64,000 nucleotides of DNA. Source: Malassezia japonica. Lineage: Eukaryota > Basidiomycota > Malasseziomycetes > Malasseziales > Malasseziaceae. The position numbers and the translations under genes are program-made. Below are positions 1-64,000 of this stretch, piece by piece. A model generated the notes under the pieces. That model was not told where the DNA came from, did no database searches, and saw only the letters and a list, made by a program, of their open reading frames with translations. The stretch spans positions 186,001-250,000 of the forward strand of contig NC_083375.1 in assembly GCF_029542785.1 (NCBI RefSeq), in the 5' to 3' direction. Position 1 is the stretch's first letter; the number at the start of each line of letters is the position of its first letter.

Positions 1-1
1 T

Positions 2-1156
2 GTTGAGAACCCCCCCGCGCCGCCGCCGCGGAGCCGCGCGCGCCGTGCGCCGCGCGTGCCGAAGGACGAGAGCGCGGACGGGCAGGAAGAGAATGATGAG
101 GCGGGAGACAAGGAGGACGTCGCGGCGCTGCACCGGACGCTCGCCGAGCGCGACGAGCGCATCGCCCAGCTCGAGGCGCAGCTCGAGAACGTCACCTCGT
201 CGCGCGACGACATGGTCGAGCGCAGCACCGACTGGCTCTCGGAGCGTGAGGAGCTCCGCAGCCAGACGCAGGAGCTCACGGCCAAGGCCGACGCGGAACG
301 CGAGCGTGCAGACGCCGCCGAAGAGCGCGTGCGCGAGCTGCGCAGGACGGCGGAAGAGAGCCGCCGTGCGATCATGCGCCTCTCGTCAAAGAAGCCGGAC
401 ACACCGCGCGAGGAGACGGAGCGCCACACGCGCCGCGCAAGCGTCGCATCGACGCTCACGGGCCGTGCGCTCTCGAGCCTCTCGTTCGAGGACCACGACG
501 AGAAGCCGCCGCTGCGTGGCCTGCGCCTGTCGAGCGGCAGCTCGGTAACGTCGCCGACGCCGCAGCAGGTCGAGACTATGCAGAAAGATGGCGCGCTGGA
601 AGACGCCGCACCGATCAAGACGCCCGAGCCGCAGCAAGAAGGCTTTGAAGACGCAAAAGAGGAGCCGGCGGAAGAGGGCGAGGGCGCGGGCGGCAGTACG
701 CTCACCGGCCTGTTTGGCAAGACATCGCTCCTGCGGCCGGCGTTTTTGATGCGCAAGCCCGCACCGGGCGAGGCCGCGCCAGAGGGCGAGGAGGGCGCGC
801 CAGAGTCGATCAGCAAGGCGGATCTCGATAAGGCGCACGCCGACCTCGCCGAACTGCGCACGCAGTTCACCATGCTCCAGGACCAGCTCACCGAGTCAAA
901 GGAGGCCGAGCAGGCGAGCGAGCAGCTGATCCGCTCGCTGCGCGAGTACATTGTGAACTCGCAAGGCGGCAACCTCGTCAAGGACGGCGAGCTCGATGGC
1001 GACGTCGGCGCACAGACCGTGGCAGAGAGCGTCGCACAGACCGAGGAGAGCGGCAAGGCGGGCGTGCTCGAAGACAAGCTCGCGGTGGACGAAAAGGCCG
1101 AGGCGGAAGAGGCGCAGGAGGACGCAGAAAAGGCCGAGGCCGAGACGACAGTGTAG
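2..1156 (+). CDS. Coiled-coil protein of unknown function, 3' part (5' end outside window)
   Basis: The frame is open from base 2 to a TAG at 1154-1156 (384 codons), with no ATG near its visible start, so the gene begins to the left of the window. The first 120 residues are a charged heptad-rich coiled coil (ERDERIAQLEAQLENV), followed by a Ser/Thr-rich linker (TGRALSSLSFEDHDEKPPL), an acidic stretch, a second coiled coil (DLAELRTQFTMLQDQL) and a very acidic Glu/Ala tail. No enzymatic motif is visible. The pattern suits a cytoskeletal or trafficking scaffold, but I do not recognise the family. A reverse-strand frame over 386-838 is Arg-rich and looks like a shadow of the GC-rich coding strand. 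Confidence 0.75.
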   Translation, partial: VENPPAPPPRSRARRAPRVPKDESADGQEENDEAGDKEDVAALHRTLAERDERIAQLEAQLENVTSSRDDMVERSTDWLSEREELRSQTQELTAKADAERERADAAEERVRELRRTAEESRRAIMRLSSKKPDTPREETERHTRRASVASTLTGRALSSLSFEDHDEKPPLRGLRLSSGSSVTSPTPQQVETMQKDGALEDAAPIKTPEPQQEGFEDAKEEPAEEGEGAGGSTLTGLFGKTSLLRPAFLMRKPAPGEAAPEGEEGAPESISKADLDKAHADLAELRTQFTMLQDQLTESKEAEQASEQLIRSLREYIVNSQGGNLVKDGELDGDVGAQTVAESVAQTEESGKAGVLEDKLAVDEKAEAEEAQEDAEKAEAETTV

Positions 1157-1518
1157 CGACTTGTTGCTTGTATAGGTTCGCCCAGCGAATAATCATACCA
1201 TATCAGCTAGGGAGTGGGACGGCTGGGCTATGTGCTTGGTTGTGCTGCTTGGTCGTGGTGCTTGGTCGTGGTACGTGGCCGTGGTGCTTGGCCGTAGTGT
1301 TTGGTTGTGGTGCTTGCTCGTGGTGTTTGCTCGTGCACCTTGCTCGTGTACCTTGCTCATACAACCATTTCGTGCTATATACTCGTAGAGCCGGCTCGTA
1401 CAACTTGTCGTGCTACTTCTTCCCTGACAATCAACCCCCACCCCCCTGCCCCTCCTATCGTTACTCCGCACTGCCTCTTATCTCCGTCACACGGGCCTCC
1501 ACTCTAGACGTTGGGAGG
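1157..1518. other. Intergenic region / promoter of the gamma-glutamyltransferase gene
   Basis: These 362 bases hold no convincing gene. The left part is the 3' flank of the coiled-coil gene. The middle (1234-1363) is a degenerate 13-bp tandem repeat. The right part (about 1440-1500) is a pyrimidine-rich tract, as often lies just upstream of fungal start codons. The reading frame of the downstream gene stays open across this region, but the translation is Cys/Leu-rich repeat product and is not credible protein. Confidence 0.7.
1234..1363. repeat. Degenerate 13-bp minisatellite, about 10 units
   Basis: Successive 13-mers related to GCTTGGTCGTGGT follow one another without gaps from 1234 to 1363 (for example at 1247-1259 and 1260-1272). 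Units drift toward CCTTGCTCGTGTA at the right end. The repeat lies in the promoter or 5' UTR of the gamma-glutamyltransferase gene. The 13-bp period is not a multiple of three, which fits noncoding DNA. Confidence 0.8.
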
Positions 1519-3388
1519 ATGGTGAGTAGCCTGCTGTATGCGCTGGTCCTGAGCGTCCTGGCGCTCGGCTCGTACCTGTATCCCACGCGGCATACACCGC
1601 ATGCACCGCATGGACCCAACAATGACGTGCCGATCTTTATGCGCGCGCCGTCGCAAGGCTACCCGCCGGCCTACCCCATGAACGGCACCCATGGCGCGGT
1701 GACGTGCGAAGTCGACGTGTGCTCGTTCGTCGGCACGTACCTGCTGGCCAAAGGCGGCTCGGCGACCGATGCGGTACGTATCCCTTTTCTCATCCAGGCG
1801 ACGGGCGCGTCGATCTGCGTCGGTGTCATGCATGCGTACCACTCTGGCATTGGCGGTGGCGGATTTGCGCTGGTCAAGACGAACCAGAGTGAGCCGATTA
1901 TGATCGACTACCGTGAAAAAGCGCCGCGGGGTGCGCACCAGGACATGTTTGTGGGCTTGCCGATCGAGGAAATGTACCATGGGTACGTCATGCGACTCAC
2001 ACAAGGGGTCTCTCGATTGCGGTCCCCGGCGAGATTCGCGGCTGGGAGGCGATGCACAAGCTGTATGGCAAGCTGCCGTGGGCGGACCTGATCATGCCGT
2101 CCGTAACGATCGCGCGCCGCGGTTTCCGCATCCCCCGCCAGCTCAAGATGGCGATGGACGTGCTGGACGGCCTCATTTGTAACGCGCCGCGCCTGAACGA
2201 GACGTACTGTGTGAACGGCAAGCCGAAGAGCGAGGGCGAGACGGTGCACCTCCCCGACCTTGCTGACACGCTCGAGGCGGTGGCGCGCGACGGCCCCGAC
2301 GCCTTTTACCGTGGCCCGATTGCCGAGCGGACCGTCGCCGCGGTGCAGGAGCGGGGCGGGTCGATGACGATGCAGGACATGGCCGAGTACAAGGTGCTGT
2401 ACCGTCCCGCACAGTCCATTCCGTATCGCAACAAGTACCGCGTATGGTCGACGTCTGTGCCGAGTTCTGGCGCCGTGGTCCTTTCTGCGCTGCGCACGCT
2501 CGAGCACTACCCCGAAAAAGCGTTCGAGAGCAACGACGTCTTGGCGACGCACCGCATGATCGAGGCGGTCAAGTTTGCGTATGGCGAACGTACGCGGTAC
2601 GGCGACCCCGCCTTCCTCAAGAACGTGACCGGCTACGAGGCCGAGGCGATCTCGGCAGCGGCCGGCGCGACGCGCTACAACAAGATTGACGACTTTGGGA
2701 CGCACCCTGTGTCGTACTACAATCCCGCACTGGAGGACAGCGGTGAGGACCACGGCACGTCGCACATCAATGCGGTGGATGCGAGCGGCATGGCGGTGAG
2801 CATCACCACCACCGTGAACCTCTGGTGGGGCAGCGCGGTCCAGACCGAGGACGGCATCCTGCTCAACGACGACATGGACGACTTTAGCACGCCCGGCACG
2901 CCGAACCAGTTTGGCTACGAGCCGTCGCGGGCGAACTATATCGAGCCGGGCAAGCGCCCGCTGTCGTCCATGTCGCCGATGATGGTCGAGGACCTGCACA
3001 CGGGCGAGCTGAAGCTCATTGCAGGCTCTGCTGGCGGCTCGCGCATCATTACCGCCAACCTGCAGATGGTATACAGCTACCTGTCGAGCGACGGGCGCGT
3101 GTCGATGCAAGAGGTCATCGACCGCCCCCGCTGGCACAACCAGCTGCTGCCGGACGTGACGTACTACGAGTACCACAGCCCGAACGTGCCGTCGCTGCCG
3201 GGCTTTAACAATGTGTACGTCGTCATTTATGCTAACGCAGGACCGTCGCCGCACTCACTGCGCTCGGCCACGACCCCGTGTGGTTCGAGCCGGGCTCGTC
3301 GGCCGCGCAGGCCATCCAGCGCGTCGGCCGCGCGTGGGTCACCGCTTCGGAGCTGCGGCAGCCCGAGGCGCGGGGCGGCGCATTTTAG
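1519..3388 (+). CDS. Gamma-glutamyltransferase (glutathione hydrolase)
   Basis: Four exons (1519-1773, 1798-1982, 2006-3214, 3241-3388) give 598 aa; introns are 24, 23 and 26 nt. Gamma-glutamyltransferases cleave the gamma-glutamyl bond of glutathione and its conjugates. An N-terminal hydrophobic segment (residues 5-20) suggests a signal anchor, so the catalytic part should be lumenal, vacuolar or extracellular. Diagnostic motifs are GGSATDA, HSGIGGGGFALV, SIAVPGEIRGWE, the autoprocessing site HGTSHINAVD with the expected nucleophile Thr, and GSAGGSRI near the C-terminus. Length matches the family (about 570-600). The start is the first ATG after the promoter repeat and sits directly before the membrane segment. 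Its stop overlaps that of the convergent rhomboid gene. Confidence 0.93.
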
Positions 3389-4194
3389 AGGCGGCGCAGG
3401 CGGCCAAAGGCGATGCCCGCCAGCAGGCCGCCAACATGCCCGACCGAGTCAATGTGGCTGCCGGGCCGGGGGTAGCTCGACGCATACAGCTCCCACGCCA
3501 GGATACCACCCACGCACACCCATGCCGGAATCGGCAGCGCAAAGTAGAGATAGAAGGTCGCTGCCGGCCGCATCGTCGCATACGCAGCCAACATCGCATA
3601 CACCGAGCCACTCGCACCCTGCGTCAGGCTGTACCGCTTGCGTGCCAGCGAGAAGCGGTCGCCGTGCAGCAGCGGATCGACGACGTACGGCCACGCAAGG
3701 CTCGCGAGCGACGCCGCGAGACCCGAGCCGATGTACAGCGTGAGCATCTGCGGCGCGCCAATCACTGGGAGCAGCGCAGGTGCGGTGAACGCAAAGGTGA
3801 GCATGTTGAAGCCAAAGTGCGCGAATTCTTGGTGGCTAAAGCTCGCCGTGAGGAGCGTCCACCAGCGCCCCGCGCGCAGGTTCGGCTCGCCGCTCGTAAA
3901 GTTGCTCATCATGAAGCGGTACATGCGGTTATCGCCGTTGCGCACCGCCTCGTCGCGCGCGTACCACCACAAAGCGTACACGCCCGCGTTCACGCCAAAG
4001 AGGCCGTACAAGATGTACTGGGGATTCGACGGTGCGCGGCGCACCGGGCGCGCTGTGCGAAGCGTGCGCGCCGAAAAAAACGCCGGCGAGAGCTTCCCAG
4101 GCATCGGCACTCTCTCCCTGCTGGGCGCCGCGAGCGGGCGACGCATAGCCGCGCGTGCGGCGGTCCCCAGCACGCCCTTCCCAAAAAGCAGCAT
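3385..4194 (-). CDS. PCP1: Mitochondrial rhomboid serine protease (PCP1/PARL type)
   Basis: Single exon of 269 aa. Rhomboid proteases cleave within membranes; the mitochondrial member processes cytochrome c peroxidase and the dynamin Mgm1 in yeast. The catalytic serine is in GASGSVYAM (about residue 200) and the catalytic histidine in [11 protein letters not shown] near the C-terminus. Several hydrophobic segments lie between, including a conserved [18 protein letters not shown] block. The first 50 residues are Arg/Ala/Ser-rich without acidic residues, as in a mitochondrial presequence. The stop codon overlaps the last bases of the convergent gamma-glutamyltransferase gene, and the start lies 70 bp from the divergent CCT7 start. 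No intron is needed. Confidence 0.9.
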
Positions 4195-4231
4195 GGTGCA
4201 CGTCCCAAGTCACGCCTCCACCGTTTTCGCT

Positions 4232-4237
4232 CACGTG
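4232..4237. promoter_or_regulatory. CACGTG palindrome in the PCP1/CCT7 divergent promoter
   Basis: CACGTG followed by AT lies in the 70-bp spacer between the two divergent start codons. This hexamer is the core site of basic helix-loop-helix factors such as Cbf1. It recurs in other short spacers in this window. Binding is inferred from sequence only. Confidence 0.4.
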
Positions 4238-4264
4238 ATCCTCCCACGCCTTTGTTCCGACACG

Positions 4265-5968
4265 ATGGCCGGCATGATGCGTGGCAATGGTGGTGGGCGT
4301 CTCGGCATGATGCAGCCGCCTGTGATTCTGTTGAAAGAAGGTACGGATACCTCGCAAGGTACCGGGCAGCTTCTGTCGAACATTGGTGCGTGTCTCTCGA
4401 TCGTCGCGTGCGTGTCGTCGACGTTGGGTCCGCGTGGCATGGACAAGATGATCGTCAACGACCGCGGCCAGGCGACGATTTCGAACGACGGCGCGACGAT
4501 TATGAAGCTCCTTGATATTGTGCACCCCGCTGCGCGTACGCTTGTGGATATTGCGCGTGCGCAGGATGCCGAAGTCGGCGACGGGACGACGTCGGTCGTT
4601 CTGCTTGCCGGCGAGCTGCTCAAAGAGAGCCGTCAGTTTATTGAGGAGGGCGTGTCGCCGCATGTTGTTGCCAAAGGCATTATGCGTGCGTCCGAGCTCG
4701 CGGTCGCCCGCGTGAAGGAGCTCGCGGTGCACATTGACAAAGGCAACCCCGAGGCGTTCAACGACCTGTTGCTCAAGTGCGCCGGCACGGCGATGTCGTC
4801 GAAGCTGATCGTGTCGCAGCGCCCCTTTTTTGCGCAGATGGCCGTGGACGCGGTGCAGGCGCTCGACCAGGAGGACCTGAACGAAAAGATGATTGGAATC
4901 AAGATGGTGCCCGGCGGTGCGATGCAGGACTCGCTCCTGATCCGCGGTGTGGCGTTCAAGAAGACGTTTGCGTACGCCGGCTTTGAGCAGCAGCCCAAGA
5001 GCTTTGTGAACCCCAAGATTCTCTGCTTGAATGTCGAGCTGGAGCTCAAGGCGGAGAAGGACAACGCCGAGGTGCGCATCAACGAGGTGAGCGAGTACCA
5101 GGCGATTGTCGACGCCGAGTGGTCCATCATCTACAACAAGCTCGAGGCGATCGTCGCGACCGGCGCCAAGGTCGTCCTCTCCAAGCTTCCGATCGGCGAC
5201 CTCGCGACGCAGTACTTTGCGGACCGCGACATTTTCTGCGCGGGCCGCGTGCCCCACGACGACCTGCAGCGCGTCGTGCAGGCGGTCGGCGGCTCGGTGC
5301 AGTCGACCGTGTCGGACATTGACGCGACGCGCCACCTTGGCTCGTGCGAGCAGTTTGAGGAGCGCCAGATCGGTGGCGAGCGCTTCAACATCTTTACGGG
5401 GTGCGTCGGCGCCAAGACGGCGACGATCGTGCTGCGTGGCGGCGCCGAGCAGCTCATCGCCGAGATTGAGCGCTCGCTCCACGACGCGATCATGATCGTC
5501 AAGCGCGCCGTGCAGAACAACGATGTGGTGGCCGGCGGCGGCGCGATCGAGATGGAGCTGTCCAAGCACCTGCGCGAGCACGCGCGGACCATCCAGGGCA
5601 AGCAGCAGCTGATCATTGCGGCGTACGCCAAGGCGCTCGAGTGCATTCCCCGGCAGCTCGCGGACAATGCGGGCTTTGACGCGACGGACCTCATGAACCA
5701 GCTGCGCATGCGCCACGCGCAGGGACACATCTGGGACGGCATTGACGTCACCACCGAGGGCGTCTCGGACAACATGCAAAAGTTTGTGTGGGAGCCGGCC
5801 TTGATCAAGATCAACGCCCTGAGCTCGTCCGCCGAGGCCGCGCGTGTGATCCTCAGCATCGACGAGACGATCAACGCGCAGCAGAGCGAAAAGCCGAACC
5901 CCGGCCCGCCCGCCCCGCCGGGCACCGCGCAGCGCGCGCTCCGCGGCGGCGGACTGCCCCGCCGCTAG
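4265..5968 (+). CDS. CCT7: T-complex protein 1 subunit eta (CCT7), cytosolic chaperonin
   Basis: Single exon, 567 aa, starting [14 protein letters not shown]/TRiC is the hetero-oligomeric cytosolic chaperonin that folds actin and tubulin; this is one ATPase subunit. The N-terminal [20 protein letters not shown] identifies the eta subunit. The group II chaperonin nucleotide-binding motifs [17 protein letters not shown] and [13 protein letters not shown] are intact, as is the C-terminal [11 protein letters not shown] region. Length is slightly above the usual 545-560 because of a Pro/Gly/Arg-rich tail ([18 protein letters not shown]). The start is the first ATG of the frame after the divergent promoter. 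The next gene on the same strand begins only 20 bp after the stop. Confidence 0.96.
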
Positions 5969-5988
5969 TTCGTAGCTTCCGCCTCCAC

Positions 5989-7143
5989 ATGCAGGCCATT
6001 GGCAGCAATGCACAAGGACAGCTCGGCGTAGGGCACTGCGAGGACTGCGTGGCGTGGGAGACGTGCAGGGTTTCCACTGGGGCGTTTGAGGGGCGCGTCG
6101 TGAGCGTCGCAAGCGCGAGTACGTGCACGGCGGTGTGGGCCGTCGGAGAGCGGCACCGCGTGTACGTCGCGGGCGAGTTGGGGGGATGGGGCTCGTCGGA
6201 CGTCTTTGCCGAGCTCCCGTACGATGCGTTGTGCGCCGCGGCAGGCGCTGACTCGTTCGAGGTGCGGCACATTGCGGCGGCATGGGACTGCCTCTATTTA
6301 GTCTTGGAGAAAAAAGATACCGATGTGATCCTCGCACTAGGCACGAGCAATGCGTTTGGGCAGCTCGGCGTCGCACGGCCCGAGGGATGGGTGCACCGCG
6401 TCGAGGTGTGTGCCGCCGAGCCGCTGTGGGCGAGCGCAGGCATACCGGACGTGCGCACGTTTCGCGTCACGGCACTGGCAGCCGGCGTGCGGCACGCGCT
6501 GGCCGTGCTGCAAGGCAGCCATACCGTGCTGCTTGGCTGGGGCGATGCGCGGCATGGGCAGCTTGGGCCACCACCCGAGCCGGTCGCGGTGCACGGCATG
6601 CGGCGGCGCATCCGGGAGCCGGCCGTGCTCTATACGTGGCAAGTGCCGACGGCCGTGCGCATCGCTGCCGGGATGCAGCACTCGGTCCTGGCCACCGACG
6701 CGGAGCTGTGGATGTTTGGCAGCGCACGGCACGGGCAGACGGACGCGCGCCGGTGCGTCCCCCCCGGCGCTGCGCCCCGCCTGCTTTGTGCGCCGGACGG
6801 CGTCGAAAAGGTGTGCGTATGCGCGCCGGCCTATCCGGCCTGCAACTGGCACACGTCGCTCGTACTCTGGCCGACGCTCGGCCACCTCGGCGCGTGCGGC
6901 GCGTCGCAGCACGACCAGATACCCCCCACGCCCTCGGTGCCGCATGGCGCGCGGCTGCGCAGCGGGAGCGAGCACAGCGTGCTCATCGCGCCTCCCTCGG
7001 TCATTGGCTGGGGCTGGAACGAGCACGGAAACCTGGGTGCCGGCCCCGAGTCGCTCCCCCCGCGCCCCCTCCTGGACGCGGCCGAGGCGTGGGCGGGGTA
7101 CGGCAACACGTATGTATCCTCGTCAAAAGAAGGCCTTTCATAG
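5989..7143 (+). CDS. RCC1-repeat (ATS1-like) beta-propeller protein
   Basis: Single exon, 384 aa. RCC1-like repeats recur along the protein: SNAQGQLGVG, TSNAFGQLGV, GDARHGQLGPP, SARHGQTDARR and GWNEHGNLGAGP, each about 50-60 residues after the last and spaced by segments such as AAGVRHALAV and AAGMQHSVLAT. Such propellers act as exchange-factor or adaptor modules; the size resembles the yeast ATS1/RCC1-like family rather than nuclear RCC1. The reading frame is open further upstream into CCT7, but ATG 5989 begins the first repeat immediately. It lies 20 bp downstream of the CCT7 stop. Its stop is 11 bp from the stop of the convergent large coiled-coil gene. Confidence 0.8.
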   Translation: MQAIGSNAQGQLGVGHCEDCVAWETCRVSTGAFEGRVVSVASASTCTAVWAVGERHRVYVAGELGGWGSSDVFAELPYDALCAAAGADSFEVRHIAAAWDCLYLVLEKKDTDVILALGTSNAFGQLGVARPEGWVHRVEVCAAEPLWASAGIPDVRTFRVTALAAGVRHALAVLQGSHTVLLGWGDARHGQLGPPPEPVAVHGMRRRIREPAVLYTWQVPTAVRIAAGMQHSVLATDAELWMFGSARHGQTDARRCVPPGAAPRLLCAPDGVEKVCVCAPAYPACNWHTSLVLWPTLGHLGACGASQHDQIPPTPSVPHGARLRSGSEHSVLIAPPSVIGWGWNEHGNLGAGPESLPPRPLLDAAEAWAGYGNTYVSSSKEGLS

Positions 7144-7154
7144 TATATACATGG

Positions 7155-10100
7155 CTACAAGAGACTGAGCCAGATCATACCCGCACGCGAGCGCTCGCGG
7201 AGGATGACCCACGGATAGGTCGGCGGCGCGCCGCCCTCCTCGTACGGCTGGACGGCCGGGACGTCGATCGTGGCATTGGCGCCGGCCATGACCGAGTCGA
7301 GCATCGCGGCGAGGAGCGAGTCTGGCTCGCGGGGTGCGACGCAGCGGCGCAGGATGCCGCGCGCGTGCTCCGACGTGCCCTCTGCCTCGAGCACCAGCGT
7401 GCCGTTCCAGCCGTGGTGCGCGTCGTAGGGCGACTCTTCGTACTCGGCCGCATCCGACGGCGGGACGTCAATCGTGAGGGCGGCGCGGTAGAGCCACTTG
7501 GACACGCGGTACAGCTGCCCGTTCGCGCCGAGCGTCTCGACATTGTCGCGCACGAGCTGCATCGAGTGCACAATCTCGGCGCGCCACGGGAGCAGGTCGA
7601 GGTACAGTACCGGAGAGTTGCCCGAGTAGCGCACAACGCCGTGGTAATACGTCGGGGGATACAGGAGCAGGTTGAGGAACGACGGCAGGTGGCCGATCGG
7701 GTCGTGCTTCGACGCAAGCGGGACAAAGCCCTCGCCGTTAAAGATGTAGCGCCCGTCGTTGTACTGGTCGACCTTGGCGACGTTCAGCGCCATGTCGCCG
7801 CGGTGCAAGAAGCGCCAGATGCCCGCAATGAACAGCTCGCGCTCGGTGCGCTGCAGCTCGGTGCTGTACACCTCGGACGTGCTCTTGTCCTCGGGCGCCC
7901 ACACCTTGAACAGCGAGACGCGCCCGGGGGTGTAGGGGCGCTGAATCGCGACACGGCGCAGCCCTTGCGGGGTGGGCAGCGTCAGCACGCCGTCCCACGC
8001 CGGCGCGCGCCCGGTCGGCGTGCTCGCGTCCGGCGCCATGCGCACGCGCGCAAGCACCTTGGAGTACGCACGCAGACTCGTGCGCGCCAGGCGGGGGATG
8101 CGGCGGTCGAGGCGGTGGCCCTCGGCGAGGTACGCCTGGCCCACCGCGCGGTACTCGTCCTTGAGGATCGAGCACAGGAGGAACGCCTCGCAGTCGTACA
8201 GCGTGAGCGGCAGCGGGTCCGCCGCGTCCGGCCACGCGACGTACCCTGCCGGGCCGAGGAACCGCTCAAGGACCACGGTGAGCGCCGCGCCGCCCGTGAG
8301 CGTGCGGCGCAGCGAGCGCGAGGTCTCGGCCAGGCGGCGGATATCGCCAAAGTCGAGCGCGGCGACAATCGCGTCGACAATGTACGGCGACGCGGCAAAC
8401 ACCCGCTCGCCGTCCGACTCGCCAGTCGGCGCCTCGACAAACTTTTCCGTGTCCGCCAGGCCGTGGATGCAGAAGCCGGGGAAGTACTTTACTGCGCCAT
8501 CGCGGTAGGGGCCGGCGGGGCGCACCATCCAGTCCTCGTCGCCCGCGACCGAGTGGTCGAGCGAGCCGGCAGACTGCACCGCGTCGGCCGCGCTGCGCAG
8601 CACGCCGTAGATCCCGTGCACGCTGCTCCGCGCGAGGTACGACATGGCAGATTCGGCGGACACAGGCGTCTCGACCGGGCCGGTGCGCGGCACGCCCTCG
8701 TCGATCACCGCATTGAACCACGGGAGCTCGGGGTGCGGCCGCACCCCCTGCGAGTCGCTCACACGCAGGGGGTCGGGGTCGGCAAAGCGCAGCGACGGGC
8801 CGATACCCCCCTCCTTCTCGTCGGCGCGCGCGAGGATGCCTTGCAGGCCAGACGTCGCGCTCTTCGACACGACCTGCAGCTTCTTGGTCACAAGCTCGGA
8901 GAGGTTTGTCTCGGACTCGGCGTCGTCCGCGTTGGTCGACGTTGCGTCGGACGCGGCGATCGACGACTCGGCGTCGTCGTCCACCGACAGCTCCTCCTGG
9001 CGGCGGCCGCGCGCGCGCGACACGCGGTCCTCGTCCTCCGCCTCGCGCTTTGCGCGTTTTAGCGCCTTTTCTTCGATCTGGACGCGCTGCTGCTCGAGGT
9101 GCTCGCGCTCGGCGGCGGCGCGCGCCGCCGCCTCCTTCGCCGCGCGCTCCTCTGCCTCTTTGCGCTCGCGCTCGATGCGGCGCATGCGCTCGATACGCTC
9201 CTTCTTTTCGCGCTCCTCGCGCGCAAGGCGCTCTTTGCGCTCGCGCTCCTCGCGCACGATGCGCTCCCGGCGCGCCTGCTCCTCCTTGGCGAAGCGCTCT
9301 TTGCGCTCCTGTTCTTCGCGCGCGAGGCGCTCTTTGCGCTCCTGCTCGACCTTGAGCGCACGCTCTTTGCGCTCCTGCTCCTCCTTGGCGAGGCGCTCTT
9401 TGCGCTCCTGCTCCTCCTTGGCGAGGCGCTCCTTGCGCTCCTGCTCCTCCTTGGTAGCGCGCGCGAGGCGCTCCTGGCGTGCGGCCTCGGCGAGCGCCGC
9501 GGCCTCGAGGCGCGCCACGCGCTCCGACTCGGCCTTTTCGCGCGCGGCCTTTTCTGCCTCGAGCTGCGCGAGGCGGCGTGCCTCTTTTTCCTTTTCTTCG
9601 CGCTCGCGGCGCGCTTGTTCTTTCGCGCGCGCCGCTTCTGCCTCGCGGTTCTCGCGCTCGAGGCGCGCGGCCTCGGCGAGGCGCGCCGCTTCGCGCTCGG
9701 CGGCTTCGCGCTCGGCCTTGGCCGCCGCCTCGCGCTTCGCCGTTTCAACGCGCTCCTGCTCGAGGCGCATTTCCGTCTCGATACGCACGCGCTCCGCCTC
9801 GATGCGTGCCGCCTCTGCGGCCTCTTCGTCACGCGCACGCTCCTCGGCCTCGCGCTGCGCACGCGCCGCGGCCTCGGCCTCTTGGGCGGCACGCACCTTG
9901 GCCTCGGTCGCCTCCTGGACGGCGAGTAGGCGCGCGGCTTCGGCCTCGCGTGCCTCGCGCTCCTTGCGCTCCTTGGCCTCGCGCGCCTCGCGCGCCTTGC
10001 GTTCTTCGGCCTCGCGCGCCTCGCGCTCCTTGCGCTCCTGTTCTTCGCGCTCTTTGCGCTCGCGCAGGATTCTGCGCTTGCGCTCGGCGATCTCTTGCTG

Positions 10101-11492
10101 CTGGCGCACGAGCTCGGCACGCGCAGCCTCGCGGCGCGCGTGCTCCTCGGCCTTTTTGCGCTCTTCCGCCTCTTTTCGCTCGCGTTCCGCGGCGGCTTCG
10201 CGCTCGAGGCGCTCTTTGCGCTCGCGCTCGCGCTGCGCACGCTGTGCGCGGATCTGCGCGTCGCGCTCGAGCAGGCGCCGCTCGCGCTCCTGCTCCTCCT
10301 GGATGATCATCTGCTCGCGCTCGTTCTGCGAGACGTCCGGCAGCGGCGGCATCGCCTTGGACGTGCGTGGCGGCGCGCCGCGCGTGCTCATGCCGGTGTG
10401 GGCCATGTGAAATTCGTCCGAGTCCGTCTCTGCCTCGGACTCTGGCGTGCCGAAGCGCTCCGGGAGCGGCGGCAGGTCGCCGTCGTCGACGTCGACAAAC
10501 AGATCGTCCTCCTCCTCCTCAAACTGCGCGGGCGTGTAGAATGCGCGGCGGCGGGGCTGGCGGGGCGGCGTCGCCTGCAGCTTGGCGAGCTGCGAGGCCT
10601 GGTACGCCGCGTGGCGCTCGCGCTCCTCCGAGAGCCACTGCTCGTCGCGCTCGCGCTGCGTCTGCTCCTCGATCGCGTCGTCGTGGCCCACGGCGAGCGT
10701 CGCGAGCGTCGCGAGGTCCGACGGGACTTCGCGCGCCTGCTGCAGGATGCGCTGCTTGCCGCTCTTGCGTGTCTTGTCGCGGCGTTCTTTCGGGCGGTTC
10801 GCCGCGGAGCCCAGCGGGCGGAAGGGCACGGCGGCGAGGAGCGGCGAGCGCGCCGTGCTCCCCGCCGCCTTGGTCGCGGCGGTGACGGGCGAGGCCGGCG
10901 GCGACGGCTCGTTCGGCGGCACGGCCTCGGACCAGAGCGAGTCGGCCTCGCGGGCTGGCGCAAAGTCGCTCGGCGAGGCGCCCGTCGCGGCCTCGGCGGC
11001 GCGGGCGTAGCGGTGCTTTCGGCTCCAGATCGGGTCGGCAGGCGTCGAGCGCGTCCATGTTTGTGCGCTCGGTGCGAGGACCGACGGGAGCGACGGGCGG
11101 CGCTGCTCGTCCGCCTCGGGGCTCGCCACGCCCTTGGGCCGGCGCGTCGTGGGCGGCGCCGAGTCGATGTATTCCGCGTCGGCGTGGCGCTCGTGGCGCG
11201 GGCGGCGTGGCCGGCGCCGGCGCTCGTCTTCTACATCTGTACGCACATGAAGGCGCGGCTTTTCTGACCGCGCCCCGCGCACGTTCTGCTCCGAGGTCGA
11301 GCGGCGTATCGCCGGGTCGGCGCGCGACGGCATGCGCGGCGCCTGGCTCGGCTCGGTGAAGCGGATCGAGCGGGGCAGCGCCTGTGGCGCACTCGGCGCG
11401 CTCGGTAGTGTCGGCGACACGGCCTCGTGCGGCGCAGGCGACTCCACGCGCCCGTCCGGGGCGCGCTTCGTAAGCCCGCGGATGACATTCAT
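7155..11492 (-). CDS. Very large charged coiled-coil protein with conserved C-terminal domain (unknown function)
   Basis: Open frame of 1445 aa from ATG 11492 (MNVIRGLTKR). The frame is open up to ATG 11561, but that ATG directly abuts the stop codon of the upstream gene, leaving no promoter, so the inner ATG is preferred. Residues about 1-380 are disordered, Pro/Arg/Ser-rich; about 380-840 are an extremely charged single helix or coiled coil made of ERKERLAKEEQ-type repeats; the last 550 residues look globular, with a possible F-box-like helix (IVAALDFGDIRRLAETSRSL) and aromatic blocks such as YHGVVRYSGNSPVLYLD. I do not recognise the family. The layout suggests a cytoskeletal or membrane-contact scaffold; this is inference. 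Confidence 0.75.
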   Translation of the reverse strand: MNVIRGLTKRAPDGRVESPAPHEAVSPTLPSAPSAPQALPRSIRFTEPSQAPRMPSRADPAIRRSTSEQNVRGARSEKPRLHVRTDVEDERRRRPRRPRHERHADAEYIDSAPPTTRRPKGVASPEADEQRRPSLPSVLAPSAQTWTRSTPADPIWSRKHRYARAAEAATGASPSDFAPAREADSLWSEAVPPNEPSPPASPVTAATKAAGSTARSPLLAAVPFRPLGSAANRPKERRDKTRKSGKQRILQQAREVPSDLATLATLAVGHDDAIEEQTQRERDEQWLSEERERHAAYQASQLAKLQATPPRQPRRRAFYTPAQFEEEEDDLFVDVDDGDLPPLPERFGTPESEAETDSDEFHMAHTGMSTRGAPPRTSKAMPPLPDVSQNEREQMIIQEEQERERRLLERDAQIRAQRAQRERERKERLEREAAAERERKEAEERKKAEEHARREAARAELVRQQQEIAERKRRILRERKEREEQERKEREAREAEERKAREAREAKERKEREAREAEAARLLAVQEATEAKVRAAQEAEAAARAQREAEERARDEEAAEAARIEAERVRIETEMRLEQERVETAKREAAAKAEREAAEREAARLAEAARLERENREAEAARAKEQARREREEKEKEARRLAQLEAEKAAREKAESERVARLEAAALAEAARQERLARATKEEQERKERLAKEEQERKERLAKEEQERKERALKVEQERKERLAREEQERKERFAKEEQARRERIVREERERKERLAREEREKKERIERMRRIERERKEAEERAAKEAAARAAAEREHLEQQRVQIEEKALKRAKREAEDEDRVSRARGRRQEELSVDDDAESSIAASDATSTNADDAESETNLSELVTKKLQVVSKSATSGLQGILARADEKEGGIGPSLRFADPDPLRVSDSQGVRPHPELPWFNAVIDEGVPRTGPVETPVSAESAMSYLARSSVHGIYGVLRSAADAVQSAGSLDHSVAGDEDWMVRPAGPYRDGAVKYFPGFCIHGLADTEKFVEAPTGESDGERVFAASPYIVDAIVAALDFGDIRRLAETSRSLRRTLTGGAALTVVLERFLGPAGYVAWPDAADPLPLTLYDCEAFLLCSILKDEYRAVGQAYLAEGHRLDRRIPRLARTSLRAYSKVLARVRMAPDASTPTGRAPAWDGVLTLPTPQGLRRVAIQRPYTPGRVSLFKVWAPEDKSTSEVYSTELQRTERELFIAGIWRFLHRGDMALNVAKVDQYNDGRYIFNGEGFVPLASKHDPIGHLPSFLNLLLYPPTYYHGVVRYSGNSPVLYLDLLPWRAEIVHSMQLVRDNVETLGANGQLYRVSKWLYRAALTIDVPPSDAAEYEESPYDAHHGWNGTLVLEAEGTSEHARGILRRCVAPREPDSLLAAMLDSVMAGANATIDVPAVQPYEEGGAPPTYPWVILRERSRAGMIWLSLL
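9220..9460 (-). repeat. In-frame 33-bp tandem repeats encoding an 11-residue charged unit
   Basis: Within the coding sequence of the large coiled-coil protein, 33-bp units encode variations of RLAKEEQERKE. The three copies around 9365-9460 are nearly identical at DNA level, while flanking ones are more diverged, suggesting recent unit duplication. Copy number is likely to vary between strains. Confidence 0.75.
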
Positions 11493-11561
11493 CCCCGGCG
11501 TGGTCCCTGGAAGAGAATCTCCCCTACGTTTTATCGGCCGAATTATATTGTGGGGCAACAT

Positions 11562-13817
11562 TTAGCCTACGCGGTAGCGCGCATTCAGCGCGGCGATCTC
11601 CCGGCAGAAATAGCTCCACGTGACACTCTGCGCGCCGGCGCGCTGATAAGCGCGGTCCTCCAGCGCGTAGCAGCCGCGCCCGCCGCCGAGCTCCATGCGC
11701 GGCGCGGCGTTCATCGGGGCAGAGGGGTGCAGGCGCCCCTGGCACGCGGCGATGCACGCCTCCCATCCGCGCAGCTCCCAGAAAAAGAGCAGGTGGGGCT
11801 GGATCAGGACGTTGAGGCGGCGGCTGCGCACCAGCAGATAGGCGTCAATGAGGCTGCAGTCGAGGTGCGCCATGGCATAGGCAATCACGATTGTCGACGA
11901 GCGGCTCACACCGACGCGGCAGTGCACGAGCACGCGGCCGTTCGTCTTGCGCGCGTCCTCGATAAACTCGGTCGCCTCGCACATCATTTCGCGGAGGGGA
12001 TCCGTGCCGTCGTCGGCGACGTTGGTGAGGTTCAGGAGCTTGATCGAGCCGTCGTGGTGCGCGGCCGCGAGCGAGTGGCTCGCAGGGTCGGTCGAGTCGT
12101 CGTGGATCGCACTCTCGCCGACCGACACGACGTGCGTGATGCCGAGGGCATGCAGCAGACGTGCGTTGCGTGCGTGGCCGAGGTTGCCCAGGTAGAGGAA
12201 GGGGAGAATGCGCGAGGGGAAGCTCCCGTCAAAGTTCTCGTCGTCCATCCAGTCCTCGCTTTGCGAAGGGCGCAGCGCGCGGTCGACCGACACGGGGAGC
12301 GAGGCGATGCGCGCCTCGATCGCCGCGAGCAGCTCCAGGTCCTTGGCAAAGACAAAGAAGGACCGCCCGTACTCGAGCTGCAGCTCAAGGTAGGCATCGC
12401 TGAGCGAAATGCGTTTGGTATACATTAGGTAGGACAGGGCAAAGACCGACGACTCGGTGTAGCCGTCCGGGCAGTGGATCAGGGCGCGGCGTGCGATGTT
12501 GGGGTATAGGCATTGCGCGGGGTCGACGTGCGCGTCGAGCCACGCACACATCGTAAGGACTTGGTGCGAGACGGCGTGGATTCCTTCGCGGGTCAGACGG
12601 TGCATCGTGCCGGTGGGGCACTCAAAGTGCGCCGTCGGCACCTGCACGCGCTCGCCGTGCGCGACAGCCTTGTCAAAGGACGCAAAGCTGTCCGACACGG
12701 TGTGCAGGAAGCGCGCGGGGGGGGGCTGGCTGTCTTCCAACGCCTCGAGGCCGATCGAAAAGGTCGGCGCGCCGCTCACCGGCGCGTCCTGCGGCAGCGT
12801 CGCGTTCGGCAAAAAGTCGCGCGACGCACCGAGGTACACATTCGTCGCGATCGGCGAGGCGCGCGCCATGTGGTACATCTCGTCCTGCTCGCGCTGCAGA
12901 AAATCGACGTGGTTGTGCGCCACGCCGCGCGAATCGAGCGCCACGAGCTCGGGGCACTTTTGCTCGAGCTCCGCAAAGGGCTCCGTGACGAGGAACACAT
13001 TGTACTGCAGGCCGTCGAGGCGCATCTTGACGCGGTCGTACCAGTAGTTCTGCTGCGCGTACCGGAAGGCGAGCGCGGTCGCCTTGGCCGTTTCCGTAGG
13101 CCCTTCGGGGCTGTACACGACGATATCCGAGATCATGGCGTAGTTGATGCTCTGCGCCTGGAAGTTGCGCATGCTCACCTTGCTCGACGACGGCTGGCGG
13201 CGGAAGCGCGAGTCGTGTGGCGCAGGGCGGTCGAGGTGCGGCGCGCCGGGGGGGAAGCGCAGCACCTCTTCCGGCGCGAGCGACGAGACGAGCATCGAGT
13301 GCGTGGGCGGCGCCGAGAGCGGCACGTTGCCCTGGTCGTAGTCACAGAGCGTCTCTTGGTCCGAGTCGCTGTCGCTCGGCTCGGACGCGCGAACGATGGT
13401 CAGGCCGCGGTAGTTTGGCGCAGATGGGCTTTCGGTGGATGCGTGGAAAAAGTGGTTTTGCACCGCGTGCCCATTGTGGCCGCAGTATAAAAAGGGAAAG
13501 ACGACATTGTACGGCACGTCCAGCGTCTTGTACTCCTCGTAGAGCGTGCGCAGCTCGGTGGCATTCAAGGCACGGATCGGCGGTGCCATTGCAAGCTGCA
13601 TCGGCACCGCCGCATCCTCAACGCTGCTGGTATCGACCACCGGGTATGCGTCCAGATCCCTGTGTTGCAGGCCCCATACACGCGACGGTTGCGGCAGGGG
13701 CGCCAACAGGTGGGGTGGCGTATGCGCCACAGGCGCGTCCTTCGGCATGAGCTTCTCAGCGGCTGCAGACCCGGCGCGCGTAGCAACCGGGTGCATGGCA
13801 ATCCCTGCGGCACCCAT
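11562..13817 (-). CDS. PPS1: Dual-specificity protein phosphatase (PPS1-like)
   Basis: Single exon, 751 aa. The C-terminal third carries the cysteine-phosphatase signature VHCRVGVSRSSTIVIAYAM (P-loop HCxxGxxRS, about residue 650), preceded by an intact LGNLGHARN dual-specificity block and an upstream conserved Asp in the DDGTDPLREM region. The N-terminal two-thirds match the layout of yeast Pps1, a phosphatase linked to cell-cycle checkpoints, including a second, inactive DSP-like module (FLYCGHNGHAVQNHFF, IHCPDGYTESSVFALSYLM) in which the catalytic Cys-X5-Arg is degenerate. A second in-frame ATG lies at codon 8. The stop codon directly precedes the longest possible start of the next gene on the same strand. 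Confidence 0.85.
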   Translation of the reverse strand: MGAAGIAMHPVATRAGSAAAEKLMPKDAPVAHTPPHLLAPLPQPSRVWGLQHRDLDAYPVVDTSSVEDAAVPMQLAMAPPIRALNATELRTLYEEYKTLDVPYNVVFPFLYCGHNGHAVQNHFFHASTESPSAPNYRGLTIVRASEPSDSDSDQETLCDYDQGNVPLSAPPTHSMLVSSLAPEEVLRFPPGAPHLDRPAPHDSRFRRQPSSSKVSMRNFQAQSINYAMISDIVVYSPEGPTETAKATALAFRYAQQNYWYDRVKMRLDGLQYNVFLVTEPFAELEQKCPELVALDSRGVAHNHVDFLQREQDEMYHMARASPIATNVYLGASRDFLPNATLPQDAPVSGAPTFSIGLEALEDSQPPPARFLHTVSDSFASFDKAVAHGERVQVPTAHFECPTGTMHRLTREGIHAVSHQVLTMCAWLDAHVDPAQCLYPNIARRALIHCPDGYTESSVFALSYLMYTKRISLSDAYLELQLEYGRSFFVFAKDLELLAAIEARIASLPVSVDRALRPSQSEDWMDDENFDGSFPSRILPFLYLGNLGHARNARLLHALGITHVVSVGESAIHDDSTDPASHSLAAAHHDGSIKLLNLTNVADDGTDPLREMMCEATEFIEDARKTNGRVLVHCRVGVSRSSTIVIAYAMAHLDCSLIDAYLLVRSRRLNVLIQPHLLFFWELRGWEACIAACQGRLHPSAPMNAAPRMELGGGRGCYALEDRAYQRAGAQSVTWSYFCREIAALNARYRVG

Positions 13818-13850
13818 AGCGATAGTAGGTGGCGAAAATCAGTTCCTTAG

Positions 13851-13894
13851 GACAGGGACCCCTGGGGGCGCTGCGCCCCAGGTCCCTACTTGTC
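13851..13894. other. Imperfect 44-nt inverted repeat (hairpin) upstream of PPS1
   Basis: GACAGGGACCCCTGGGGGCG on the left pairs with CGCCCCAGGTCCCTACTTGTC-like sequence on the right, with single-base bulges and a very short loop around 13871. It lies 34-77 bp from the PPS1 start in the divergent PPS1/uL3m spacer. A second small palindrome (GGGTCCTGGACCC, 13918-13930) follows. It could be a 5' UTR stem in the PPS1 transcript or a bound DNA element. Confidence 0.6.
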
Positions 13895-13942
13895 ATTTGA
13901 GCTGCCTGTCAGAAAAGGGTCCTGGACCCAAGTGGATCGTTA

Positions 13943-13950
13943 TGACGTCA
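13943..13950. promoter_or_regulatory. TGACGTCA palindrome (CRE/ATF-type) in the PPS1/uL3m spacer
   Basis: A perfect 8-bp TGACGTCA, the consensus of CREB/ATF bZIP factors, lies 70 bp upstream of the mitochondrial uL3 start and 126 bp from the PPS1 start. A CACGTG hexamer follows at 13980-13985. Function is inferred from the motif only. Confidence 0.4.
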
Positions 13951-14019
13951 GTCTCAGGGTCAGGTTGCCCCGAGTGTTCCACGTGATGCTTACGTTTTCT
14001 TCGGCCTTTTCGCGTCGCC

Positions 14020-14988
14020 ATGCTGACGATGCCAAGCATGCTGGGTCGTGCGCTTCTCGCGCGGACGGCGCTGCCGATGGCAGCGTCGGCGCGCACATTC
14101 TCGACAGGGATGCGTCTGATGGAAAAGGAGGAGCCGACGTGGACGCCGACGTCGCGCCGTGTCGGTCTGATCACGCGCAAGATGGGCATGACGACCATGT
14201 TCACGCCGGACGGAAAAAAGGTGCCTGCGACCGTCTTGTACGTCGACGGCAACGAGGTGTCGCAGCACGTTGGCCTTGAAAAGACGAGCGATGAGGAGGC
14301 GCCTTACGTCGCGATGCAGGTCGCCGCGGTCGACGCACGGAAACAAAACGTCAGCGCACCGCTGCGCGGCCACCTCCGCGCGTCGGGCGTCTCGCAGCCG
14401 AAGCGCATCCTGCGCGAGTTCCGCGTGTCGCCGGATGCCATCGTCCCGCTGGGCACCAAGCTCTCCGCGGCGCACTTTGTGCCGGGCCAGGACGTCGACG
14501 TGCGCGCCATCACGCGCGGAAAGGGATTTGCGGGTGTGATGAAGCGCCACAACTTTGCAGGCGGCAACGCGTCGCACGGTGCGTCGCTCGCACACCGCAC
14601 CCCGGGCTCGATCGGTAACAACCAGGACCCGGGCCGCGTGTTCCCGGGCAAGCGCATGCCGGGCCGCATGGGCGGCACGGCGCATCGCACGGTGCAAAAC
14701 GTGCGTGTGCTGCGTATCGACCTGAAAAACGAGCTGATCTTTGTCAAGGGCGCCGTGCCGGGGCCGGAGGGCGGCGTGGTGATGGTGCAGGATGCACTCA
14801 AAAACCTGGTCAAGAATGCCTACTATACCTACCGCAAGGGCAAGACGTCGACCGGCGAGCTGATCGACCCCAAGAACGGCGTGCAGCAGTACCTCTCGAA
14901 CGGTCTGCAAGGCCTACCGTTCCCGGCTGGCACCAAGGAGATGGCCAAGGGCCTCCCGGAAGTGGTCGAAGTTGGGCCGCCTGCGTAG
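14020..14988 (+). CDS. MRPL9: Mitochondrial large-subunit ribosomal protein uL3m
   Basis: Single exon, 322 aa. uL3 is an early assembly protein near the peptidyl transferase centre. The first 30 residues (MLTMPSMLGRALLARTALPM...) form an amphipathic Arg/Ala/Ser-rich presequence, consistent with import into mitochondria. The uL3 core follows: RRVGLITRKMGMTTMFTPDG, AHFVPGQDVDVRAITRGKGF, the conserved KRHNFAGGNASHGASLAHR and GRVFPGKRMPGRMGG loop, and a C-terminal VPGPEGGVVMVQDAL. Length suits fungal mitochondrial uL3. A nearby second ATG (codon 4) could equally serve. It is divergent from PPS1 and convergent with the CPSF2 gene. Confidence 0.94.
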   Translation: MLTMPSMLGRALLARTALPMAASARTFSTGMRLMEKEEPTWTPTSRRVGLITRKMGMTTMFTPDGKKVPATVLYVDGNEVSQHVGLEKTSDEEAPYVAMQVAAVDARKQNVSAPLRGHLRASGVSQPKRILREFRVSPDAIVPLGTKLSAAHFVPGQDVDVRAITRGKGFAGVMKRHNFAGGNASHGASLAHRTPGSIGNNQDPGRVFPGKRMPGRMGGTAHRTVQNVRVLRIDLKNELIFVKGAVPGPEGGVVMVQDALKNLVKNAYYTYRKGKTSTGELIDPKNGVQQYLSNGLQGLPFPAGTKEMAKGLPEVVEVGPPA

Positions 14989-15461
14989 CATACCCAAAAT
15001 TGTAGAGGAAAGGCGTACGCCTAACAGAGAGAACGACGCGCACAGCTCCCTCTGCGCGGCCGAGTCTAACGACGGTTGCTAGCTACGAAAATAACAGGAG
15101 CGCTGTAAATGCCACACAAAGAGTTTACTGCCCCTACACAATGACCTCGGTAATGAATTCATCTCTATCCATCTACGCCCACCGCTACGATCCCCGCCAG
15201 GGACAAGACACGCTCGGTGCGCCTTTAATGAAGCCCTCCGATCCAAGCTCATCTTTAGTCAGCTGACGCGCACAAAGTGGCGCGACGCGAAAATATTTCG
15301 GGGCGCGGCGCAACGCCGTATTACTTCAGCGCACGGGCGAACGGCGCGAAAACGGCGCCGGGGCACGCGGCACCGAGCCCAGGGCGTGCCCAGGTCCTCC
15401 TGACGGATACCGAGGGTCACAAGGCCAAACTCGTGCAAAACTCCGGGCGCTATGCGTAGAA
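14989..15461. other. Region between uL3m and CPSF2 genes, mostly noncoding
   Basis: About 470 bases of mixed composition. No tRNA- or snRNA-like structure was recognised. A weak candidate small spliced gene lies at 15141-15459 and is listed separately. Otherwise I see only 3' flanks. Confidence 0.6.
15141..15459 (+). CDS. Possible small spliced gene, about 69 aa (weak)
   Basis: An open frame without ATG runs from 15259 to a TAG at 15457-15459 and encodes a basic, Ala/Gly/Arg-rich peptide with the well-formed end LLTDTEGHKAKLVQNSGRYA. An ATG at 15141 followed by GTAATG at 15150 and an acceptor ending TTTAG at 15258 would join in phase to give 69 aa. Against it: the implied 109-nt intron is unlike the 22-24-nt introns elsewhere in the window, and no family is recognised. 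In its favour: the stop lies 2 bp from the CPSF2 stop, the usual convergent spacing here. Confidence 0.3.
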
Positions 15462-18104
15462 CTACTGGTGTACTTGCGCATAGAGGTCATAGACAGACTC
15501 ACGGATACGCCCTAGCCCCGAGGACAGGTTGCCCTCGATCACAATACGCCCTGCGCCCTCCTTCTTGACCGTGACGCTGCGGTTATTTTCGGGCTGCTTG
15601 CGCCCGGTGGTCGGCGCGCCGTCGCAAACGAGCACGCCCTCGCCCGCAAAGTCGGCGCGGATACGGTGCTCGCGCGCGAGGTGCGCCTTGAGCGCCGATA
15701 GTTTCAGGTCGCCAATGTACAGTGTGGTGGGCGCCGCGGCGCCGCTCTCCTGGGCGGGCTCGTCGCGCACGAGCGTAGGCACGTCGGCATCCGACGCAAA
15801 CTCGGCGAGGGCACGGATAGGCATCACATTGTAGTCTTCAATCATGCTCCAGTGCGACGGGCCGAGGAGCGTATCGGCGAGCTTGACGCTGTACGCGTGC
15901 ATCAGCTCGCCGATGCGCACGGTAGTGCCGATCGGCGGCATGTACAGCTCGCGCGACATGCCTTTGACCGCATAGAGCATCCCATAGAGATCCGCATTCG
16001 TCGCCGCATCGCCATTCACCATAATCAGGCGCCGCGGCTGCAGCTGAGGCAGCAGCATCTTGAGCGCACGGCCGTCGTTCAGGCCTTGCATGTCGACAAA
16101 CATCACATGGCACCGCACCGCAACGCTCAGCTGCTCGGCCACGTACTTGGACGGGGGCTCGGGCTGCGCCACGCGCTTTTGCTCGTCGCGGGGGACGTGG
16201 CGCGTGGGGTCGAGCTGGTCCTCCTGTTCTTCCTCGAGGCGCCGACGCCGGCTCAGCCACTTGCTCGTGTCGATCGCCTCGCCGTACCCGTCGACCTTGC
16301 GCTTGCGCTCGACAAACGGAAACATGCGGTAGTGCACGCCGGCGCCGTACGAGTCGGCATCTTCCGCGCTGGGGAACGCCGGCGCACGGCTCGCGAGGCC
16401 GCGCAGGTAGATGTCGTACGAGAGCTCCTGGTGCCCTTCGGCGGCTGCGAGGCGCTCCGGCGCAATGTCGCGCGTCGACATGAGCAGGCGGTGCGCGTCG
16501 CGGTCCGCATTCAGCGGCTCGTCCTCGTCGCTCGAGTCGCTCGCGCTGCTCGCGTCCCCGTCCTCGTCGGCCTCGAGCTGGGGGCGCGCACGCTGCGGCG
16601 CACGCGCCTGCGCCTCTTGCGCCTCTTTTTCCTTCGACTGCTGCTCACGCTCGAGGTGCGCACGCAGCTCCTCGCCGGTCAGGCGCAGGCGGCGGCGCAG
16701 CTCGTACGAGACCTGGCCCCCGATCGACGCGGGCACGCCGACCTTGCCGCGGCGCCACGCGTCCGCGTCCGCCTGGAAACCGTTCCAGCGTTCCCACAGC
16801 GTGCGCAGCACGCTCCCGGGCTCGCCGCGCGACATGAGCAGCACAAGGCTGTCGGGATCGCTGAGAAAGTGGGAGAGCAGCTGGCGCGCAGGGCCGTGCG
16901 TCAGCGAGGCGGGCGTCGCAAGCACGACCTTGGGCTGCGACGGCGTCACGGCGCTGTGCATCTCTTCGACGGTCGAAAAGTAGCGCAGAAACGGAAAGTC
17001 GAGCGGCGACTTGAGCGCCGCCGACTGCTTGTTCCGCCGCCGCCCTTTGCCGCTGTCGTCGCTGAGCATCTGCGCGGCCCACTCGCGCGACATCCACTCG
17101 ATAAACGTGCGCGCGCGCTCGACAAACTCCTGCCCGGTATGGCTCACGAGGCACAGGGGGAAGCGCTGGTGCTGGTACGCGTACGCCCAGTGCTGGTCGA
17201 GGAGCACAAGCAGCTCCAGCAGACGCGCCGCGCTGTCCACCGGGATCAGCACGGAATGGCCGCCTTGCAGCGTCTGGTGGATGCGGTCGAGCAGCGCCGC
17301 GTCGCGGTCTTTTCGGCCGGCATTGGTATAGAGCCCGCGCTCGATATCGGTAATGAGCACGTCCGCGCGGCCCACAGAGTCGACCTGCGTCTTTTCCATA
17401 AAGGGGGTATTCGCCGTAGGCAGCAGCGCAGTGCGGTCCAAGTGCCGCTCGCGGCTGTGGTTCCAGTCCAGGGCCATGACCACGGTACCGATCGAGGGCG
17501 ACCGCAGCTTCCACACCGTGCCGCCGAGCGAGTGTCCCGCATTGTACGCGGTGAGCACAAGACCGGCCGACTTGCCGTCCAGCGGCGTCGGCTGCAGGAA
17601 GCGGAGCGTGCGCACCGCATCGAACGCGTCGTCGACCTCGGTCTCGGTCGGGAGCAGGCGCGCCGACGTGCCGATTTCCGTCTCTGCGGCCCACGCACGC
17701 ACGGCCTCTTGCATCACGAGGCGGCCCATGGTCTGTACAGGGAGCGTCGCATAGACGGTGCACTGGAGTCCGTAGTGCGCACGAGCGTATGCGTAAAAGC
17801 CGAGGTGCGAGAGCTCGGCATGCGTCAGCAGCACGACATCAATGGTCGGGCCGATACGCTCGAGGATCTGCGGCAGCGTGCCGACCAGCTCGGGGCGCGG
17901 CGTGCTTTCGGGATCGCCCGGCACCGCGCCGTGGTCGGCGAAAACAAAGTCTTCGGGGGCGCCGCAGTCAAGCAGGACGCGGCACCCATCGATCTCGACC
18001 AGGTACGAGACCGCCTTGGGCTGCTCGGTGCTGCTTACTTCACGCCCCTTGCCTTTTGCGTCCGTACTGCAGTACGGACCGGCGAGCGGCGTAAATTCCA
18101 GCAT
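15462..18104 (-). CDS. CFT2: Cleavage and polyadenylation specificity factor subunit 2 (CPSF100/Cft2)
   Basis: Single exon, 880 aa. CPSF2 is the inactive partner of the CPSF73/Ysh1 endonuclease in the mRNA 3'-end processing complex in the nucleus. The N-terminus shows the metallo-beta-lactamase fold (YLVEIDGCRVLLDCGAPEDF, then VVLLTHAELSHLGFYAYARA), where the zinc-binding HxHxDH of active family members is replaced by HAELSH, as expected for CPSF2. The beta-CASP region follows (AYNAGHSLGGTVWKL, VVMALDWNHSRERHL, VLATPASLTHGPARQLL). A charged linker of about 130 residues precedes the C-terminal domain (RRLIMVNGDAATNADL, VTVKKEGAGRIVIEGNL). Length agrees with fungal Cft2. Confidence 0.93.
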   Translation of the reverse strand: MLEFTPLAGPYCSTDAKGKGREVSSTEQPKAVSYLVEIDGCRVLLDCGAPEDFVFADHGAVPGDPESTPRPELVGTLPQILERIGPTIDVVLLTHAELSHLGFYAYARAHYGLQCTVYATLPVQTMGRLVMQEAVRAWAAETEIGTSARLLPTETEVDDAFDAVRTLRFLQPTPLDGKSAGLVLTAYNAGHSLGGTVWKLRSPSIGTVVMALDWNHSRERHLDRTALLPTANTPFMEKTQVDSVGRADVLITDIERGLYTNAGRKDRDAALLDRIHQTLQGGHSVLIPVDSAARLLELLVLLDQHWAYAYQHQRFPLCLVSHTGQEFVERARTFIEWMSREWAAQMLSDDSGKGRRRNKQSAALKSPLDFPFLRYFSTVEEMHSAVTPSQPKVVLATPASLTHGPARQLLSHFLSDPDSLVLLMSRGEPGSVLRTLWERWNGFQADADAWRRGKVGVPASIGGQVSYELRRRLRLTGEELRAHLEREQQSKEKEAQEAQARAPQRARPQLEADEDGDASSASDSSDEDEPLNADRDAHRLLMSTRDIAPERLAAAEGHQELSYDIYLRGLASRAPAFPSAEDADSYGAGVHYRMFPFVERKRKVDGYGEAIDTSKWLSRRRRLEEEQEDQLDPTRHVPRDEQKRVAQPEPPSKYVAEQLSVAVRCHVMFVDMQGLNDGRALKMLLPQLQPRRLIMVNGDAATNADLYGMLYAVKGMSRELYMPPIGTTVRIGELMHAYSVKLADTLLGPSHWSMIEDYNVMPIRALAEFASDADVPTLVRDEPAQESGAAAPTTLYIGDLKLSALKAHLAREHRIRADFAGEGVLVCDGAPTTGRKQPENNRSVTVKKEGAGRIVIEGNLSSGLGRIRESVYDLYAQVHQ

Positions 18105-18522
18105 GGCGACAAGAGCGAAATGTGGAGGGGGGAACGGGTGGGGGAAGGGGGAAGAGAAGGTGAGGGATCCATGGGCAGTAGCGTGCTTGGGACGGATAGG
18201 GAACGAGTGTCGAGCGTGTGCTAGATGTATATAGTGCTACGAGGGGCTACAAAGGGACCGGTGTGCTTGGGATGCATCGCAGCGCTGGCGCGTGCAGAGC
18301 ACGGGCGGAAGGCGGCTTGCTGCCCCCTCCACTAGCGAAATAGGCCTATTTTGGCATAGGTACGGGGGAAGCGTGTCGCTCCTGGTTGGAAACACGTCAC
18401 CTCAATGCAATGCGCTCCTCCTTGGCGACTCTAGCGTGTGTAGCACAAACCCATGGCTGTTCCTACGCCTATTACACCGGCCAAGCCCGTCCTGCCATCT
18501 TTACTACTGTTCTATGCTACAC
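18105..18522. other. Intergenic region between CPSF2 and F-box gene
   Basis: About 420 bases. The left part, just upstream of the CPSF2 start, is G-rich (GGAGGGGGGAACGGGTGGGG on the + strand, i.e. C-rich on the transcribed side). The remainder is mixed sequence forming the 3' flank of the F-box gene. I recognise no RNA gene and no convincing coding frame. Confidence 0.6.
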
Positions 18523-20375
18523 CTAAACAGACTGGCTCCATGACTCGGTCTCTGTTTCCCATGCTTCCATAGGATCTGGATAGGGCATAAGCACCTGTTT
18601 TACAATCGACTTTTTTTCCAGGGCCTTGGGCGGTTTTGCGCGGTCGTCGAAATGAAAGCCCGTGACCATACTCGAGTCTTGCCGCATCGCTTCCTGCTGG
18701 TACTCTGGCGGAAAATCGTCCGGGGCGACGCCGACCTCGCGCTCGAGCGCCTGGCGAGTGACGCAGTAGATCCCTGTTGCGTCCATCTGGACGCAGCTGC
18801 ACCCCCTGAACTGGTCGATGGGCCCTGTGTACCAGTCAAATGCGTTCGGCTGGTCGGACCATTCGTACGCGGCGAACGGCACTTGGATCGGCTCGCCGTC
18901 GTTGGTCCTGCCGAGCGTCGGTGCGTTGAGGTCGAGCACCGTGAGCGACTCGACCACGGCGGCCACGCGTCCGTTGGCGACCGAGAGCTGCCCGCTGCTA
19001 TCTTGACGCGGCCTGCGGCGGTGGCGCAGCGCCTCGGCGAGCTCTTCCGGCTCGTACTCGTCAAAGATGCGCGAGTCGCGCTCGCTTTGGAGGAGGTACA
19101 TGCGCATATTGGGCACCTCTTCGCCGCGGAGCATGGCCTTGTACTTTGGAATGAGGAGGATGCACGACTCGCCGAGGGCGACCAGTGTCTCGGTGTCGCG
19201 ATCCGGGTGTACAGCGTGCCACGAGTAACACAGCTGCGTCGGATCGCGTGGCGACCAGTGTGCGAGGTACGACACCCAGCGGGGCGGTCTGACCTGCACT
19301 TGCTGCCGGAGCAAGAGGGCGTGGCGGTCGTCTGTGCGGAGTGGCGCGGCCCGATAGCAGTCCGGCACGCCGCGTTCCTTGATGTGATCGGCGAGCGTCC
19401 AGACGACCTCGCCCGAGTCGCGGTGCAGAATCGAGACGCGGTTGAACCCAAATCCGACCAAGAAGATATGCTCGTCGTCGAACTCGATGTAGCTCACGTT
19501 GCGGTGCTGGTGCAGCGTATTGGCCAAAGGCACGGTGCGTGTCAGGGTCTTGGACGCCACGTCCATTTCGCTGTACGAGTCAAAGATCGAGACGCTGTGT
19601 GAGGTGCGTGACGTACAATGCGAGCGTCGGAAACTGCATGCGGTACGCTCGCACCATTTCCGGGACGTCGAGGATCGTGTAGCGTATGTACTCCCCCCGG
19701 TGCGCCTCGTGTGCGTCCGGCACGAGGCGCGCGCTGCGCCACACCTCAAAGTGTCCCGGCGCGTCGCGGTCAAAGACCAACCACCCGTCGGAGAACTCGA
19801 GGTGGGGAAACGGGCGTGCGTCTGGCGGCTCGTGGCGCCAGAGCACTTCGCCGCTGTGGATGTCGAGCGTGCGTACGCCGCCGTGCACATGCGACTCGAT
19901 GAGGCAGTTTTCAAAGGGGCTGGGTAAGGCGGACGACGTACTCGATCTTGATGCGCCACACGTCCTCGAGCGACCCGCTCGGGCGATAGTAGTCGATCTG
20001 GGGCCGGAGCTCGAGCGTATCGCGCGTCGTATCCAGCGCCGGGGCGGCGTTGGTTCCCCAGAGCGTGTCGAGCGTATGCCGCTTCCTGCACAGGTCGCCG
20101 AACGACCGGACCTCGTCAAAGTACGCTGCGGCACTCGCGTGCTCAGCGCCGTAGTAGTACCGCTGCAGCGCGCGCTGCACGCTCCGTTCGCCACGCGCCG
20201 TGTACTGGTGTCGTTCGGCGACAAACGCCCACACGCTCTCCTGTGTGCCCAATTCGCGCCATGCTGCGTGAGAATAAGACGACGCACCCTTGCACACGCA
20301 GCAAGCCCGTGCCAGGGACGGGGGATCGAGCAGTCCAAAGACGCGCCCCCACACCTCGGGTGGAAGGACGTCCAT
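18523..20375 (-). CDS. F-box protein, 602 aa (substrate receptor candidate)
   Basis: Three exons on the minus strand (19942-20375, 19617-19919, 18523-19594) separated by two 22-nt introns; phases join cleanly. The N-terminus MDVLPPEVWGRVFGLLDPPSL is a typical F-box, the Skp1-binding motif of SCF ubiquitin ligases. The rest has beta-strand-rich blocks resembling propeller blades (GGVRTLDIHSGEVLWRHE, YIEFDDEHIFLVGFGFNRVS, ILHRDSGEVVWTLADH, ESCILLIPKYKAML) without clear WD dipeptides. It therefore looks like an F-box protein with a C-terminal beta-propeller, but I cannot assign an ortholog. The start is 39 bp from the divergent PHD-finger gene. Confidence 0.8.
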
Positions 20376-20414
20376 ACCCGCACGGTCCTCCACCTCGGCC
20401 GAACTCCTACCGCG

Positions 20415-21874
20415 ATGGACGAGCGGAAATCGGAGGAGCGCGAGGCGGAGCGGCTGGACGCCGCGCCGCGCGACGACGCGTCCGAGAGTGGCGAGGCAGA
20501 GATCAAGCCCGAGGCGCACGGAGACGAGCTCGAGGACGACGTGCAGACGACGCCGCGGCGCTCGCGGCGGACGCACCTCCCCGAGGAGTCCGACTCGGAC
20601 CTGAAGGACGAGGACGAGGAGGGCGGCGGCGACGAGGGTGTGACACGATGCGTGTGTGGCAGCACCGACGAAAACGTCGGCCTGATGATCCAGTGCGAGA
20701 CGTGCAAGTGCTGGCAGCACTGCGCGTGCATGGGCATGCACACCGAAGACGACTGCCCCGATGTATACTACTGCGAGCAGTGCAAGCCCGAGAACCACAT
20801 CGAGCTCCTGCGCTCGCTCGGCTTCCTCCCGTCGCCCAAGTCGGCGAAGCGCAACCGGGGGCGCGGGTCCGCCAAGGAGACCGCGCGCGAGCTCAAAGAG
20901 GCCAAGGACGCGATCCGTGCGCTGGCCCTCGACAATGCCGCGCGCCTGCGCGAGGAGGCGGAGCGCGCGAGCCCCGCGTCGCGCCGCCGCGCATCGCCGT
21001 CGCGCCGCCTCCCGTCCTCGGGCGACGGGCGCACACCAAAGCGGCGCAGCACGATGAACTCGCGCGAGATTGGCGAAAATGGCTGGGAGCCGATTCCCCC
21101 CGAGCTGCTCGTGGACGGGGCAGAAAGCGGCGGGGGGACGACAGCGAGTCGCCCGAAGATAGCGTGCGCAAGCGCAAGCGCAGCCCGCACGAGCCGTCGG
21201 TCAGCGACGAGGCCGCGAGCGAGTCTGCGGCCGAGCTCGCCAAGCGGCGCAAGACCCAAGAGCCGCGCCGCGACGAGCGCCGCAAGGGCGACACGCCGCA
21301 GCCGGAGGCCCGCAAGGAGAAGAAGGACGAAAAGTCCAAGCACCCCAACCAGTACACCTACCGCAAAGAGCCGCCGCCCCGCCGCGACGCCCGCCGCGGG
21401 CGCGAGACGGGCAGCCGTGCCGGCACGCCGCAGCCGGACGCGCCGCCCAAGGGGGGGACGTCGGCGCTGCCCGAGCACCTGCAGCACCTCGCGTACCTCC
21501 TCCCGCCGTTTATCGGCGAAGAAGAGACGCCGCCGGTGCCCGACGCGCCCCGCGCCGGCCTGCCCGAGCCACTGGCGCTTACGACGCCGATCGACGCGGC
21601 GACCAAGATCCGATACCCCCAGAAGCGCATGACGCTCGGCGAAATGCGCAAGCGCGTGCGCACCATCAGCGAGTACGTTACGCGTGTCCAGATCGAGGCC
21701 GTGGAGCGCGCGAAGCGCGTGCAGCTGCTGCGGGCTGTGCGGTCCGAGCCGCCCGAGGACGATGTCGGCGCGACGCCGCTGAGCATGCAGCTCGTCGAGC
21801 AGCTCACCAACGACATCACCGCGGTGCAGCGCCGCCTCTCGAGCGGGCCGACGGGCGAGGAGGAGGATGCATAG
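20415..21874 (+). CDS. CTI6: PHD-finger protein, CTI6-like (Rpd3L deacetylase subunit); frame broken in a G-run
   Basis: Starts MDERKSEEREAERL. A canonical PHD finger (CVCGSTDENVGLMIQC, CKCWQHCACMG, YYCEQCKPENH; Cys4-His-Cys3) lies at about residues 78-130, placed as in yeast Cti6, which binds methylated histone H3 in the Rpd3L complex. The frame then shifts by one base in the six-G run at 21132-21137: upstream is one frame, downstream another that runs to TAG 21872-21874 and includes basic and acidic stretches plus a conserved-looking RMTLGEMRKRVRTISEYVTR end. One extra G would join both parts into 486 aa. No splice-like signal explains the shift, so an assembly or sequencing indel is most likely; a true mutation is possible. 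Confidence 0.8.
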
Positions 21875-21963
21875 TGCCGTAGCGCGCGAGCGGCGCTCTT
21901 TGTCCAACGTGACCGACGATCCTCCCGATCGCCCGATAGACGCTGCGCCTCTTTTTCGCTGCG

Positions 21964-24085
21964 ATGCGCTTGGAGCCGGCGACGCACGCGCCGGCCCCGC
22001 GCGCCTCGGGCACGCCCGAGTCGCTGGACGGGGTGGCTGGCGAGCCCAAGACGAGCACGTTCGAGATCCCTGTGCCCCCGAACGGGGTGCTGACGGCGCG
22101 GCGCGAGTTTGAGCTGCCCCGCCGCCTGCTCGACACGCACGAGCAGCGGTGTGCGCGGCTACGGATGCGTGCAAAGCCCGCGTTCTACCACACGATCAAG
22201 CGCAACAGGTTCGTGTCGCGTGTGCGCATGTACGGCACGACGCAGCCGTGCCAGTGCGACCCCGCCACGGGCAACTGCGGCGAGTCGTGCATGAACCGCA
22301 TGATGCAGATCGTCTGCCACCCGCGGACGTGCCCGTGCGGGTCGCGGTGCACGAACGGGAGCCTGGGAAAGCGCCCTGCGCCGGAGCTGCAGGTGGCCTA
22401 CGTACGTCTCTCTACTAACGCAGTACGGCAAACGCGGATTTGGGCTCCGCACGCCGGTCGCGGTGCAGGCCGGCGACTTTCTCGGCGAGTACTGCGGCGA
22501 GCTCATCGATATCCCCGAGGCCGCGCGCCGCGTGCACGACTTTTACCAGCACACGCAGAACTACTACTTTGTGGACTACGACGCGTCGGCGGGGGAGATG
22601 CTCGACGCAGGCCTCCGGGGCAACAAGATCCGCTTTGTGAACCACAGCGTACGTGGGCGCGCTGACGCAGTGTGAGCCGAATTGCAAGATTGAAAAATGG
22701 CTCGTCAGCGGCCAGGAGCAGGACCGCAACGCCGAGTTCCAGCTCGGCCTCTTTGCGATCCGCGACATTGCCGCGGGCGAGGAACTCTCGTACAATTACG
22801 GTACGTCCCATGTCTCACACAGGCTGGTCAGCATTCAAGGCGGCCGTCGTCGGCCCCGACGGCAAGGTCGTCGCCGCCGAAAAATGCTACTGCGGCGCGC
22901 CGAGCTGCACCGGTGTCCTGGGACGGGGGCGGAAAGGCAAGCGGGCATACGCGGTCGACGCGCCCATGGCCCTGATTCCCCCGGAGTCGTCCACGGAAAG
23001 CTCGCCGTCACCGGCACAGTCATCGCGTGCGCTCCCCGACACGGACGTAGACACGGCCAGCGTGTCGAGCGGCGACAGCGTGCGTGCGTCGCGCCGCCGC
23101 ATGCGTGTCGTCCCGCTGCGGTACGCCGACCAGGACGCGCTAGACGCACTGCACGCCGAGGCAGCCGTCATCGGCACCAGCACGCCGCCGCTGCGGGGCA
23201 GCGGACGTGGCCGCGGCCGCGGCCGGGGGCGCGGACGCAGCGTGTCTGGGCCGCTCGGACATGCCGCACAAGAGCCCCACCCCGTCAACGGCCGGCGTGT
23301 CGTCTCGGAGCGGGGCCGCGGGCGCGGGCGTGGGCGTGGGCGCGGGCGAGGGCGCGGCGGCCGTGCGGCCAGCACGCAAACGATGCGCGCTGCAGACGAC
23401 GCATCGGAGCGTGCTGCGTCGCTGCCCGATGCCCCGCTGCTGGCCGCCCGTGCGCCGCTCGTGCCCTCGTCGCCACTCGCTGTGCGCAAGCCGCGGCGCA
23501 CGATCAAGCCCAAGATTCCCTTTGACGAGACCGAGCCTCTGTACCGCCCCTCGGCGCGCGAGAGTCCGTCGCGTGCGAGCTCGTCGCTGAGCGACCTGTC
23601 GAGTGCGCCGCCGTCGCCCGGCTCGGACACGGGCGACTGGAAGCGTGTGCCCCGCGTGGTGCACACGCCGACGGCCGCGCTGCCCGAGACGCCGCCCGAT
23701 TCCGACGACTCGGCGCGGCTTGCGTCGGTGCCGCATGCCGGCGGCGCGCTCCCCAAGCGCCCCCGTGGGCGCCCACGCAAGTACCCCCGGCTGGACCCCG
23801 ACCAAGTCAAGCTGCGCATCCCTGCGGCTACGATGATGTATATACCCCCCACCGACCCCCCCGGTGTGCGGCTGCCTCCGCTTGCGTCGCCCCCTGATCC
23901 GCTGCAGCTCGTCGCCGGCGTCGCGTTTACGCTGACGCCCGACGAGCTCGATGCGATCGCCGCGCCCGAGCACCGGCGGCGTGGCCGCCCCCTCACGCGC
24001 CCCCTGCATGCCCTGGGCCAGCCGCAGCGCTGGCGGCGGCTGCGCCCCCCCGGACGAGGAGGCGGCCGTCCGCGCCCTGTTGTAG
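21964..24085 (+). CDS. SET-domain histone methyltransferase, ASH1-like (H3K36); C-terminal frame shift in a C-run
   Basis: Four exons (21964-22401, 22424-22648, 22671-22800, 22823-24085) with three identical-length 22-nt introns. Order of domains: AWS (CQCDPATGNCGESCMNR, CPCGSRCTNG), SET (YGKRGFGLRTPVAVQAGDFL, GEYCGELI, NHSCEPNC formed across an exon junction, LSYNYG), post-SET (CYCGAPSCTGVLGR). This arrangement is that of ASH1/NSD/SET2-type H3K36 methyltransferases. The tail has Arg-Gly runs (about 23205-23365) and an AT-hook (KRPRGRPRKYPR). At the seven-C run 24045-24051 the frame should shift: unshifted, the frame overlaps the UTP10 start and ends at 24207; dropping one C gives the compact end DEEAAVRALL and stop at 24083-24085 (684 aa). 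Confidence 0.85.
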
Positions 24086-24091
24086 CACGTG
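24086..24091. promoter_or_regulatory. CACGTG in the UTP10 promoter
   Basis: CACGTG lies in the 33-bp spacer between the likely ASH1-like stop and the UTP10 ATG at 24119. It is one of several such hexamers in short promoters in this window. Confidence 0.35.
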
Positions 24092-24118
24092 GCCTCCACC
24101 GTAAAATTTTTCTCCGCC

Positions 24119-27100
24119 ATGACCACTTCGCTCGCCTCGCAGCTGGCTGGGCTTGCGGCGCAGCAGGCGTCGCGCCAAGAAGGCGCGACGTCGCTGCGTG
24201 TGCGTGAGTCGTATCTATTTACACCCCGTGCTGCTGCCGAGCAGGACTTTGTCACGGTGCATGCGCTCGGCGTGACGGGCTGGGAGCAGCTCGTGAACGA
24301 AGATGCGTCGCTCGGTGCGTGGCGCCATGCGGACCTGCTGTTTGGCGAGGAGAGTGTGCACCTCGACCGCGGGACGGTGCCTGCGTCGGAGAACAAGACG
24401 ATCGACGAGGCGAGCGAGGAGCTGCTCTACCTCCTCGGCCCGGTGCTCCTCTCGCGCAGCGCCGCCAAGGTCATCGAGTGGTTGGTGCGCCGCTTTGCGC
24501 TCCACCGCCATGTGCCGGTGGCGCTCGTGCGCGCATTCCTGCCGTTTCACACCACACCGCAGTTTGCACGCATCCTGCAGCTCGTGCCGCTCGACCGCGT
24601 GCCAAGCCTGCACTTTCTCCAGGCCGCCAAAAAGGCCCAGACGCCGCTGCCCACCTCGGTGCTCGTGCAGGCGATGGGCAACCTGGACGTGCTGCGCCTC
24701 GTTGCGCAGACGCGCACGCCGCTCCCGGGCGTGCACCGCTTCCCGGTGACGTTTTGGACCGCAACGCTTGTGCAGTTCTGCCTGCACGCCAAGCGCCGCA
24801 AGCGCGCGGGCGACGCGCAGGCCGTGCTCGCAATCCTCCTCCCGGACGCCATGCGCCTCCTCCAGGCGCCGGTCGACACCGAGGCCGCCGTCGGCGCGCT
24901 AATGGTCCTCTGCTCGATCAGCACGGCCTATGCGCTGAGCGCAAACGCGGTGCGTGGCCTGCTCGAGGGCGTCGCGCGCCTCGCAGACACGCCGTCCCCG
25001 ACGCTGGCACGCGCCATGGTCGCGTGCTGCTTTGCCCTGTGCGCCTCGCCAGAGGACGCGGGCGAGGCGTTTGCGTCCGAGCCGCGCCTCCTCTCGGACG
25101 CCACGCTCCGCGGCCTCCTCCAGCTCCCGGAGCTCGGCGCACAGGTGCTGCGTGCGCTGCGTGAGCACGACGTGCGCCGCTTTGTCGCGCAGCTGCTCGC
25201 GGCACTCAGCGACCACCTCGACCAGGACGACGCACGCGCGCTCCTCGAGGTGCTCCTCGACGCCGAGCTCCCCGAGGGCCTCGTCCAGTCCACGTGCGAG
25301 CGCCTGATTACGAGCGACAAGACGTGGGTACCCAAGATCGAGGTGCTCGCGACGCTGCGCCAGCGCCGCCCCGCCGCGCTGGACGCGGCGCTGGACCGCG
25401 TTCGCGCGGCGAACGAAGGCAAGGCCTGGGCGGTGCTCAGCGCCGTGCTGCACCACCACGCCACCGGCAGCGTCCCGCAGCAGAGCGCCACGGACAGCAC
25501 CGCGCTGTGGCTCGGCGTGCAGAGTGGCGACGCGACGCAGCGCCTGCTCACGCTCCAGGAGCTCTTTGCGGCGGTGCGCCGCGGCGCGGTGCGCGCCGAG
25601 GACACGCTCGTCGCCGACGCGGTGCATGCCGCGCTCGCCGAGCCGACGCTGCCGATCCTCGAGGCAATGTACGCCGAGGACGAGCTGCTGCGTGCGGCGC
25701 TCGCGCCGGATGCGCTCCTGTCGGCGATCGTCGCGCGCCTCGCGCACGAAGTCGCCCCGAAAGAGTACAAGCTGCATGTGCGCTTCTGCGTCGCGCTCGG
25801 CGACACCACGCCCGCGCTCGCGGCGCGCGTCTGGGAGGCGGTCGTCTGGCCGTTCCTCCTGCCGAGCCCCCACGCCAAGATGGCCGCGCCGGCGGTCGAC
25901 GCGGTGCGCGGCGCCACCGGCGCCCTGGCGCCGTACGCGCGCGTGCTGCGCGACGTGCCGCCGCCGTCCGAGTGCGTTCCGTACGTTGCGGGCCTCGTCG
26001 CGGGCCTGCTCGAGGTGCTCGCCTCGGCGCCGGCGGCCGAGCAGGAGCGCCTCGCGGCCTTTTACCTGAGCGCCGCCGAGGCGCCGGTGAGCCGCGGCGG
26101 CGCGCTCGCCCTGCTCGTCCTTGCCCAGGCGCTCGCGCACAAGTCGCTGGGCGCGCTGTGGCACAGCGTGGCGTTCCTCAGCGCCGCGCTCGTGCGCCGC
26201 CACCAGCTGCTGGCGGGCGACGCGGACATTCTCTTGAGCGAGAGTGTCGAGGCGGTGCTCCCGCCCGTGCTGCACGGCCTCTCGCGCCGGAGCGTGCGCC
26301 TGCTGGGTCTGCAGCTCATGTACGCGATTGTGCAGCGCATGCCGGTGCCTGGCGACGCGTCCCTCTTTATTGCCGTGCAGCAGCGTGCTGCGCCGGACGC
26401 GCAGCTCATCTGGCACGTCTTCCAGACGCTGCATGCGCCTGGTGTCGGGCACGTCGCGAGCGAGACGCTCGCGCCGGTGCTGTACGCGCGCCTCGGCCAA
26501 GAGGCGCTCGCGCTCCTCGCCGGTATCTGGTCGATGGAGTCGGCGCCCGGCAAGGACGTTGGCACGCTGCGTGCCGCGCTCGACGCGCAGACCTCGGTGT
26601 ACGTGCCAGGGAGCGACGTGGCCGAGCGCCTGCTTGCGGTGCGCCACGCCACGGCGCTCGTGCGCCACGCGACGCACAAAAAGACGCCGCTCGACCTGCA
26701 GACGCTTTTGCCGAGCCTCTTTCTCCTGCTGCAAGAGCCCGTGCCGGTGCTCAGGGATGCCGGCGCGCAGCTCCTCGTGGCGCTTGCGGCGCTGAACGCC
26801 GCGGCGCCCCTCCCTGCGCCGATCTACGGCTACGAGGCGGTGTACGGCGCGGAGGCGTCGGCGCCGCTGCAGTACCTCGACGGCGACTCGTACATGCAGT
26901 ACGTGTCGGCGCTCGCGGCCGACGCGTCGACGTACGTCAACGACCCCGACTCGCTCGCGGCCGCGCACGCCGTGGCGCTCGCTGGGTCGAAAAAGGACCA
27001 GGTGGTGCTGCGCAACCGCGTGCTGTGCTACGTGCTGAGCCACGCCGTGTGCTGGGACTCGCTCCACGCACGCACGGCGCTCCTGCGTGCGGTGCACCGC

Positions 27101-30100
27101 GTCGCGGCGCCGTGCAAGCTGCAGACGCTGCTGCCGCTCGTCGAGGCGTCGGTCGCCGCGCCGCTGCCCGCCGAGCCCCGGCGCGACACGTACCTCGACC
27201 TGCTCTTTGCGTGCTACGAAGGCGGCTCGATCGAGCGCAGCTCCTGGGCGGCGTTCCTCCAGGCGCTCCAGAGCGACGCGCCGAGCGGCCTGCAGACCGC
27301 TGCGCTCCATGCGCTCGACCGCATCTTTCTTGCGCTCACGCCCGAGCTGCGTGAAGAGGCGTTCCTTGCGCTGGCCACGACGCTCGCCAACCCCAAGATC
27401 CGCGGCACGCCCGAGGCGGCGGCGGCGCTGCGCACGCTGCCCGTGTCCGATGGTGTGCTGGTCGCCGTGCTGCGTACGCTCCTTGCGTCGCTGGGCGAGG
27501 TCGACGAGGAGCGCAGCCGCAAGCGTGCGCGCTCCGACGACGAGGCGGTGCGCGGTGCGGCGGTCGTCCTGATCACGGTGCTGGAGAGCGTGCAGAGCCG
27601 CACGCTCGGCATGAGCGCGGCGCTTGTCGCGGCGCTCTTTGACGTGGTGCGCGCCGGGATCGCGCTGCACACCACGGTCCTCTTTAACGCGGAGTATGTC
27701 CTGCAGCTCGCGATGCAGAGCCTGTGTGCCATGTTTGACCACGTCACGTCGCTCCCTGCGGACGTTGCGCAGGTCGTGCGTGCGGACACGATCGTGAGCG
27801 CGATCAAGATCTCGAGCAACACGCAGAGCATCAACCACGCGATCCTCCTCCTGACGCGCTTTGCGCGCCTCGACGCGGAGCTGGTGCTGCACAACATCAT
27901 GCCGATCTTTACGTTTGTCGGCCTGTCGGTGCTGCAGCGCGACGACCGCTTCACCCTGTCGGTGGTCGAGCAGACGCTGCGCAGCATCATCCCCGCGTTT
28001 GTCAACGCGGTGCGCCCGCAGGTCGTCAATGCGCAGGACGCGCGCCTCGCGCTCTGGCTCGAGACGCGCTCGCTCCTGCGCATCTTTTCGGACGCCGCAT
28101 CGCACATTCCCCGCCACCGCCGCCAGGTCTTTTTCCGGCTGCTGGTCGACGTGCTCGGCGCGCCCGACTTTCTCGCGCCAGTCGCGATGCTCCTCGCGGA
28201 CCGCGCGGCGCACCGCGTGGGCAAGTCGGTGGGCAGCGCCGCGTCGCTGCTCCAGCTCCCGCTCGGTGTGCTGCGCTCCGAGCCAAGCGACGTGCGCCTC
28301 CATGCCATCGACCAGATCTGGCCGGAAATCCAGCGGCTGTACCAGGGCCACGCGGCCTTCCTCGAGGTCACGCCCAAGCGCGAGTACTCGGAGGAGCACC
28401 TGTCGCCCGCCAAGCAGGCACTCACGCTCCTCGCCCTGATCGAGCACGCGCTGCCGAGCCAGGCGGCGGACGCGGAGCCGTGCGTGTGGCACGCGCTCTG
28501 CACGCTCCCCGCCGACGGCCCCGGCCGCGAGGCGCTGGCGCGCGTGCTCAAGGCGTCGGTGCGCCTCTTGTCCGACGCGTCGTTCCTGCGCATCGTGTGC
28601 ATGCTCCTCCGCGCGGAGCGCACGCCCCCGCCGGGCTGCAATGGCGCCGTGCCGGGCGCCGTGCCCGACGCCGAGATGCAGGCGACGGGCCTTGCGCTCC
28701 TCGCCGCGCGGCCCGTGTCGGACGAGGCGGTGCACCGCGCGCTACTCGACGTGTGGGCCGCCGCGCCGGCCAGCGACCTCGGCAAGGACGCGCTCGCGGC
28801 GCTGCACGCGAGCATCGCCCAGGGTGCGTCGCCCGACCTGCTGCCGCCGCTGCTCACCGCGTGCGACTCGCCGCAGGTGCTCCGCGTGCTCGGCGACCTG
28901 GTCGGCCACCTCGGCGTCAAGGCGCTCGCGCACCTCACGACGCTGGTGCACGCTGCGGCGGACGCCGCGCAGCGCAGCGATGCGGCGCACGTCGCCGCGG
29001 GCCTTGCGCTCCTTGCGTCGCTCTTCCGCGCGCTGCCGCAGTTTATGCATGCGTACGTCGAAAAGGCCGTGCGTGTACTGAGCGACGGATCGGTGCATGC
29101 CCTAATCAAGGGCCGCGCGAGCGGCGTGCGCGCCGCGCACCGTATCCTGCAGGACGTGGTCGTGAAGCGCATGCCGTTTGGCACGCTCCTCGACGCGCTC
29201 AACGGCGTGTGGGCCGAGTCGTACGAGCCCGCGCACCTCTTGACCCTCCTGCAGCTCGGCGTAAAGGGGATGGACAAGGCCGCGGTGCAGCAGCACTACA
29301 AGGCCGTCTTTCGCTTCCTCCTGCGCGCGTTTGCGCTGCAGGAAAAGAGGGGCGTCGACGCATCGATCGCCACCGCGCCCGAGCGCGCGATTGGCGTGTA
29401 CATTGCGCTGGCGCTCAAGCTGAGCGAGTCGCAGTTCCGCCCGCTCTTTTTGCGCACCTATGACTGGGCCGCGGTCGACCTGCTCGAGGAGGGCGAGCCG
29501 GAGCAGGGTGCAGTGTACGCGCGCGCACTCGTGCTGTACACGCTCCTCACGCGCCTCCTCGACGAGCTGAAAGGCATGGTCTCGGCGTACTTTGCGGTGG
29601 TCTACGACCACGTGCTTCGTCTCCTGGACCAGAGCGCGGCGGACGAGACGTGCGCGACGCCGCTCTGGTACGCGGTCGTGCACAGCGTCACGGCGTGTGC
29701 GGACGCAGACGAAGGCACGTTCTGGAACGCGTCGCGCGCCGCGCGCCTCGTCAAGCCGCTCCTGGCCCAGCTGCCGGCGATCGGCGCGGAGGACGCCAAG
29801 GCGACGAACGCGGTCGCCAAGGCCGCGCTCGCTGTCGCCGAGACCGTGCCGGACGACGTGTACCTGCGCGCGCTCAACACCGAGGTGATGAAGCACGCGG
29901 GCAGCGCGTCGCTCGCAGTGCGCGTCCACGCCCTGCATGTCGCCGCCTCGGTCTGGGCGGCGCACGGCGTGAACCTGCTGGCCTTTGTGCCCGAGACCGT
30001 CGCGCAGCTCTCCGAGCTCCTCGACGACGTCGATCCCCGCGCAGCCTCGGCCGCGCTCAAGCTCCGCCGCGAAATCGAGGCGGCGCTCGGCGAGCCGCTC

Positions 30101-30118
30101 GACTCGTACCTCGAGTAG
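24119..30118 (+). CDS. UTP10: U3 small-subunit processome protein UTP10 (HEATR1/BP28)
   Basis: Single uninterrupted 2000-codon frame (1999 aa), the longest gene in the window. Utp10 is a giant HEAT-repeat protein of the t-UTP subcomplex required for Pol I transcription and early 18S rRNA processing in the nucleolus. The N-terminus MTTSLASQLAGLAAQQ is the typical family start, followed by the U3snoRNP10 domain, long helical repeats rich in Leu/Ala, and the C-terminal BP28CT region (YFAVVYDHVLRLLDQSAA, ending in helices to SYLE). The size equals the usual 1750-2150 aa. ATG 24119 is chosen because it starts the conserved N-terminus; the frame upstream lacks an earlier ATG. The nuclease gene follows after 34 bp. 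Confidence 0.92.
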   Translation: MTTSLASQLAGLAAQQASRQEGATSLRVRESYLFTPRAAAEQDFVTVHALGVTGWEQLVNEDASLGAWRHADLLFGEESVHLDRGTVPASENKTIDEASEELLYLLGPVLLSRSAAKVIEWLVRRFALHRHVPVALVRAFLPFHTTPQFARILQLVPLDRVPSLHFLQAAKKAQTPLPTSVLVQAMGNLDVLRLVAQTRTPLPGVHRFPVTFWTATLVQFCLHAKRRKRAGDAQAVLAILLPDAMRLLQAPVDTEAAVGALMVLCSISTAYALSANAVRGLLEGVARLADTPSPTLARAMVACCFALCASPEDAGEAFASEPRLLSDATLRGLLQLPELGAQVLRALREHDVRRFVAQLLAALSDHLDQDDARALLEVLLDAELPEGLVQSTCERLITSDKTWVPKIEVLATLRQRRPAALDAALDRVRAANEGKAWAVLSAVLHHHATGSVPQQSATDSTALWLGVQSGDATQRLLTLQELFAAVRRGAVRAEDTLVADAVHAALAEPTLPILEAMYAEDELLRAALAPDALLSAIVARLAHEVAPKEYKLHVRFCVALGDTTPALAARVWEAVVWPFLLPSPHAKMAAPAVDAVRGATGALAPYARVLRDVPPPSECVPYVAGLVAGLLEVLASAPAAEQERLAAFYLSAAEAPVSRGGALALLVLAQALAHKSLGALWHSVAFLSAALVRRHQLLAGDADILLSESVEAVLPPVLHGLSRRSVRLLGLQLMYAIVQRMPVPGDASLFIAVQQRAAPDAQLIWHVFQTLHAPGVGHVASETLAPVLYARLGQEALALLAGIWSMESAPGKDVGTLRAALDAQTSVYVPGSDVAERLLAVRHATALVRHATHKKTPLDLQTLLPSLFLLLQEPVPVLRDAGAQLLVALAALNAAAPLPAPIYGYEAVYGAEASAPLQYLDGDSYMQYVSALAADASTYVNDPDSLAAAHAVALAGSKKDQVVLRNRVLCYVLSHAVCWDSLHARTALLRAVHRVAAPCKLQTLLPLVEASVAAPLPAEPRRDTYLDLLFACYEGGSIERSSWAAFLQALQSDAPSGLQTAALHALDRIFLALTPELREEAFLALATTLANPKIRGTPEAAAALRTLPVSDGVLVAVLRTLLASLGEVDEERSRKRARSDDEAVRGAAVVLITVLESVQSRTLGMSAALVAALFDVVRAGIALHTTVLFNAEYVLQLAMQSLCAMFDHVTSLPADVAQVVRADTIVSAIKISSNTQSINHAILLLTRFARLDAELVLHNIMPIFTFVGLSVLQRDDRFTLSVVEQTLRSIIPAFVNAVRPQVVNAQDARLALWLETRSLLRIFSDAASHIPRHRRQVFFRLLVDVLGAPDFLAPVAMLLADRAAHRVGKSVGSAASLLQLPLGVLRSEPSDVRLHAIDQIWPEIQRLYQGHAAFLEVTPKREYSEEHLSPAKQALTLLALIEHALPSQAADAEPCVWHALCTLPADGPGREALARVLKASVRLLSDASFLRIVCMLLRAERTPPPGCNGAVPGAVPDAEMQATGLALLAARPVSDEAVHRALLDVWAAAPASDLGKDALAALHASIAQGASPDLLPPLLTACDSPQVLRVLGDLVGHLGVKALAHLTTLVHAAADAAQRSDAAHVAAGLALLASLFRALPQFMHAYVEKAVRVLSDGSVHALIKGRASGVRAAHRILQDVVVKRMPFGTLLDALNGVWAESYEPAHLLTLLQLGVKGMDKAAVQQHYKAVFRFLLRAFALQEKRGVDASIATAPERAIGVYIALALKLSESQFRPLFLRTYDWAAVDLLEEGEPEQGAVYARALVLYTLLTRLLDELKGMVSAYFAVVYDHVLRLLDQSAADETCATPLWYAVVHSVTACADADEGTFWNASRAARLVKPLLAQLPAIGAEDAKATNAVAKAALAVAETVPDDVYLRALNTEVMKHAGSASLAVRVHALHVAASVWAAHGVNLLAFVPETVAQLSELLDDVDPRAASAALKLRREIEAALGEPLDSYLE

Positions 30119-30152
30119 ACCCGTAGAAGATGTGGAGGTACTACGAAGCTGG

Positions 30153-31838
30153 ATGCAGGCCTCGGCGCCGGTGCGCGGTGTGAAGGGGCTCTTTCCTTTG
30201 CTGCGCAAGAATGCGCTCGAGTGCCTCCAGCCCCTGGAGCGGTACTATGGGCTGAAACTGGCGCGGATCGCGATCGACGCGACGCTGCTCACGCAAAAGT
30301 TTTTTTATGCGGACACGTCGCCGGCCGGGCACCTCAAAGGGTTTGCGCATGTCATTACCGCGCTGAAGCGCGTACGCGCGACGCCGATCATGGTATTCGA
30401 CCACCCCACAGCGCGCCTTCCGGAAAAGATGCAGGAGCACAAACGGCGCTTGGACCTGCGGGCGCTGAATGCGTTCCGGTGCAAGGTCGAAGCATCGCGC
30501 AGTCCGCGCCTCGACGCGCTCCTGCACGCGGTCGACATGTACGAGCAGCTGCATCCGATGCAGCGCTGGGACGTGAGCTTTGCGCTGTGCGGCGAGCCGG
30601 TGCGCAAAGACGACGCGCTGCTCGCCGAGCTGCTCGCCGAGGCGGCCGCCGGCTTTGGGTGCGTGCCGAGCGCGCCGGGAGGCGCGCGCGTATGCCGCGT
30701 GCACGAGCCATACGAGGCGGCGCACGATCCCGATATACCCCTGTACACCGAGGCCAACGAGGAGCTGGACAACGAAGAGTACTACACGGAAAACCAGCCG
30801 TTTGAGCTCCCGAGCCCGGCGCGGCTCTGGAGCAAGCACCGGGTCGTGGCGGCGGTACGTGCGCTGCGCGCGGCCTCGTACGAGGAGCGCCAAACGCTCA
30901 CCGAGTCCATGACCGAGTCCGCGACCCAGCGCACCTACCGCTGGGTCGAGGAGAATATCTACCGCTCGCTGCAGTTGAACCGCGTCGGGGACGACGGGCG
31001 GCTCTTTGTCTATCTGCCCGAACGTTTGCAGAACGTCTTGCCGTCGTACGCCGCGGCGTGGCTCCGCAAGAAGAGCGCCGACCTCCTTGCGTCGTACCTT
31101 GCGCGGACGCGCGTGCCGGCGCCGGAAATGTATACCCAGTGCATCGAGCTGTGCCGCATGCTCGACGTGCCCGTCTTTGTCGTCGGCGACGGCTCGCCGA
31201 CCGGCGGCGAGGTGCTGCACGAGGCCGAGGCGTTTGCCAGCTCTCTCGTCGCACAGGGCTTTGCGGACATGGTCGCAAGCGAAGACAGCGACGTCTTGCT
31301 CTACCACGTCCCTCTGCTGCGTGGGCTCGGCAGTCAAGTCTATCCGTGCGAGCTGATCGACGCGGAGCGCATGCGCGCCGCCCTCTTTCCGGACGACTCG
31401 GAAAAGCGGCGCCGCGCAAAGCTGCACCAGCTCGCACTGCTGTGCGGCACCGACTTTAACCGCTCCGTGCCGCTCCTCGGGCCGGTCAGTGCCTACCGCG
31501 AGCTTAGGTTTTTCGGCTCGATCGAGCGCATCCTTGCAAGGACCAAGTTCCGGCCGCCGGGAGGGCTGACGCGCGCGCAATACCTCGCCGAGCTCCAGCC
31601 TGCACTGCACGTCTTTGAGCATCCCCCGGACGTCGCGGCGCTCGCGCAGAATGCGGGCCTCGTGCCGACCGCGCCGAGCGGCGCCTTTGCGCCGGCCTGG
31701 GCCAAGTTTCTGCGCACGTATCCCACGCCGGTCCCGGCGCCCGCCGCATTCGATCCGAGCGAGACGATCGCCTACTTTGCCGCGCACGGCGTCGAAAAGC
31801 CGGAGCTCGACCGGGTGATTCGGCCTACAAAATGGTAG
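30153..31838 (+). CDS. XPG/FEN1-like (PIN-domain) nuclease, 561 aa
   Basis: Single exon. The XPG-N module is visible: GVKGLFPLLRKNA, RIAIDATLLTQKFF with a metal-binding Asp, and IMVFDHPTARLPEKMQEHKRR. The XPG-I module follows: EAEAFASSLVAQGFADMVAS then EDSDVLLY, with the expected Glu and Asp ligands, and LLCGTDFNRSVPLLGP in place of the usual LLGCDY...GIGP helix-two-turn-helix. Spacing between the two modules is long (about 290 residues), unlike FEN1. The key acidic residues are present, so catalysis is plausible. I cannot decide between a mitochondrial or nuclear XPG-like exonuclease and an Mkt1-related RNA regulator. Its TAG at 31836-31838 abuts the stop of the convergent gene with no spacer. 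Confidence 0.75.
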   Translation: MQASAPVRGVKGLFPLLRKNALECLQPLERYYGLKLARIAIDATLLTQKFFYADTSPAGHLKGFAHVITALKRVRATPIMVFDHPTARLPEKMQEHKRRLDLRALNAFRCKVEASRSPRLDALLHAVDMYEQLHPMQRWDVSFALCGEPVRKDDALLAELLAEAAAGFGCVPSAPGGARVCRVHEPYEAAHDPDIPLYTEANEELDNEEYYTENQPFELPSPARLWSKHRVVAAVRALRAASYEERQTLTESMTESATQRTYRWVEENIYRSLQLNRVGDDGRLFVYLPERLQNVLPSYAAAWLRKKSADLLASYLARTRVPAPEMYTQCIELCRMLDVPVFVVGDGSPTGGEVLHEAEAFASSLVAQGFADMVASEDSDVLLYHVPLLRGLGSQVYPCELIDAERMRAALFPDDSEKRRRAKLHQLALLCGTDFNRSVPLLGPVSAYRELRFFGSIERILARTKFRPPGGLTRAQYLAELQPALHVFEHPPDVAALAQNAGLVPTAPSGAFAPAWAKFLRTYPTPVPAPAAFDPSETIAYFAAHGVEKPELDRVIRPTKW

Positions 31839-33687
31839 CTATCGATAGCTAGCAAGTCGATCGCGCGCCGTTCGGGGCGCGCGTGTCGCATGCCGTGCAC
31901 GCTCCGCCTCGTGTGCCGACCAGTGCACGGTGCAGTGCTGCCGTAGGAACGGGAGCGTATCCGGCTGCAGCTCGCGGCAGCCCCGCACGTCGAGCGTATC
32001 GAGCTTGCGCGCGGGCGCCGTGTCGAGGTCCGGCTCGCCTACAAGGCTCTTTTGGGCAAAGAGCGCATGCCGCGCCGCGCGCACCGAGCACTTTTGGGCG
32101 AGAAGCGTGCGCATCCCCACGAGCTCCGCCAGCTCGCGGCCACGCAGCGTCGCCTCGCTGCCGACCGTGAGCGTGTGCAGCGCCGGGCACAGGACGTGCT
32201 CGCGCCCATGCAGCGCGCCGGGCGTGAGCAGCTGGACAAGCAGCGCGCCGGTCAGGGGGCGCTGGAGCGTCTCTTCTGCCGACTCGAGCAGCGCCGAATC
32301 GGTGTGCACGGCCTCGTCCCACGTCACCGACACCGACTCGAGGTGCACCCAGACGCGCAGCAAGCACTCGACGAGCCACGTCGCCGAGTCGCGCGTGATG
32401 CGCAGCGCGACGTGCTTGAGCGACGCACGCGTCGCACACGCAAACTGCAGCAGCGCCGCACTCGTGCCGCCCGGCGTGCGGGGGAGCGACACCTGCAGGG
32501 CCAGCGAGCTGAGCCGAGGCATGAGCGAGCCGAGCGCGACTTCGGGCAGCGAGTGCAGGACCATGCACTTGAGCGGCGCTTGGAGCGTATGCAGCCTTGG
32601 AAAGCGCGCGATGCCGGCCTGCGGCAGCTGCGGCGCATCGGCAAACGCATCAATCGCCCAGATCGCGTCGCCGTCGAGGCACAGCTCCTCGAGCGTGCTT
32701 TGCGCGGCGTGCACAATGGTCTGCACCGCCGCCGCGCTTCGCTCGCGCACGGTGCGGAGTGGCGCGGCACACGCCGGCGCGCTGTACGCGAGGTGCGTGA
32801 GGTGGGCGCAGACACGCAGCGTCGCCTCGTCGCTCGCGAGCGGCGGCGTGCCGTGCAGCGCGAGGCGCGTTAGCGCGCACTGCGCGCCGCGCATGTCGAG
32901 CGGCCGCCCCAGCCACGGGTGGGTCTGTGCGCCGCCTGCATGCACCGCGAGCGACGCGAGCGCAGGGCACGCGAGGCCAAACGCGATCCACGCGCCGGCT
33001 TTTTCGTACGCACAGTGCACCGTCAGCTCTTTCAGCGGCGCGTCGTGCAGCAGGCGCAGCGCGGTGTCTGCGTCCGCGAGCGGCGCCGCGAGCGTCACAC
33101 GCTGCAGGTGCCGCTTCGCGCGGCGCACATACAGGCCCAGCAGCGCGCTCTGCCGCTGGAGGCGCACCTTGGGGGGCACCGAGCTCGGCGCGGGGCGGCC
33201 GACGACGATGCTGTGCCACAGCGCGCTGTGTGCACAGATCCATCCCCGCCACTGTCTACATACGGCCGCGGCACTGTGCAGCGAGTCGAGATCGAGCTGC
33301 GCAAAGATCCGGAGGTACGTCTCGGCGGGCAGCGCAAGGGTATCGTTGGTATCAGGCGCGCCTCGTCGCAGCGCTGCAATGTGCGCCTGCAGCGCGGCAC
33401 TCGGAGCGCACTTTTCGGCAGCGCGCAGCACGCGGTGCGCCTTGTCGGGGTAGTGCGTCAGGTAGAATACTTCGGCGGCGCCGACGAGGTGCTGCGTGAG
33501 CAAGGCGACGTACCTCGGCACTCTGGGGCATGAGCCGCAGCGCGTCGCGCACGCCCGAGAGCGCCGCCCGTGCGTCGCCGCGGCGCGCATGCTCCGCGGC
33601 GCGTGCGAGCAGTGCGCGCGCCTCGGCGCCCTTGTGCCGGCGCGGCACATCCAGCGGCGCGCTCCTCGCGGCCGTGCGCTCGTCCAT
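31839..33687 (-). CDS. F-box/LRR protein with N-terminal helical repeat (DIA2/Pof-like)
   Basis: Two exons (33514-33687 and 31839-33491) joined over a 22-nt intron, 608 aa. Residues 15-100 form helix pairs like tetratricopeptide repeats (ALLARAAEHARRGDARAALS, YPDKAHRVLRAAEKCAP). An F-box follows (LPAETYLRIFAQLDLDSLHS, about 125-165), then irregular leucine-rich repeats to the C-terminus (LKELTVHC, LASLAVHAGG, LEELCLDG, LKHVALRI, LDTLDVRGCREL). The order TPR, F-box, LRR is that of yeast Dia2 and fission yeast Pof3, SCF receptors acting at replication forks; the sequence is diverged, so the name is tentative. Divergent from the Nudix gene, 32 bp apart. Confidence 0.75.
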
Positions 33688-33696
33688 GGCCTTGGC

Positions 33697-33702
33697 CACG
33701 TG
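33697..33702. promoter_or_regulatory. CACGTG in the F-box/Nudix divergent promoter
   Basis: The hexamer lies in the only 32 bp separating the two divergent start codons (33687 and 33720). Any promoter shared by the two genes must be contained in this gap or in the genes themselves. Confidence 0.35.
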
Positions 33703-33719
33703 GCTCACCTCGTGGAACG

Positions 33720-34235
33720 ATGGGAGCCAGCAAGCCGGCGACGCCCCGGCACGTCGCGATCGCGGTCGCGGTGCAGTCCGACAAGCCGGACCTGAGCGAT
33801 GCAAAAGTGTGTATTGTCTCCTCGCGCAAGCATAAGCACGCCTTTGTCCTGCCCAAAGGGGGTGTAGAATCGGGCGAATCGGCACGCGAGGCGGCGCAGC
33901 GCGAGCTGTGGGAAGAGGCGGGCGTGCGTGCGCCGCTGCCGGTGCCGGCGTGGGTGCCTGTGTCTGGTGCAGAGCTTTCGCTGCGCGATACGAAAGCGCA
34001 CGCCAAGTCGCCGACCGCCGACGCAAACGACGCGGCGTTTGTCCCGTCGACTGTCTACACCGTGCACGAGTTTCAGGTGACGTCCGACGCGGCCGCGGCG
34101 CACTGGCTCGAGTCCGACGAGCGCACGCGCGAGTTTGTGCCGTGGCAGGAAGCGCGTGCGCGTGTTGCGTGGCGCCGCGGCATGGCCGACGCGCTGGACC
34201 GCGCCTACTTTGTGCAGCGCACGCAGGGCATTTAG
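33720..34235 (+). CDS. Nudix hydrolase (diphosphoinositol polyphosphate / diadenosine polyphosphate type)
   Basis: Single exon, 171 aa, starting MGASKPATPRHVAIAVAVQS. The Nudix box is complete: GGVESGESAREAAQRELWEE followed by AGV (pattern GX5EX7REUXEEXGU), about residues 48-70. The preceding HAFVLPKGGV is typical of the DDP1/Aps1 subfamily, which hydrolyses diphosphoinositol polyphosphates and diadenosine polyphosphates. C-terminal FVPWQEARARVAW fits the helical cap of that group. Length matches the subfamily (about 150-190). Substrate is inferred from family resemblance only. Confidence 0.85.
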   Translation: MGASKPATPRHVAIAVAVQSDKPDLSDAKVCIVSSRKHKHAFVLPKGGVESGESAREAAQRELWEEAGVRAPLPVPAWVPVSGAELSLRDTKAHAKSPTADANDAAFVPSTVYTVHEFQVTSDAAAAHWLESDERTREFVPWQEARARVAWRRGMADALDRAYFVQRTQGI

Positions 34236-34244
34236 TATACACTA

Positions 34245-34715
34245 TTAGACAATTTTCAGTACCGAGTCGCCCGCGCGGCAGCGGTAGAGGAATCCAACGA
34301 TCACGTCGCTCTCCTTCGGCGGCGGCACCGCCGCGAGGTGCTCGCTCGCGGCGGCCGCGAGGCGGTCGTGCGCGTCCTCCTTATCAAAGTACTGATCGTC
34401 CTCTGCGCCGTCGTCTTTGCGCCCGTTCACCGCCGAGCGCGTGCGCAGCGCATTGCCCGTCTCGTCAGCGAGGTCCACAATCGGGTCCGCGTCCGCGTCC
34501 GCGTCCGCGTCCGGGACGCCGGTCGTGCGTGGGTCCTGCACGAGGGCGCGCGGCGGATACTGCTCCTCGAGCCCGTTCTGGATCACGTATTTCTCCGTTA
34601 CGCTGAACGGGAGATCGCCAAAGTTGATCGGCGAGCGGTCGGTGCCGTCGGCTGCGAATTAGTCCGGAAACGTACGCCGCTCCTGCGCCTCGCGTTCCTG
34701 CTGCACCTGGCTCAT
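34245..34715 (-). CDS. Small acidic protein of unknown function, 148 aa
   Basis: Two exons (34676-34715 and 34245-34651) over a 24-nt intron with donor GTACGT and branch-like ACTAAT. The start MSQVQQEREAQERR is helical and charged; the middle NFGDLPFSVTEKYVIQNGL looks conserved; an acidic Asp-Ala repeat follows, encoded by a 6-bp microsatellite at 34485-34514. The C-terminus ESDVIVGFLYRCRAGDSV could be a short beta-hairpin. Without the short first exon the remaining frame has no ATG at its start, which supports the splice. I recognise no family. Divergent from another small gene starting 66 bp away. Confidence 0.6.
34485..34514. repeat. Hexanucleotide microsatellite (GTCCGC)5
   Basis: Five consecutive GTCCGC-type units (the last GTCCGG) lie in frame inside the small acidic protein gene and encode an Asp-Ala repeat on the minus strand. 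Confidence 0.85.
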
Positions 34716-34760
34716 GGAAGCTGCCACCAACTTTCCTGGGCCGGCACGCGCCTCCACATC

Positions 34761-34766
34761 CACGTG
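34761..34766. promoter_or_regulatory. CACGTG between two divergent small genes
   Basis: Located in the 66-bp spacer between start codons at 34715 (minus) and 34782 (plus). Confidence 0.35.
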
Positions 34767-34781
34767 GTGCTTCTTTTCACG

Positions 34782-35100
34782 ATGATGGGACGCTGGGCGT
34801 GGGCACGCGGCTGGGTGCGTGGTGCGCACCGGCACGCACGCCAGGTGCCGCGGCAGCTGCCGCCGTCGCAGGCATGGTCGGAGCAGCGCTGGACATCGCG
34901 CACCATGGTCGCGCTTTCGACCGGGGTCGGGGCATTGGTATGTCGTGTGGCTGACGCAGATGTTTTACCTCGGCGCCCTCCAGGGCTACCAGCAAGGCGA
35001 GGCGCATGCGCGCGCGGAGCTCGCCCCGCCGCAGCCCAAGGCGGAGCCTCCGAGCGGCTTTACGCTCACCGGCGATGTTCAGTCGCAGCGCTACACATAG
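34782..35100 (+). CDS. Small single-pass membrane protein, 98 aa, unknown
   Basis: Two exons (34782-34937, 34960-35100) over a 22-nt intron (donor GTATGT, branch CTGAC, CAG). The N-terminal half is basic and Trp/Arg-rich (MMGRWAWARGWVRGAHRHAR), resembling a mitochondrial presequence. Across the splice junction runs a hydrophobic segment (TMVALSTGVGALMFYLGALQ, about residues 41-60), followed by a polar, Pro-rich tail. This suggests a small inner-membrane or organellar protein. No family recognised. Either of two adjacent ATGs may start it. Confidence 0.6.
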
Positions 35101-35208
35101 ATGGGAGTCCAGACACGCATTACGCTACTGGAGTTTTTTTTTTTTTAGCTAGTGAAGTGTCACCAGCCAAGGGCATCTACTCAGCAAGCATAACGACAAG
35201 TCATAACC

Positions 35209-36176
35209 TTAGTTCTCGGTAACCACGTTGCGGCCAGCGGCCTTCTCGCGCTTACGGAGCTTCTCGATAGACTTGTTGCCACGAATACCACCACCCCAGT
35301 GGCGGCGGGCCTCGTCGTACTTGTCGAGGTAGTTGGCCTTGGCGGCCGACACGAGGTCAGCGAGCTCGCGCTCATCCTCGGAGCGGACGTCCTGGATGAC
35401 GGCGACGGCAGTGCGCTTGAGGTGCACAACGGCACCGAGACGCGAGCTCGACTTGACAATGACGTAGGGGATACCCATCTTGCGGCAGAGGGCCGGGAGG
35501 AAGACGACCAGCTCAATGGGGTCGACGTCGTCGGCAATCACCACGAGGTTGGCCTTCTTGGCCTCAATGAGCGCCACAGCGTGGTTCAGACCGTACTTGA
35601 CGAAAAGAGGCTTCTTGCCATCCGCCTTGGGGTCCACCTTGTTGCCGGCAGCAATCTCCTTGGCGACCGCGTCGAGGCGGGCCTTCTTCTCCTGCTTCGA
35701 CTCCGGGCGGTACTTGTTCATGAGCTTGAACAGGGCCGTCGCGGTGTTCTTGTCCAGGGTGTTGGAGAACTGGGCAATCGCCGGAGGAACCTTGAGGCGC
35801 TGGTTGAGGATGACGCGCTGGCGCTGCAGGCGAACATACTCGGGCCACTTGACGAAGCGGGTCAGGTCACGCTTGGGCTGGATGTCCTGGCCTGTACTGT
35901 TAGTATAGAACAACGTACCGATACCGAAGCTCTTCGAGTGCTTCTCAAAGAGCGGGTTCGAGGGAGCCTTGTTGGCGTTGCCCTTGCTGTAGGGCGCCGC
36001 CGCGGGCTTCTTGGAAGATCCTGTCTTGGTAGCCTTGGGCTGTGGGTCATCGAGACGAGTCAGCACTTGAACTTAAACAAGCGAGCTCGGAGCTCTAATT
36101 GCCGACCCCCAGCCGTATGGACATGCTCTCACACACCACACACGACCAGAGGTACAGCAGACAGGGTGCGTACCAT
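35209..36176 (-). CDS. RPL8: 60S ribosomal protein eL8 (L7a/Rpl8)
   Basis: Three exons on the minus strand: 36174-36176 (the ATG alone), 35919-36039 and 35209-35891; 268 aa. The mature start is [20 protein letters not shown], canonical for eL8, which only appears if the 134-nt first intron (GTACGC...CCCACAG) directly after the ATG is removed. The second intron is 27 nt with CTAAC. The body ([51 protein letters not shown]) is highly conserved and includes the L7Ae-type RNA-binding fold. The 5' flank is A-rich before the ATG. Codon use is strongly biased as in other highly expressed genes. Confidence 0.96.
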
Positions 36177-36249
36177 TTTTTTCTCAGCGAAATAGGAACC
36201 GGAAGGGTGAGGAGCGCTGTGGCGTCAGCGGTCCTTTTGTTTTCTGAGG

Positions 36250-36274
36250 CACGTGATAAACTAAATAGCACGTG
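36250..36274. promoter_or_regulatory. Two CACGTGAT boxes in the eL8/MSC1 divergent promoter
   Basis: CACGTGAT occurs at 36250-36257 and again at 36269-36276, 19 bp apart in the same orientation. They lie about 75-100 bp upstream of the eL8 ATG and 130-155 bp from the MSC1-like start. A CCTAGCCCT motif follows at about 36297-36305. The doubled site next to a ribosomal protein gene is the best regulatory candidate in the window. Confidence 0.5.
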
Positions 36275-36405
36275 ATTCCCAAAAAAGTGACCTGACCCTA
36301 GCCCTATTGATCACGTCAGCGCGCAGTCGCCCGTGCGGCCTCCCGTGCGGCGACGCACGGATCATTTGGGCCGCGCTGCACGGGCTCCCCGTGCTTCTTG
36401 CAACG

Positions 36406-37839
36406 ATGCGTCTCTCTGGAACTTTTGTCGCTCTCGCTGTTGCTCTCAGCACTGCCCCGCATTTCGCTCAGGCGAACCTCGCCAACGACGCTGCCGGCGT
36501 GCTTTCGCACTGCACCGGCCTCAACTTTGGCACGTGGGACGAGCCGAGCCTGCGCTCCTACCTGCTCGAGCGCGGCATTGTCTCTCCTTCGTCGCCCCAG
36601 GAGAAGCTGGCGCAGATCGCCAAGAAGGACTGCGACCGCCTCGCGTCGGAGATTGCCTCGGCGACCAACTCGGCGGATGCCGAGGCCAAGAAGCAGTACA
36701 GCGCCGCGCTGAGCGCCGCTAGCTCGGTGCGCAGCGTCGCCTCGTCCTACACGAGTGGCGCCTACACCTCGGCGGTGAAGGGCTCGGAGCAGGCCTCGTC
36801 GTCGGTGGCCTCGGCCGCCTCGGCCGCCGCCTCGGTCACGCACCAGGCCGCGAAAGACGTCGAGAAGGAGGCGTCGCGCCTCTCGGCGCAGGCCGTGCAC
36901 ACCACGGCGGACGCCGCCGCGCGTGCGCAGGACGCCATTGACGATGCCAAGGACTACGTGTACAGCTCGTGGAACGCCGACGAGCTCAAGTCGTGGCTCT
37001 CGAAGCACAACGTCGTCCTCCCCCAGGTGCTCCAGAGCCGCGAGGACCTGCTCAAGGCCATCAAGGAGCCGTTTGCCAAGGAGTCGTCGTCGCACCTCTA
37101 CGACATCTTCTCGACGGACTACCTCCACAAGTGGCTCGTGAACCACGGCTACATCGACTCGTCCTTTGAAAAGAACCGCAAGGAGCTCGTGGACCTCGCC
37201 CAGCGCTACTACTACACGGCCAACTCGGCGGTGTACGACACCTGGTCCAAGGCCGACCTCCACAAGTGGCTCGTGGACAACCACGTCATCAAGAGCGACT
37301 ACCAGGCGACGCGCGACGAGTACCTCAAGCTCGTCAGCGAGAAGTACACCAAGTCGCAGAAGGTGCTCTGGGAGGGTTGGCTCGACAGCGACCTGCGCAA
37401 CTACCTGCACGAGCACGGCTTCCTGAAGACGCCCACCGAGAAGAAGCGCGATGAGCTCATCGAGCTCATCCAGGAGCACGCTTCGGGCCTGTCGGCGACC
37501 GCGAGCGAGTACGTGAGCTGGTCGGACGCGCGCCTGCGTGGCTTCCTGCGCGCCCACGGCGTCGCGCCGAGCCAGCTCGAGACGGACCGCCAGCACCTGC
37601 TCCGCCAGGTGCGCGCCTACTACGACCCCGGCTGGGCGGCGAACCTGCAGAACGCTGCCAACGCGGTGGTCGACCAGTTCAAGACCGGTGTGCGCGACTT
37701 CCTCGGCGTGCCTGCCCAGCAGGTCTATGGCCTGAACAATGAGAAGCTCGGCTCGTATGCCGCCGAGGCAAGCAAGAGCGCTTCGAGCGTCGTCGCGAGC
37801 GCCTCGAGCCTCGTGCAGAGCATCCGCGACGAGCTTTAA
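36406..37839 (+). CDS. MSC1: MSC1/Ish1-family stress protein (ER/nuclear envelope), 477 aa
   Basis: Single exon. The first 23 residues (MRLSGTFVALAVALSTAPHF..) are a signal peptide, preferred as the start over upstream in-frame ATGs. Five or six Ish1 motifs recur: GTWDEPSLRSYLLERGI, SSWNADELKSWLSKHNV, DIFSTDYLHKWLVNHGY, DTWSKADLHKWLVDNHV, EGWLDSDLRNYLHEHGF and VSWSDARLRGFLRAHGV. Between the first and second lies an Ala/Ser-rich helical spacer. Ish1/Msc1 proteins are linked in yeasts to stress response, the nuclear envelope and meiotic sister-chromatid recombination. The TAA stop overlaps the stop of convergent RAD50. Confidence 0.88.
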   Translation: MRLSGTFVALAVALSTAPHFAQANLANDAAGVLSHCTGLNFGTWDEPSLRSYLLERGIVSPSSPQEKLAQIAKKDCDRLASEIASATNSADAEAKKQYSAALSAASSVRSVASSYTSGAYTSAVKGSEQASSSVASAASAAASVTHQAAKDVEKEASRLSAQAVHTTADAAARAQDAIDDAKDYVYSSWNADELKSWLSKHNVVLPQVLQSREDLLKAIKEPFAKESSSHLYDIFSTDYLHKWLVNHGYIDSSFEKNRKELVDLAQRYYYTANSAVYDTWSKADLHKWLVDNHVIKSDYQATRDEYLKLVSEKYTKSQKVLWEGWLDSDLRNYLHEHGFLKTPTEKKRDELIELIQEHASGLSATASEYVSWSDARLRGFLRAHGVAPSQLETDRQHLLRQVRAYYDPGWAANLQNAANAVVDQFKTGVRDFLGVPAQQVYGLNNEKLGSYAAEASKSASSVVASASSLVQSIRDEL

Positions 37840-40800
37840 ATACTACGTACATATTCTCGTTCGATAATAGAATTCTGTGTTAGTCGCACCACGTACGAGC
37901 GACGCGTCGCGGCTCACGCGCCAGTACTGCGACAAGGCGTCGGACTGGGAGAGGCGTGAGAGAAAGTCTTCGTCGTGGGTAATGACCACCAGCTGAAAGT
38001 TGCGCTGGTGCTGCCGCTCGGCGATCAGGTCGACCAGCGACGCGGCGAGCGCCTCGACATTCTCGCGGTCCAAGTTGGTCGTGGGCTCGTCCAGCGCAAG
38101 AAAGCCGCAGTTTGCGCCAAAGGAGTCGGCGAGCGCAAGACGCACCAGGATGCACGCCAGCACTTTTTGCCCGGCACTGCACCGGCCGCGCATCTCGAGC
38201 TCGACGTTGTCCTTGACCATGCACACGCGGTACTGGTACGAACGCAGGCCACTCGCGTTGACCTTGCCGTCGGTATCGGAGCGGACAAGGATCGTGTCAA
38301 TGTCCGTGCCTTGGTAGGTCTTCTTCCACAGGTAGTCGATCGTCTGGTTCACCTCCTCCATCTTGATCGCGTGGAACTGCAGGATGGCCTGGTGCAGCGC
38401 GCCGCTGTACGTCTCCAAATCGTGGTTGGCCATCGCAGCGACCTTGATGTGCACAAGCTGCTTGACGTAGCGCGCATGCACGTCCGCATAGTCGGCGAGC
38501 TCGTGCTCGCGCCGCGCTTTCTCGGCCTCGATGCCGCGCAGCTCGCCACGCAGGTGCGCCGCCGCACCGCTCAGCTCGTTCTCCTCGCGCCGCGCCGCAT
38601 CGTACTGCGCGGTAAACTCGGCGTGCTTGGCATGCGCCTCGTCGAGGTCCAGCGACCGCAGCTGCCGCTCGACACCAGCCATGTCGGCCAGGACGCGTCG
38701 GTAGCGCAGGTTGTCGCGCAGACGCGTCTCGGTCGCCTGGGCGTCGCGCAGGTCGCGGTCGAGCGACTGCACCTGCCGCTCGCAGTGCTCGGCGGCGCCC
38801 GCGTGGCGGTCGCGTCGCGCGGCGGCGTCGGCAAGCGCACCTTTTACCGACGCACCGCGCGGCGCATCAGCCGCCGCCGCCTCGAGGCGCTGGTGCACAT
38901 CGGCGAGGCGCGCTGCGTCGTGGTGCCGCTGTTGCGCCGCCTCGCGTGCATGCACACTCTCCGCCTGCCGCTCCGCACGGAACGCGTCGAGGGCTTTGCG
39001 TGCGTCGGCAATCGGTGCCGCGGCCTCGTCAATCGCACGGTCGAGCGCCTGGAGCGCCTTGTCCGCCTCGTCGCGGTCCGAGAGGTGCTCGAGCCGCCGC
39101 CGGCGCGCCGCCTCGCGCTGGGCGTCGTGCTGCTGCGCCTCGGCGTGCGCGATCTCGAGCGCGTGCAGCTCGCGCTCGACATTGGCAAGCACGTCGCGTG
39201 CTGCGTCGCGGCTGCGCACGAGGCTCTCGTGCTCGGACGCGGCGGCCTTGAGCTGCTCCGAGAGCGACTCGAGCTCCGTGCGCAGGTCGGCACTGCTCGG
39301 CACCGCGCCGCTGACCTGCAAGTCGGCGCGCGCCGCGTCGACAGTCGCCTGGAGGCGGTCGCGCGCGTCTTGCAGGTCGCGAGCGCGTGCGGCGCGCGTG
39401 GCGAGGGACTGCAGCGCATCGAGGTGCGCACGCGCATCCGCTGCCGAGCGCGCCGCCTCGTGCATGGCCGACGCGGCCTCGGCGAGCTCACGGGTGGTGC
39501 GCGCCTGCTTCTCCTCGGCGGCCGCGAGTGCCGCGCGGCGCGTCGCGAGCTCGGTGCGCTGCTCGTCCGCGGCTTGGAGCTGGGCAAGCTGCTCGGTCCA
39601 CGCCTGGAGGTCCGTGCGCAGGCCGTCGATCCGCGCCGGCGTGCTGCGCTGCATCGACGCCTGCACATGCTGCTCAAACGCAGGCATAATGGCGTCCGGA
39701 ATGCCGCGGTTGCAGCCGATACACACGTGCTTCTCGCGGCCCTGCGTAAGGATCCGCTCAAAGAACTCGGCGGCGTGCTCAAGCACCGCGAGCGAGTCTT
39801 GCAGGATCTGCACCTCTTCGCGCGCCGTCTTGAGCTCCTCGTCGAGGTCCGGCGTCTGTGCTTGTTCGAGGGCAGTGCACGCCTGCTGCGCGTCGGCGAC
39901 GTGCGCCGCGTGCATCTCGAGCGAGGCGGCGAGGCGGTCGTGCACGCGCTGGCGCTCGGACGCGGCCGCGGCCGCCTTGGCAGCCGTGGTTTCGTGCTCG
40001 GCGACTGCCGACGCTGCGCGCGCGGCGAGCGCCGCCGGGGGCAGCGCCTCGAGCAGCCGCTCGGCGTCCGGGGCGAGCGTGCCGAGTCTGGGTCAGTCGC
40101 GCTACGTACAGCTCGTCGAGGGCCGCCGTGTCCTTTTGGAGCATCTGCTCGTTCTGCGCGAGGAGCGCGCGCTGCTCGACCGTCTGATTCGACGCCATGG
40201 CGCTTTTCGAGAGGGCGTCGCGGCGGCGCTCGAGCGCGTGGATCTCGTCGGCGAGCTGTGCGCGCCGCGTGTCTGCGCTGCTTTCGGTGCGCTCGCTCGT
40301 GAGCGCCGCCTGCTTTTCCCGCAGCGCCGCGAGGCGGTCCGAGTGCACGACGGGCGCGCCGCCTTCCATCTCGCGGTCGCACGCCGCGATGCGCTCCTGG
40401 AGGCGGTCGAGCGTCTGTGTCTGCTGTGCGTACTGTGCCTGGAGGTCACGCAGCGCGCTGCGCTGCTGCTGCCACGCCTGTTCGAGCTCCGTGTCGCGCT
40501 CGTGCGCCTCGCGGTCGCGGCGTGCGTCTTCGGCGTCTGCCGCGCGGACGTGCGCGGCGAGCTGCGTCTGCACCGCGTCGCATAGGGTATATACATCGTC
40601 CAGGGTATCCTGTGCCTCTGCGTCGAAGCCGTACCGTGCGGCGGTTGCCACAAGGTCCTCGCGCGCAGCGCCAAGCGTCCGTTCGAGCGCGCGGCGTGCC
40701 GCGAGCTGCTCGCCGTGTTGCTGTAGGAGGCGCTCGTGCTCGGCGGCCGCCGCTGCGCGCTCCTCCTTTTCTGCCGCAAGTGTCGCGTACATCTCGTCGA

Positions 40801-41833
40801 GTTTTTCGCGCTTTTCCTCGAGCTGGGCAGGGAGCGTGCCGAGCTGCGTCTCGAGGGCGCTTTCGGACGCGTCGAGGAGGGTCGTGCTCGCTGCGAGCGC
40901 GTCGCGGTTTTCGGCGTAGAGCGCGAGGCGCTCCTCGAGTGCCTCGGCCTGGCCGATCACGTCGCGGAATTCGAGCGCGGCGTCGTACAGCGCCTTGTTC
41001 TCTGCGGTCTTTTTCGCGACGTGTGCGTCGAGCGCGTCGAGCTCCGCGACCTTTTCGGCGAGCGTCGCAGCGAGCGTGTGGATCGTGCGCTGCGTTGCGT
41101 CTGCACGCTCCTTCTCCTGCTGGAGCGTACGCAGCTCGGCGTCGTCGACGCGTGCGTCCTGCAGGCGCTGCTTCCGGAGCGCCTTGAGCGAGTCGAGGGC
41201 CTTGGTATAGCGCGTCACCTCAAAGATATCGTCGAAGCGCTTCTTGAGCGCAGCCGGCTCCGACAGCGGCCAGTTCGACTCTTCCTGGTGGCAGAACAAC
41301 ACGCTCTCGATGATGGCGGGCGACACGCCGAGGAGCAGCGACATCTCCTGGTCGAGCTCCGCGCAGCGCGTCGAGATGGTCGCGTGCGCACTCTCTGCCT
41401 CAGCGTCGTCGACGCCAAGCACGCCCTCGAGCGTCTTCATCGTCAGGCCGCCGCCCCGCTTCTTGGACACCTGCAGGTTGCGCACGCAGCTCATGCGCAC
41501 GCCGTGTGTGTTGCGGAAGCGGAGTCGGATCTGCGCCTTGACCGTGTCGGTGCCCGCGAGCTGCGTCAGGTACGCTACGTACCATGGGGTCGTACACAAA
41601 CGCGCCGCCTTTCGTGTTCGGCGGCAGGTCGCCCGTCGCCGCGTACTTGAGGCACTCGACGATGGTCTGCGTCAGCCGCGCCACGCACCGTCTTGCCGCT
41701 GCCATTGTGCCCCACAATCACCGTCAGCGGCTTAAAGAACTGGATGATATTGATCGACTTGGGATCAAACGACCGCACGCCGCGGATGGCGAGCTCTGCG
41801 TGAGCGAGCGCACCTACTGTCGAGCTCCGCCAT
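37836..41833 (-). CDS. RAD50: DNA double-strand-break repair ATPase RAD50
   Basis: Six exons on the minus strand (41818-41833, 41689-41795, 41583-41666, 40110-41560, 37897-40087, 37836-37874) with five introns, all exactly 22 nt; 1295 aa, the normal Rad50 size. The joins yield the family start [19 protein letters not shown], Walker A GHNGSGKT split by an intron after its Thr codon, two long coiled coils, the zinc-hook HVCIGCNRG in the middle, signature [20 protein letters not shown], Walker [13 protein letters not shown], and a last exon of 12 residues ending [10 protein letters not shown]. Rad50 with Mre11 and Nbs1/Xrs2 tethers and processes breaks. Start codon overlaps that of the divergent DHHC gene; stop overlaps that of MSC1. 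Confidence 0.96.
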
Positions 41834-42833
41834 GATGGCGCTCTCCACCTCCACAATGTCGTGGCTCGGCAGAGGGTCGGCGTCGGTCGTGGTGGTGCTG
41901 CTGCTGTATGCGGTCGGCGCGCTCTCGCTGGACGTGGTCGTGCCGGTGTGGAAAGGGAGTGTGGCGCAGGTCGGCGTGCGCGTGCTTGTCGCGGTCGCGC
42001 TCGGCGGAATGAGCGCGTGGTCGTACCTCGTCACCGGCCTGCGGACGTCGCAGCGGCGGGGCGAGGTCGAGGCGCCGAATGCCTACCGCACGGTGAAGCG
42101 GTCGACCGGCACGCGGCGCTGGTGCAGCAAGTGCAATGCGCCCAAGCCGGACCGGTGCCACCACTGCCGCAAATGCGGGACGTGCATTCTGCGGATGGAC
42201 CACCACTGCCCGTGGATTATGGACTCGTGCATCGGGCTGCGCAACTACCATGCGTTCCTCTTGTTTCTGTGGTACACAACGGGGCTGTCGGTCTATACGC
42301 TCTATACGCTCGTGTCCGCGTTTGTGCGCCTGCTCGAGAGGGACGACGAGGACATTGCGCTGCCCATCTCGTGGATCCTCCTCGCGGCGCTTGCGCTGAT
42401 CGTCGGCATGGCGCTGCTGCCCTTCTTCATCTTTCACGTATACCTCACGAGCGTGAACAAGACCACGCTCGAGTACATGGAAGGCATGGAGCGCGTCGGC
42501 GAAGAAAACCAGGCACGCGACAGCGCGCCGCCGAGCTCGCGGCAGCGCCTCGCGAACCTGCTTACGCGCGAGGCGGACGACGAGGCGCACGAGGCGCTCC
42601 TGCCGACGACGAGCGCGTCGCAGCTTACGCCTGCACAGGGGCAGGCGCTGCGAAAGGCGGCGTCGCGGCATAACCTGTACCACGTCGGCATCGCCGCCAA
42701 CTGGCGCCAGGTGCTCGGGCGGAGCGCGTGGCTGTGGTGGGCGCCGGTCGAGACGCCGGTGTGCGACGGGGTACACTATCGTGTGAACAACGAGTCGTGG
42801 GTCGCGCTGCAAGGCGCCTTGCGGGCGGCGTAG
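41832..42833 (+). CDS. DHHC palmitoyltransferase (PFA3/ZDHHC type), 333 aa
   Basis: Single exon. DHHC enzymes attach palmitate to cysteines of membrane-associated proteins. The Cys-rich domain is complete: [20 protein letters not shown] followed by [12 protein letters not shown] and [12 protein letters not shown] (about residues 98-145), with DHHC catalytic residues present. Two transmembrane segments precede it and two follow ([40 protein letters not shown]), then the TTxE-like NKTTLEYME. The soluble tail of about 110 residues is variable. Possible starts are 41832, 41835 or 41859; the first overlaps the RAD50 start codon on the other strand, so 41859 (MSWLGRG) may be used. Confidence 0.9.
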
Positions 42834-42880
42834 GCGTCGATAGGATAGGCGCATGCCGTATAGATACATCTACGAGCGCG

Positions 42881-43973
42881 TTACGCTGCCGCGCGGCTCG
42901 CGCCCGCCGCGTCCTCCTGCGCCGGCGCGGTGCCAATCGCGTGGATCGGCGCGACGCCCAGCGCCGTGTCGAGCAGCATCCAGTTGACCATCGGCTCCTC
43001 GCGGTGCCCCAGCGCATTGAGCAGGTCCTGCGCGAGGAGCCCGCCGAGCACCGCACTCGTCGGCGCAAGCGCCGCGAGGCTATGATCGACGACGTGCGCG
43101 TACGTCACGCGCGCAAACTCGGCAAAGAACCGCGCGGGATCCACGCGCTGGCGCTCAAAGACCAGCTCGGACGCGACGCCTTTGTCGGCGAGCAGCTCGC
43201 GCGCGATGCGCTCGAGCGCGGCGGCGAGTGCCGGCGGCCCGTCGGCGGCCTCGGCGCCGTGCGCGCGGCGCGCGTCCCACTCCCAGAGCGCCCACGTCGC
43301 CCAGAGGCGCGCGCTAAACTGGCGCACGGGCCGCCCCGCGATCTCGCCGTGCGCCGGCGTCTTCCACGTCACACGCAGCACGTCGCGCAGCGTGGCAAAG
43401 CCCTGGGTGTACCGCACGCTGCGGCGCTCCTTGGACCCCGGGACCGCGCGCTCGGCCACGTACTCGTACGCCTCGCCGAGGTCCGAGAAGAGAAAGCCCC
43501 CCCATCCCTGTGTGGATGCCGCGTAAAACATGGCGCCGACCGTGCGGCACGCGTCGTTGAGCGCGACGAGCTCTGCGCGCGTCCCCGTGCACGCGACGAG
43601 GACGTCCGGGCGCAGCGCAGGGACGTCGAGCGCCGTTGCTCCCTTGACCGTCACCAGCGGGTTGAGGAGCTGCACGCGCTGCAGCGGCGCCTCGCCGATG
43701 CGCGGGCTGCCGATGTCCTCCTCCCGAAAAAAGAAGCCCGCGCCGAGGTCCTCGGCGCGCACCGCGCCCTGGTCCACGATCGTCAACTGTCCGACGCCGC
43801 TCAGGGTGATATTTTTGGCGACTTCGGTCGCGAGGCCCGAGAAGCCGTACAAGACGACGTGCGCCGAGCGCATCCTGTTCTGTGCCTCGAGGCCCCACAG
43901 CCGAATCTGCCGGTCGTACAGCGCGGCCTCGTCTGCGTCAGCCGCCGCACGTACCTTCCGTCACGCCGGCCAT
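42881..43973 (-). CDS. AOS1: SUMO-activating enzyme subunit AOS1 (SAE1)
   Basis: Two exons (43955-43973 and 42881-43932) over a 22-nt intron; 356 aa. The first exon supplies MAGVTE and the junction yields DEAALYDRQIRLWGLEAQNR, the hallmark of the Aos1/Ubc-E1 N-terminal half. The Rossmann-like segment VVLYGFSGLATEVAKNITLSG, then VDQGAVRAEDLGAGFFF, fits the inactive E1 half that pairs with Uba2 and lacks the catalytic cysteine. The C-terminal PTSAVLGGLLAQDLLNALGH and the following NWMLLDTALG match the family end. Length is typical (330-360). Confidence 0.93.
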
Positions 43974-44006
43974 GGTAAATCAATGACTAAACATGCTACA
44001 ATACAC

Positions 44007-45068
44007 CTATGAGACCCACAGGGCGGCCAGCGCGCTGACCACGGCGACCAGCGCGAGGTTCGCGTGGGTGCGTGCGCCGGCGCTCTGCGCCTCGGCCTGG
44101 CTCACAATGTGGTACGAAGGAGTCTGGCCCGGCTTTTGCACCGCGTACGTCGCGCCGTACTGCTCGACTTTGCCGCAGGAGCTGCCGATCTGGTCTGCGC
44201 ACGCCTGCGAGCACTGCCCGCGCTGGGTAAAGGGCGTCGCGCGCTGGTTGTTGCAGGCGTCGGTGCAGGCCTGCAGGCGGAAGAGGCAGTCTTGCATCTG
44301 CACCGGCCACTGGTACTGCGGCAGGCGCGAGTAGGACGTCTTGCAGGTGCACATCGTCGCCATGCCCTTGTTCACGTCGCAAAAGTTCTTGGAGATGGTG
44401 TCGTCGCCGTCGCTACACCCAGATGTCGCGCAAAAGTGCGTCTGCTGGTCGCAGATCTGCTGCAGCTGCGTATGGCTAAACGAGGCGTTGGCGAGCGTCC
44501 AGTAGAACTTGGGCAGGTTGGACAGCGACTCGTTCGAGCCGCGGTACATCTGGCTCATCAGCGCAGGCAGGGGGCCGGTCCACGCGGCGGTCGCCTGCGC
44601 CGGCGCCTGCGAGTAGTTGGCCGAGATGGTTGCGTTGGACGGCGCGAGCGACGCAGGGGCGCTCATCACATTAAAGGCGGCCGAGGTAACGGGGCCCTCA
44701 GGCACCGTAATCGAGGGGTAGTCCACCGACGACGACGGCTGCGCACCCGCAGACGACGGCGCAGACGCGGCGGGCGCCGAGGCATTGTTCGACACGGCCG
44801 CGCCGTCGCCCGACTTGGCACTCGGCGCGGACGACGCCGAGGAGGAGGGCGCAGCGCTCGACGACGCGCGCGATGGCGCGGCACTCGACGGCGCGGCACT
44901 CGCCGCGTCGCTCGTCGACGCAGGCGCGGCGCTCGACGCGTCCGCGCTCGACTCGCCGACCTTGGGGCCGAGCGAAAAGTTTAGTGGCGCATCGCGCCGC
45001 TCAATCTTCTCCGAATGCACTACAACGATGCAGCATAGCACCACGAAGACCGCGAAAAAAACGCGCAT
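44007..45068 (-). CDS. Ser/Ala-rich, Cys-containing GPI-anchored cell-surface protein
   Basis: Single exon, 353 aa from MRVFFAVFVVLCCIVVVHS, a clear signal peptide (an upstream in-frame ATG at 45092 would add eight residues). A Ser/Ala/Pro-rich low-complexity region of about 90 residues follows, apt for O-mannosylation. The C-terminal 150 residues hold about twelve cysteines (QICDQQTHFCATSGCSDGD, NFCDVNKGMATMCTCK, CLFRLQACTDACNNQ, GQCSQACADQIGSSCG), a pattern seen in small Cys-rich basidiomycete surface domains. It ends with a hydrophobic tail (ANLALVAVVSALAALWVS) preceded by small residues, a GPI-attachment signal. It is probably a wall or plasma-membrane protein. Confidence 0.8.
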   Translation of the reverse strand: MRVFFAVFVVLCCIVVVHSEKIERRDAPLNFSLGPKVGESSADASSAAPASTSDAASAAPSSAAPSRASSSAAPSSSASSAPSAKSGDGAAVSNNASAPAASAPSSAGAQPSSSVDYPSITVPEGPVTSAAFNVMSAPASLAPSNATISANYSQAPAQATAAWTGPLPALMSQMYRGSNESLSNLPKFYWTLANASFSHTQLQQICDQQTHFCATSGCSDGDDTISKNFCDVNKGMATMCTCKTSYSRLPQYQWPVQMQDCLFRLQACTDACNNQRATPFTQRGQCSQACADQIGSSCGKVEQYGATYAVQKPGQTPSYHIVSQAEAQSAGARTHANLALVAVVSALAALWVS

Positions 45069-45167
45069 CTTTCCACGCGTGCCAAACAGCATGGGGAGAA
45101 AAGAGGAATTGCCCCAAGGTGTCGGCCCCACTCCTGTGGGGGAGAATTCGGCCGAGATCTCGCCTCG

Positions 45168-46968
45168 ATGCCAGAGCGGCGCCGGCGCTGTGCGCAATGC
45201 GGCAGCACGCGCTTCCGGCTCCTCGCGGCGCAGCTCGTCTGTGCTGCGGGGCATATCCAGCGCGACTTTCGCGTGGAAGCGGCGCACGATGAGGACGGAT
45301 TCGGGACGCAGATCACGACGCGCGCGCGCACCGTCCACCGCGCGTCGCAGCGCGAAGCGGCGCATGCCGAGCGGCGGCGGAGGCAGCTGCACGCGCGCCG
45401 CGTCGCGCGCGGGCGCACGCCGCTCGTCGTGCCGGGGTCCGCAGAGCATGCGGCGCTCGACGACCGCGATTCGGCCTATCTGTACGGGCCGCGCGCGACG
45501 TTTGCGCTGGTCGAGGCGTTCCAGCTGATGCTCCGTGCGCAGATCGCCGCGGTCCAGCAGCTGTATCACGTAGAGATTGAGGGTGCGGCGCGCGAGGTGT
45601 GGGCGCTGCATGTGTCGAGTGCGTCGCTGCCCGCGGCGCCGTACGACGCGGCGCGGCGCGAAAAACGCGCGTCGCCGCCGCGGCCCATGTACCGCGTAGG
45701 GCGCCAGCGGTACGTCGACGACGCGCCGCGCGCGCACCTCGAGACGGTGTCGCTGCGCTCGACCGTCGCGGTGGTGTACCTCGCGCTGGTGCTCCGCCGC
45801 GTGCCGGTCACGCTCGGCGAGCTGCGAGAGTACGTCGCAAGGCTGACCCAGGCATATCCAGGCGGGCTCGCTGCCGTTTCTGCACGCCGCGCGGCGCCTG
45901 CCCGCGGCGCTCGTCGACTCGCTGTCGTACAGCGACCTGTCCTATGCGGGGCTCGATAGCGAGGTCGTGCCGAGCGTCATGGAACTGCACCGCCGCGCGG
46001 GGGATATCGCGACGCGCTTGCACCTCGACAATGGCCTCGTGTTTCCCGAGGTGAATGCAGCGCCGATCCTCCAGCGGCTCGTGCACCGCATGCTGCTCCC
46101 GGCGCCCATGTACGTCGGCGCCAAGGCGCTCCTCTCGTTTTTGCACATTGACATGCATGTGCGGAACGTATCGGTGAAGCTTCCCAGGGCACGCAGCCGC
46201 TCGCGCGACTCGGACACGAGCGACGCCGAGGGCGAGCCGAGCGTCACAAGCTACTCGCGCAACGCGGCGATTCCGCGCTGCGTCATGCTCATGGCGGCAC
46301 TCCTCGTGATGGCCAAGCTGCAGTGGGGGCTCGACGGGCAACCGCGCAGCGCCGCGCCGCGCGAGCTCCACGGCGCCGTCGCACACGCAGGCGCGCCGCC
46401 GTTCCACGCGTGGCTCGAGACGCTCCAGACGTCGGTCGCCAACGGGCCATTCTGCCCGTGGGATACCGAGACCGACGTCCTGGGCTTGTCCGATACCCAG
46501 GTCGACGCGTACCTCGACTTTTTCGAAAAGGAGTTTGCCGCAGGGCATGTGCCGTCGTCAATGAGCCACGCACGCCGCGACGGCATCGCCGACCTGCTTT
46601 CGTTTGGCGACGAACGCGGACAGGGTGCCGTGGACCGTGCGGCGATCCGCGCCGAGCAGCGTGCGCGGCACGCGGCGCTGCGTGCCGCGCTCTATGCGGC
46701 GCCTGCACACGACGCAGGCACGCTCGAGGCAGGCGAGGCGTACCCGGTGTACGCCCACGACCCGTCCGGCACGCTTCCGCGCGACTTTTTGCACGTCGTC
46801 CACGCCGCGAACCGCGTGCTGGGCCTCGACACGGGCCCTGTCCCGCAGTTCCAGGGCACCGAAGTGAAGCACGCACGCGACCAAGAGATCCTCCTCGACA
46901 CGGTGATGCAGCTGGACGAGGCGCTGCTCATGACCCTCCAGCGCAAGCGCAACGCGCGGGGGAAGTAA
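45168..46968 (+). CDS. RRN7: RNA polymerase I core factor subunit RRN7/TAF1B
   Basis: Two exons (45168-45829, 45852-46968) over a 22-nt intron; 592 aa. Rrn7/TAF1B is the TFIIB-like factor recruiting Pol I to rDNA. The start MPERRRRCAQCGSTRFRLLA and the following CAAGH form a zinc ribbon with CxxC and CxxH-type spacing. TFIIB-cyclin-like regions follow (FALVEAFQLMLRAQIAAVQQ; the splice junction gives IQAGSLPFLHAARRLPAALV and then VFPEVNAAPILQRLV). The C-terminal half (CPWDTETDVLGLSDTQVDAY) is variable. The divergent neighbour starts about 100 bp away. Confidence 0.85.
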
Positions 46969-47005
46969 TAATACCATAGATACCCATTGGCTATTAGGCT
47001 ATGAA

Positions 47006-50000
47006 CTACTCCGCGTCGTCGCCTCGCGACTTTTTCGGAGCGCCTTTGGGCTTGTCGTTGTCCGTGCTCGACGTCGACGCGGCAAGCTCGCGCTTCCGCT
47101 TCGCGCCACCCGCGACCGACACGGCGCCGCGCTTCGCGGGCGCACCGCGCGTCGCGGCCGCGCCGCGGATCGACGTGCCTTCAGCGGGCTTGGCGCGCTG
47201 GAGGAGGGGGACGGGCTTGGGGCCGCCGCCACGGCCGCCACGCGCAGGCGCTCCGCCGCGGACGACGGCAGGGCGCGCGGGCGTCGCCTCTGCCTTCGCC
47301 TCGGACTTCTCCTCGGGCTTCTCCTTCTCCTCCGCCTTGGGCTTCGGCGTGGGCTTCGGCGCCGGCGCGTCGGACGCAATGCCGAGCTTGATCTTGAGCT
47401 CCTGGATCTCGGCAGTGAGCTTGGTAATCTTGTTGTCGCGCTGCTTGAGCATGATGGTATTGCGCAGCGTCGCCTCGTGCTTTCCGTCGTCGTAGCGCGT
47501 CTGGAGAAGCGATTGGTAGTGCGCCTTGAGCTCGGCTTCCTTGGCCTCGATCGCAGCTTGCAGGCCGTCGGGCGCAGCGAGTTGCTTCGTCAGCTCCTCG
47601 ATCTTGGCGTCCTTGGCCGCGGTATCGGAGGAGGCACTCGCCGCCTCGAGCTCGGCGATGCGGGCGTTGGCCGCAGCGAGGAGCGACTCGAGCTCGGCGA
47701 TGCGCTTGCGCAGGCCCTCGACCGTCTCGTCCTCGGGCGCGGTGGGGGCATCGGCCGCCGGCGTGGCCCCGGCCGTTTCTGGCTTGGACTCGGAAGCCTC
47801 GGGCTTGGACCCGGCCGTCTCTGGCTTGGACTCGGAAGCCTCGGGCTGCGCGTCCGTGGCAGAGTCGGTGGCCTCAGCCCCCGAGGCCTTGCCCTCGGCC
47901 GCCTCGCCTCCGCCTTCCGTCTTGGCCACACCTTTGCCCTGGCCGCCCTCGGCGAGCTTCTTCTCGAGCTCTTCGAGCTGCGCCGTCTTTTCCTTGACCA
48001 GCGCCTCGGCTGCGCGCTTGTCCTTCAGGAAGGTGCGCGCAAAGTTTTTGTGCTTCTCGCACTCTTCCGTCTTGGCGCGCAGCTGCTCGGCGAGCGCCGC
48101 CTTTTCGGCCTCCCAGTTGGGCTGCTCGCCCTCGCCCTCGGCCTTGGACTCCGGCTTGGCCTCTGGCTGCCCGTCGGTCTGCATCGGCTCCTTGGCCTGC
48201 TCATCGATCTTGGCCTGGAGCGCCTGCACCTGTTCCTCGAGCGCCTTCTTCTCTTCCTCCGCCTTGGCCGCCGCGGCGTCCTTCTCCTGCTGGAGCTGGT
48301 TGCCACGCTCGGTCGCCTCGGCCACCGAGCGGCGCTCCTGCGTGATGCGCGCACGGACTTGTTCACGCAGCTGCTCGAAGCGTGCATTGGCGGTCTGCAG
48401 CTCGGACGAAAGGCGCGTCTTTTCTGACTCGAGCTCGGCACGCGCGGTCTCGACCTGTGCCTGCGCCTCTTTGCGCTCGGCCTCGGCCTTCTCGAGGGCC
48501 TCGGTGACACCGGACGACTTGAGGAGGCCCTCGGTGCGGCTCTTCCACCGCGCGACGTCCTCCTGGACGACGCGCAGCTGGCTCTGGCACGTCTCGAGCT
48601 CGACCTGCGCGCTCTGCAGCTGTTCGCGGCCCGGCTGCAGCTCCTGCTGCGCGGCGCTGAGCTGCGAGGAAAGCGACTCGGCGCGCGTCTCGAGCGCCTG
48701 CTTCGCTTCCTTGAGCGTCGTGACGTGCTCACGCAGCGACGAGAGCTGGTTGATCTTGTCGAGGAGCTCGGCGTACTGCGTGTTGGGCGCGTCGCTCGGC
48801 GCCTTGGCCTCGGCGAGCTCGGTGCGGAGAGCCGTGGCGTCCTGCTCGGCCTTGTCGAGCGCCTGGCGCAGGCGCGCCTGCTCTTGCCGCGCGAGCTCCG
48901 CCTGGAGCTCGAGCGCCTCCTTTTCGCGGCGCAGGTACCGGATGACCTGGTGCAGGTCGCCGGCACTCGCGACGTCCGCCTCGCCTTCGGCCGCCGAGCG
49001 CTTGCCGACGGCCTCGAGGTGGCCGTGCAGCTGCGTGTTTTGCTCCTGGAGCTCGTCGCGCTGCGTCTTGAGCGTGTCGATGGTCTTTTCGAGCGAGCGC
49101 GCGTGCGTCTCGGCAGCAAGCGCGCTGCGGTTGTTCTCGGCATCCGCAACGTCGCGTGCGTGGCGCAGTGCGTCGCTCTCCGAGACGACACGCTGCAGCT
49201 CGGTGCGCAGGCGCTCGATTTCGCCTTGCGCCTCGCTCTGGGCGTGGGCCGCGTCCGCGGCGCGCGTCTCGGCCTCTTTGGCGGCGCGCGCAAACTTGCG
49301 CACCTCGTCCCAGGCCTGCGGCGCATTGTCCTCGGCCTCCTTCTCGGCGGTGGACAGGCCGGCGAGCGCGTCTTCGAGCTCGCGCTTCTCGTTGGCAAAC
49401 GCGGTCTTTTGCGCGTCGCGCTCGGCGTGCGCGTTGTCGAGCGCCTCGCGCAGCGACGTCACTTCGGCGTCTTTTGCCGCGAGCGCCGCCTGGTGCTCGG
49501 CAGAGGCCTGCTCGGCCGCGGTGGCGGCGGCGGTGTGCTGCGCCTGCGCCGCATCGCGCTCGGCGATCGCCGCGTCGAGCGACTGCTGGAGTTGCGTCTG
49601 AGCGTCGACGCTCGCCTGGAGCTTTTCTTTCGCCTCGAGCGTCTCGGCCTGAGCCGCGGCGCGGCCGCGGCGCACGTCCATCAGCTCCATCTCGAGCTGG
49701 CGCTCGGGCGAGAGGCCGCTCGCCGACGCCGCATCCGCCGCGCCGAGAGCAGCCGCGGCCGCGGCCTTGCGGCTCTCTTCGGCGGCCGCGAGCTGCTTCT
49801 CAAAGAGGGCCGTGAAGGACTTGGCCTGCTCGAGCTGGCCGAGCAGGTCGGTCGCGCGGCGCTCGGCGTGCATCGCATTCGCCTGCGCCGTCGCGAGCGC
49901 CTCGCGGGCGCTCGTGTGCTGCTGCACGAGCGTGTCGAGACGTTCCTGCAGAGCGCGCGTCTCGATTTCGCGGCGGAGCGTCGCATTGGTCGCCTGCGTC

Positions 50001-52049
50001 TGCTCCTCGCCCGCACGCGCTTCGGCAGCGGCGAGGGCGATGCGCAGCTGCGCCGCGTCGTCGCGCAGGCGGTCGTACTCGGAGCTGCGCTTGTGTGCAT
50101 CGTCGGTGCGCACCGACTGCGCCTCGGCGAGCGCCTGCTCGGCGGTGCTCTTGGCGAGCGAGAGCTTGCTGTTTTCGTCGAGGAGCGCGTCGCGCTGCTC
50201 GGCGCTGACGCGCGCCTCGGTCGTCGCCGAGGCGAGCTCCGCACGCAGCTGCTCGATCGTGCCGTGGTTGGTAAGGAGCGCCTGCTCCTTGGCCTGGACA
50301 GCCTGGTCACGGCTCGCGAGCAGGCCGTGCAGGCGCTCCATCTGCTGCCGCGACTCGGCAAGCTGCGATTGGTGCAGCTCGGCGGTGTGCTGGAGGATGG
50401 CGAGGCGCTCTTGCGCAGCGTCGCGAGCGGCGCACGCACGCTGCGCCTCGGCCCTGGAAGACGCGAGCTCGGTGCGGAGGGGCTCCGTGTCGGCTGCCGG
50501 CACAGGCGGCGGCGGCGCCGACTCGGTCGCGAGGCACGCGCTGCGGAACATGTCGCGCTCGCGGCGCAGATTCTCGCTCGAGGCGCGCTCCGCCTCGAGC
50601 TCGTCCCTGACCTTTTCGAGGAGCGCCGCGGCTTCTTGCACGGCGTCGTCGTTGGACTGCGCCGCCTTGTCGTCCATCGCCTCCATCTTGTTGCCGAGCT
50701 CGCGCAGGGCATGAAGCAGGCGCTTGTTCTGCGCACAGAGCTCCGACAGGGAGCGGAAGGTGACGAGTTCTTGCGTAATGATGGTGTGGATATCCGTGCT
50801 CGGCACGTCGAGCGGCGTCCCGTCGTCTTCCATGCGCTCCGCCGCGGAGGGGTCGCGCAGCAGGATGACCTCGCGCAGCAGCGTGCGCACTTGGAGGCCG
50901 GTATCTTCGAGCTGCTGCGTCGCAAGCGTGTGCTCGCGCTCGACACGCGCGAGCTCGCGCTGCGCCTCGGCGGCGGTCTCTTGGGCCGCGTCGCGCACCT
51001 CGGCGGCGGTCGCGAGCTCCGCGAGCGCCTCGTCGAGCTCGGCACGCAGCGCGGCGTTCTCGTCGCGCTGCGCCTTGAGCTGCGGCGCATGGGCGTCCAG
51101 ATCGGCCATGACTTCGGCCAGGACGCCCTCGAGGCGCCCCGTTTCGGCGCGCTCGCGCCGCAGCTCCTCGTCCGTGCGCACGAGGTCGAGGTACACCTCG
51201 CTGAAGCTCTTGCCGTCCCGCTGGACATGGGCGGCGAACGAGGCAGCGGTCGAGAGGCTGGGCTGCTCCACCTCGCCGTCCTTGACCTGGACGCCGAGGC
51301 TCGCCGCGAGGCGGTCGAGCGCCGCCTGCAGCGCCGCGTTCTCCTCGCGCAGCGAGGCAGTCGCCGCGCGTTCCTCGTCGGCCAAGTCCTGGGCTGCGCC
51401 TTCGCGCTCGCCGCACTTGGCGACCAATTCGTCGCACGCCGCCTCGAGCTGAGCGGCGCGGCGCTCGGCATGCTGCACGCGCGCCTCGCCGAGCTCAATC
51501 GTGCGCTGCAGCCCGTTGATCTCGAGGCGCGCGTCGTGCTCCTGCGCGGCGGCCGCGCTTTGGAGTTGGGTGATGCGCGCCGCCGATTCCGCGTGCTTTG
51601 CCTGTGTATCGTTTAGCGCACGCTCCGCCTGCGCGAGCTGTGCCGCGGCGCTCGAGCGCTCCTGTGTCGCGAGGTCCAGCGCGGTCTCGGCGCGCGTGAG
51701 GCGCGTCGTGAGTTCTGCGCGTGCGCTCGCATTGGTTTCGTGTTCGCGCTGCAGCGCGCTGCGTGCCCACTCTGTGTCCTGGCGCGCGAGCGAAAGCTGC
51801 TGCTCGAGCGTGCGTGCTTTGTACTGGGTTAGGCGCGCCACCTACCTTGCTGGTGCTCTCGGCACTCTGTGCCTGCTCCAGGGCGAGGTTCACCTTGGAC
51901 AGCTCCGTGCGCATCGACTGCGTACGCGCGGCGTACGCAGCGAGCTCCTCTTCTTTGCGCGCATTTTCGTCGCGCTCACGCTGCCAGCTGGACAGAAGCT
52001 TGCGCTTCTCGTCCTCGAGCGCAGCGACGCGCGCCTCGAGGTCGCCCAT
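47006..52049 (-). CDS. MLP1: Nuclear-pore basket coiled-coil protein MLP1/TPR
   Basis: Two exons (51846-52049 and 47006-51823) over a 22-nt intron; 1673 aa. Nearly the whole protein is heptad-repeat coiled coil. The region DIHTIITQELVTFRSLSELC then AQNKRLLHALRELGNKMEA corresponds to the conserved TPR/MLP block. The last 330 residues lose coiled coil and become acidic, then Pro/Ala/Lys-rich and finally basic with Arg-Gly-type patches (RGGAPARGGRGGGPKP) and a Lys-rich end. TPR/Mlp proteins form the nuclear basket, tether chromatin and take part in mRNA quality control. The N-terminus (MGDLEARVAALEDEKRKLL) is shorter than in many relatives, so an upstream exon may be missing, though only 121 bp separate it from the divergent gene. 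Confidence 0.88.
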
Positions 52050-52078
52050 GGCCGAGCGAGGTGGGTTCCCGCCAGCGC

Positions 52079-52084
52079 CACGTG
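52079..52084. promoter_or_regulatory. CACGTG in the MLP1/SCP2 divergent promoter
   Basis: The hexamer lies 30 bp upstream of the MLP1 start and about 87 bp upstream of the SCP2-protein start. Confidence 0.35.
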
Positions 52085-52170
52085 GGGTTTAGTCATCGTG
52101 ACAAGGTGGCGCATCAATGGGGAAGGGTGGCCCCTGCGGCTCCGCCCCAAGAACCCAGCCACCTACAATC

Positions 52171-52830
52171 ATGTCGAGCTCGGACGCTTTCCAGCCCATC
52201 GCTAGCCACGCACTCACTGCTTTCCCTCACCTGAATGCTGCGGGCTTTGAAGCGAGCAAGGTACGTATCTAGGCTAATGCAGGTGTTTGCCCTCACTGCA
52301 CTCTATCTCGCCAACCCCCCGCAGGGCTTCCCGTCTCAGGGCTCGCTGCGCAAGAACCTTGCGTCGCTCTACCTTTTTGTTATCCACCCGTCTGCTCGCT
52401 CGACCAAGGGCAGGCATGTTCCGGCCCACCGCGCCAAGATGATCCCGGAGATGTGGTACCTGCACATCACCAAAAAGTCGATCGACATCGGCCGCGGTCG
52501 CCCGCCCATGACCATGCTGGGCCGCCGCCGCCGTGCCGAGATTGTGATCGAGTGCAGTACGTATCCTAGCTAACCTCAGCCGACCGCGACCTGGTGGACA
52601 TGGCCACTGGCAAGGCCCGTGCACAGACCCTGTACGAAAACGGCAAGCTCGCCATCCGCGGCAAGCTTGACAAGGCGCTGGAGGTGAGCAAGGTCATTGC
52701 CCACGAGCGCTCGAAGCTCTACCGCGTCGTCACCAGCGAGCCGGGCGACGACAACGAGATCGGCCAGATCGAGTTCAACGAGGACGCCCACGGTTACAGC
52801 ATCGGCTCCTCGGTCCGCGCACGCCTGTAA
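52171..52830 (+). CDS. SCP2 sterol-carrier-domain protein with peroxisomal targeting signal
   Basis: Three exons (52171-52260, 52283-52556, 52580-52830) over 22- and 23-nt introns, 204 aa. The segments NLASLYLFVIHPS, PEMWYLHITKKSIDIGRG and, across the second junction, DRDLVDMATGKARAQTLYEN plus GKLAIRGKLDKALEVSKVI match the SCP2 fold, a nonspecific lipid-transfer domain. The end SSVRARL fits the PTS1 consensus ([SAC][KRH][LM]), pointing to peroxisomes. An alternative acceptor at 52324 would remove 14 further in-frame residues. Basic residues in the middle (LGRRRRAE) are an unusual insertion. Substrate is unknown. Divergent from MLP1. Confidence 0.78.
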
Positions 52831-52875
52831 AGAGAAACGGCCTAAGTACATAGCATTGGAATACACCACTACACC

Positions 52876-53595
52876 CTACTCGTCAGAGGCAGTCGCCTTG
52901 CGCTGCTTCAGCGTCGTGGCAGGCGCGCTCTTCTCGGCCAGCGGCGCCTCGGGGACCGGGATCTTGGGCGCGGCTTGTTGCGCTTTCTCGTCCATATCCA
53001 GCACAGGGTCCTTTACAAAGAGCTCGCGGCAGTAGGCGCCAACCAGCGACAGGACACGACCACAGACCGTGGTCCAGACCGTGGTGCTCACCGCACCGAT
53101 GGGGGCCTTGGGGAAGCTAAAGAGGTAGCCAAGGGGCCCGAACCAGTCGCCGGGAGGGAGGAAGAACATGGGTGTCGTGCTGAAGTAGGACGAAATAATC
53201 GTAGGGATCGCCATGTTCAGCACAAACATAAACACCTTGAACAGAATCGAAAAGAAGAACTGCGACGAGGAAATCGTCTTGTCTGGGTCAGCCAGGCAAC
53301 GCACTCTGTTCTTCCACCTCGGCCGTGAGCTTGTCAACCTTGCGGCGCAGCTTCGCCCACTTCGAAAACTCGTCCTGCGAGCTCGTCATGTTCAACTGCT
53401 GCCGCGTCTCAAAGAGCTCCTTCTTCGCGGTCGACAGGCGCTTGAACGCAGCCCGGTTCACGATCCGCTGGTAAATCTTGTACAACTGCGTAAGCGAGGG
53501 GCACATACAAAGTCCTGCAGCGTGTCGCGGCCCAGCCATGTAATGGTCTGGTTCACGAGCGACACCAGGAAAATAAGTAGCGCGGGGTGCATCAT
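52876..53595 (-). CDS. GET1: GET1/WRB, ER receptor subunit for tail-anchored protein insertion
   Basis: Three exons (53509-53595, 53305-53485, 52876-53282) over 23- and 22-nt introns; 224 aa. Get1 with Get2 receives tail-anchored proteins from Get3 at the ER. The first transmembrane helix is PALLIFLVSLVNQTITWLG; the cytosolic coiled coil, assembled across exons, is LYKIYQRIVNRAAFKRLSTA and ELFETRQQL..KWAKLRRKVDKL; two more hydrophobic segments follow (FFSILFKVFMFVLNMAIPTI, PLGYLFSFPKAPIGAVSTTV). The last 40 residues are polar and variable. Size and topology are those of fungal Get1. It is tandem with the downstream-lying DUG3 gene upstream of it on the same strand. Confidence 0.92.
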
Positions 53596-53673
53596 GGTGG
53601 TACCGGGGAGTCGCGTCGATCGACGACGTGGGCGAATTCGGCAAATTCCCTCCACAAAAATGGACCCTTTGGA

Positions 53674-55049
53674 TTAAATGGCTACGGTGCGTGCGCAAGT
53701 CTCCAGCGGCATGTCTTGCGCCGCACCCAGGTAGGGTGACTCGGTGGGGATGTCTTCGCGGATCTCGGGAGGGATTTGGGCATTGGAATGGAACCCTGCA
53801 CGCATAGCAAAGTTGGGGTCGCGGACGTGAGGGTGCGATTGAGGATTGTGGTACTCGTCCACAATGGGGTATTGGAGCACATTCATGTTGGGGGTAATGC
53901 ACAAAATCGTATTCGACTCGATCTCCATCCAGTCGGCTAATCGTCAGTAGGAGGAACATACCTTTTTCAAACGTCAGCGGCTCACTCGCGACCACAACAA
54001 TCTTTTGACGACGGTCCGCCTTGACCATACGGTAGGCGCCTTCCGAATGCTCATAAAAGGAGGTGCCCGTGGAAAAGTACTGGATTAGAGAGACAACGCA
54101 CCAGGCTCGCCGCCTCATCCACTTTGCTTGAAACATAACGTGTGCACACAATGCTCTTGCCATCTGTCACACAAAAGTTCATCAAGCTCGGCTGCGTAAG
54201 ACACCTCACGCACCTCTTCAATGCCGGCCTCTTTCGACCATTGGTTAATGTCGCGAATGGTCATCAGGACCGCATCCTTCAGCTCTTTGTAGCTGAACTC
54301 TTCCATACTCGATGGGTTCTTCAGATGACTCAAAAAGAGCGCAAAGGTGAACTCAGAGTCCGTGTGCCCTTGCGGCCAGAGGAACAAGGGCTCGGGCAGC
54401 GCGGCCAACAGGCGCCGCTTGATTTTGGAAAACTGCGAGATCTGGCCGTTGTGCATCCTGTGATTAGTGGGTGTACGTACCACATTAACCGTCCATACCG
54501 CCAGGGGTGACAGTTGGTCTCACTCAGAGCACCAGCCGTCGAGGCACGGACATGACCACTGGAGGTTAGCATGCACTCCGAGGGTCCACTTACAAAACGA
54601 GAGGACTCTTGATCTTCTCTGCAATGCGGTGGAGATTCACATTGTTCCAGGCCTGGTGTGAGCACATTTTGCGGAGACACACATACAGGTGTGACACTAG
54701 TAAAAATGCACGGCGCTTCGCCCAACTCAGGGTCCCAGCTCGAGTCGTACCAACCCACGCCGAAACCATCTCCCTGAACAGAATATTAGCATCCAAACCA
54801 CTAAAGAACACCACACATACGTTAATGGGTCGGTTCATATCGATACGCAGGCGAGAATCAAACGCCTAGAGCCATGTGTTAGTTCTCCGCTTGATAACGT
54901 CGACAAGTCTTACCTGGTTGATAATACTGTGCGCAGGCCTCGTAAGGAGGTGCGAAAGTAGAATCGGCTCTGTGCCTTTAAAGACTGCATTCAAGTTAGC
55001 ATTTCGCCCCGGCCCAAGTTGGTTACCACTCACCCAGCAGCCGGCACAT
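53674..55049 (-). CDS. DUG3: Glutamine amidotransferase DUG3 (glutathione-degradation complex)
   Basis: Ten exons on the minus strand: 55034-55049, 54914-54984, 54821-54865, 54687-54773, 54594-54652, 54481-54558, 54214-54457, 54102-54191, 53962-54079, 53674-53936; 356 aa. Class-II amidotransferase hallmarks: MCRLL with the N-terminal catalytic cysteine at position 2, GDGFGVGWYD, HVRASTAG, NCHPW and WMHNGQI. Dug3 with Dug2 cleaves the gamma-glutamyl bond of glutathione in the cytosol. C-terminal NTILCITPNMNVLQYPI fits the family. Introns are 49, 48, 47, 34, 35, 23, 22, 22 and 25 nt from 5' to 3', longest near the AT-rich core that lies about 100 bp upstream of the start. It is the left flank of the putative centromere. 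Confidence 0.93.
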
Positions 55050-55130
55050 GTTGTATCGTGGAAAGTCTGAGGCTACTCCACAAGACAGGCAACCGGCTCA
55101 AGCACTGTGTAATCAAGGGGCAATTGGTAA

Positions 55131-55580
55131 GCCATAACAAGAAATTTTAAAACTATATAATAATATCAATGTATTCATTAACTATTTTATTTACACTAAC
55201 AGTCAAATAGATTGCATTTAACGATAAATACAATATTTATTATATATAAATCGAACATTCATTTATTATGAAACAAATAAATTTAATAGAAGCAATAGAT
55301 GAACATATCAAATTAGGTATTGATATATAATATACATTAATCATTTACATTCAACTTAGTAATTTAAATAAATATTTATTGATTTAAATGGATATAAGAC
55401 CTAGACGAAGCCTATACTATGTATTATTATTAATAAAACTTTTAAACAAACAAATAATATATCAAATACATATATAAACATATATGTATAATAATCAAAT
55501 CCAATATTTGCAAATGTTGACTAATGTTTTGTTTTGTTTATCTATATTTATGAAATAAATAAAATAGTTTCCTAGTACTT
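55131..55580. other. Putative centromere core (AT-rich island)
   Basis: By hand count, 73 of the 420 bases at 55141-55560 are G or C (17%), against 55-65% in most of the window. The island is made of words such as TATATA, AAATA, TTTATT and CAAAT; AATATTTATT occurs exactly at 55232-55241 and 55371-55380. It lies between divergent promoters and carries no gene. Malassezia centromeres are reported to be short regions with an AT-rich core of roughly 500-800 bp at a GC trough and repeated short AT-rich motifs; this island fits. An AT-rich replication origin or mere promoter spacer are alternatives. Confidence 0.65.
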
Positions 55581-55628
55581 ATGAATTCGTTTCTTTTTTT
55601 GCTTCAGTTTGACTTCCTGGTCTGTTAT

Positions 55629-55634
55629 CACGTG
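55629..55634. promoter_or_regulatory. CACGTG beside the AT-rich core (within ATCACGTG)
   Basis: The octamer ATCACGTG (55627-55634) matches the budding-yeast CDEI consensus RTCACRTG and lies at the edge of the AT-rich island and 115 bp upstream of the IDO start. Because CACGTG is common in promoters in this window, a promoter role is more likely than a centromeric one. Confidence 0.35.
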
Positions 55635-55748
55635 TTATAGAGAGAGTAGTTGTCTGATTGCGCCACCCGGCTGATTGAGGTGCGGGGGCGGGGCCGGGCC
55701 CTGGGAAAAAAATCAGAGTTGGCAGGAACACCTTCTCGTCCGCCCAAG

Positions 55749-57494
55749 ATGCCAACTTCGGAGATCCAGCCTGGCCACTTCCTTGCGCGCTCGCCTGCGC
55801 CTGCATGCGATGCGAGTGAGTGTGGGCAGACTGTTCAGGACAGCTCTTCGGGCAGTGCCAGGGAGATTCTTGCTGGCTTGAGCCGCATGATGCCCAAGGC
55901 TGCTTATACCCCATCAACCCCCGAGAGCCGACCTGATACCTCGACGTTGGCGGCAGCTGACTTCGATGTTGATGTTCGCTCTGGTTTTCTGCCTCCGGAG
56001 CCGCCTCTGGAGCGTCTTCCGGGTCCCTCATATGACGTGCAGCACACTACGTACGACTCAGCGGAGCCTTCCCTGTGGGAGTCCATGTTTGACTGGGCCA
56101 AGTCGATTCCGCTTGAAGTGGGAGCCAAATACACGGACAACTCGCGCGCAGAGGAGGCACGTCGCTGGCGCCGTGCGGTCCGCGCCATGCCTGTAGTTCC
56201 GCTTAGCGACCAGGAACTTGGCCATATCCGGACAGCCCGTCGTGCCTGTCTTGTTTTGGCTTTCTTGTCGCACCTGTATATGCATGCCCAGCCTGACGTG
56301 GGCCAATACGAAGCAGACGTGGACAAAGCAGCCGCGATTGCAGCTGAAGCGGCCCCCGCGCCCAAGGCTTGGTATGACTTTTGGTCGACCGAAGACGCCG
56401 AGGCCTCTGCGGAAGCCCGCGGCGAGTACGTCGGGCGCCTTCCTGGCTGTCTTGCAACCCCACTCCAGATTGTCAGTGAGCATCTGGGCCTACCCCCCGT
56501 GCTCACCTATGCTACCACCGTCCTGTGGAACTGGACGCTTAAGGACCCCTCGGCTGGCCTCGTTGCCGACAACATGCAAATCAAGGAGACTTTCACAGCG
56601 ACCTCGTCTGAAGCTCACTTTTACTTGATCTCGCTCTTAATTGAGTTACAGGGTGTGGAAGCCTTGACGCTGATGCGTATCTCGCTCAATGAAGCCTTTG
56701 CAGTGGACGAGCTCGCAGAGAAGCGCATTGCCTGCTACCTAGAAGAGCTGGCTGGTATCATTCGCAAGCTGACCAAACTCCTGGGCGAGATGTACCCCGG
56801 ATGTGATCCCAATGCATTCTACTGGCAAATCCGCCCTTGGTTCCGGGCGGGCGATGCTACCTACAGCATGCAAGAGTCGAACCGTGGGACAGGCTGGTTC
56901 CTGGAAAGCCAAGCCTCGGAGCCCGAACACTCGATGTGGACTGGTCCGAGTGCTGGCCAAAGCACGCTTATCCATGCTCTTGATCTTTTCTTGGACGTGG
57001 ATCACGCACGCACCAAGCGGCCTAAAGACGGAGAGGCTGCGCCGGATACCCGCCCCGCATCCGATGCAACCTTTATGGAGCGCATGCAGATGTACATGCC
57101 GCTGTATCACCGTGCTTTCTTGCGCCACCTCCAGCATGGCATTAGCACCGAGCCTGCGGTGGGCCCTCCCCGGGAGGGTGCGGAGCCAGAATCCTCGGAC
57201 CACCCGATTCGTGCGCTGGTTCTTCGGTGCCGTTGGGCGGGTGAAGACCACCCCTTGGTCAAGGCGTACGACGAGGCGCTTCGTGCGCTTCGTTCGTTGC
57301 GTGACGAGCACATGCGTATTGCGATGCAATACATCGTCAAGCCTGCTCGTGCAGGTCCCCCTAACGCCAAGCGTTCTGCGGCGCCCAAAGATGGCGAGAT
57401 CCGCGGCACAGGCGGTACGGCACTAGTCTCTTTCCTGAGCGATTGCCGCAAAAATACGACAGACGCCATGGTCGAGCGTATGCGTCGTGCGTAA
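55749..57494 (+). CDS. BNA2: Indoleamine 2,3-dioxygenase family protein (BNA2-like)
   Basis: Single exon, 581 aa from ATG 55749 (MPTSEIQPGHF). IDO/Bna2 opens the indole ring of tryptophan to N-formylkynurenine, the first step of de novo NAD synthesis. Motifs: PPVLTYATTVLWNWTLKDPS, ETFTATSSEAHFYLISLLIE, the GCDPNAFYWQIRPWFRAGDA block, a region DEHMRIAMQYIVKPAR that contains the likely proximal haem histidine, and RGTGGTALVSFLSDCRKNT near the end. It is longer than typical fungal IDO (about 400-500) because of a disordered 90-residue N-terminus and an insertion around residues 420-450. It is the right flank of the AT-rich core; GC is about 56%, lower than genes at the left of the window. Confidence 0.9.
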   Translation: MPTSEIQPGHFLARSPAPACDASECGQTVQDSSSGSAREILAGLSRMMPKAAYTPSTPESRPDTSTLAAADFDVDVRSGFLPPEPPLERLPGPSYDVQHTTYDSAEPSLWESMFDWAKSIPLEVGAKYTDNSRAEEARRWRRAVRAMPVVPLSDQELGHIRTARRACLVLAFLSHLYMHAQPDVGQYEADVDKAAAIAAEAAPAPKAWYDFWSTEDAEASAEARGEYVGRLPGCLATPLQIVSEHLGLPPVLTYATTVLWNWTLKDPSAGLVADNMQIKETFTATSSEAHFYLISLLIELQGVEALTLMRISLNEAFAVDELAEKRIACYLEELAGIIRKLTKLLGEMYPGCDPNAFYWQIRPWFRAGDATYSMQESNRGTGWFLESQASEPEHSMWTGPSAGQSTLIHALDLFLDVDHARTKRPKDGEAAPDTRPASDATFMERMQMYMPLYHRAFLRHLQHGISTEPAVGPPREGAEPESSDHPIRALVLRCRWAGEDHPLVKAYDEALRALRSLRDEHMRIAMQYIVKPARAGPPNAKRSAAPKDGEIRGTGGTALVSFLSDCRKNTTDAMVERMRRA

Positions 57495-57556
57495 TTGTAT
57501 CTATTTGGGTTGTAGTGTAGGACCGTTCTGCGGTATGAATTAGAAATGTACAGTGT

Positions 57557-59361
57557 CTATTTCCTCGCAAAGCGCAGTGCGTCGGCCAAAGCACTCCGCT
57601 GCTGCGCCAACCACGATGTCCCATTCGACGGCGTCGAGGGCGCAGAAGGAGAAATATTGCCGACCGGTGCACGCGGCGTGTCCTCGCCTTGCGGAAGGGC
57701 AGGCGTCATAAGCTGTTCCCAGCTTGTTTCGCGGTACACTCGCTGGCTGAGCATTTGGTATGCAGAAGACATTAGGCGCAATTCTTGGCGCAGTGCATCG
57801 CGTTCACGCTGTGATTAGCAGAAAGACATACCTGAACAGCCTGGACTGCTGCATCGGACGTAGGCGTAGCATCCTGGCGCAGCTGGTTCGCGCGGTCCCA
57901 GCACTCGGACAATCGCTGCATAACAACATCGTCCAGCTGGAAAGACTCCGTGAGGAGGTCAAGCACAGGACGAAACTCTTTTGGTGTAGATTTGCCGGAG
58001 CCATTCTTGCCCTTGTCCGAGCTGTATTTTTTCGCGAGCTTCCGCAGGAGGGCCCTGGTGTAAGATGGACAACATACTGTGCTTCTTTTTCCTTGGAACG
58101 CGCATTATTACGCATTGCTGTGATTTCCGCATGGACAGCCGCTAGGCTAGATTCCCGGCTTTCAATCGAGTCCGGTGCTTCCTGAGCGGATTGTCTTGAG
58201 GAAGACGGCGCAGTGGACATCTCCAGCTTCTGCTGCAAGTCGGAGATTTCGCCGCGCAGAGTGGCAATTGTGTCTGGGTCGTGAGCCTCTCGGTCGGTCT
58301 TAACCGAGCCATCATGGACATCAAGAGCCTGCACACGGTCCATGAGGCCCTTCATTTGCGTCTGGTCCGCTTTGTGGTCTGCTTCTAAGGCATCGCAACG
58401 GGCTTGGAGTCGCTGCTTGTCGCTCTCGAGCGTTGTGTATTCTTCCTGCAGACTCGTGTAACGACGCTCAATGTGTTTTGAACGCTCATCTGCTTCCGTC
58501 GACCGAGAACCAACCGTGGTCTTGAGGTCCTGTTCACTGGAACGCAGATCCTGCAGTTCACGCTGCAAGTCACTTGTCTCTTCTAGACGCGACCTGTACT
58601 TTTCGATCTGTGCCTCCTGACGCTTGCTTTGCTCAATAATGGGACGCCATTCGTCCAGCTGGTCGCGGAATGTATCGCGCTCACGCTCGCTGTCACGAAG
58701 CCCTGGCAAGACAGCGTTCATCTCTTTGTTTTCCTCAGTGAGACGCTCAATCTGCGCCTCGGCACTAGCCAATTGGTCTTGGTGCAAGTTGACCAGCTCG
58801 GTCTTTTTCGCGAGCTCACGGCGCATGTTTTCGAGCTCGCGCAGGTTCATGTCCGTCGATGTGTCAGGTGCTGCTTCCACCTCTTCTGCTTCCTGCGGCG
58901 CTTGTAAAGTAGCTAGCACCGACTCAATTACACGCATTAGCACCATCTGGTCGGCATACGGCAAGGACTGCATTGCACTGATCTGCGCATCATTATCAGG
59001 GCTTTTGGCAATCGCACCGAGTACCAACCGCATTAGCTTAGCAAGCTCCTCTTCCGCGGGTGGCTTCCGCCCCGCGGCCTTGGTATCCACTTTTGGGAGC
59101 TCTTGGTCGACATTAAGTACATCGTCATAGTACCGCACCAGTCGCTTGTACAACACGTCGAGCGTTGGTTTTTTCGGCGCACGAAAATGCTGTGTGTCAC
59201 TGCGTTAGCGATGCAACCTACAGAGCAGAGAGCACTTCGAACAAAGCACCGGGACTCGTTAGGATCTCGTCATTTTGAGACGTGCGCTTGGTGAGGACAC
59301 GGAGCCAAGACGCGATCGCCGCGAGCTGCGTGCTATCACCTGGCGCCTCTTCGGCGTCCAT
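57557..59361 (-). CDS. hok1: HOOK-family dynein/kinesin adaptor of early endosomes
   Basis: Four exons (59222-59361, 58078-59199, 57832-58054, 57557-57808) over 22-, 23- and 23-nt introns; 578 aa. Hook proteins link early endosomes to dynein and kinesin-3. N-terminal globular (calponin-homology-like) HOOK domain: STQLAAIASWLRVLTKRTSQ, then VLSALDTQHFRAPKKPTLDV and RLVRYYDDVL. A central coiled coil of about 280 residues follows (LRELENMRRELAKKTELVNL...). The C-terminal part (RQELRLMSSAYQMLSQRVYR then SWLAQQRSAL) is the cargo-adaptor end typical of fungal Hook. Its start is 54 bp from the Kozak-favoured start of the divergent gene. Confidence 0.88.
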
Positions 59362-59415
59362 CAGCGTCCAGCGTCAACGATGTGGAGGGATCGGCACGGC
59401 CGAGTTGTCTCCACC

Positions 59416-60201
59416 ATGGCGGGGCCTGAGGGGGAGAACGAGGAGCGTTTCTGGTCGCTGATTCTCGATCTTTCCGCCCAGCTCACTGCCAACAGGCAAG
59501 CGAGCGATAACCTGAAGAACCAGATCAGCGACCTTCAAGGCCAGGCGGTGCATGCCAAGAGCGGCTACGCGCTACGCCGGTTTAATGTCGACCTCTCCCA
59601 GGAGGCCTTCACCACAGAGCTCGAGCGGCTCAATGTACAGTTGATGCAGGAGAATACCACGCTTGCGCACGAATCCAAGCAGCTTGGTGCACTACTGCGT
59701 GAGTGCGAAGCGACGCTCGAAACCGTCATGGGCAAGTTCCGCAGCTTTTCGCATGCCGCACAACAATATGGCCTAGACTTGTCGGCATACTACGAGTCCC
59801 GTATCGAGGGACAGACTGAACAGTTGGATGCTATCCAGCGCCAAGAATATAGCGGGCGTGACGCAGCAGTGGGTCGGCTTGGCACGCTTGTGCGTAGCGC
59901 GCTTCGTCTCGTTGACGGTGAAGATGAGGAGGCGAACGGAAGCACCGCACTCGAACGTACCACCGAGATCGAGCAGCTCCGTGCGGAGAATGAAATGCTC
60001 CGCTCCCTTCTTGGTATGGGAAACTCTCCTAAGGAAGAATCTGAAGTGCCGGTGCGCACGGCTGATCTCCCCGCGACGCGCGCCGAGGTTGCTACTGCGG
60101 AGCCTCTCACGCGTGCACCGATTGACGAAGTCGATGTAGGAGGGGCTTCAGACATTCCCCCACCCGATACGGACGAGATGACACAACTTCCTAGTACATA
60201 G
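59416..60201 (+). CDS. SIKE/FGFR1OP2-like coiled-coil protein (STRIPAK component)
   Basis: Single exon, 261 aa from ATG 59416, which has an excellent context (CCACCATGGC); an in-frame ATG at 59380 would add 12 residues. The core coiled coil LERLNVQLMQENTTLAHESK and QLGALLRECEATLETVMGKF then RSFSHAAQ matches the conserved helix of the SIKE/FGFR1OP2 family. These proteins are part of STRIPAK phosphatase-kinase complexes, which control fungal cell fusion and polarity. A second coiled coil (IEQLRAENEMLRSLLGMGNS) and an acidic disordered tail follow. Assignment rests on motif resemblance. The stop is 64 bp from the stop of the convergent low-GC gene. Confidence 0.75.
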   Translation: MAGPEGENEERFWSLILDLSAQLTANRQASDNLKNQISDLQGQAVHAKSGYALRRFNVDLSQEAFTTELERLNVQLMQENTTLAHESKQLGALLRECEATLETVMGKFRSFSHAAQQYGLDLSAYYESRIEGQTEQLDAIQRQEYSGRDAAVGRLGTLVRSALRLVDGEDEEANGSTALERTTEIEQLRAENEMLRSLLGMGNSPKEESEVPVRTADLPATRAEVATAEPLTRAPIDEVDVGGASDIPPPDTDEMTQLPST

Positions 60202-60265
60202 ATGTATTCTACGGCAAGTCTGTATTCCTACGTGCTAGGTCATGAGCCTTTCAAATGACAGCTTT

Positions 60266-62979
60266 TTACTCTACGACCACAGGTCCTTTGAGCTCGATTG
60301 TGAATCGTTTTGGCTGAGATTCCTTGGTTTCCTTGGACCCTTGATGAGTTTGAATTTTCAAAGTGAAGTCATGCGGCTCGACGCCGCGATCTCCAAACTA
60401 GAATGAGAAATCCCAGTTGGCTACGCACCGCCCTCTTCACCTTCCGTTCAATTGAGCGATGGGCTGCCTTTAGCTGTCGCCGGAGTCCAATCATGACTGG
60501 ATCTGCTATTAATGCACCATGACATACGACAATAGGCTGCAATATAGTTGGATCTTTGTGTTTCCCAGTTGCCCTTCCAGATGCGATAGGCGAATAGCCA
60601 GTCATCTGTAACCTGGAGAGTTTGAATCAGTCGGTAGGTTTCATATGGAGATTCAAACGGGCCCTTTTCCAGTCTAGAGTCATGAGTCCAACGAAACCCA
60701 CATACACTTTATTGATATCGGCTTCTGTCACGTCAAGTTCCTCAGCAAGATCAGATATGGACATGTTCATAATGATCTGCTTCGAACGAACGACGTCGAC
60801 AAACCCTGTAGAGAGAGACTGGGCTCGAATCCAATCCACTTCCCTCTCCAGCTGGTCTCGATCTTCTTTTTGTTTTCCTTGGGACTTCTTGCTGGGACCT
60901 GAATCATTGTCGGATTCTACCAAGACTCCTGTAAACTTGAGAGACAGAACCTTGGCAATAGGTTTAAGGTTTTCGGTCAATTTCCACTCCCAAACCAAGT
61001 CCTGGAAATGGGGAGTCCTTCGGTTCTGTTCCCCGTGCGCATATTTGGCACGTAACCCTTTGATAATATTAGGGCCTTGATAGACGAGCATTTCATTCAG
61101 TGTTTGAGTCACTCTAGCTTTGGTTATCCGAGAAACGCACGTTTTGATCCTGGATCACAATAACCTTTGAACACCAAGAACTTCTCTAGTAATTCCCAGT
61201 AGCAGTGCCCAGACTTGAAGTACATTTTTTGTAGCAGCTTTACAGCATTCTCCGATTGCGTTTGGTGATCATCTGATCTACATCAGCGTGAGCTTGAAGG
61301 TACTACTTACGTTTCATTTGTCTCCTGGGCAGCCTTGAGCATAACCATAAACCTCGAAAGGATATCCATGGGGGCAGTACGAAAAGAGAGAGTACAAGTT
61401 CACAGCCCAAACTGTGCCGCAAAAAAGGAACCGATCATGAAATAAATGAGAAGGTTTCGCAATCACATCTACTCTGGAGTGGGATTGTGTCATTACCTAT
61501 AGACTCTATTCGGAAAACAGGTGTCTAAGTTGTGTGACACATCGGTTTGGGGTTTTGACGAGAGGCTCGGAGAAGATGTAGCTTCCGGCTTCGAGAAATT
61601 GTCTCCGAAGTTGATCCAAATCTGTATTGTCTTTTCAATCTTTCGGATATTCCAAACAAAGTTCCCCTTCTTCAAGGTTGGCATGGCATTCTACTGTCAG
61701 AAGTAGATCAAATACGTACTAAGTCGCATACAAAGCTGAGTATTGGCCCAGAGTTCTTCATCATGCACTCGCGAGCACCTTTTATTCTTGGATCTGGTCA
61801 TTAGGACAAGAATAACCCACCATCGTAGCTCTTTCTTCCCGAGCTGTGCTCCGCTTGATGCCACTTGTTGAGGATAAATCTGATGAGCTGGGCATCGTGA
61901 CTAAGTCGGAACACAACGATGAGATCCACCAAGCGATAAAAGTCGCCCAAATGATCAGTAAAAGCTCTGCAGGTCAGAAACACTCTTCTACTCCGGACTC
62001 ACTGAAGAATATCCGGAACATCGCGCTCTTCGTAGCATTGCCCTAAGAGCCCAGTTTTCACTTTTACACCGCGCCGTAAAACAGCTTCACAGAAGCCTTC
62101 TAGTACCTCTCGTTCGTATACATCTTCAGACTCCGGCTGTATCATGCCAACTTGATTTTCTTGGGTTCGCTCTTTCCTTGATGGTCGACTTTGATAATCA
62201 AGGAGTAGCGGCGTCTCTAGGATAATCTGAGGTTCGGTGCTCTGAATACGATTGCAGAAAACCTTGCCCGTCCACTGGTTGGGGTCGAGTACATATGGCC
62301 CTGCCAAAGCCTCCATCTGCTTGATCATCCATGCGCTTTGTTGGTCTAATTTATTCTGAAGAAGACGGATAGCAGGCGCTTTGTTAGTGAGGTAGCTTAC
62401 GGATCATCGGCCGATCGAAGAATGCTGTTCTCTTATGCAACGCGTACATGGAATGAACGAGCGTCTTCGTATTTAGGTGGGCATTCGTGGTCTTGACGAG
62501 TGCTTTTACTTCAGACACAGTTGGCAAGGACGAAGCAGATAAGCTAAAGTAAGGCAGATTACCTACATTTCGCTCAACCTCTCGCTTTCGATTCTTGTGG
62601 CTAGATCCAGACGAAATCTGCTCGGCTTTGCATTGAGCGATTTGTTGAGCGACTCGTAAAAACTGAGCGCAATAGCTTCCACCAGTGCACTGTACATCAT
62701 GAAATGACTCTAAGAAGGATTTGGTTTGTAGCTGCAGTAGCCCAGTGACTGGTTTGCACTGCCACAAGAGATGTGCCCAGACCTATTCAATTTCTGGCCT
62801 TGATCACATCTCCTTTCGAGTCTGTTCGTCGTAGGCGTATCCGATTAGTACTCGACCTGAATTCGGCTGGATCAAATCCTTCGAAGGAAGCAGCTATCCC
62901 TTTCTATTAGGTCAACGCGAGACCAGAGCGAACCAGTCCTTCGTACGTGACGCCATCGAGACAAAGAAACGGCCGTCAT
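60266..62979 (-). CDS. Unrecognised 779-aa protein encoded by 14 exons in low-GC DNA
   Basis: A phase-consistent model on the minus strand: exons 62947-62979, 62808-62903, 62401-62782, 62003-62378, 61821-61966, 61720-61793, 61497-61690, 61381-61473, 61311-61352, 61141-61277, 60706-61117, 60528-60673, 60429-60505, 60266-60397; introns 22-43 nt. All joins keep frame and total 780 codons. Exon 8's end is the least sure: another GTACTC donor nearby also fits. Start MTAVSLSRWRHKGIAASFEG; later QAFTDHLGDFYRLVDLIVVF, NFVWNIRKIEKTIQIWINFG, a possible winged-helix-like SISDLAEELDVTEADINKVL, and an end KPKRFTIELKGPVVVE-like. Mostly helical, soluble. No family recognised, no transposase or polymerase motif. 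GC is near 45%, far below the neighbours, and intron density is much higher. Confidence 0.6.
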
Positions 62980-63191
62980 TAAATAGAAATACCTAGACAC
63001 AAAGAAGGGAAAATTGACAAGTACGCTAATGACCCTATTCAATGCCACATAATTGATCCTAGTTCGTTTGCTAGATACCCAACGCAGCGCGCCATACTCC
63101 GTCTGTTGGACGCCCCTGGGGCTTCCACCTTCGATGCCCTGGCCAACTTAGTCAGCACATGGCCCGTGGGTTCGTCTTTACCGCTTTCGTC

Positions 63192-63730
63192 ATGACCCCG
63201 GAAACCCCTACGCAGCACGAGCTCGAAGTGTTTCTCGACAAGCTCCGCTTGGCCAAGGCCAAGAGCAACTTGACGTTTGCCGACCTTGCTGAAAAGCTCG
63301 AGCGTGACGAGCTCTACGTCGCGGCCATGTACGTCACTCTACTCACACCAGCTTCTATGGCCAAGCGAAGCCCGAGAAAAAGGATCTTGACAAGATTAAC
63401 GAGGCCCTTAGCATCAATTGGACCGAGAACTATCTCGGCAAGGATTACTTCCCTACCCGTGCCGGCCTTGACAAAATCCCCCCCGAGGGTACGTAGCTAG
63501 GCTAACCCAGACCCTGTCCTGTATCGTCTGTACGAGGCTCTCATGGTGTACGGCCGCCCGATCAAGCACATTATTAACGAAAAGGTACGTTCCTTTGCTC
63601 ATGGCAGTTCGGTGATGGTATCATGAGCGCCATCGACTTCCGTGGCCACGTCGAGCGTGTAGAGGACCCCAACGGCCCTCGCGTCAAGATCACGCTGGAC
63701 GGAAAGTTCCTGCCCTACCGTCGCTGGTAA
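63192..63730 (+). CDS. Cyanate hydratase (cyanase)
   Basis: Four exons (63192-63328, 63352-63488, 63511-63584, 63608-63730) over introns of 23, 22 and 23 nt give exactly 156 aa, the size of bacterial and fungal cyanases. Cyanase converts cyanate and bicarbonate to ammonia and carbon dioxide. The N-terminal helical domain ([20 protein letters not shown]) precedes the catalytic domain: [19 protein letters not shown] supplies the Arg and Glu and DGIMSAIDF the Ser of the active site; the end [10 protein letters not shown] is canonical. An in-frame ATG at 63159 would add 11 residues; 63192 gives the usual start. Divergent from the low-GC gene. Confidence 0.95.
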
Positions 63731-63841
63731 ATAGCTAAGCATCTGCTACAGCTTCCAACTCCCTCTCCCGCACCGACGGAAGGCGTGCACGGATGCACTT
63801 TACCGAGGCGTCCCAGCCCATATTTCGTGTGGAGGCAGCTC

Positions 63842-63847
63842 CACGTG
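63842..63847. other. CACGTG in a 3' flank
   Basis: This copy lies between two convergent stop codons rather than in a promoter and shows that the hexamer also occurs by chance. Confidence 0.3.
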
Positions 63848-63868
63848 GGAAATATCTGTACATTGGGT

Positions 63869-64000
63869 CTATACACCTTCGCGTTTGACGAGCTCCCACT
63901 CGACGCGTAGCAGTACCCATGCGCTTCTGCGTACGAGTTCTAGCGCCTCGAGCATGAGCAGACCACGCTGCCACTCCACCAAATATTGCAGGTGGGAGCT
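63869..64000 (-). CDS. EXS-domain membrane protein, C-terminal fragment (ERD1/SYG1 family)
   Basis: Partial: the gene enters from the right edge and ends at a TAG (63869-63871 on the + strand). The visible 43 codons encode HLQYLVEWQRGLLMLEALEL then VRRSAWVLLRVEWELVKREG, which matches the end of the EXS domain (pattern LE..RR..W...R.E.E). EXS proteins include Erd1, a Golgi protein for phosphate recycling and glycosyltransferase retention, and the Syg1/XPR1 phosphate exporters. Ending only a few residues after the motif is more like Erd1. The assignment rests on a short fragment. Confidence 0.6.
   Translation of the reverse strand, partial: SSHLQYLVEWQRGLLMLEALELVRRSAWVLLRVEWELVKREGV

What the first reader, a model, noticed from the sequence alone, without database searches (positions are those of the whole stretch)
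55131..55580. Candidate regional/short centromere core: a 450-bp island of about 17% GC
Direct count gives 73 G/C in 420 bases at 55141-55560, while surrounding DNA is 50-65% GC. The change is abrupt, the island is gene-free, contains repeated AT words (for example AATATTTATT twice), and sits inside a broader dip in GC (about 53.6-63 kb). Short AT-rich centromere cores at GC troughs are established for Malassezia; that this particular island is one is inference.
Basis: partly seen in the sequence, partly recalled or inferred. Interest (0 to 1): 0.85.

Follow-up and report, generated by a model that had tools for sequence, protein, structure and literature searches.

The report
Predicted Malassezia chromosome-6 centromere core
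The short AT-rich patch is very probably the centromere core of one chromosome of a skin yeast, one of nine such patches (one per chromosome), and it was already predicted in print, so it is real and well supported but not new.

Summary
Window 55134-55600/55615 is an island of 17.8-18.5% GC in DNA of about 65% GC; in the 150 kb around it no other 450-bp window falls below 38.7%. The interpretation also holds. The window lies on contig 6 of a nine-contig, 8.43-Mb assembly; contig 6 has telomere-type repeats at both ends. Pattern searches of the whole genome find one such island on each of nine contigs (412-514 bp, 17.8-21.1% GC). Of 23 other AT-run sites, 22 were fetched and none resembles them. 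On seven of nine contigs the island lies within 1.6 kb of a centromere predicted for Malassezia japonica (PMC7025860, Table 4); this one is that paper's CEN6. CENP-A-, CENP-C- and Mis12-like genes are present. The core lies between the divergent genes DUG3 and IDO. A word, AATAAATATT, has 8 of its 10 genome copies in the islands, but its meaning is open. I saw no kinetochore ChIP for this species, so occupancy is inferred. Verdict: ordinary for the genus and already predicted.

The parts
55134..55600 (.). AT-rich core (17.8% GC); end 55615 at 18.5% GC with a higher background
   Evidence: log-likelihood segmentation
55367..55380 (.). palindrome AATAAATATTTATT made of two overlapping AATAAATATT words; a third copy (minus strand) at 55232-55241
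   Evidence: genome pattern search, C6:241367, 241371, 241232
55180..55193 (+). arm of a 14-nt perfect inverted repeat, partner 55556-55569; possibly chance
   Evidence: the repeat finder
55556..55569 (-). second arm of that inverted repeat
   Evidence: the repeat finder
53674..55049 (-). DUG3-like glutamine amidotransferase, ten exons, 356 aa, ATG at 55049, 84 bp from the core
   Evidence: hand-spliced model; 87% identical over 94% to the M. vespertilionis protein
55749..57494 (+). indoleamine 2,3-dioxygenase (IDO), first ATG 133-148 bp from the core
   Evidence: PF01231, E 5.6e-109; start codon chosen by eye
52876..53595 (-). GET1/CHD5-like gene, split by an intron; ATG at 53595 inferred
   Evidence: PF04420 on two frames; start by eye
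53000..64000 (.). approximate broader GC dip around the core, longer on the right
   Evidence: composition

Best explanation
The island is the AT-rich core of the short regional centromere of chromosome 6 of Malassezia japonica. By analogy with its relatives, CENP-A nucleosomes would replace canonical H3 at the core, CENP-C and the Mis12/Mtw1 complex would build on them, and kinetochore proteins would cover some 3-5 kb, including the bodies of DUG3 and IDO. Shown here: the island, its singularity on the contig as far as the patterns see, a counterpart on each other contig, the match to published predicted positions, and CENP-A-, CENP-C- and Mis12-like genes in the genome. Inferred: kinetochore occupancy, the 3-5-kb extent, and the species name (from positions).
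For: Composition and uniqueness. One island on each of nine contigs; 67 of 94 rows of one pattern and 21 of 37 runs of another fall in the nine islands; 22 of 23 other sites fetched, none alike. 7 of 9 islands within 1.6 kb of published M. japonica positions; random placement reaches at most 5 within 2 kb in 20,000 trials, mean 0.75. A 583-bp window here reaches 23.5% GC against the published 23.7% over 582 bp. Same kind of core proven by ChIP in M. sympodialis and M. furfur and by H3 depletion in M. slooffiae and M. globosa (PMC7025860). CENP-C, Mis12 and CENP-A-like genes.
Against: No kinetochore binding data for this species. Only 170 kb of the 701 kb of C6 were read base by base; a second island at 25-30% GC could be missed by the patterns in 25-58% of cases. 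Islands on C1 and C8 do not match a published position directly. No protein named M. japonica was among the listed hits of IDO or DUG3. The published motif could not be tested.
Confidence: 0.93

Rival explanations
1. The island is only an AT-rich divergent promoter or spacer between DUG3 and IDO, with no centromere role.
For: It fills the gap between two divergent genes.
Against: No other 450-bp window, intergenic or not, in 150 kb is below 38.7% GC, and the genome shows one such island per contig, which promoters would not give.
Confidence: 0.02
2. The island is an inactivated former centromere, and the active centromere of chromosome 6 is elsewhere.
For: Centromere inactivation is reported in M. 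furfur (PMC7025860, passages).
Against: Reported inactivated sites lost their AT-richness, whereas this is the most AT-rich of the nine islands; no second candidate on C6 by pattern.
Confidence: 0.02
3. The islands are AT-rich replication origins, one strong origin per chromosome, or an inserted piece of mitochondrial DNA.
For: AT-richness alone fits both.
Against: One per chromosome is not expected of origins (general knowledge). For a mitochondrial insert: longest frame 34 aa under codes 1 and 4, and the islands share only short AT words with each other. Mitochondrial DNA of this species was not available to compare.
Confidence: 0.02

Closest known systems
Predicted CEN6 of Malassezia japonica JCM11963 (PMC7025860, Table 4)
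   Same: Contig number, position (centres 108 bp apart), length class and GC
   Different: Printed end coordinate 250,550 does not fit the printed length 582 (241,550 would); this is a different assembly with shifted coordinates
ChIP-mapped centromeres of M. sympodialis, M. furfur; H3-depleted centromeres of M. slooffiae, M. globosa (PMC7025860)
   Same: Single GC minimum per chromosome, AT-rich core under 1 kb between genes
   Different: Occupancy was measured there, not here; motif not testable here
Point centromeres of Saccharomyces cerevisiae (recalled, no call)
   Same: Short, AT-rich
   Different: No long conserved element common to the nine islands was found; they share short AT words

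Membership tests
Malassezia short regional centromere | AT-rich core of less than 1 kb | tested here: met
   467-482 bp, 17.8-18.5% GC
Malassezia short regional centromere | Global GC minimum of its chromosome, one per chromosome | tested here: met
   Pattern searches over all nine contigs; base-by-base scan covers only 170 of 701 kb of C6, so weaker troughs elsewhere are not fully excluded
Malassezia short regional centromere | Intergenic core | tested here: met
   Between DUG3 and IDO; longest ATG frame inside 34 aa
Malassezia short regional centromere | No long direct or inverted repeats | tested here: met
   Only 12-20-nt repeats in 54600-56200; the 5-kb flanks were not scanned
Malassezia short regional centromere | Enrichment of the published 12-bp motif | not testable with these tools
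   Matrix is in a figure; a different, de novo word count was done instead
Malassezia short regional centromere | Kinetochore protein binding over 3-5 kb and H3 depletion | not testable with these tools
   Needs ChIP
Malassezia short regional centromere | CENP-A-based kinetochore genes in the genome | tested here: met
   CENP-C, Mis12, CENP-A-like histone
Malassezia short regional centromere | Gene synteny with mapped centromeres of relatives | not tested
   Relatives' genomes not held; paper lists M. japonica CEN6 as partial
Point centromere (budding-yeast type) | Conserved elements in fixed order at every centromere | tested here: not met
   Pairwise blastn and word counts of the nine islands show only short AT words; no dedicated search for degenerate elements

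The most novel reading that the evidence does not exclude
The word AATAAATATT, doubled in this core into the palindrome AATAAATATTTATT, is a sequence cue that helps place the kinetochore, so that these regional centromeres are partly sequence-defined. 8 of its 10 genome copies lie in 5 of the 9 cores, against about 1-2.3 expected from the cores' own composition. It may be part of the published 12-bp motif, which I could not compare.
Probability: 0.1. Interest if true: 0.6.

Novelty: already known. Interest (0 to 1): 0.22.

Why it matters
It supports, in a second assembly with one contig per predicted chromosome, a published centromere prediction, and fixes the core between DUG3 and IDO. The nine islands are exact targets for a kinetochore ChIP in a species for which I saw none. 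The over-represented word gives a concrete form to the question, left open in the paper, of what the AT-rich motif does at these centromeres.

Tried and rejected
Rejected: RNA gene, coding island, mitochondrial insert, plain promoter.

Inverted repeats: 12-mers whose reverse complement recurs in the same island number 38 over the nine islands against 18.4 in dinucleotide shuffles, reached in 4 of 200; 26 of the 38 come from C5 and C6 and three islands have none, so I do not build on it.

A de novo 12-bp motif by expectation-maximisation, trained without C6, collapsed to an A/C-rich profile; column-shuffled versions peaked as high at the island in 271 of 300 trials: a failed attempt, no evidence.

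Words: AATAAATA is the top 8-mer whichever island is left out, but in the left-out island the number of shuffles reaching its count is C4 2, C6 4, C2 8, C1 10, C5 16, C8 55, C7 202, C9 245, C3 255 of 500. Against Markov models of order 4 and 5 AATAAATA is no longer clearly exceptional (44 and 32 of 400 reach 22); AATAAATATT still is (1 of 400 each). Other words have higher z (for example AGTTTTTG with 5 copies; ACAAAACAAA with 4 copies in 2 islands). The words were picked from the same islands, so these tests flatter them; the test on the maximum over 10-mers gives 3 of 300.

Not reached: the published 12-bp matrix; any relative's genome; base-by-base reading of all of C6.

Full report
Observation. 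The island is there as described: 73 of 420 bases at 55141-55560 are G or C. Segmentation gives 55134-55615 at 18.5% GC or 55134-55600 at 17.8%, depending on the background. In 450-bp windows over C6:186001-270000 it lies 7.5 SD below the mean of the rest, and over C6:150001-300000 nothing else falls below 38.7%. The longest ATG-started frame inside is 34 aa and no RNA family reaches its cut-off.

Surroundings. On the left, minus strand, is a DUG3-like glutamine amidotransferase, spliced by hand into ten exons with introns of 22-49 nt; it gives 356 aa and its ATG is 84 bp from the core. It is 87% identical over 94% of its length to the M. vespertilionis protein. Beyond it are a GET1/CHD5-like gene and a TPR/MLP1-like gene. 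On the right, plus strand, is IDO, its first ATG 133-148 bp from the core. GC is low from about 53 to 64 kb of the window, mostly to the right of the core. GC3 averages 0.61 for the 4 frames of about 250 codons or more in the dip and 0.81 for the 29 others in the 84 kb scanned (rank test p 0.004). One of the four, 53288-54163, mixes parts of two spliced genes, and a few of the 29 are as low (0.61-0.66), so this is approximate.

Genome-wide test. The window is C6:186001-250000 of an assembly of nine contigs and 8,433,779 bases. C6 has 701,388 bases and GATTAG/AATCCT arrays at its ends. G or C followed by 17 A/T occurs 37 times in the genome, 21 of them in the nine islands. A looser gapped pattern gives 94 rows: 67 in the nine islands and 27 at 13 other places. 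Islands: C1:488913-489396, C2:139685-140184, C3:350355-350809, C4:381400-381913, C5:229291-229796, C6:241134-241600, C7:260078-260489, C8:493180-493670, C9:87775-88259; 412-514 bp, 17.8-21.1% GC. C7 is the weakest: 2 rows of the gapped pattern and no 17-base run. The two patterns together hit 23 other places, of which 22 were fetched (C5:734384 was not). Their best AT segments score at most 27 bits (the widest is 225 bp at 33% GC, L032). The exception is 53 bits at the very left end of C6, where the telomere-type repeats lie. The islands score 199-254 bits. Limits: of simulated 450-bp islands the two patterns miss 3.7% at 20% GC, 25% at 25% and 58% at 30%.

Identity with a published prediction. 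Of PMC7025860 (eLife 2020;9:e53944) I read the abstract and outline, sections 8, 10, 11, 12 and 14 and passages of the rest. Centromeres were mapped by Mtw1 ChIP-seq in M. sympodialis, by CENP-A ChIP-qPCR in M. furfur and by H3 depletion in M. slooffiae and M. globosa; nine were predicted in M. japonica JCM11963 from GC troughs. Table 4 gives CEN6 as 240,968 to '250,550', length 582, 23.7% GC; an end near 241,550 fits the length. Our island centre is 108 bp from the centre of that corrected interval. On 7 of 9 contigs (C2, C3, C4, C6, C9 forward; C5, C7 reversed) the island is within 1.6 kb of a published one; random placement gives 0.75 on average and at most 5 of 9 within 2 kb in 20,000 trials. 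C1 and C8 do not match; joined scaffolds could explain that, which I did not show. Against the species name: no protein named M. japonica appears among the 120 listed hits of IDO or of DUG3; the 100% IDO match comes from a source without a name.

Kinetochore genes. CENP-C: two neighbouring pieces at C1:457483-457711, one over the cut-off. Mis12: C1:60644-61015. CENP-A-like histone: C3:904626-904961; its best solved relative is fission-yeast Cnp1 at 167 bits, the next chains, named histone H3, are at 139 bits and below (60 of 175 shown). By eye its loop-1 region is longer than in the H3 at C6:40264 (sequences).

Words. AATAAATA occurs 22 times in the nine islands, in 9 of 9, against 5.7 in dinucleotide shuffles; no 8-mer reached 22 in 300 shuffles. 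AATAAATATT occurs 10 times in the genome, 8 of them in 5 of the 9 islands, 3 in this one. WAATAAATAW occurs 24 times, 15 of them in 6 of the 9 islands. AT-rich DNA is nearly confined to the islands, so the concentration in the genome says little by itself; the excess within the islands is the signal, and for AATAAATA it fades against order-4 and order-5 models. Whether this is the published motif is unknown. The paper finds its motif in all predicted M. japonica centromeres except that of scaffold 7; here C7 has one AATAAATA, but so have C3 and C9.

Synteny. Table 3 lists M. japonica CEN6 as partially syntenic with M. sympodialis CEN3. In M. cuniculi the DUG3 hit is on a contig of 1,748,598 bases and the IDO hit on one of 1,493,642. 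In M. vespertilionis the listed contigs are 489,160 and (longest of two) 841,365, which may mix two assemblies. An exchange at or near this centromere in some lineage would fit; that is inference.

Mechanism and verdict. The ordinary account for the genus is best supported: an AT-rich core that carries CENP-A chromatin, with kinetochore proteins spreading over the adjacent genes. Shown: core, singularity within the stated limits, counterparts, published position, machinery genes. Inferred: occupancy. In four paper searches I saw no kinetochore ChIP for M. japonica; apart from PMC7025860 I saw only listings, and the library lacks most subscription journals.

Noticed in passing
PMC7025860 Table 4, M. 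japonica CEN6: Printed end coordinate 250,550 is inconsistent with the printed length 582; 241,550 would fit.
   Followed up: yes
window 60500-63000: A second GC dip (42-47%) 5-8 kb right of the core, with only short frames and no Pfam match over a cut-off among six frames scanned.
   Followed up: partly
L048:3763-5786 (C6:173763-175786): Lowest GC found outside the island in 150 kb (38.7%); a 202-aa minus-strand frame resembles by eye the neighbouring frame L048:1978-3177, perhaps a decayed tandem copy.
   Followed up: partly
window 53962-54480: DUG3 has introns of only 22-25 nt at its 3' half (hand-spliced).
   Followed up: no
C6:1-10000 and C6:691389-701388: Both chromosome ends carry GATTAG-type repeats and about 10 kb of 40-57% GC DNA.
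   Followed up: no
window 55749-57494: Among the 120 listed IDO hits the named Malassezia species are only M. psittaci, Malassezia sp. CBS 17886, M. vespertilionis and M. cuniculi; loss in other species is possible but untested.
   Followed up: no
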